Source of the DNA: a virus
Length of the DNA stretch: 26,441 bases
Strand: one strand, 5' to 3'
Virus record (IMG/VR): IMGVR_UViG_3300045933_000064
Span: 1-26,441 of that record
Made by a program: the position numbers and the translations under genes
The notes under the pieces: generated by a model
The model's database searches: none
The model's input: the letters and a program-made list of their open reading frames with translations, nothing else
Told to the model about the DNA's origin: nothing
In this document: piece after piece, positions 1 to 26,441 of the stretch
How the letters are laid out: every line of letters starts with the position of its first letter
How positions within the stretch are numbered: the first letter of the stretch is position 1

Positions 1-1
1 A

Positions 2-304
2 TCAGCGGCATTTCCCTATGTCACCATCGGGCCGGTCGACAGCGTCGACGACACGGCCGACTGCATCGCCGGCCTGCTGGTGGCGCAGCAGATCGATTGC
101 TGGTCGCGCGGCGTCGGATATCCGGAAGTCAAGAAGATGGTTGATGCCGTGCGGGCAGCACTCCACGACCGCGAGGCCGAGATGCCTCTGGCTACCAACG
201 GCATGGCCTATTTCGAGCACCGCAATTCCCGCATTACCCGCGACCCGGACGGCCTGACGAGTCACGGCATTCTTTCGTTCGAAGCGGCGATAGAGAGGCG
301 CTAG
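2..304 (+). CDS. DUF3168 family tail completion protein (5' partial)
   Basis: The frame is open from the window edge, so the N-terminus is missing and about 100 residues remain. The protein contains FPYVTIGPV near the start, then WSRGVGYPEVKKMVDAVRAA, then HRNSRITRDPDGLTSHGIL. This order (FPY.T.G, a G(Y/F)PEVK helix, and a DPDGLTSHG C-terminal strand) is the signature of the DUF3168 family, which lies between connector and tail-tube genes in siphoviruses and gene transfer agents and is thought to complete the head-tail junction or tail terminator. The next gene in the same direction is the tail tube, but an opposite-strand HNH gene lies between. The TAG stop is part of a CTAG palindrome that also supplies the stop codon of that HNH gene. 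Confidence 0.85.
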   Translation, partial: SAAFPYVTIGPVDSVDDTADCIAGLLVAQQIDCWSRGVGYPEVKKMVDAVRAALHDREAEMPLATNGMAYFEHRNSRITRDPDGLTSHGILSFEAAIERR

Positions 305-996
305 AGCAGATGAGTACGCTTCGCCGACTTCCGAACGTTCGCCAGCTTCCAAAGCGGCCGCAGGTTGGTCAGCGCCCAGCATGCGCGAAATTCGGCGTCA
401 TCAGGCGAGGAGTAGGTGAAGGCGGACTTTGGCACGATGTGGTCGATCTGCCAGTCTTTCATATTGTCCCAGGTCATACCTGGCAGAAATTGCCGGCCAA
501 TGTGCATACGCAGGTCGGCCGCACCATAGCCTGCAAAACGTTCGACGGCTTTGCCGGTGCCGCGCTTGGTCGACATGCGGATGAGTGTCATCATTGCATT
601 ATCCAATCGGCCGCGAGGCAATGCCTGTCGTTTTGCGCTTCGCAATCGTCCATAGGCAACCTTCCACGCGATGCGGGTCGGCCTTTTGTTACGCCGCTCT
701 TCCCGCGCCTTCACGGTTTCAGGATTGCGCTTAACCCAGGCTTTGATCGTCTCTTTTCGACGCTCGCTCGCACAAGCTTCACAATAGAAATGTTTGGATC
801 GGCTGCGTCGCGCGGTCGGTTTACCACAGCGTTCGCATGCGATCTGGTCACCGAGCTTTGGCAGGCCGCGCTCGGCGCGCTTGCGATGGTGTTCCTGCAA
901 TTCAAACGCGCGACGGCATTCTGCGCTGCAGTATTTCGACGGACCATGCCGCCGTTTCTCGAACTCTTTCCCGCAAATAACGCAACGCACCAGCAT
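301..996 (-). CDS. HNH endonuclease inserted antisense in the tail operon
   Basis: This 231-residue protein has two N-terminal zinc-ribbon-like cysteine clusters (C5-x2-C8 with C23/C27, and C54-x2-C57 with C72/C75), a basic central part, and a C-terminal HNH fold. In the fold, D185-H186 of WQIDHIVPKSAF is followed by ALTNLRPLW (N211) and N220, so the third metal ligand is Asn (an HNN variant). Such proteins are free-standing homing or nicking nucleases that cut DNA and spread into phage genomes. The gene runs against the tail operon and fills the whole gap between the DUF3168 gene and the tail tube. Its stop overlaps the DUF3168 stop at CTAG. By eye the segment is somewhat richer in A+T than the flanking tail genes. 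The nuclease call is firm; homing activity is inference. Confidence 0.88.
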   Translation of the reverse strand: MLVRCVICGKEFEKRRHGPSKYCSAECRRAFELQEHHRKRAERGLPKLGDQIACERCGKPTARRSRSKHFYCEACASERRKETIKAWVKRNPETVKAREERRNKRPTRIAWKVAYGRLRSAKRQALPRGRLDNAMMTLIRMSTKRGTGKAVERFAGYGAADLRMHIGRQFLPGMTWDNMKDWQIDHIVPKSAFTYSSPDDAEFRACWALTNLRPLWKLANVRKSAKRTHLL

Positions 997-1015
997 GGTG
1001 CAATTCTAGCAAAAT

Positions 1016-1021
1016 AGGAGG
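1016..1021 (+). promoter_or_regulatory. Ribosome binding site for a TTG start
   Basis: AGGAGG lies 5 bases before TTG at 1027. It decides the start of the tail tube gene, because the first ATG in that frame (1057) would remove the conserved N-terminal strand. Confidence 0.7.
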
Positions 1022-1026
1022 CTACC

Positions 1027-1473
1027 TTGCAACCATCAACCGCAAAATTCGGCAACATGCTGATCGAAATTGGCGACGATGCCGTGCCGCCGGTTTATGC
1101 CGCGCCGTGCGGCTTCACCAGCAAAGGCATCACCCTGTCCAAGAACCTGTCGGAGGTGAATATCCCCGACTGCGACAATCCCGACGACCCGATCTGGGTC
1201 GGCCGCGATGTCACCAGCCAGTCGGCGACGATCACCGGCGAAGGCGTGGCAGCCGGCGAGTCTCTCCCGGACTGGAACGACGCATTCATGTCGACCGATC
1301 CGGTGCCGATGCGGGTGACGGTCGAATATGACGGCGTCGGCACCAAGGTTTACGAGGGCAAGTTCCACGTCGACTCGGAGGCGATCACGGTGGAGGCCGG
1401 CGGCCGCGTCAACCTGGCGATCAACGCGACTTCGGACGGCGCCATCACCTCGACCTGGACGGCGAGCCCATGA
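1027..1473 (+). CDS. Phage major tail (tube) protein
   Basis: This 148-residue protein is rich in beta strands and threonine/serine. It resembles tail tube subunits of siphoviruses and gene transfer agents: a GFTSKGITLSKNLSEVNIPDC segment near residues 29-49, then VGRDVTSQSATITGEGV and a C-terminal beta sandwich ending in INATSDGAITSTW. Tube subunits stack as hexameric rings around the tape measure. I chose the TTG start at 1027 because of the AGGAGG 5 bases upstream. The end overlaps the next gene in ATGA, indicating translational coupling. Position before the tail assembly chaperone is the usual one. The family is assigned from pattern and context, without a database search. Confidence 0.82.
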   Translation: MQPSTAKFGNMLIEIGDDAVPPVYAAPCGFTSKGITLSKNLSEVNIPDCDNPDDPIWVGRDVTSQSATITGEGVAAGESLPDWNDAFMSTDPVPMRVTVEYDGVGTKVYEGKFHVDSEAITVEAGGRVNLAINATSDGAITSTWTASP

Positions 1474-1892
1474 GCCGATCGGCACAGCTCGCTGCCGAAT
1501 TCGGCGGCGAGGAACGGCTGTTCCGGCTCGCCTGGGGCGAGCTGATCGAGCTGCAGGAAAAGCGTGATGCCGGGCCGGCGGTCGTGCTGGCGAGGCTGTC
1601 GCTCGGCCAGTGGCATCTGCAGGACGTCACCGAGACGATCCGGCTTGGCCTGATCGGCGGCGGCATGGAACCGGCGGCCGCGGCCAGGCTGGTGCGCCAG
1701 CACGTCGAGCAGAAACCATGGGATCTCGGTGGCGAGAACGGGCTGGTCGTGCTCGCGGTCAAGATACTGGCGGCGGCGACACACGGCGTCGAGGATGAAC
1801 CGTTGGGAAAATCAAAGCCGGATCGGAGCGAGTCGACGATCTCCCCAACGGCAAAATCCGATTCGGTCCCGTCCTCGGCACTGCTGTCCTGA
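1470..1892 (+). CDS. Tail assembly chaperone (gene-transfer-agent gp11-like), upstream frame
   Basis: The 140-residue product begins with a helical domain (FGGEERLFRLAWGELIELQE, then LSLGQWHLQDVTETIRLGLIGGGM) typical of the GTA/TAC_11 family of tail chaperones, which bind the tape measure while the tube is assembled. It overlaps the tail tube gene in ATGA. After residue 114 the zero-frame tail (SKPDRSESTIS...) is low-complexity and lacks family character, whereas the -1 frame continues as a sensible protein into the ORF at 1892. A GGGAAAA slippery heptamer lies at exactly that point (1805-1811). The gene therefore very likely makes a short form of 140 residues and a frameshifted long form of about 220 residues, like lambda G and G-T. 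Confidence 0.85.
   Translation: MSRSAQLAAEFGGEERLFRLAWGELIELQEKRDAGPAVVLARLSLGQWHLQDVTETIRLGLIGGGMEPAAAARLVRQHVEQKPWDLGGENGLVVLAVKILAAATHGVEDEPLGKSKPDRSESTISPTAKSDSVPSSALLS
1805..1811 (+). other. Programmed -1 ribosomal frameshift site (G GGA AAA)
   Basis: The heptamer is in register with the zero-frame codons (TTG GGA AAA), which is the X_XXY_YYZ form required for tandem -1 slippage. After the slip the reading continues from 1811 with no stop through 1892, in frame with the downstream ORF, and ends at 2131. The linking peptide reads FGPVLGTAVLMGISPAEAKR, which looks like real protein. Confidence 0.8.
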
Positions 1893-2131
1893 TGGGCATT
1901 TCGCCGGCAGAGGCGAAACGCATGTCGATGTGGGAGTTGGCGGCGGTTACCGAACGCTGGATCGAGGCGCACGACACCGAAAGCCACCGCGGCAACCGGC
2001 TGAACGAAGAGGACAAGGACGAACTCTGGAAGTGGATGCAGACCAAGAATCGGCCGCTGACGCTGAAAGAGGCGAGGAAGAAAGCCAATGGTGCAAGGCC
2101 TGGACAAACTGAAACGCCGGCTGGTCGATGA
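1892..2131 (+). CDS. Tail assembly chaperone, downstream (T-like) frame
   Basis: This open frame gives 79 residues if started at ATG 1892 (MGISPAEAKRMSMWELAAVT). The PAEAKRMSMWE motif recalls the second, small tail chaperone of GTA-like and lambdoid phages, which is usually made as a C-terminal extension of the preceding protein. The ATG overlaps the previous stop (TGATG), so independent coupled translation is possible. However, the frame is also open upstream to the slippery site at 1805, so the main product is probably the frameshift fusion covering 1470-1811 and 1811-2131. The 3' end overlaps the next gene by 44 bases in another frame. Confidence 0.75.
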   Translation: MGISPAEAKRMSMWELAAVTERWIEAHDTESHRGNRLNEEDKDELWKWMQTKNRPLTLKEARKKANGARPGQTETPAGR

Positions 2132-2474
2132 GATGCCGAAGCGCGTGCGCGCCGAAATGGAACGCGCCATGCTGGAATCGGCCGAGCTGATCGTGCGCGG
2201 CGCTCAGATGCGGGTGCCGGTCGACGAGGGCGAGGTGCGCGATTCCATCCGCCATCACGGCGTCAAGGAAGGCAAGCGCGGTGGGCTTTATGTCGCGATT
2301 ACCGCCGGCGACAAGTCGACCGAGAACGACGGCTATCAGGTCGCCCGGCTGCTCGAGTTCGGCACGATGAAGATGGCGGCCCAGCCGTACCTCAAGCCCT
2401 CTTACAGAGCAAACCGGAGGAGGGCTCAAAGAAGGATGCGGCAGGCAGCTAAGCAGGCAATTCTGAAGGGCTAG
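2088..2474 (+). CDS. HK97-gp10-like tail completion protein
   Basis: The 128-residue protein begins with a helix (MVQGLDKLKRRL), followed by ERAMLESAELIVRGAQMRVPVDEGEVRDSI, a beta region, and ARLLEFGTMKMAAQPYLKPSY. The VPVDTG-like turn, the LEFGT strand and the P(F/Y)L(R/K)P motif are hallmarks of the HK97 gp10 family of head-tail or tail completion proteins. These normally precede the DUF3168 and tail-tube genes; here the gene follows the tail chaperone, which is an unusual order. It overlaps the chaperone frame by 44 bases. Its last 26 bases overlap the end of the convergent HNH gene. Confidence 0.85.
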   Translation: MVQGLDKLKRRLVDEMPKRVRAEMERAMLESAELIVRGAQMRVPVDEGEVRDSIRHHGVKEGKRGGLYVAITAGDKSTENDGYQVARLLEFGTMKMAAQPYLKPSYRANRRRAQRRMRQAAKQAILKG

Positions 2475-3216
2475 TCTTATGAACTTTTGGGCGTTGATTG
2501 TGTCTTTGTACTCGGTAGGTCGCCCAGCGGCAATTGTCGGGCTCATATCCGCGATCATTGTCTTTGCGATCTATAGTCAGATCATCACGATATCCGTTGG
2601 CGACCGCCCAATCGCGAAATGGCTCGAAGTCCTCCCACTCAGAGCAAACGCTAATGCCGCGCGCACCGTAATACGGCCACGAGATGGCCTTCGGATTCGT
2701 GCATCGGGTCTTCATGCCAGTCCAGATGCGATAGAGACGTGGCGGCGTTTCGCCGAAAGCGGTCAAGCCATGCGTCGTAGCCTTGCTGCGAAGCTTTTCG
2801 AGTTTCAGGCATCCGCACGATTTCGAAACGCCTTTTCGCAGTCTCACTCCGGTGGCAGTGCAGGAATTTCCGCAGTCGCACTGGCAGTCCCAGAAAACAG
2901 TGCGACTGCCATCCTTGCGCAGGGATCGGCCTACCACAGTAAGCCGGCCGAAACGCTGTCCGGTGGCATCAATCAGGTTGTCTTTTCCGATAGATCTGAT
3001 CGACCGACTGGAGCATCCGCACGATCTAGGTCCAAGCTTTGCGCGCAAAGCGTTTCCGCTGGTGATCTTCTCATTGCCGCAGTCGCAAATACACAACCAA
3101 GCCGGCTCCGGACGTTTGCCGACCGTCCATCCATGCCTTGCGACGACGCGCAAATCACCGAAGCGACGTCCGACAAGATCGTGAGTTCTCGCTTGGTTGC
3201 TAGCAGCTATCGACAT
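2449..3216 (-). CDS. Second antisense HNH-type nuclease with duplicated zinc fingers
   Basis: The 255-residue protein has two copies of a GxRFGxLxVV...W.C.CDCGN...SCGC module, at about residues 16-68 and 86-136. Each carries four or more Cys and probably binds zinc and DNA. These are followed by LYRIWTGMKTRC, YYGARGISVCSEW, LTIDRKDNDRGYEPDNCRWA and QRHNQR. This C-terminal block is the phage HNH-like nuclease domain often found in mobile intergenic genes, with D216, N228 and W231 as likely active-site region residues. The gene opposes the tail operon and separates the HK97-gp10-like gene from the tape measure. The segment is visibly lower in GC than its neighbours, suggesting recent acquisition. 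It is a different family from the HNH gene at 301-996. Confidence 0.82.
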   Translation of the reverse strand: MSIAASNQARTHDLVGRRFGDLRVVARHGWTVGKRPEPAWLCICDCGNEKITSGNALRAKLGPRSCGCSSRSIRSIGKDNLIDATGQRFGRLTVVGRSLRKDGSRTVFWDCQCDCGNSCTATGVRLRKGVSKSCGCLKLEKLRSKATTHGLTAFGETPPRLYRIWTGMKTRCTNPKAISWPYYGARGISVCSEWEDFEPFRDWAVANGYRDDLTIDRKDNDRGYEPDNCRWATYRVQRHNQRPKVHKTSPSELPA

Positions 3217-3253
3217 GCGGAAAACGTATCAGACGGCATGTTCATAGTACAGT

Positions 3254-3259
3254 GGAGAG
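3254..3259 (+). promoter_or_regulatory. Ribosome binding site of the tape measure gene
   Basis: GGAGAG lies 8 bases before ATG 3268, in the short gap that follows the HNH insertion, so translation of the tape measure does not depend on an upstream gene. Confidence 0.6.
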
Positions 3260-3267
3260 CTTAACCG

Positions 3268-5682
3268 ATGGCCGCGGATGACGCAGCAGTCGTCGTAACG
3301 CTCAGGGCGAACCTCAAGGACTATGAGGCGGCGCTGAAATCGGCCGTGCGCTCGACTGAGCGCGCCGCAACCGCTGCCGAGAAGGTGATCTCCAACGTCG
3401 GCAAGGGCGGCGGGGCGTCGAGTGCGGTCGCCGCCAATTTCAACAAGTCGGCCGGCCAGATCGCCAACGACGCGCGCATGCTGCAGTTCCAGTTGAATGA
3501 CATCTTTTCCGGCATCGCGTCCGGCCAGGGCATCCGCGCCGTACAGCAGCAGCTTGGCCAGATCGCGCAGCAGCTCGGCGGCGGCGGATTGGCGCAGGGC
3601 GCTCGCACGCTTGGCTCGGCGATGGTCGCTATGGTCAACCCGATCAACTTGGCGGTGGTCGCGTTTGGCATACTGGCCACGGTGGCAGCCAGCTATTTCT
3701 TCGAGTCGGAGGACAGCGCGAAAAAGACGACCGACGCAATTCGCAAACAGGCCGACGCCGCCAAGAAGCTCGCCGACGCCTGGGGTGACATGATCCCTGG
3801 CCTGCGCCAGATCGCCAGCGAGGCCGAGGCCATCGTCAAGCAGATGGAATTGCTGGAAGCCGCTGGCCTTGTCGTCGACAAGCGCATGACGAAGGTCAAC
3901 GAGCGGTTCGCCGATCTCGCCGACAAGTTCCCGTCCGATGCCAGCTATGCCTTCCGCACCGCGCTGGAAGAAGTCGATACCGCCGCCGACAAGATGTTCA
4001 AGACCATCGAGGACGGTGGCGACGACACGGATGCCTTCAACAAGTTTCAGAGTGAGATGGCAGACATCTTGCTGTCCGAGGGCGTGAAGGCGAACAAGGC
4101 GCTGGAAGCCGCGCTGCTCGATCTGCTCAAGACCTACCAGGATCTCCGCAAGGCGGCCAAGGAATTCCGCGAGGAAGCCGAGACGCAGATCAATCCGCCG
4201 GCTGTCGGTCCCGGTCGCGGCGGCGATCCGATGCCGGCCTATCGGCGCCACGGGGCTGAACTGGATGCAGCACTTGGCAACGCCGCTAACGCCATCGACA
4301 GTTTTGTCGAGCGGGTGATCCAGGCTGAAAGCGGCGGCAGCGCAACGGCCAAGAATCCGCTGTCGAGCGCGACCGGCGCCGGCCAGTTCATTTCCTCGAC
4401 CTGGCTGGAGGTGTTCAAGCGCAACTTTGCCGCCGAGGCGGCAGGGATGTCCGATGCCGCCATCCTGGAGCTGCGTACCGATGTCGAGACGAACCGGCGC
4501 ATGATCCGCGCCTATGCGACGGAGAATGCCCAGCTGCTGCTGCAGGCTGGCCAGGAGGTGAATGAGGCGGCATTGCAGTTGGCGCACTTCCTTGGTGCCG
4601 GCGGCGCGATCAAGGTACTGCAGGCCGCGCCTGGCACGAAGATCGCAAACATTCCGGGCATGTCGGCAGCGATCGCCGCGAACCCGTCGATCCTTGGCGG
4701 CGGCGCGACGCGCGAGGATGTCCTGGCTTACGCCGGGCGGCGTGCCGGGGCATCGACGACACCGAAACTGTCCGAGCAGGAGCGTGCGCTTAAGAACCTG
4801 CAGGAGTGGAACGTCGCGTCGGCCGAGCGTGTCAGGATTGAGAAAGAAGTATCCAACATCAATGCGCAGGTATGGCTGACCGAGTCTGAGCGCACCGCAC
4901 AGGTCGAGGCGCTGCGCATTGCCGAAGAGGAACTGTTTCGGCTACGCCAGGCCGGCGTTCCTGTCACCGCCGAAATGGAGCGGCAGATCCGGGCGACGGC
5001 GCAGGCGACGGCCGAGGCGACACTCAAAAGCCAGCAAGCCGCCGAATTGCAAAAGCAGTTCGTCGAGAACCAGAAAAATGCGGCGGCCGAATTGGCGCAG
5101 ATCAACCAGCAGTTCGCCGGCATCATCGGCGGTGGGCTATCTGGCTTCATCAATGACCTGATCGCCGGCAAGGACGCCGGCGATGCCTTCGCCTCGATGC
5201 TGCAGCGCATCACCTCGCAGCTGGTCGACATGATGGTGCAGCTGTTGATCATCAAGCCGTTGATGACGGCGCTCGGCGGCGGAATCGGCGGCGGCAGCAT
5301 CCTTGGCTTCGAGGGCGGCGGCACGGTCGGGCTTTCCGGCCAGCCAGCAGGCAAGCGGCCAGCGGCGCTTTGGGCCAATGCGCCGCGTTATGCAGCCGGC
5401 GGCATGGTCGGGCTGAAGCCAGGCGAGGTGCCGATCATTGCGCACCGCGGCGAGATCATCGTGCCGAACGCCAGGCGGCTGGCATCCTCGACCGGCGGCG
5501 GCAAGGTCGACAACTCGGTGCATCAGCAGAACAAGATCTCCATCGACATGTCGGGATCCGGCTATGTCGCCGCTAACTCCAAATCCGCCAAGCAAGTCGG
5601 CGAGAACATCCAGAAGCTTATTCAGGCGGAGCTGGTGCGCGAAAGCCGGCCGGGCGGGCTGCTCAGAAAGGTGCCGGGCTGA
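3268..5682 (+). CDS. Tail tape measure protein with lytic transglycosylase domain
   Basis: At 804 residues this is the longest tail gene before the tip module. The N-terminal third is helical and Ala-rich, with a hydrophobic segment near residues 122-148 (NPINLAVVAFGILATVAASY). Around residues 345-440 there is a soluble-lytic-transglycosylase-like domain: Q352-A-E354-SGG with catalytic E354, then SATGAGQFISSTW. Long coiled-coil helices and a Gly-rich C-terminus follow. Tape measures set tail length and pass into the periplasm during DNA entry; the embedded muramidase would open peptidoglycan locally. At roughly 1.5 angstrom per residue the length suggests a tail near 120 nm, an inference. The next gene overlaps at TGATG. 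Confidence 0.93.
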   Translation: MAADDAAVVVTLRANLKDYEAALKSAVRSTERAATAAEKVISNVGKGGGASSAVAANFNKSAGQIANDARMLQFQLNDIFSGIASGQGIRAVQQQLGQIAQQLGGGGLAQGARTLGSAMVAMVNPINLAVVAFGILATVAASYFFESEDSAKKTTDAIRKQADAAKKLADAWGDMIPGLRQIASEAEAIVKQMELLEAAGLVVDKRMTKVNERFADLADKFPSDASYAFRTALEEVDTAADKMFKTIEDGGDDTDAFNKFQSEMADILLSEGVKANKALEAALLDLLKTYQDLRKAAKEFREEAETQINPPAVGPGRGGDPMPAYRRHGAELDAALGNAANAIDSFVERVIQAESGGSATAKNPLSSATGAGQFISSTWLEVFKRNFAAEAAGMSDAAILELRTDVETNRRMIRAYATENAQLLLQAGQEVNEAALQLAHFLGAGGAIKVLQAAPGTKIANIPGMSAAIAANPSILGGGATREDVLAYAGRRAGASTTPKLSEQERALKNLQEWNVASAERVRIEKEVSNINAQVWLTESERTAQVEALRIAEEELFRLRQAGVPVTAEMERQIRATAQATAEATLKSQQAAELQKQFVENQKNAAAELAQINQQFAGIIGGGLSGFINDLIAGKDAGDAFASMLQRITSQLVDMMVQLLIIKPLMTALGGGIGGGSILGFEGGGTVGLSGQPAGKRPAALWANAPRYAAGGMVGLKPGEVPIIAHRGEIIVPNARRLASSTGGGKVDNSVHQQNKISIDMSGSGYVAANSKSAKQVGENIQKLIQAELVRESRPGGLLRKVPG

Positions 5683-6050
5683 TGGCATTCGACGGGACCG
5701 ACAATTGCTGGATGCCTGATGTGCCGCTGGCGCGGGACGACGAGTGGCGGCTCAGGATCGCGCAGTTCGGCGACGGCTACCAGCAGCGCACGCTCGACGG
5801 CATCAATGCGCTGGACCGCAAGTGGTCGCTGACCTGGTCGCTGCGCTCGGCGGCCGACATCAACGCGATGGTGGCCTTCCTCGAGGCGGAGAAGGCTAGT
5901 TCCTTCCCGTACCTGGAGCAGCCGACCGGCATCACCTGGAAAGTGTTCTGCGATGCCTGGCGGGTCGATTGGGAACTGAGGCGCCCGGGCGGCATCTGGC
6001 ACGGCACGCTGTCGGCTGAATTCATCAAGGCAAATGGAGTGTCCGTCTGA
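5682..6050 (+). CDS. Lambda gpM-like minor tail protein
   Basis: This 122-residue protein contains RIAQFGDGYQQRTLDGIN followed by KWSLTWSLRSAADINAMVAF, then FCDAWRVDWE. The FGDGYxQR motif defines the phage minor tail protein family (lambda gpM, PF05939), a component of the tail tip hub added after the tape measure. The start ATG overlaps the tape measure stop and the end overlaps gene L, both as TGATG, so it is part of a tightly coupled tip operon in the canonical lambda order M-L-K-I-J. Confidence 0.88.
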   Translation: MAFDGTDNCWMPDVPLARDDEWRLRIAQFGDGYQQRTLDGINALDRKWSLTWSLRSAADINAMVAFLEAEKASSFPYLEQPTGITWKVFCDAWRVDWELRRPGGIWHGTLSAEFIKANGVSV

Positions 6051-6739
6051 TGGGCGTGGCAAAGGATGTCGGCCAGCTGGCGCCGCTCGAAATCGTCGAG
6101 ATGTTTGTTTATGACGGCTCGCCGATCGGCGACCCGACCGTGCTGCGCTGGCATCCTGGCACCACTGTCGCCGGCCAGCCGATCGTCTGGCAGGGCGTGC
6201 AATACGATCCATTCCCGGTCGAGAGTTCCGGCTTCGAGATGACGGCGGCCGGCCAGCTGCCGCGGCCGATCCTCAGGGCATCCAACATCGGCGGGCATCT
6301 CGGCGCCTTCCTGCGCTCGATCAAGGACGGGCTGGGCGCGAAGGTCACGCGCAAGCGCACGCTCGGCAAATACCTGGACGCGGTGAACTTTCCAGGCGGC
6401 AATCCGAATGCCGATCCCAATACGCACTTCCCCGACGAGACGTTCTACATTTCGCGCAAGGTCAGCGAGAATCCGATCTTCCTCGAGATGGAGCTGGCCG
6501 TGCCGTTCGACGTCGCCGGCATGCAGCTGCCGTGGCGCCAGGTGATCGCTGGCACCTGTCAATGGGTCTATCGCGACGTGGACTGCGGCTATACCGGGCC
6601 GCCGGTGACGAACGACCCGGTTTATCCAGGCGTCGACAAATGCGGCAAGACGCTGACTTCCTGCAAGCGCCGCTTCGGCGAGTGGGGCGTGCTGCCGACA
6701 TCGGCATTCCCGGCTTCGCTGCCGACGAGGATGATATGA
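6050..6739 (+). CDS. Lambda gpL-like minor tail protein, probable iron-sulfur protein
   Basis: The 229-residue protein matches the phage minor tail protein L family (PF05100): an N-terminal ELA/IVEMFVYD strand, WQGVQYDPFPVESSGFEM, RPILRASN, and a C-terminal Cys-rich domain. The four cysteines C170, C179, C198 and C205, in the context GTCQWVYRDVDCGYTG and KCGKTLTSCKRRFG, match the pattern that in lambda gpL is reported to hold a [4Fe-4S] cluster. It sits between M and K, with overlap at both ends (TGATG and ATGA). Role: tail tip hub assembly. Confidence 0.9.
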   Translation: MGVAKDVGQLAPLEIVEMFVYDGSPIGDPTVLRWHPGTTVAGQPIVWQGVQYDPFPVESSGFEMTAAGQLPRPILRASNIGGHLGAFLRSIKDGLGAKVTRKRTLGKYLDAVNFPGGNPNADPNTHFPDETFYISRKVSENPIFLEMELAVPFDVAGMQLPWRQVIAGTCQWVYRDVDCGYTGPPVTNDPVYPGVDKCGKTLTSCKRRFGEWGVLPTSAFPASLPTRMI

Positions 6740-7446
6740 CGTGGCAGCCGACCGATCAGCAACTCGCCGATGCGCTCGCCCATGCCGGCCAGTGCCAGCC
6801 CGCCGAATGCTGCGGGGTGATCGCCGGCGGCCGCTTCCTGCCTGTCACCAACCGCGCGACTGACTTCGATTCCTTCATCTTCGACAGCAGGGAATACATC
6901 GCCATTGCCCGCCAGGATCCGGTCGAGGCGATCGTCCACAGCCATGTGAAAGCGCCGCCGCATGCATCCGAGGCCGATCGCGCCATGTGCGAGAAGCTGG
7001 GGCTGCCGTGGTTGATCGTGTCATGGCCTGGCGGCCAGCATGCCATTCTTTCGCCCACAGGCTGGGCTGCGCCGCTGGTCGGCCGGCAATGGGTATGGGG
7101 AAGCCAGGATTGCTTTTCGCTCGTCAGGGACGCGCTGTGGGCGTATGCGGGCCTATCCATTCCCGACTTCGAGCGTGACTGGAACTGGTGGAAGTCTGAG
7201 GATCTGATCGGCCAGCAGTTCCACACGGTCGGCTTCGCTGCGCTGCCGGCAGGCACGCCGCCCAGGCATTGCGACGTGTTTGGCATGCGCATGCCGGGAT
7301 CGCCTGTCGTCAACCACCTGGCGCTGTTCCTGGCGCCCGACCAGATCCTGCACCAGCTGGTCGGGCAGCTGTCGCGCCGCCAGCTTTATGACGAGACATG
7401 GCAGCGGCTGACCGCGCTGCATCTTCGCCGTGAGGGGATGGCATGA
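6736..7446 (+). CDS. Lambda gpK-like tail tip protein: JAMM plus NlpC/P60 peptidase domains
   Basis: The 236-residue protein has two hydrolase domains. The first carries an exact JAMM metalloprotease signature, E24 with H68-S-H70-x7-S78-x2-D81. The second is NlpC/P60-like with a WGSQDC motif (C126 nucleophile) and a downstream NHLALFL (H194). In lambda-type phages gpK is a tip protein thought to process a tail component and/or cut peptide cross-links in peptidoglycan. I chose ATG 6736 because it overlaps the L stop as ATGA and starts just before the JAMM domain; the frame stays open upstream only as a shadow of gene L. It overlaps the I-J gene by 4 bases. Confidence 0.9.
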   Translation: MTWQPTDQQLADALAHAGQCQPAECCGVIAGGRFLPVTNRATDFDSFIFDSREYIAIARQDPVEAIVHSHVKAPPHASEADRAMCEKLGLPWLIVSWPGGQHAILSPTGWAAPLVGRQWVWGSQDCFSLVRDALWAYAGLSIPDFERDWNWWKSEDLIGQQFHTVGFAALPAGTPPRHCDVFGMRMPGSPVVNHLALFLAPDQILHQLVGQLSRRQLYDETWQRLTALHLRREGMA

Positions 7447-10400
7447 GCGCCGAGAAGCCGATCGCCGTCCACCTCTATGGTCCGCTCGCTGACAAGTATG
7501 GCGCGCTGCATCACTTCGCGGTGTCGACGCCGCATGAAGCGGTGGCGGCGCTCGATGCCAACTATCCAGGCTTCGTGCGCGACTTCGCGCAGCACGAGAT
7601 CTATCACATCCTGGCCGATGGCGACTGGCGCGACGGCGAGGAAGCAGCAGGGCTGCCGGTCAGCCGCGAGCTTCACCTGGTGCCTCAGATCGAGGGCCGC
7701 GTCGCGCTCGGTGCGCTTTTGGTCGGCGCGCTGATCCCGTCGCTGGCCGGGACATTCGCCGCGACGCTGATCGGCGGCGCGCTGTTCCTGGGCGTGATGA
7801 TCGGGCTGTCATTCCTGTTCCGGCCAAAGATGCCCGAAACGGATGAAGGCGCCCGCAACGAAAGTTATGCCTTCACCGGGCCTGAGAATGTCGTCACTCA
7901 GGGCGCGCCTGTGCCGCTCGCCTACGGCAAGGTGCATTGCGGATCCGTGGTTGTGTCGGCCGGCCTGGAGGTGTCCGAACTCGGCAGCTGGGTCTTTGAG
8001 GAAGGCGAAAAGAACGAACTGAAGTCGAAGCAATATGCCCGGGTGATCGACGTCATTTCAGATGGCATCGTCTCCAGCCTTGAGAATTACGAGATCTTCC
8101 TCGACGGCGTGGCGATCTGGCATTTCAAGAATACCTATTACCAGGTGCGCCAAGGCACGCGCGACCAGCCGATCGTCAACGGCTTTCCGGCAGCGCAGAC
8201 CGAGATCGCGGTCGGCGTCGAGGTGGAATATGGCACGCCGCTGGTCCGTTCGATTTCGAACACCGATTGCGACCGCGTGCGCTTCACGCTGATGGTGCCG
8301 GCACTGCAGCACATCAGCGGCGAGGGCGACCAGTACGGCACCAATGTCATCTATCAGTTCGACGTCGAGCAAGTCGGCAGCGGCACCGGATACCAGTACC
8401 TCAAGCGGCATTACATGTCGGGCATGACGGCGTCGCAATACCAGCGCGCCTATCTGTTCGATCTTCCGAAGCCTGGGCCGTGGAACATCCGCGTGACGCG
8501 CACCTCGCCGAAGTCGACCGACATCCAGGTGCAACATGACCTCTACTGGTCGAGCTACACCGAGATCATCGACGACAGGGTCAATTACAACGGCACTGCC
8601 TGCGTCGGGCTGTTCCTGGATTCCGAGCAGTTCCAGCAGATCCCGAAGCGCACCTATTACGTCACCGGGATCCGCATGCTGATCCCGAACAACTACGACG
8701 CCACCACCGGCATCTATTCCGGCGTGTGGGACGGGACGTTCGCCTGGGGCTGGACCAACAACCCGGCCTGGATCCTGTACGACATCCTGATCAACCGCCG
8801 GCACGGCATCGGCCGGTTCCTGGACATGAGCCAGGTCGACAAATGGGCGATCTACCGCATCGGCCAGTGGTGCGACCAGTATGTGCCTGACGGCAAGGGC
8901 AGTTACGAACGGCGCTGGGTCTGCAACGTCCAGATCACCGACCGGCAGGAAGCCTTCGACCTGATCGGCCAGATCGCCTCGATCTTCCGCGGCTGGAGCT
9001 ACTGGTCCGGCACGTCGATGGTGGCTGGTGCCGACCAGCCATCCGACCCGGTTCACCAGTTCACCAACGCCAACGTGATCGACGGCGTGTTCACCTATGC
9101 CGGATCCGATCTGAGGGCGCGCCACACGATGGCGACGGTGCTGTGGAACGACCCGGCGCAGCTCGGCCAGCCCAGGCTGGCGGTGGTCGAGGATCAGGAA
9201 GGCATTTCCCGCTACGGCATCCAAGAAACCGAGATCCCGGCAATCGGCTGCACCAGCGAAGGTCAGGCGGTGCGCACCGGCAAGTGGGCGCTCTATACCG
9301 AACTCTACGAGGGCGAGAGCATCGCCTTTGCCACCGGGCTGAAATCAGCATTCGTGCGGCCGGGCGAGATCATCCGCGTGTCGGATGTCAACATCGGCGG
9401 CAAGCGCCGCGGCGGCCGCGTGGTGGCCGGCACCACCGATACGGTGATCATGTTCGACGCATCGATCGGCGCCATCACCGGCAGCCAGGGCGTGCTGATT
9501 TCCTGCGAGGTGGGCGAAGGCGTGGTCGAAACGCGCTGGGTCTACAATTGGGATGCATCCATGACCTGGGTCGGCGTGACCGAAGCATTCTCCGCCGCGC
9601 CGGCGCTGGACTCTGTGTTTGTCGTCAACGAGGTGGCGGCGCTGGAGCCGACGCTATGGCGGGTGATCTCGGTCAGCCAGCGCGAGGCCGACGCCTACGA
9701 GATCAACGGCGTGCGGCACTATCCCGGCAAGTGGGATTATGTCGAGAACAACATCGCACTCTCGACGCCGGATATTTCCGACATTCCGGTGACCTGGCCG
9801 GCCGTGCAGAGCCTGACGGCGACCGAATATCTGGTGCAGCTGTCGCCGATCTCGATCGGCGTGCGGGTATCGCTGTCATGGGTATCTGCGGCGCCGCACT
9901 TCATCGTCGACTGGCGGCCGCAGGACGGCAACTGGACGACCACCAGGACCGACGCCAAGTCGATCGATCTGCCGGTCGAGGAAGGGCCATATCAATTCCG
10001 CGTCGTGCCAGTGTCGCAGCTCGGCGTCCGGGGGCCGCCGGCAATGCTGAACTATACCGTGATCGGCCGCTATGCGCCGCCGGCCGCGCCGCTGCAGTTC
10101 CGCATCAAGATCTCGGATGGCGTGGCGCTGTTCGAATGGCTGCCGGCGGTCGAACTCGATGTGATCATCGGCGGCCATTTCGAACTCAGGCATTCCTCGC
10201 AAACGTCAGGCGCCAGCTGGGCGTCGGCACAGGTGGTGATCCCGTCGATCCCTGGCAATGCCACCAGTGCCGAAGCAGTCTATCGTGCGGGGACATGGTT
10301 CCTCCGGACCTTCGATATCGTCGGCACGCCATCGAAGGAGGTGGCGACCATCATCTCGTTGCAGCCGGATGGCCGCTATACCGAATTCGCGCGCGTCTGC

Positions 10401-11165
10401 GAGCATCCCGACTGGCTCGGCGACCACAATTTCACCGAGGTGCTTGAGCCGCAGTACTGGCTGATTATCGGCCAGACCGGCGGCGAATGGGACGCGCAGA
10501 TTGCCGATATGGATGACTGGCCGGATGTCGACGTGCTGGTCGAGAATGCACCGTCGCCGCCTTATGCCGAGCCACGGCATGGCTGGTATATCTTTGAGGA
10601 TCTCGTCGATGCCGGCGGCGTGTTCACCGTGCGGTTTTCCGCCGAGATCCTGGCATTCCCTTATGCCGAAGGCGATGCGTTCATCGATGACCGGCTGAAC
10701 AATGTCGACGAGTGGTCCGACTGGGACGAGATCAATGAAGATCTCGGCGGCCAGGTGCAGCTATTCATCCGCACCACCAATGACGACCCGGCATCGCCAT
10801 CGGCGACCTGGGGCGCCTGGCAACCATTCTCGCCGGTCGAATACACGGCGCGCGGATTCGAGTTCCGGGCCGACCTTTACGCACCGGCCGGACAGAACAT
10901 CGGCATCGAGAAGCTGTGCATCACCGCTGATCTCAGGATGAAGATGGACAGCGCGGAGGACGTGCCTTATCCGGCCGCCACCACGCACGTCACCTTCGCG
11001 GTGAAGTTCTACCTGGAGCCGTCCGTCGTGGTGACGGTGCAGAATGCGCTGGCGACCGACGACATCCAGGTGATCAACAAGACCCGCCAGGGCTTCGATG
11101 TCACCATCAAGCAGGGCGCGACGCACCAGACGCGGACATTCGACTGGCAGGCGCGCGGCTTCTAA
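7443..11165 (+). CDS. Fused tail assembly protein I and host-specificity tip protein J
   Basis: The single 1240-residue frame joins two lambda proteins. Residues 1-183 correspond to gpI: an N-terminal ubiquitin-like part (IAVHLYGPLADKYG), a Gly-rich hydrophobic stretch at residues 88-127, then FTGPENVVTQGAPVPLAYG, which matches the gpI C-terminus. From about residue 190 (ARVIDVISDGIVSSLENYEI) it follows the gpJ N-terminus, with the large central J domain (WILYDILINRRHGIGRF) and fibronectin-like strands after residue 780. J forms the tail tip that contacts the receptor; I helps assemble it and is normally separate. No stop or frameshift is seen at the junction near 7995. The gene starts in an ATGA overlap with K. 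The C-terminal part is likely the host-range region. Confidence 0.9.
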   Translation: MSAEKPIAVHLYGPLADKYGALHHFAVSTPHEAVAALDANYPGFVRDFAQHEIYHILADGDWRDGEEAAGLPVSRELHLVPQIEGRVALGALLVGALIPSLAGTFAATLIGGALFLGVMIGLSFLFRPKMPETDEGARNESYAFTGPENVVTQGAPVPLAYGKVHCGSVVVSAGLEVSELGSWVFEEGEKNELKSKQYARVIDVISDGIVSSLENYEIFLDGVAIWHFKNTYYQVRQGTRDQPIVNGFPAAQTEIAVGVEVEYGTPLVRSISNTDCDRVRFTLMVPALQHISGEGDQYGTNVIYQFDVEQVGSGTGYQYLKRHYMSGMTASQYQRAYLFDLPKPGPWNIRVTRTSPKSTDIQVQHDLYWSSYTEIIDDRVNYNGTACVGLFLDSEQFQQIPKRTYYVTGIRMLIPNNYDATTGIYSGVWDGTFAWGWTNNPAWILYDILINRRHGIGRFLDMSQVDKWAIYRIGQWCDQYVPDGKGSYERRWVCNVQITDRQEAFDLIGQIASIFRGWSYWSGTSMVAGADQPSDPVHQFTNANVIDGVFTYAGSDLRARHTMATVLWNDPAQLGQPRLAVVEDQEGISRYGIQETEIPAIGCTSEGQAVRTGKWALYTELYEGESIAFATGLKSAFVRPGEIIRVSDVNIGGKRRGGRVVAGTTDTVIMFDASIGAITGSQGVLISCEVGEGVVETRWVYNWDASMTWVGVTEAFSAAPALDSVFVVNEVAALEPTLWRVISVSQREADAYEINGVRHYPGKWDYVENNIALSTPDISDIPVTWPAVQSLTATEYLVQLSPISIGVRVSLSWVSAAPHFIVDWRPQDGNWTTTRTDAKSIDLPVEEGPYQFRVVPVSQLGVRGPPAMLNYTVIGRYAPPAAPLQFRIKISDGVALFEWLPAVELDVIIGGHFELRHSSQTSGASWASAQVVIPSIPGNATSAEAVYRAGTWFLRTFDIVGTPSKEVATIISLQPDGRYTEFARVCEHPDWLGDHNFTEVLEPQYWLIIGQTGGEWDAQIADMDDWPDVDVLVENAPSPPYAEPRHGWYIFEDLVDAGGVFTVRFSAEILAFPYAEGDAFIDDRLNNVDEWSDWDEINEDLGGQVQLFIRTTNDDPASPSATWGAWQPFSPVEYTARGFEFRADLYAPAGQNIGIEKLCITADLRMKMDSAEDVPYPAATTHVTFAVKFYLEPSVVVTVQNALATDDIQVINKTRQGFDVTIKQGATHQTRTFDWQARGF

Positions 11166-11176
11166 AGGAGGAAGAA

Positions 11177-12517
11177 ATGTCACAGCATGACATGGTACTC
11201 GACAACGGGCCGGGCCTGGCGGTCAGGACCGACATGAACGCAGCCATCCAGGCGCTGGCCTCGATGAATTCCGGGCCGATCGAGCCAGTGGTGAAATATC
11301 CTGGCCAGCTGTGGCTCGACACATCGCCGACGCCGCCTGCCATGCGGCAGCGCGACCTGGCAAATACTGCATGGGTGGCGCCGTACCTGGGCAGCACTCT
11401 CGGCTTCACCGATGCCGACATCGGATTCGGCGCGCGAACGTCCGGCAATCGCTTCGTCTGGAATGACAAGGCCGACCTGTCTGGAACCGATGTTGCGACC
11501 CTGTCCGAGACTGGACAGCTGGCACTGCCGGTTGTGAGCCAGCGTGTCGATACATCGGCATTGACGCTGCATGGCGGCACTGTCGGCAGCGGCGCCCACA
11601 TCACGCTCGCGGGCGGCACGCACGCCACGCTGGCGAGCCAGGCCTTTTATGACGCCAGTGCGCATACCTGGCGCAACGCGGCAGGCAACACGACTGCCAT
11701 GACGTTGAGCAGCGCAGGCGCGCTGAACGTCACCGCCGGCGTCACAAGTGGCGGCAATTACACGGCGGGCACGGGAACGTTTATAGGCGCGGCTGATGCT
11801 GCCATGCTTTGCACGTCCTCTGCTGCCGGCACCGGCTACGTCTACCTCAGGCCGAATGGTCCGAGCGACCCGGCAAACAGCATGACCATCTACGACACCG
11901 GGCTGGTGACGTTCGGGCCATCCTGCGCGATGGGCCTTGGTGGGAGCGGGCGCTATTTCCAGTTCGTCACCAACTACTACCTCAATTGGAACAGCACTGG
12001 TGGCGACCTGGACGTCATTCTCAATGGCGGCATTCGCGCCACGTTCGGCGTCTCCGGCTCGTTCACCATCACCAGTTCGACAGCCATCAAGTCGAGCGGC
12101 ACGGCGTGGGCCAACCCGTCCGACGAGCGCATCAAGGAGGTGGTCGGTGACTACGATGTCGGCCTCGCCGAGGTGCTGCAACTCCAGCCGAAGGTGTTCA
12201 CCTACAAGGGCAACGACACGCTACAGGAACCCGGCCACGACCCCATGCGACCGGAGGGCGAGCCAGTTCCGGCACAGACGGTGCCCTACCCCGACAGCCC
12301 GCACTACCAGATGGCGGTCGACGACACCGAAGTCGTCGGCTTCATCGCGCAGGAGGTCGAGACGGTGATGCCTGGCATGGTCACGCAGGGGCCGGGCTGG
12401 ATCGACGGCGTCGAGGTGCAGGACTTCCGCACGCTCGACACCTCGAATCTGATCCTGGCGCTGGTCAATGCCGTCAAGGAGTTGTCCGCCCGCGTCGAGG
12501 CACTGGAGGCGGCATGA
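11177..12517 (+). CDS. Tail fibre with C-terminal S74 intramolecular chaperone
   Basis: The 446-residue protein has an N-terminal attachment region (LDNGPGLAVRTDMNAAIQAL, then YPGQLWLDTSPTPP), a Gly/Ser/Thr-rich repetitive beta shaft at about residues 110-300, and a C-terminal peptidase S74 chaperone. The chaperone starts at S315-DERIK320, the Ser/Lys pair used for self-cleavage after trimerisation. It contains VGFIAQEVETVMPGM and ends with a helix LALVNAVKELSARVEALEA. The chaperone folds the trimeric fibre and is then released. The ribosome binding site GGAGG lies about 6-10 bases before ATG. The 3' end overlaps the next gene in ATGA. Confidence 0.9.
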   Translation: MSQHDMVLDNGPGLAVRTDMNAAIQALASMNSGPIEPVVKYPGQLWLDTSPTPPAMRQRDLANTAWVAPYLGSTLGFTDADIGFGARTSGNRFVWNDKADLSGTDVATLSETGQLALPVVSQRVDTSALTLHGGTVGSGAHITLAGGTHATLASQAFYDASAHTWRNAAGNTTAMTLSSAGALNVTAGVTSGGNYTAGTGTFIGAADAAMLCTSSAAGTGYVYLRPNGPSDPANSMTIYDTGLVTFGPSCAMGLGGSGRYFQFVTNYYLNWNSTGGDLDVILNGGIRATFGVSGSFTITSSTAIKSSGTAWANPSDERIKEVVGDYDVGLAEVLQLQPKVFTYKGNDTLQEPGHDPMRPEGEPVPAQTVPYPDSPHYQMAVDDTEVVGFIAQEVETVMPGMVTQGPGWIDGVEVQDFRTLDTSNLILALVNAVKELSARVEALEAA

Positions 12518-12936
12518 CAAACCAGCCATCACCGTCAGGTGGTGGCAACGGCGGCCGCGTAACCGGCCTACTCAATGCGGTTCGCGGACTGACGCTGTCA
12601 AACGTCCTGGTGCTGGCGGCACTGGCCGTGATCGCGGTGCCGGCCTTTGTCGTCTACCAGGCGGTGACCGGAAACGATGCGCTGCTCGACCGGCTGCTCT
12701 CGACCTATGAGTTGGTCGACAGTGACAGCGATTGCATCATTCGCCATGTGCAGGAGCGCGGCGGGCCAGAACTGTGGTCGATCGGCGCCGGCTTCGCGTA
12801 CCAGGGGCGGGACAGGTGGAGCGTCAATGTGCTGCTGCTGAACGGCAAGCCGGGCGAGGATGAGATCGCCACCTATTGCGAGGCGTTGAAGCTGATCGTG
12901 GACAAGATGCTGACCGGAGATCTCAATGGGCCATGA
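12514..12936 (+). CDS. Single-pass membrane protein of unknown function (inner-spanin candidate)
   Basis: The 140-residue product has a Gly-rich cytoplasmic head, one clear transmembrane helix at residues 29-50 (NVLVLAALAVIAVPAFVVYQ), and about 90 residues that should face the periplasm. These include WSIGAGFAYQGRDRW and a C-terminal helix. I do not recognise the family. It overlaps both the tail fibre gene and the following lipoprotein gene by 4 bases (ATGA). The arrangement of an N-in, C-out membrane protein overlapping a small Pro-rich lipoprotein is like Rz/Rz1 spanin pairs, but the periplasmic part is not an obvious coiled coil. The spanin role is therefore only a suggestion. Confidence 0.7.
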   Translation: MTNQPSPSGGGNGGRVTGLLNAVRGLTLSNVLVLAALAVIAVPAFVVYQAVTGNDALLDRLLSTYELVDSDSDCIIRHVQERGGPELWSIGAGFAYQGRDRWSVNVLLLNGKPGEDEIATYCEALKLIVDKMLTGDLNGP

Positions 12937-13286
12937 GATGGTTCCTTATACCGATCCTGGTGCTGCCGTCCTGCTCGGCGACGGTCGAGTTTTCGGACGA
13001 CCAGTGCCGGGTGCTGAGGCAGATGCGTGTCAACGTTCACCAGATCTGCCGGCGGCCGTCGAGCCGCGAGCTGGTGGTGCCGAGGCACCGTGATGTCGGC
13101 GTTCCTCGACCAGTGCCACCGGCGCAGCCGCCGGCGCAGCCGAACCGACCTGATCCGCCGGATCCCGATCCGCCCGATCCGCCAACACCGAACCCGCCGG
13201 ATCCACCGGACCCGCCGGGCAATCCAGATCCAGGCGGCCAGCCGGACCGGCCAGATGGCGGCGGCGGCGGAAGGCCAGACCCATGA
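12933..13286 (+). CDS. Small proline-rich lipoprotein (outer-spanin candidate)
   Basis: The 117-residue product begins MRWFLIPILVLPSC, a short lipoprotein signal with lipobox LPSC and lipidated C14. A middle part with two further Cys follows, then an extreme Pro/Asp/Gly-rich tail of about 60 residues (repeats of PDPPDP). Small Pro-rich outer-membrane lipoproteins encoded beside an inner-membrane partner are typical o-spanins (lambda Rz1), which destroy the outer membrane at lysis. I chose ATG 12933 because it overlaps the previous gene in ATGA and begins the signal peptide directly; the longer upstream frame is a shadow. The function is inference; the lipoprotein call is reasonably firm. Confidence 0.72.
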   Translation: MRWFLIPILVLPSCSATVEFSDDQCRVLRQMRVNVHQICRRPSSRELVVPRHRDVGVPRPVPPAQPPAQPNRPDPPDPDPPDPPTPNPPDPPDPPGNPDPGGQPDRPDGGGGGRPDP

Positions 13287-13314
13287 CTGAGGAACGCAAT
13301 GGAGGAATGCAGCC

Positions 13315-13527
13315 ATGATCGCGCAGCTAATCAATCTGCTGATCTACGTCCTGGTCGTCGGTCTTGTGATTGGCGTCATCTACTGGGCGGCCGATGCCAT
13401 ACCGATACCGGAGCCGATCAACAAGGTGATGAAGGTCATTGCCGTGGTCGTCGGCGCCCTGGTGCTGATCCTGCTCTTGCTGCAGCTGGTCGGCATCTCG
13501 CCGGTCGCGGTGCCTGCGCTTACCTGA
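13315..13527 (+). CDS. Two-helix small membrane protein (holin candidate)
   Basis: The 70-residue product is almost entirely hydrophobic: helix 1 at residues 3-26, a short loop (DAIPIPEPINK), and helix 2 at 39-61. It resembles the small Thivi_2564-type membrane proteins found in bacteria and phages. A two-helix protein of this size beside spanin-like genes at the end of the late operon would fit a class II holin, which opens the inner membrane to release endolysin. The endolysin of this phage is far away at 25343. GGAGGA at 13301-13306 gives a good ribosome binding site. Function is inferred from topology and position only. Confidence 0.72.
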   Translation: MIAQLINLLIYVLVVGLVIGVIYWAADAIPIPEPINKVMKVIAVVVGALVLILLLLQLVGISPVAVPALT

Positions 13528-13548
13528 TTACTGCAAGGCGCAGGCGGA

Positions 13549-13567
13549 ACAGGCGAAGAACGCCTGT
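13549..13567 (+). terminator. Hairpin after the late operon (candidate terminator)
   Basis: ACAGGCG-AAGAA-CGCCTGT is a perfect 7-bp GC-rich stem with a 5-base loop, 21 bases after the last late gene and before the convergent integrase. No real U-tract follows (GCGGTTTCG), so it may be a weak or Rho-assisted terminator. Confidence 0.45.
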
Positions 13568-13571
13568 GCGG

Positions 13572-13827
13572 TTTCGTGTAAGTTCCGTGTAACTTTTTGC
13601 CGCCAATCGTCCCTTTTGGGCGGGAATGATCCGCTTCTGTTCTTTTCGGACGACAGGGCCGCGTCAAGCCTAAGCCTTGAAAATACAAAGGTATTTTGGC
13701 TGTCCTGCGGCCGTGCCTCATAAATGCCATTCGGATGTGGGGATCGTAAGGGCATCTCAGCGATAATGCTTTTGTTTCAATCGCTTGCCGCCTTGTCGGC
13801 GGCTTCCGTGTAACTTTCCGTGTAACT
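13572..13827. other. Candidate attP: paired arm repeats around a centred core inverted repeat
   Basis: A 12-bp unit TTCCGTGTAACT occurs as an exact tandem pair at 13804-13827 and as a pair at 13572-13594 (first copy imperfect, second exact), both in the same orientation. Almost midway lies AAAATAC-AAAG-GTATTTT (13680-13697), a perfect 7-bp inverted repeat suitable as a tyrosine-recombinase core. This P-arm / core / P'-arm layout next to an integrase 3' end is what an attP should look like. The right arm lies inside the integrase gene, where it encodes the repeated SYTESYTE peptide. No tRNA 3' end is recognisable, so attB cannot be guessed. Confidence 0.6.
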
Positions 13828-14937
13828 TTTTGCGCCGCGCTCGGCCGCTTCCAGGGCGCCGGCAATGTCTTCCTGCTGCACATGGGCATAGCGAAGCGTC
13901 GTCTCGTAGCGGCTGTGGCCGAGCGTGCGCTGCACGACTTTCAGGTTGGTATTGCGCGCCATCCTGGTTGCTGCCGTGTGGCGCATGTCGTGCAGGCGGA
14001 AGTTCTCGACGCCTGCCGCCGCAACCGCCCGCTTCACCGCCGAGGCAAAACCTTCCATCGTCAGCGGGTAATGCTCGCCCTTGACGTATTGGATGCCGTT
14101 CTTGCCCGTCCTGGTGTAGGCGGATGCGAAGGTGAAGACGTTGACCTTGTGCCTGCCCAGCTGGCGGCGCAGCAACTCGCGGACATAAGGCGTCATCGGC
14201 AAGGTGCGCGATTTGTCGCCTTTGCCGTCGAGCGTGAACTCGCCTTTGCCGTCGCGGGCGAACCAGTTGATCTTTGACCAGGCCAGCCCGACTACCTCCA
14301 TCTTGCGGGCGCCGGTCTTGAAGGCGAAGTCGACGGCGTCGCCATAGCCGCGGTCGAGGCGGTCGTTGATCGCCGCCTCTTCCTCGACGGTCGCCTCGCG
14401 GACCCGTTCTTGCGGTTCCTTCAGCATGAACTGCGACCACTTGATCCTGGCGACCCGGACGTTCCAGCGTTCGCGCGCCGTGACGATGATGGTGCGCAGC
14501 GGCTGGACCGCCGTGCGGTTGACCGTCGAATTGCTGATACGGACCTGGCGGTCTTTCTTGTTGCGCTGACTTGCCTCGCCTCGCCGCGCCGCCACCATGT
14601 GGGCGATCCGGCTCGGCGTGATGTCGTGCAGCATGATGGTCGTGCCGAACTGTTTCAGCAGCCATTTGAGGTTCTTGCGGCAGCGGTCGTGGTCTTTGCG
14701 GAACTGCCCGACTTCGTTCCACCAGCGGGCGCAGGCAAGCTCGAACGTCAGTTCCGGCTCGAACATCGCGGCATCCTGCGCGACCAACTCCCGCGCTTCG
14801 GCCCGCTTTGCGGCCTCTACTTGTTCGGCTTCCCGCCTGTTGGTCCTGCCAGTGTTTCCCGAAAAAGTGCGACCACCGAGGTTGAACCGGAAGGAATACG
14901 TCCCGTCTTTCGTATCCGGGCGGATAGTGACTGACAT
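13777..14937 (-). CDS. int: Phage tyrosine integrase
   Basis: This 386-residue site-specific recombinase has an N-terminal arm-binding domain (YSFRFNLGGRTFSGNTG), a core-binding SAM-like domain at residues 60-170, and a catalytic domain with the full set of residues: R211 (TGARKMEV), K242 (GDKSRTLP), H316-DM-R319 (LHDMRHTAATRM), H341 (LGHSRYETT) and nucleophile Y350 (LRYAHV). It would integrate and excise the phage at attP. The gene runs leftward, convergent with the late operon, and its 5' end overlaps the excisionase-like gene by 121 bases. The last residues (SYTESYTEA) come from a tandem 12-bp DNA repeat that is probably an arm site, so gene and site are intertwined. Confidence 0.95.
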   Translation of the reverse strand: MSVTIRPDTKDGTYSFRFNLGGRTFSGNTGRTNRREAEQVEAAKRAEARELVAQDAAMFEPELTFELACARWWNEVGQFRKDHDRCRKNLKWLLKQFGTTIMLHDITPSRIAHMVAARRGEASQRNKKDRQVRISNSTVNRTAVQPLRTIIVTARERWNVRVARIKWSQFMLKEPQERVREATVEEEAAINDRLDRGYGDAVDFAFKTGARKMEVVGLAWSKINWFARDGKGEFTLDGKGDKSRTLPMTPYVRELLRRQLGRHKVNVFTFASAYTRTGKNGIQYVKGEHYPLTMEGFASAVKRAVAAAGVENFRLHDMRHTAATRMARNTNLKVVQRTLGHSRYETTLRYAHVQQEDIAGALEAAERGAKSYTESYTEAADKAASD

Positions 14938-15119
14938 AGCTGCTTATTCCTTTCCAGCCACGCCGCCAGGTCGTCCCGGTCGTATCGCGGCGTTTCCCGC
15001 TTCTTCCCGCGGCCGATGTTGATGTAAGGGATCTCGCCGGCCCGGCGCATCGCCGCCAGCGTGTCGACGCCTATGCCGAGTTCCTTCGCCGCCTGTTCGG
15101 GGGTGAGCAGCGGCGTCAT
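14817..15119 (-). CDS. Excisionase-like helix-turn-helix protein
   Basis: The 100-residue protein starts MTPLLTPEQAAKELGIGVDT and continues LAAMRRAGEIPYINIGRGKK with RYDRDDLAAWLE. This is the HTH_17/MerR-type winged helix of Xis and AlpA-like proteins: helix, recognition helix, wing, then an RxxxxDLxxW end. The last 40 residues form a basic tail encoded over the start of the integrase gene. I chose ATG 15119 because it begins directly before the domain. Excisionases bend attP DNA and switch integrase from integration to excision; placement just upstream of int in the same direction supports that role. Confidence 0.82.
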   Translation of the reverse strand: MTPLLTPEQAAKELGIGVDTLAAMRRAGEIPYINIGRGKKRETPRYDRDDLAAWLERNKQLCQSLSARIRKTGRIPSGSTSVVALFRETLAGPTGGKPNK

Positions 15120-15135
15120 GGCGCAACTCGCGCAT

Positions 15136-15336
15136 TTAGGCGTCCGCCCGTGGCAGCGTGTCGAATGCGCTGTCCAGTTCCTCGCGGTCCCACACGGTGC
15201 GGCTGTTGACCCGCCGCGGCTTCGGCATGCGGCCATCCTCGACCAGCTCGTCGAACAGGGTGGTGCCGACGCCGATATATCTGGCCGCCTCGACGCGGCT
15301 CATGCCGCGCGGCGGAAGTGAAAAGGGATCGCTCAT
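15136..15336 (-). CDS. AlpA-like small helix-turn-helix regulator
   Basis: The 66-residue protein contains MSRVEAARYIGVGTTLFDEL, then VEDGRMPKPRRVNSRTVWDREELDSAF. This is the same HTH_17 winged-helix plan as the neighbouring excisionase-like protein but a separate, shorter gene. AlpA proteins are transcription activators or excision factors of prophages. ATG 15336 is preceded by a CGGAGA ribosome binding site. Its upstream region holds a four-copy decamer array and a promoter-like pair (15366-15410), so the protein may bind its own promoter. Together with the next gene it gives this phage two small wHTH factors in front of int. Confidence 0.82.
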   Translation of the reverse strand: MSDPFSLPPRGMSRVEAARYIGVGTTLFDELVEDGRMPKPRRVNSRTVWDREELDSAFDTLPRADA

Positions 15337-15365
15337 GCGATTCGTCTCCGTTGATTTCGCCGAGC

Positions 15366-15394
15366 GTAATACAGCGGAACGATACGGAACGCAA
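15366..15394 (-). promoter_or_regulatory. Candidate promoter of the AlpA/xis/int genes
   Basis: On the minus strand TTGCGT (15394-15389) is followed after 17 bases by TATTAC (15371-15366), about 30 bases before ATG 15336. The match to sigma-70 consensus is modest (3/6 and 4/6), but spacing is ideal and the decamer array overlaps it. Confidence 0.45.
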
Positions 15395-15410
15395 CGGAAT
15401 GCGGCGGAAC
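15371..15410. repeat. Four tandem decamers (NNN-RCGGAAY), likely protein-binding array
   Basis: GCGGAAC, ACGGAAC, ACGGAAT and GCGGAAC occur at exact 10-base spacing, that is, on the same face of the helix. The array sits over the promoter of the AlpA-like gene. Regular helical-turn spacing is typical of cooperative binding by Xis/AlpA-type proteins. Confidence 0.65.
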
Positions 15411-15499
15411 TGCCAGCCGCAGCCGCAGCCGCGCGGTGTGTAGGCGATGGCATCGGATCTGGCAGTCATGTCCGGATATCCTCTGTTTGCCACACAGTT

Positions 15500-15527
15500 G
15501 CCCGCCAGGCGTCGAAACGTGGCGGGC
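15500..15527 (-). terminator. Hairpin at the end of the leftward recombination operon
   Basis: GCCCGCCA and TGGCGGGC form a perfect 8-bp stem with a 12-base loop, starting 6 bases after the last stop codon of the leftward operon (15533). No U-tract follows on the minus strand, so termination would be weak or Rho-assisted; it could also be an mRNA 3' stabiliser. Confidence 0.4.
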
Positions 15528-15532
15528 TGGTC

Positions 15533-15790
15533 CTAGTGCCTCCGATCCTGCTTTTGCTTCTCCACGGCTGCCAGAATCTCGACCTCGTTGATCGGGACAA
15601 GCCGGATGATCTGCTCGATGAAGTTCGACAGCATCTTGATCCGGAAATCATGCTTGTCTTTGCCCTGGATGCCGGCCAGCAGCATGGCGGCGAGATCCGC
15701 AATCACCGCCGACTGGATGGCCGGGTCATGGCCGGCGAGGATCCCGCTGATCTGGTCGGTCAGCTTCTCCACTTTCGCAACGCCATCCAT
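15533..15790 (-). CDS. Small protein of unknown function, last gene of the recombination operon
   Basis: The protein has 85 residues from ATG 15790 (87 from ATG 15796). It is mostly helical: VAKVEKLTDQISGILAGHDP, then SAVIADLAAMLLAGI and a basic KDKHDFRIKMLSNFIEQI segment. It has no recognised domain. AAGGAGG lies 7 bases before the second ATG but only 1 base before the first, so I prefer 15790; the first ATG overlaps the recT stop as ATGA and cannot be excluded. Being co-transcribed with recT and the YqaJ exonuclease suggests an accessory role in recombination or replication, which is inference. Confidence 0.72.
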   Translation of the reverse strand: MDGVAKVEKLTDQISGILAGHDPAIQSAVIADLAAMLLAGIQGKDKHDFRIKMLSNFIEQIIRLVPINEVEILAAVEKQKQDRRH

Positions 15791-15792
15791 GT

Positions 15793-16791
15793 TCATTCCT
15801 CCTTGAGCAACGCCAGGTATTTCTGCGCGGCCGCCTTCGGCAGTTCCTTCCTGGCTACCTTGGCCGCTGTTTCCAGCACGGTGTCGATGAAGGCGTCGGC
15901 GCCGGGCAGATCCTCGAGGAGATCCCTGCGCAGGAAATCCAGCTCGACGAGGCGAGCGTCGACTTCAAGGTCGCCGCGGCCGGCGATCTGCAGGGCGTCA
16001 TGGATGGCCTGGTCGCGCGCGTCGGATGGGGCGGCAGCGGCGAGTGGATCAGCTTGGGGGTGAGGCTCGCCGCTGCCTGCGCCGGCTGGTGACTGAGGGG
16101 GATCGGCCGGCGTTTCAGGGGAAGGTCTGCCTTGTAGCACGGCGCCGGCTTCGGCGGCAGCGGCAAAATCATCTAGCGACCGCGGCGCCGCCGGTTTTTC
16201 TTCCTTCGGCGAGATGTCGACCATCGCCGCCTCGCGCATCTCATCGACGTCATGGATGCCGAGAATAACCTCTGGACACCAGCGGCGGGCGAAGCCGCGC
16301 AGGCTGTAATAGGACAGCTGCTGGCCGGGATCCGACTTCCACAGCGGGCTGTTCTTCGGCGAGATGTCGGCAATGCGCGGCGACTTGTATTCGCGCACGG
16401 CACCATCGCGGAAAGTCCCGGTCACGATGGCGCGCATTTCCTGGCCTTCGCCTTCGAACCGGATGTCCGGCCTGGTTTTCAGCGGCGCCAGCGCATTGAC
16501 GATCGCCATGAACACCTGTGCCTCGTAGGCCAGCAGATCGTTGACGAAATAGCTTTTCCTGGCCAGCGCATAAGGATTGATGCCGAGCCGGATGGAGTCA
16601 TCGAGAATGCCCAGGCATGCGCCAGGCTGGCCACGCAGATGTTTAGGCACGGCGGATCCGGATGCCGCCATCATCTTGGCGAATTCCATCACCTCGCCGG
16701 CATTGACGAAATTGATGCCGCCTTTGCCGATCGTGATGGCATCGGCCAGCTCGCGGTTGACCTTGGTTTCAATGAGTGCGGTGTCGGTCAT
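15793..16791 (-). CDS. recT: RecT-family single-strand annealing protein
   Basis: The 332-residue protein carries the RecT/PF03837 core at residues 20-190: AKMMAASGSAVPKHLRGQPG, ACLGILDDSIRLGINPYALA, KSYFVNDLLAYEAQVFMAIV, a GTFRDGAVREYKSPR strand, and QQLSYYSLRGFARRWCPEVI. RecT coats ssDNA produced by its partner exonuclease and anneals it to complementary strands. The C-terminal 120 residues start as a Pro/Ala-rich linker and end in a small helical domain; such tails often bind SSB or partner proteins. It overlaps its neighbours by 3-4 bases on either side, in one operon with the YqaJ exonuclease. Confidence 0.92.
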   Translation of the reverse strand: MTDTALIETKVNRELADAITIGKGGINFVNAGEVMEFAKMMAASGSAVPKHLRGQPGACLGILDDSIRLGINPYALARKSYFVNDLLAYEAQVFMAIVNALAPLKTRPDIRFEGEGQEMRAIVTGTFRDGAVREYKSPRIADISPKNSPLWKSDPGQQLSYYSLRGFARRWCPEVILGIHDVDEMREAAMVDISPKEEKPAAPRSLDDFAAAAEAGAVLQGRPSPETPADPPQSPAGAGSGEPHPQADPLAAAAPSDARDQAIHDALQIAGRGDLEVDARLVELDFLRRDLLEDLPGADAFIDTVLETAAKVARKELPKAAAQKYLALLKEE

Positions 16792-17054
16792 CGGTGTTCC
16801 TCTCTCAGTATCTTAAGTCCGGCCTTGGTGATGCGCTCGCCGGCCGATTCCACCTGGTCCCAAAAGCGATCGCCATAACGCGCGCGGGCTTCATGCCCGG
16901 TGATGTATTCGGTGCCGTCGCGATAAATCCACTCGGTCCAACCGGCCTGCATGCAATAGTAGCCAGTTGTGGTGTGGTCGCGTTCCTGCGGGCCTTCTTC
17001 GGCCAGCCGTTCCAGCCATTGCCGCCGCAACCAGGTAAGCCTGATCGGCTTCAT
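16788..17054 (-). CDS. Small winged-helix-like protein between exo and recT
   Basis: The 88-residue protein is basic, with an N-terminal helix (RLTWLRRQWLERLAEEGPQE), aromatic strands (GYYCMQAGWTEWIYRD) and a C-terminal ERITKAGLKIL helix. The closing ITxAGLxxL motif is common at the end of small phage winged-helix proteins. No function is known to me. It overlaps both neighbours by 4 bases (ATGA), so it is translated coupled to the exonuclease and recT, which suggests it acts with them, perhaps in DNA binding. Confidence 0.75.
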   Translation of the reverse strand: MKPIRLTWLRRQWLERLAEEGPQERDHTTTGYYCMQAGWTEWIYRDGTEYITGHEARARYGDRFWDQVESAGERITKAGLKILREEHR

Positions 17055-18037
17055 GCTGCATCCTTTGCCTTTGTCACCTTCAGCACCGGATAATCCTTCG
17101 CCGCGACCTGGTAGGCATCGCGGTGCGCCATCGTGTGCGAGATCTTCCAGCCGGGCAGCGTGGCCGATTCCGAGCCGTTAAGCTTGTGGACGATCTCGGC
17201 GTCGATCTCCTTGCATGTGGCTTCATCCTCCTTGATCTCGGCCTTCAGCGCGGCACGCATGGCCAGCATGTCGCCGAGCCGGTTGTCGGTCGAGAGATCG
17301 AGCGGCGCCGGCTTGTCCGGATCCGGCTTGAAGACCTGGCGCAGCACGTCAGCGTCGCGGGCGTAGTCGGGCGCGACCGGCGCGTGGCCGTCATCGAAGG
17401 CAGCCCAAAAGCTGGCGGCGATCGACCGGATGCCGGCTTCCGCACGTTCATTGCGCTCGACCCGGTGGACGACCAGTTCGGCGTCCTGCCAGCCGAGAAC
17501 AAGTGCCGCCAGCACGCCATAGTCGGCTTCGAGCAGCATGGCGTTGCCGAGCGTCTGCAGCTGGTAGCCGAGCGGCGGGCCGTTCGACCAGTTGGCCTCG
17601 AAGGACGCGCGGGAAATGACCTTGAACTCGAAGACGATGCGCGCCGCCATGTGCTCGAAGCCGGTGGCATCCGGCGTACCGCCGAGCCGGATATCAGGAT
17701 CCCGCACATAGATGTTGAGCGGATAGTCGATCTGGTATTCCGGGTGCTGTTCCTGCAGCGCGCAGGCGACCGCCGGTTCGGCCCAGCGGCCGAGCCGCAT
17801 GGCGGCGTTTTCTTCTGGCGGCGCGGCCAGTCCCATCTTGCGCGCCCATATCTCGTAGGCGGTGGCGTAGGGATCGACGCCGGCCACAGCGCCAACCTCG
17901 CTCATCGTGAGATCCTGGGCGCGCAAGGCGAACCATTCCGGCGTGCGCGGCTTGACAGTGTGGCGCTCGATGATGGCGGGCGCGGGCGCAATGCGTTGCG
18001 CATGCCCGGCGTGGGGCGTGTTCAGCTGCGGACACAT
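17051..18037 (-). CDS. YqaJ-family phage recombination exonuclease
   Basis: The 328-residue protein has the lambda-exonuclease/YqaJ fold: RTPEWFALRAQDLTMSEVGA with the substrate-binding R and S, GRWAEPAV (E87), LGGTPDAT (D123), VFEFKV (E137-x-K139) and the GYQLQ helix. This is the D-ExK-Q active site of 5'-3' dsDNA exonucleases that feed RecT. A C-terminal helical region (MRAALKAEIKEDEATCKEID) follows. ATG 18037 is about 37 bases downstream of the predicted PL start point. It is the first gene of the leftward operon, coupled to the next gene by ATGA. Pairing with RecT gives a Red-like recombination system. Confidence 0.9.
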   Translation of the reverse strand: MCPQLNTPHAGHAQRIAPAPAIIERHTVKPRTPEWFALRAQDLTMSEVGAVAGVDPYATAYEIWARKMGLAAPPEENAAMRLGRWAEPAVACALQEQHPEYQIDYPLNIYVRDPDIRLGGTPDATGFEHMAARIVFEFKVISRASFEANWSNGPPLGYQLQTLGNAMLLEADYGVLAALVLGWQDAELVVHRVERNERAEAGIRSIAASFWAAFDDGHAPVAPDYARDADVLRQVFKPDPDKPAPLDLSTDNRLGDMLAMRAALKAEIKEDEATCKEIDAEIVHKLNGSESATLPGWKISHTMAHRDAYQVAAKDYPVLKVTKAKDAA

Positions 18038-18079
18038 GACAAACTCGCTGCTGATCGAATTTTACGAAGGTTAACAGCA

Positions 18080-18108
18080 CATAATATGCGCGACAGGATA
18101 GTCGTCAA
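18080..18108 (-). promoter_or_regulatory. Leftward promoter PL with operator OL
   Basis: On the minus strand TTGACG (18108-18103) and TATTAT (18086-18081) are separated by 16 bases and face the exonuclease gene. The -10 is inside CATAATATGCGCGAC (18080-18094), a 15-bp sequence repeated exactly in inverted orientation at PR (18525-18539). The sequence is nearly palindromic (GCaCATAaTATGcGC), as expected of an operator for a dimeric repressor. Confidence 0.75.
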
Positions 18109-18132
18109 GCGAAATGCAGAATCGGATAAATC

Positions 18133-18141
18133 TGTGGATAA
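18133..18141 (-). promoter_or_regulatory. Perfect DnaA box
   Basis: TGTGGATAA is the exact complement of the DnaA box TTATCCACA. It lies between PL and the 3' end of the repressor gene. A single box could let host DnaA influence the switch; whether it is used is unknown. Confidence 0.4.
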
Positions 18142-18144
18142 GGC

Positions 18145-18504
18145 TCAGACCTTGCACGCCAGAATCGCATCGAAGGCATTCAGCACCAGATACTGGTCCT
18201 CGATCGACAACGCCAGCAACTGTCGCGTCATCAATGCCGGCAATGGATTCTCCGGCCGGGCATCCTGGCCGAAGATCTCCAGATATTCCCTGTCGATCCG
18301 CTGCCGGGTGGCTGCGTCCTTGATAGGTGCGCCGCTCATCCATCTGCCGATCGTCGACTGATTTACATGGTAGCGCCGGCCAGCCGCACCTTGGTCGAGG
18401 TGCAGTTCTTCCATGATATCCCTAAGTTTCCAACCCGCCAGTTGCATCGAAGCCAGCATATGCGCGAACGGATATGACGGCGATATTTCGGCTATCTGGA
18501 ACAT
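18145..18504 (-). CDS. Candidate phage repressor (small HTH protein)
   Basis: The product has up to 119 residues with a helix-turn-helix around residues 26-58 (GWKLRDIMEELHLDQ, then YHVNQSTIGRWMSGAP) and a helical C-terminus (QLLALSIEDQYLVLNAFDAI) that could form dimers. It lies between the two promoters that share the operator, the classical place for an immunity repressor. It lacks the S24/LexA-like peptidase domain of CI-type repressors, so RecA-triggered self-cleavage is not expected. The start is uncertain: ATG 18504, 18459 or 18447 are possible and none has a good ribosome binding site. An operator-like TATGCGCGA at 18459-18467 overlaps the N-terminal codons. The repressor role is inferred from position. 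Confidence 0.75.
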   Translation of the reverse strand: MFQIAEISPSYPFAHMLASMQLAGWKLRDIMEELHLDQGAAGRRYHVNQSTIGRWMSGAPIKDAATRQRIDREYLEIFGQDARPENPLPALMTRQLLALSIEDQYLVLNAFDAILACKV

Positions 18505-18510
18505 TCATGC

Positions 18511-18541
18511 TTGAAAGCAATCCCGTCGCGCATATTATGCG
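18511..18541 (+). promoter_or_regulatory. Rightward promoter PR with operator OR
   Basis: TTGAAA (18511-18516) and TATTAT (18533-18538) are 16 bases apart, the same geometry as PL. The -10 lies inside the 15-bp operator (18525-18539), whose centre CGCATA-T-TATGCG (18529-18541) is a perfect palindrome. Transcription would start near 18545, almost on the ATG of the Cro-like gene. Confidence 0.75.
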
Positions 18542-18545
18542 AGGA

Positions 18546-18785
18546 ATGAACACGCTTTCGTACATTAGGAAGCGAGTCTTCCAGCTCACCCAAGCCGAAT
18601 TTGCCGCCCTTGCCGGCGTGCAGCAGTCGACCGTCTCGCGCTGGGAAAACGGCGTGGCGCCTTCGCTCGACGAGATGCAGGCGATCCGCCTCGCCGCCGC
18701 GGAGCGCGGCATTGCGTGGGACGACAGTTGGTTCTTCGATCCGCCGCCGGCGAGCGCTGGAGAGGTGACCACGCCAGCAGTTTGA
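18546..18785 (+). CDS. Cro-like helix-turn-helix regulator
   Basis: The 79-residue protein is a typical HTH_3/XRE domain: MNTLSYIRKRVFQLTQAEFA, ALAGVQQSTVSRWENG and APSLDEMQAIRLAAAERGI. The LTQAEFAxLAGVxQSTVSRWENG core is textbook. It is the first gene of the rightward operon and divergent from the repressor candidate, so it is probably the Cro counterpart. ATG 18546 starts just before the domain. The predicted PR start point falls within a base or two of it, so the mRNA may be leaderless; in-frame ATG 18537 lies inside the operator and is less likely. Confidence 0.88.
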   Translation: MNTLSYIRKRVFQLTQAEFAALAGVQQSTVSRWENGVAPSLDEMQAIRLAAAERGIAWDDSWFFDPPPASAGEVTTPAV

Positions 18786-19107
18786 CTTGTTTGTAATTGG
18801 GCGACCGCGCCTATCGGGCGGCGCGGCGGATCCCCGGTTTTGCTTTCGCCCGATCCCGCTTGCGGGCCGGATGTGTATGGAGTTCCGGCCAGCGGCGGCG
18901 ATGATGGGAGTCGGCTGTCCGGCCGGCAGTCGGCTCTCGCATCTTTCCATGCACCAAAATCTCCATACGCGACTTTCCGTCTGCGGATCAGCGAACGCCC
19001 GAACAGCATCGTTGAACCGGCTTCAGGCGGTAAGGGAAGCCGCCGGCGCCAGTCGGCAACGCAGCTGGCGCCGCGCGGTGACCCTTTCGGAAGGGGATGC
19101 CGGCGCG
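18786..19107 (+). other. 322-base stretch without a convincing gene
   Basis: Frames across this gap are open only because of GC-rich codons and contain no recognisable domain. Two inverted repeats are present: CCGCGCC...GGCGCGG around 18806-18827, and CCCG-CTTG-CGGG at 18855-18866, each followed only by short T-rich stretches. The region could hold an early transcription terminator or antitermination site between the Cro-like gene and the GcrA-like gene, or an unlisted small RNA. None of these can be shown from the sequence alone. Confidence 0.35.
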
Positions 19108-19533
19108 ATGACGTTCTGGACGGTGGAGAGACAAACCCAGGTCGCCGAGATGCTCGGCGCGGGATCTACCTTCCAGGACATCGCAAACCACTTCCACACC
19201 ACCCGCAACGCGATCGCCGGCATCATCTTCCGCAACCAGATCCTGCAGCTGGTCGCCAGGCCGCCAGCCAACAAGCCGGCAGCCAGGCCGCCGAGAAAGT
19301 ATGCCGTGAAGAAAGCGCCGCCGCCGCCTGTCGTGACCAGCAAGCCGGCGCCGCAGCCGCCGGTCATGCGCCGCGTCGGGCTGCTTGAACTCAACCGCAC
19401 CGACTGCCGCTTTCCGGTCGAGGAAGCGCCTGAAGTGATCGGCGGGCAGCGGTTCTGCGGTGCGCCGACCATCGACACTTACTGCGCCTTCCATGCAGCG
19501 GTGGCTTTTGCAGGAAAAGGAAAGGGATGGTGA
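19108..19533 (+). CDS. GcrA-family cell-cycle regulator homologue
   Basis: The 141-residue protein has the two ends of GcrA. The N-terminal helix-turn-helix is MTFWTVERQTQVAEMLGAGS with FQDIANHFHTTRNAIAGIIF. The C-terminal Cys motif is LLELNRTDCRFPV followed by RFCGAPTIDTYCAFHAAVAF. A Lys/Ala/Pro-rich linker lies between them. Host GcrA binds sigma-70 RNA polymerase and activates promoters carrying methylated GANTC in alphaproteobacteria, so a phage copy could redirect host or phage transcription. ATG 19108 starts exactly at the GcrA N-terminus; the frame is open further upstream but that part has no family character. AAGGGG lies 11 bases before it. The stop overlaps the next gene. Confidence 0.82.
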   Translation: MTFWTVERQTQVAEMLGAGSTFQDIANHFHTTRNAIAGIIFRNQILQLVARPPANKPAARPPRKYAVKKAPPPPVVTSKPAPQPPVMRRVGLLELNRTDCRFPVEEAPEVIGGQRFCGAPTIDTYCAFHAAVAFAGKGKGW

Positions 19534-19874
19534 TGACCGAGAATTTCGATCCTGTAACCGGCGAAATCGTCGAGCCGCCGATCGCCCAACCTGTCCGGGA
19601 AAAAAAGCCCGCCAGGAAAAACGGCAAAGCCAGAGTGCCGGCCGATGAATCGAAGCGCGACAAGTTCGTGCGCCTGGTCGATCCCAGGGTGAACCGGGCG
19701 ATCCTGGCCATCCGCCGCATCGCCAGGCTCGGCGGCGCCAATGCCGGTCACTACGACTTCGACGAGGAAGACATCGGCAAGATCGTCCAGGTGCTGTCGA
19801 AGGAGATCGTGGCAATGGAAAAGACCATGATCCGCGGCAAGCCGGAAGCGCCGGCATTCTCGATCATCGATTGA
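19527..19874 (+). CDS. Conserved-looking small early protein, unknown function
   Basis: The 115-residue protein starts ENFDPVTGEIVEPPIAQPV, has a Lys/Arg/Ala-rich linker (REKKPARKNGKARV), and then a folded helical part (DKFVRLVDPRVNRAILAIRR, YDFDEEDIGKIVQVLSKEIV). I do not recognise a family. Two starts are possible: ATG 19527, or ATG 19533 which overlaps the GcrA stop as TGATG and has AAGGG at better spacing. Its position in the early operon between GcrA and the methyltransferase suggests a role in early takeover or replication. Confidence 0.72.
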   Translation: MVMTENFDPVTGEIVEPPIAQPVREKKPARKNGKARVPADESKRDKFVRLVDPRVNRAILAIRRIARLGGANAGHYDFDEEDIGKIVQVLSKEIVAMEKTMIRGKPEAPAFSIID

Positions 19875-19886
19875 GGAACGGCGCGG

Positions 19887-20966
19887 ATGGATGAGGCCTT
19901 TGCACTTGTTCGCTATGATGCCGCCCGCCGCGCCATCGCCGAGGCGAAGACGGTTGATGAGGCCAAGAGCTTCCGCAATGAGTTCAAGGCGCGCCAGGCA
20001 TATGCGCGGCAGGCCAAGGATCGGCAGCTTGAAGCCGACTGCATGAAGTTGCGGTTCCGAGCAGCGCGGCGGCTCGGCCAGATTATGGAATCGCAAAAGG
20101 AGAGTTTCGGGACGGCGCAGGGACGCAGAAGCGACTTAGGTTTTTCTGCAACCCAAGTGCCGAAACCTACGCTCGATGAGGCAGGCATAGATAAGACGCT
20201 GGCCAATGAAGCCAGGACACTTGCGCGGCCTGACGAAGATGCATTCCTAACCATTCTGGAAGACCGCGAGCAACACATCCTGCGGTCAGACAGAACTGTC
20301 ATTCGCGGCATAACGATTGGCGACGAACGCCAGCCCTATGAGGGCGAAATCACTGAGGGCTGCACCGTCGAGGATCTCGATGCGCTCGCCGCCACCGGCT
20401 ACCGGACTCCTGTCATCTATGCTGACCCGCCGTGGTCGTTCGAAGCCTATTCCGGCAAGGGCAAGCAGCGTGCCGCCGACCGCTACTATGACACGCAGCG
20501 GCTCGATGACATTGCCGCAATGGCGCCGCACGTCATGGCGCTTGCCGCTGATGACTGCGCGCTGTTCCTTTGGGCAGTGATGCCGGAATTGTCCGGCGCA
20601 CTCGATGTCATCCGCAGTTGGGGATTCGAATATAAAACTGCGGCGTTCGTCTGGATAAAGACCAACGCCGACGGGTCGCCGGCGACCGGAATGGGTTACT
20701 GGACCCGCGCCAATGCGGAAGTCTGCCTGCTGGCCACGCGCGGTTCGCCGCACCGCATTGCGAAGAACGTTCACCAGGTCGTCATGGCGCCGCGCGGCGA
20801 GCATAGCGCCAAACCGGAGGAAGTGCGCCACCGCATCCACCGGCTACTGGGCCGCCCGCAACCGCCGCAACTCTATCTTGAACTCTACGGCCGAGGGCCG
20901 GTGCCTGGCTGGTATGTCTGGGGCAATCAGATTCGCCGCACCGATTTCGTGAGGGCTGCGGAATGA
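19887..20966 (+). CDS. MT-A70 family DNA adenine methyltransferase
   Basis: The 359-residue protein has two parts. Residues 1-150 are helical and basic (ARRAIAEAKTVDEAKSFRNE, RLGQIMESQKE) and resemble the N-terminal segment often joined to phage MT-A70 enzymes. Residues 165-350 hold the catalytic domain: VIYADPPWSFEAYSGKG (D180-PPW183), DDCALFLWAVMPELSGALDV, GFEYKTAAFVWIKTN, and the LYLELYGRGPVPGWYVWGNQ end. MT-A70 enzymes transfer a methyl group to N6 of adenine. In a phage this likely protects DNA from restriction or marks its own promoters. The target site cannot be read from the sequence. The end overlaps the next gene in ATGA. Confidence 0.9.
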   Translation: MDEAFALVRYDAARRAIAEAKTVDEAKSFRNEFKARQAYARQAKDRQLEADCMKLRFRAARRLGQIMESQKESFGTAQGRRSDLGFSATQVPKPTLDEAGIDKTLANEARTLARPDEDAFLTILEDREQHILRSDRTVIRGITIGDERQPYEGEITEGCTVEDLDALAATGYRTPVIYADPPWSFEAYSGKGKQRAADRYYDTQRLDDIAAMAPHVMALAADDCALFLWAVMPELSGALDVIRSWGFEYKTAAFVWIKTNADGSPATGMGYWTRANAEVCLLATRGSPHRIAKNVHQVVMAPRGEHSAKPEEVRHRIHRLLGRPQPPQLYLELYGRGPVPGWYVWGNQIRRTDFVRAAE

Positions 20967-21456
20967 GCCTGTTTCCCCTTGTGCAAGGAGCGCGGGCAGT
21001 GCGGTCCGGCCGCTTCGGCGAGGTGACGCTAGAAGCAGGCTTTAGCGCCTATGGCGTGAAGATCGTGAATGATGACCACGTCTATCATACTGGCGATGGC
21101 GGTCTATGGGCGCGCAAGGATCTCGTCCTGGTCCGCCAATATCCTGTCGGCAACATCAAGCTGGATTTCATGTATCGCGATTTTGCCCGCGATATTTCAT
21201 TGCCTATCGAATGCAAGCAGCAAATGGGAGGCGGCACGACCGACCAAAAATTGGCCTATGCGGTGGATGTGCTGTGGAGGCCGGTTTCCCTGCGTTTTGG
21301 CTGGTGCTGAGTGGTGGCGGTTTCGACCCGCGCGTTACGAAGGCAGTCGATGCCAAGATCCGGAATCTGCGTGGCGTGAAAGGCCGGCTACTGTTCAACG
21401 CAGGACCAATCCTGCAGCGCGCGATCGAGCAGTTGGTTGAGAAGGGCGCACCATGA
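20963..21456 (+). pseudogene. PD-(D/E)xK nuclease-like gene with a one-base frameshift
   Basis: The first frame (20963-21310) encodes RFGEVTLEAGFSAYGVKIVN, KLDFMYRDFARDISLPIECK and TTDQKLAYAVDVL, then turns into unrelated residues and stops at 21310. The -1 frame continues the same protein from about 21274 as EAGFPAFWLVLSGGGFDPRV to TGA 21456. Inserting one G at CTGTGGAGG (21272-21280) to give CTGGTGGAGG restores a single frame of about 164 residues. The ECKQ (E83-x-K85) with preceding Asp fits a PD-(D/E)xK nuclease or resolvase-like fold. No canonical slippery heptamer is present. The break is a true mutation, an assembly error, or less likely recoding. It overlaps the next gene in ATGA. Confidence 0.7.
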
Positions 21457-21881
21457 CCGGCCTGCAGCTTGACCTCCTGAAAGACCCGAAACGCCAGCGC
21501 GGGACGAGGCCGCCGCCGGCGAAGGAGTTTCCCGTCCATTGCGCCATCGTCGACACGATCCGCCTGTGCAAGTCACCAGGCTGGTTGTGGTTTCACCCGC
21601 CGAACGGCGAGCTGCGGGACGATGGCGCCGGCGCCCGGCTTAAACGGATGGGGACTCGGCCGGGCGCCAGCGATTTCATCCTCGCAGGGCCGCCTGCAGG
21701 CCGCATCCACGCGCTGGAACTGAAGCGCCGGGGTGAGAGGCCATCCGAAGAACAGATCGCGTTCCTGGACGATGTACGGGCCGCTGGCGGCCTCGCCGCC
21801 TGGGTCGACACCTATCACGACGCGATCGAGCAGCTGAAGGCATGGGGCGCGCTGCGCACCACGATCAAGGTGACTGCATGA
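21453..21881 (+). CDS. VRR-NUC domain nuclease
   Basis: The 142-residue protein is a minimal VRR-NUC (virus-type replication-repair nuclease): E25 in KEFPVHCAIVD, WLWFHPPNGELR, LKRMGTRPGASDFIL (D74) and HALELKRRGERPSEEQ (E89-x-K91, Q101). These residues make the PD-(D/E)xK active site. Stand-alone phage VRR-NUC proteins cut branched DNA such as Holliday junctions or flaps during replication and recombination. The start overlaps the frameshifted nuclease-like gene in ATGA. A useful parallel is the RecT/YqaJ pair on the other strand. Confidence 0.9.
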   Translation: MTGLQLDLLKDPKRQRGTRPPPAKEFPVHCAIVDTIRLCKSPGWLWFHPPNGELRDDGAGARLKRMGTRPGASDFILAGPPAGRIHALELKRRGERPSEEQIAFLDDVRAAGGLAAWVDTYHDAIEQLKAWGALRTTIKVTA

Positions 21882-21897
21882 ACAAGGAGGATCCGCA

Positions 21898-22119
21898 ATG
21901 GAACGGGCAAAAGTCACAAGCAACAATGACGGCTACCGCACCAGCTACGTGATCACCGCCGCCGAGAAGAAAGCCGTCGAGGCGGCCATCGAGGGCATCT
22001 GCCGCTCCTACCATCCGCTCGGCTACGGCACGTCATTCGGCAAGATCACGCTGCTCGAGGAAAAGGGCGAGTGGATATGCTGGATCTGCCGCGGCAGCCG
22101 CTCCAACAGCTGCGACTAG
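21898..22119 (+). CDS. Small protein of unknown function
   Basis: The 73-residue protein follows AAGGAGG at 21884-21890, so expression is likely. It contains GYRTSYVITAAEKKAVEAAI and ends WICWICRGSRSNSCD, with three cysteines near the C-terminus (a CWIC pair) that may bind a metal. No family is recognised. Confidence 0.7.
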   Translation: MERAKVTSNNDGYRTSYVITAAEKKAVEAAIEGICRSYHPLGYGTSFGKITLLEEKGEWICWICRGSRSNSCD

Positions 22120-22122
22120 ACC

Positions 22123-22575
22123 ATGAACGTGCAACCGTTCCTGTTCGGTGAAGGCTGGATCGAGGTGCGCGACGGCAACGATACGGCGCGCGATATCTTC
22201 GACCGGCATTATTCGCGCTATCACTATGCGGACGGCCGAAAGCCCATGATCTTCGTCGGGCCGGGCAAAAAGCTGGTGCTGCTGACCAGCGATGCCCTGT
22301 CGGTGTTCGTCTGGCGTAAGTACACCAGCCGGGACGGTCAGCAGGGCGTCAACTGCGCGATCTTCCGCAACGAGGGACCGACGCTTTCCAGCGACCTGAT
22401 CCGTGCCGCCGATGCGATCGCCGATCGACGCTGGCCGGGCGAACGGCATTTCACCTATGTCGACCCGCGCCGGATCCGCTCGACCAATCCCGGCTATTGC
22501 TTCAAGGCCGCCGGCTGGCGGTTCTGCGGCATCACCAAGCGGCGAGGCTATCACATCCTGGAGCGCCAGCCATGA
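22123..22575 (+). CDS. Mom/GNAT-fold-like phage protein
   Basis: The 150-residue protein contains DTARDIFDRHYSRYHYADGR, KLVLLTSDALSVFVWRKY, GVNCAIFRNEG, SDLIRAADAIADRRWPGERH, then NPGYCFKAAGWRFCGITKRR and a final YHILE. The RHYS start, the central strand pairs and the GYCFKAAGW..CG.T motif resemble phage GNAT-fold proteins, the group that includes phage Mu Mom, which modifies adenine to block restriction. A DNA-modification role would fit the nearby MT-A70 gene. The match is from memory of family patterns, so function is tentative; a conserved unknown is the alternative. Confidence 0.65.
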   Translation: MNVQPFLFGEGWIEVRDGNDTARDIFDRHYSRYHYADGRKPMIFVGPGKKLVLLTSDALSVFVWRKYTSRDGQQGVNCAIFRNEGPTLSSDLIRAADAIADRRWPGERHFTYVDPRRIRSTNPGYCFKAAGWRFCGITKRRGYHILERQP

Positions 22576-22916
22576 TCCCGCAGCCGGATCCGCGCGACCT
22601 CGCCCGCCATGTCTGGGAACTCGACGGCATGCTCACGGAAACTGCAGCCATACGCTGCACTTTGCCGGATGGCGAGCCGCTGGTCGTGCGGTTCCTGGAT
22701 AAGGGCCGCTTCGTCATCTCCGTCGATCCCGGCCGCTATGACGAGGCGCGCGCATGGGTGCATGCCGCCTGCCGGCTCGATGACGTCACGCTGACCGCCA
22801 TGTTCCAGGATGCTGCTGCCGAAGCGCGCCAGGCGTCCAGGCGATTCCTGGCACATCTGCCGGAATACGAACTGCCGGAAAACCAGCCGCGCACCAGGAG
22901 GGGAATGCCTGAATGA
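22572..22916 (+). CDS. Small protein of unknown function before the helicase
   Basis: The 114-residue protein starts at ATG 22572, overlapping the previous stop as ATGA. It begins with a helix (PRDLARHVWELDGMLTETAA), has beta strands (PLVVRFLDKGRFVISVDPGR) and a long C-terminal helix (MFQDAAAEARQASRRFLAHL). No domain is recognised. It also overlaps the helicase gene by 4 bases, so it is tightly coupled to replication; a helicase loader or regulator is possible but unproven. Confidence 0.7.
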   Translation: MIPQPDPRDLARHVWELDGMLTETAAIRCTLPDGEPLVVRFLDKGRFVISVDPGRYDEARAWVHAACRLDDVTLTAMFQDAAAEARQASRRFLAHLPEYELPENQPRTRRGMPE

Positions 22917-24088
22917 ACGTCGAGGATTTCGAAAGCCATCGCCAGCAGCGGCAGCACAAGCAGCCGCCATCCGGGCCGCCGCTGATCGAGATCGGCGAGT
23001 TCATCGGCGTGTCGGCGCGCGACCGGCTGTTCCTCGACGATGCCAAGCTTCTGCCGATGCGCAACGTGGTGCTCTTGTCGGGCGACGGCGGCACCGGCAA
23101 GTCGCTACTGGCGCTGCAGCTGGCGCTGGCGACCGCCACCGCGCTGCCTTATTGGATCGGCATGACTGTGGCTAATGGGCCGGTGATCTACGTATCGGCC
23201 GAAGATGACCGCGACGAGATCCACAAGCGGGTCGAGGAGATCGTCGCCGTCGAGGAATGCGCTGACCTGGAGGCCTCGCGCGGCCTGCTGTACTTTCTCG
23301 CCCTGGCCGGCCAGGACGCCACATTGGCGATCGAGCAGCGCGCATCCTGCGCCATCAAGCCGACCGACCTGATGGGACATCTCGACCGCATGCTGGCCGA
23401 TGTCAGCCCGGTCTTGCTCATCCTGGATAACCTGGCCGACATCTATGCCGGCAACGAGAACAACCGCTCGACCGTCAAGCATTTCGTCGGCCTGTTGCGC
23501 CGGCTGGCCATCCGGCACGACTGCGTCGTGCTGCTGCTTGCCCATCCGAGCCTGTCCGGGCGATCGAACGGCACCGGCGAATCCGGCTCGACCGCCTGGA
23601 ACAACTCGGTCCGATCGAGGATGTATCTGCACCGCGTCTTTGACGGCGAAAGCCGCCACGAAGCCGACGAGCAGGCGCGCGTGCTTGAAATGATGAAGTC
23701 CAACTATGGGCCGGTCGGGCGCGAGATCGAGCTGCGCTGGCAGGATGGCCGCTTTATCCGCCGCGAGCAGACCGGCATGTTCGACGGCTGGCATCACCTT
23801 GACGAGCTGCAGGCCCGCTTCCGGGTCGAGACATGGCGATGCGACCCGCGATCCGAGATCTGGGGCGGCTGGGTGATCGCCCAGCTGATGGAACTCGACG
23901 GCGGCCGCGGTTTGTCGAAGACCGACTGCTCGGCAGCACAGAAGGCAGTGCGCAACAGGATCCAGAACATGCTGGTCATCCTGGAGAAGAACGGCGCCGT
24001 GCTGAGGGTGCGCAAGTTCGACGAGCACCGGCATGAAAAGGAGTTCTATGGAGCGCCCGGCAATGGCCAGGAAGAACTGCCGATATGA
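22913..24088 (+). CDS. RepA-like AAA/RecA-fold replicative helicase
   Basis: The 391-residue protein has a RecA-type ATPase core: Walker A GDGGTGKS at 57-64, VIYVSAEDDRDEIHKRVEEI, Walker B PVLLILDN with D172, LLLAHPS (H211) and the GSTAWNNSVRSR arginine-finger segment. This order is that of the AAA_25/RSF1010 RepA hexameric helicase family. A C-terminal winged-helix-like part (NRIQNMLVILEKNGAVLRVR) follows. It would unwind the phage origin. The start overlaps the previous gene in ATGA. The iteron cluster begins at its very 3' end, which is how plasmid and phage Rep genes sit next to their origins. Confidence 0.9.
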   Translation: MNVEDFESHRQQRQHKQPPSGPPLIEIGEFIGVSARDRLFLDDAKLLPMRNVVLLSGDGGTGKSLLALQLALATATALPYWIGMTVANGPVIYVSAEDDRDEIHKRVEEIVAVEECADLEASRGLLYFLALAGQDATLAIEQRASCAIKPTDLMGHLDRMLADVSPVLLILDNLADIYAGNENNRSTVKHFVGLLRRLAIRHDCVVLLLAHPSLSGRSNGTGESGSTAWNNSVRSRMYLHRVFDGESRHEADEQARVLEMMKSNYGPVGREIELRWQDGRFIRREQTGMFDGWHHLDELQARFRVETWRCDPRSEIWGGWVIAQLMELDGGRGLSKTDCSAAQKAVRNRIQNMLVILEKNGAVLRVRKFDEHRHEKEFYGAPGNGQEELPI

Positions 24089-24303
24089 GTGCGGCAGTCA
24101 TCATTTTACGACTGCCGCAGACTGCCGCAAACGGTGCGGCACCCGGAACGCGGTAGTGGTTGCGGCAGTCGTGCAGGCATTAGGGCACACATTACGTAGT
24201 AATGTGCCCTAACTGCCGCACTGCCGCACTAACGCATTCCGTCGCAATTTTCGAAGCGCGGCACTCGATGAAAAGGATGACTGCCGCAGAAGGAGGAACG
24301 GAC
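24089..24303. other. Candidate replication origin with iterons
   Basis: This 215-base gap has no gene but is full of short repeats. The 9-mer ACTGCCGCA occurs exactly at 24111-24119, 24121-24129, 24212-24220, 24220-24228 and 24280-24288 on the plus strand, and at 24090-24098 and 24161-24169 on the minus strand. Partial copies lie at 24076-24082 and 24135-24141. A large palindrome sits in the middle. Direct and inverted iterons beside a RepA-like helicase gene are the layout of iteron-controlled origins. Confidence 0.65.
24181..24211. repeat. Long palindrome inside the iteron region
   Basis: ACATTAC-GTA-GTAATGT (24189-24205) is a perfect inner inverted repeat. Outside it TAGGGC (24181-24186) and GCCCTA (24206-24211) pair perfectly, leaving a 2-base bulge on the left, so 13 base pairs can form a cruciform or hairpin. 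It may be a primase or initiator recognition site, or a strand-switch terminator. Confidence 0.7.
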
Positions 24304-24576
24304 ATGAACGAAGCGCTGCGCATGAAGCACGAAAACATCAACGGGCCGGTGGCCAAGGAATCGCCGCCGGACACCGAACGCTTTTTCCGGCTCGCCGAGA
24401 ACATGCTGCGCCAGCTGCGGGCTGACTTGGTCGACCTGGATCTCGACTGGCGCCGACAGCGGGCGAACCTGCTCGATCGGGCGCGTGACGACCTTGCCAG
24501 GATCGATGCCGACCACAAGCAGCGGCAGGCAACAATCGAGACGGCCGTCGCCAAGCTGTCGGCGATGCAGGGCTGA
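24304..24576 (+). CDS. Small coiled-coil protein of unknown function
   Basis: The 90-residue protein starts at ATG 24304, preceded by AAGGAGG at 24290-24296. Most of it is one charged helix (FFRLAENMLRQLRADLVDLD, WRRQRANLLDRARDDLARID) likely to form a coiled coil. No family is recognised. It is the first gene after the iteron region. The longer upstream frame back to 24202 runs through iterons and is not likely coding. Confidence 0.7.
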   Translation: MNEALRMKHENINGPVAKESPPDTERFFRLAENMLRQLRADLVDLDLDWRRQRANLLDRARDDLARIDADHKQRQATIETAVAKLSAMQG

Positions 24577-24577
24577 G

Positions 24578-24799
24578 ATGGGCGCGCTCACCGCCATCCT
24601 GCACAGATCCGCCGGCCAGCTGGTCGACCGGATGCGCGGCGAAGTGGTGGAAGCGCGTGCCACCGAGGCCAGGATGGTCGGTGAGGCATGGCGCGACCAT
24701 GTCGCGCTGCCGGCCAACTACTGGCACGACCGCTGGCGGGCCGAGCAGAAGCTGCGATCGGCCGAGCGGTTCCTCGAAGCGTTGGAGGAAAGGCCATGA
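24578..24799 (+). CDS. Small helical protein of unknown function
   Basis: The 73-residue protein starts at ATG 24578, one base after the previous stop. It is helical and charged throughout ([40 protein letters not shown]). No family is recognised. The stop overlaps the start of the collagen-like gene in ATGA, so it is part of the same transcription unit. Confidence 0.68.
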
Positions 24800-25341
24800 A
24801 CGAGATCCTTCGAGATGTCGAGCTGGACGAGCGCGGCCGCTTGCGGGTGCAAGGCAAGGCGGTGGTCACCGAGGCGCCCAGGGACGGCAAATATTACGCG
24901 CGCCGCAATGCCGCCTGGGCCGACATCGCCAAGCTGCTCGAGGAGGTCGGTGGCGGCGGTGGCGGATCCTCATCAGGCGAAGGCGGCAACGGCGAGCAAG
25001 GGCCGCCTGGACCACAGGGACCGGCAGGGCCAGCCGGGCCACAAGGTGAACCCGGTGAGCCGGGACCGGAAGGGCCAGCTGGTGCCGATGGTGCGCCTGG
25101 CACCCCAGGCGCCAAAGGTGATCCTGGCGCTCAAGGGCCAAAAGGCGATACCGGCCCGCCTGGTGCAGAAGGGCCAGCCGGTCCGCAGGGTGCGACCGGC
25201 AGCACCGGTGCGCCAGGATTGCCCGGCCCGCAAGGACCGCCCGGCGCCGATTTCCCGGATGCGCCTTCGGACGGCAAGATGTACTTCCGCCAGAACGGCG
25301 CCTGGGTCGCGCTGACGACAATCGACCAGATCGGGGCATGA
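24796..25341 (+). CDS. Collagen-like phage structural protein
   Basis: The 181-residue protein has an N-terminal head, a Gly/Ser linker at 52-64, and 28 uninterrupted Gly-X-Y triplets (residues 66-149) rich in GPP, GPQ and GPA, which will form a collagen triple helix. The ends carry the same motif: [12 protein letters not shown] (30-41) and [12 protein letters not shown] (159-170), a short trimerising unit seen in phage fibres. It is probably a trimeric fibre, spike or whisker. It lies far from the tail genes, next to the endolysin. GGAGGAAAGG precedes ATG 24796, which overlaps the previous stop. Prolines in bacterial collagens are not hydroxylated. Confidence 0.85.
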
Positions 25342-25342
25342 G

Positions 25343-26098
25343 ATGGCAAACCCGATTGTTGTTGATCTCAGTCACCACAATCCGACGCCGGATTGGACCG
25401 CGCTTAAGGAAGGCGGAACGGTCGGCGTCATCCTGAAGGCGACCGAAGGCACGTCGTTCAAGGACAAAACGCTCTATGAACGCGGTGCTGCGGCGCGCAA
25501 GGCAGGGCTGAAAAGCGCGACGTATCATTTCCTTCGGCCCGGCTCGATCGCGGCGCAAATGGACTTCTACCTCTCGGTGGTCGATCCGCTGCCTGGCGAG
25601 CGTGTAGTGCTCGATCATGAGGATGCCGGCGTTTCCCTGTCGGCTCTCGAGCAAGCGGTCACCGCGCTGCTTGATCGGCGGCCGGATCTGCAGGTCGCGA
25701 TCTATTCCGGTCATCTCATCAAGGAACAACTCGGCTCGAAACTCAGCGAAACGTTGGCCTCCAACACCAGCCTGTGGATCGCCCAATACACGAGCGCTGC
25801 CGCGCCTTCCTGGCCGAAAGGCACCTGGGCGACCTGGTCACTGTGGCAGTACACCGATCAAGCCCAGGTCGAGGGTATCTCGGCCAAGGTGGATGGCAAT
25901 CGCTGGAACGGCACAACCGAGAACCTGCTGAAGTGGTTCGGTCCTGCCGGTGAGCCTATCCCCGAGCCTGTACCACCAGAACCGGAAGTGGCCGAGGTGC
26001 TGGTTACTATCACCACTCAGGACAACATGGTGGCCATGACCATGACGCCAAGCCCTGGCGTTAAGGTCAGGGTGCTGGTCGATGGCGAACCGGCATGA
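25343..26098 (+). CDS. GH25 muramidase (endolysin)
   Basis: The 251-residue protein is a glycoside hydrolase family 25 lysozyme: D8 in IVVDLSHHN, VGVILKATEGTSFKD, YHFLRPG, the catalytic pair in LDHED (D91 and E93), VAIYSGHL and SLWQYTD. It cuts the beta-1,4 bond between MurNAc and GlcNAc. After residue 205 a Pro/Glu-rich linker (PIPEPVPPEPE) leads to a small beta domain of about 35 residues that may bind the wall. There is no signal peptide, so export would need a holin, perhaps the two-helix protein at 13315. It lies just upstream of the HNH gene at the packaging end. Confidence 0.92.
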   Translation: MANPIVVDLSHHNPTPDWTALKEGGTVGVILKATEGTSFKDKTLYERGAAARKAGLKSATYHFLRPGSIAAQMDFYLSVVDPLPGERVVLDHEDAGVSLSALEQAVTALLDRRPDLQVAIYSGHLIKEQLGSKLSETLASNTSLWIAQYTSAAAPSWPKGTWATWSLWQYTDQAQVEGISAKVDGNRWNGTTENLLKWFGPAGEPIPEPVPPEPEVAEVLVTITTQDNMVAMTMTPSPGVKVRVLVDGEPA

Positions 26099-26441
26099 TC
26101 GACGCGCTCGCCTTTTACAGCAGCAAGCAATGGCGACGTCTGCGTGCTGCCTATCGCAAGGCGCATCCGTTCTGCCAGCGGTGCGGACGCAGGACCGAGC
26201 ATGTCGATCATGTCGAGGAGATCCGCCTGGCACCCGAACGCAGGCTGGACTGGCTCAACCTGCAGTCGCTTTGCCATGCCTGTCACAATGCCAAGACCGC
26301 CGCCGACAAGGCCGGCCAGCCATTGCGACCGCATGGTGGTTGCGATGTCGATGGAAATCCCACCGATCCACGCCATCCGTGGTCCAGCGGGGCGGGGAGG
26401 GGGGGGATTCGCGCCCACAGGCGCGTCCCGGTGGCAGCGGC
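26095..26441 (+). CDS. HNH endonuclease of the DNA packaging module (3' end beyond window)
   Basis: The frame is open to the window edge (115 codons). The protein starts FYSSKQWRRLRAAYRKAHPF, then CQRCGR (first zinc pair), HVDHVEEIRLAPERRLDWLN (the H and N of HNH), and LQSLCHACHNAKT (second zinc pair and last H). It ends near GCDVDGNPTDPRHPW. This compact form is the HNH nuclease encoded beside terminase in many cos-type phages, where it is needed for DNA cutting at packaging. It overlaps the endolysin stop as ATGA. A run of eight G (26399-26406) near the edge is prone to indels, so the frame beyond it is uncertain. Confidence 0.88.
   Translation, partial: MIDALAFYSSKQWRRLRAAYRKAHPFCQRCGRRTEHVDHVEEIRLAPERRLDWLNLQSLCHACHNAKTAADKAGQPLRPHGGCDVDGNPTDPRHPWSSGAGRGGIRAHRRVPVAA
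26389..26406 (+). other. G-rich tract, possible packaging-site element
   Basis: GGGGCGGGGAGGGGGGGG is the strongest homopurine tract noticed in the window and lies within the end of the HNH gene, just before the expected terminase. Such tracts can mark cos or pac regions or form G-quadruplexes; this is only a position-based suggestion. Confidence 0.3.

Follow-up and report, generated by a model that had tools for sequence, protein, structure and literature searches.

A RepA-like phage helicase is the probable initiator of a putative iteron origin located downstream of its own gene

Ring helicases of the RepA/DnaB type are normally thought to require both a separate origin-binding protein and a loader. 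The 26,441-nt viral sequence analyzed here (IMGVR_UViG_3300045933_000064; hereafter, the window) encodes a RepA-like helicase followed by a cluster of short exact repeats, raising the question of whether these repeats constitute a replication origin and which protein would read them. Based on comparative sequence analysis, we consider it probable that the repeat array is the replication origin of the phage and that the upstream AAA_25 helicase acts as its own initiator. The features involved are compiled in Table 1.

Table 1. Coordinates in the window of the helicase gene, its proposed DNA-reading elements and the putative origin.
Feature	Position	Strand	Basis
Gene of the RepA-like helicase (AAA_25, RecA fold; 391 aa), putative initiator	22913..24088	+	Pfam AAA_25 2.2e-31; RSF1010 RepA nearest solved structure
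Predicted winged-helix domain at the C-terminus (residues 292-380), putative reader of the iterons	23786..24052	+	AlphaFold2 model; word tracking
R313 codon, pairs with iteron bases 1-2 (Arg: AC; Gln in relatives: GG)	23849..23851	+	Column scan, independent pairs
H372-R373-H374-E375-K376 codons, wing; R373 ~ base 8, H374 ~ base 6	24026..24040	+	Column scan, model, independent pairs
Whole proposed origin	24090..24288	.	Inverted-repeat ends, fold
Iteron 1, ACTGCCGCA	24090..24098	-	Exact match
Iteron 2	24111..24119	+	Exact match
Iteron 3	24121..24129	+	Exact match
Iteron 4	24161..24169	-	Exact match
Hairpin, flanked by iteron 4 (inverted) and iteron 5 (direct); no T-run after it	24180..24212	.	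Fold and repeat analysis
Iteron 5	24212..24220	+	Exact match
Iteron 6	24220..24228	+	Exact match
Iteron 7	24280..24288	+	Exact match

The gap after the helicase gene contains seven exact copies of ACTGCCGCA, five on one strand and two on the other, and their number, strands and tandem offsets of 10 and 8 bases agree with those described in an earlier note on this DNA. That note had also judged the repetition to lie beyond chance, and the counts bear this out: the window contains 7 copies compared to 0.40 ± 0.60 expected, with 0 of 100 shuffles reaching 7, and no further exact copy is present outside the array either in the full 26,441-base record or in the near-identical contig G757 (35,956 bases). 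The claim that the array begins at the helicase stop codon (24086-24088) is accurate to within 2 nt for the first exact copy, the sequence at 24076, where that note placed the start, being only a partial match (ACTGCCGAT, with two mismatches). At its other end, the array terminates 2 nt ahead of the next gene's ribosome-binding site (24291). Two further features are absent from the note: the outermost iterons belong to an 18-nt inverted repeat (24090-24107 / 24271-24288, 94%), and a strong hairpin stands between iterons 4 and 5. The gap as a whole folds much more strongly than shuffled sequences (z = -9.2). The GC skew across the window presents no clear switch point.

The terminal inverted repeat and the overall foldback are also compatible with a MITE that landed by chance behind the helicase gene. 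We regard this as extremely improbable and rejected it on the basis of single copy and conserved place, since neither the 26-kb nor the 36-kb record contains a second copy and arrays with different words occupy the same place across the helicase family. The spacer of the first inverted iteron pair (24099-24110) reads CATCATTTTACG in the window and, inverted, CGTAAAATGATG in sister phages (L099 1033-1044; L087), as if this segment had flipped between the two inverted iterons through recombination or template switching. Repeats of ACTGCCGCA were also observed in L098 and L103, spaced by multiples of 9 bases and unmatched to this helicase family; these are possibly a coding repeat.

The gene preceding the array had been described as encoding a RepA-like helicase, and this assignment is upheld by its match to Pfam AAA_25 and by RSF1010 RepA, its nearest solved relative, which covers residues 54-280. 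RSF1010 RepA (1g8y) spans 279 aa, and the window helicase extends for ~100 additional C-terminal residues that have no Pfam match. AlphaFold2 prediction using an alignment of 63 relatives (mean pLDDT 84.5) generates a C-terminal domain with a helix-strand-helix-helix-strand-wing-strand order, in which H372-H374 map to the wing tip and R313 to the loop preceding helix 2. Foldseek searches with the isolated C-terminal domain returned no confident PDB match, the best being a PadR winged helix (E 0.03), and the winged-helix label therefore rests on topology. P-loop ATPase families are the only Pfam matches along the 391 aa, with no fused primase, and a Pfam scan of the neighboring genes recognized no primase; certain relatives of the window helicase do carry a fused Toprim.

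We then scored arrays within 400 nt of related helicase genes against dinucleotide shuffles. Iterons next to this helicase are conserved in related phages: arrays were identified directly downstream of 33 of the 67 sampled related helicase genes, compared to 0 of 60 upstream, with about half of the sampled AAA_25 relatives showing no array. In the subfamily sharing the C-terminal motif of the window helicase, an array follows 62 of 79 helicase genes, versus 2 of 91 other long ORFs at the same loci; approximately one fifth of this subfamily lacks an array passing the test, and several of these present a weaker one. The words found at this place differ among relatives (CCATCCC, ACCCCAG, CCGGGTA, GCTTCCC, GTTGGAA and others), and the anatomy of the region is conserved, with a hairpin (stem of at least 6) in 45 of 59 subfamily loci. 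Stems of at least 8 are found in 44% of those 45 hairpins, compared to 4% of shuffled sequences, and the hairpin is flanked by one inverted and one direct word in 31 loci. The occurrence of this anatomy at the same place after divergent helicases lends good support to the earlier proposal that the RepA-like helicase gene is accompanied by an origin of the iteron type. The RSF1010-like layout with a separate initiator, proposed along with it, is not supported, on the grounds of the covariation described below.

Hairpins with C/G-rich stems behind genes are commonly transcription terminators, so the hairpin could be a terminator accompanied by incidental repeats, or the whole region a structured RNA. 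We consider either reading highly improbable: none of the 45 hairpins in related loci precedes a T-run, no Rfam match was obtained for the region, and the repeats covary with protein residues, as detailed below. Both candidates were rejected on the lack of T-runs and of an Rfam match. In the sister phages L009, L099 and L087, ~220 bp, apparently comprising a small open frame, separate the helicase stop codon from the array, which therefore need not touch the helicase gene. The helicase encoded by L145 (2765-5029) belongs to the C-terminal family; its winged helix is followed by an additional tail, no array lies immediately behind its gene, and the origin of L145 may be located elsewhere or have been lost. 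Searches with L127 as the query yielded no viral relatives and few in its own class.

The 9-mer of the window is also present at the stop codon of the helicase genes of L027, L041, L053 and L054. The ATPase domains of these four helicases are very divergent from that of the window (normalized similarity 0.03-0.11, the lowest values stemming from fragments), and their C-terminal domain aligns with that of the window helicase (W-R-x-D-x-R-S...W-x-G ... R-H-x-K). L126 and L010, which are 49% and 46% identical to the window helicase in the ATPase part, differ from it in carrying an unrelated C-terminus and do not harbor its word; the word of L126, with an ATPase normalized similarity of 0.40, is unrelated. 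Partial Mantel tests on 35 loci yielded a value of 0.42 for word and C-terminus given the ATPase (0 of 2000 permutations), versus -0.05 for word and ATPase given the C-terminus; after thinning to 24 loci, these values were 0.37 (4 of 2000 permutations) and -0.03. The word thus follows the C-terminal domain of the helicase and not its ATPase. A second C-terminal domain family was observed in the otherwise similar helicases of L126, L170 and L010, and L126 and L170 share both this domain and a TGGAAGG word core, suggesting that a second pairing of reader and word may exist in this family.

The association between word and C-terminus could be resolved to individual positions. With the word written as N1N2TGN5N6GN8A, we scanned 60 nonredundant helicases over 369 protein columns; some of the words behind the rules for bases 1 to 6 were aligned by regular expression or by hand. 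The best-column AMI values at bases 1, 2, 6 and 8 were 0.76, 0.78, 0.49 and 0.64, compared to 0.30, 0.34, 0.28 and 0.21 for the runners-up, and a single outstanding column emerged for bases 1/2, for base 8 and for base 6, corresponding respectively to R313, R373 and H374, all of them in the C-terminal domain. With Arg at the R313 column, base 1 is A in 27/27 cases and the first two bases are AC in 23/27, versus GG in 30/33 cases with Gln. Wing Arg at the R373 column is associated with C at base 8 (49/49), and the H374 column is associated with base 6 as follows: His with C (11/11), Met with G (12/12), Glu with G (5/5), Lys with C (11/13) and Arg with A (8/13). The word of the window agrees with this code at the bases concerned.

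The rule pairing Arg with AC and Gln with GG was set down before a scan that added 40 new nonredundant proteins, in which base 1 conforms to the rule in 38/40 cases and both bases do so in 36/40 (Arg with A at base 1 in 13/13, of which 11 AC; Gln with GG in 25/27). Phylogenetically independent pairs, counted on an ATPase-only tree, are unanimous for Arg/Gln (6:0, p 0.03), for His or Lys with C (8:0, p 0.008) and for Met, Glu, Asn or Asp with G (7:0, p 0.016); at the R373 column they amount to 4-5:0, a number of pairs too small to reach significance, and no significant association was obtained in these pairs between K376 and base 5. Base 5 is poorly predicted by the code, and the rules guessed early for bases 5/6 (N with GG and K with GC) held only in part, with exceptions. 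The code implies that an R313Q substitution should move the preference from ACTGCCGCA (ACTG) toward GGTGCCGCA (GGTG), and that H374M or H374R should move base 6 to G or A, respectively.

Since the word covaries base by base with residues of its C-terminal domain, the helicase itself is the likely reader of the iterons, through its predicted winged helix. This covariation speaks against the earlier suggestion that the initiator may be one of the small unknown proteins of the phage, and a separate small initiator would not be needed. An RSF1010-like arrangement, with a small RepC-like phage protein binding the iterons and loading the helicase, would be in line with the assignment of the helicase to the RSF1010 RepA family and with hairpins that recall ssiA/ssiB. 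We nonetheless deem it very unlikely, because the variation of the word is explained by C-terminal residues of the helicase and no RepC-type family was detected in the 20 window proteins scanned, in a record that may be incomplete.

Under the preferred reading of the helicase as its own initiator, the C-terminal domain would bind each ACTGCCGCA, with R313 addressing bases 1-2 and four wing-tip residues (H372/R373/H374/K376) addressing bases 5-8. The inverted iterons flanking the hairpin could then gather two oppositely facing helicase rings, and the hairpin, opened or extruded, would provide a helicase entry or priming site, with host or phage enzymes subsequently priming and copying the DNA. 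Situating the origin behind the gene that encodes its reader would keep reader and word linked during module recombination. An extension of this reading, which we judge somewhat more likely than not, is that this RecA-fold (RepA/DnaB-like) replicative helicase both recognizes the origin and loads itself, without a distinct initiator or loader, the residues of its winged helix specifying bases in a readable code.

Covariation is evidence of recognition and not of function, and the array might be bound by the helicase C-terminal domain as an operator, a loading or re-start site, or a partition or packaging site. The proximity of iteron 7 to the next ribosome-binding site means that a bound protein could affect downstream expression. 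However, the array follows the helicase gene instead of overlapping a promoter, and sister phages and relatives differ in how far it lies from the next gene. Moreover, the reader would be a replicative-type helicase, and the functional analogues with such a layout are origins. A non-origin role for the array thus appears unlikely, and the seven repeats are very probably the replication start site of the phage.

Several known systems resemble parts of this arrangement. RSF1010 (IncQ) combines a helicase of the same family with iterons and hairpins, but it encodes a separate iteron binder, RepC, and its RepA lacks the C-terminal domain. The helicase of phage P4 alpha is of the SF3 type, which is absent from the window protein. 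In P4 alpha, a winged helix binds the origin repeats within the same protein as the helicase (PMC4234260), although the chain also includes a Toprim primase that the window helicase lacks. ORF904 of pRN1 likewise pairs a helicase with a C-terminal winged helix, and its origin, with a stem-loop, is located just 3' of its gene (PMC4234260); it differs in its SF3 helicase, its prim/pol domain and its lack of iterons. GP46 of lactococcal phage F13 is an AAA_25, RepA-like 5'-3' phage helicase, for which we found neither an origin-binding domain nor an origin reported (PMC8965321). SaPI Rep and SCCmec Cch2 provide a precedent for a self-loading, oligomeric (hexamer-type) helicase acting as initiator, and we found no residue-to-base code described for them (PMC7581432). 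Short iterons immediately follow the helicase gene in the window, as they do in SaPI Rep-type systems. In those systems a C-terminal DNA-binding domain of the helicase reads the iterons, a role for which strong covariation and the winged-helix model make the C-terminal domain of the window helicase a candidate. The core of the SaPI Rep type is DUF927 or D5/Primase_Cterm, in staphylococcal islands (PMC7581432), as opposed to AAA_25/RepA in a phage here, and so the window helicase may work like SaPI Rep without being a member of that group. With a core different from that of SaPI Rep and no RepC among the proteins scanned, the window system was assigned neither to SaPI Rep nor to RSF1010. The literature searched describes no such origin for AAA_25/RepA-type phage helicases, a weak negative given that most subscription journals fall outside it, and we found in it no case of both roles residing in one RecA-fold helicase, as proposed here.

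A single polypeptide thus appears to combine the helicase and initiator roles, as in the SaPI and phage P4 helicase types. If the C-terminal code holds, origin sequences would become predictable from protein sequence, and the pairing of reader and word would explain the change of repeat word from phage to phage. The arrangement would also allow the position of the origin to be predicted in many uncultured phages. The system offers a compact and directly testable protein-DNA recognition code. Elsewhere in the window, a GcrA-like cell-cycle regulator (18940-19530) and an MT-A70 family methyltransferase (19887-20966) suggest an interplay with the cell-cycle and methylation control of an alphaproteobacterial host, and a collagen-like Gly-X-Y protein is encoded at 24796-25341, adjoining a GH25 lysozyme gene.
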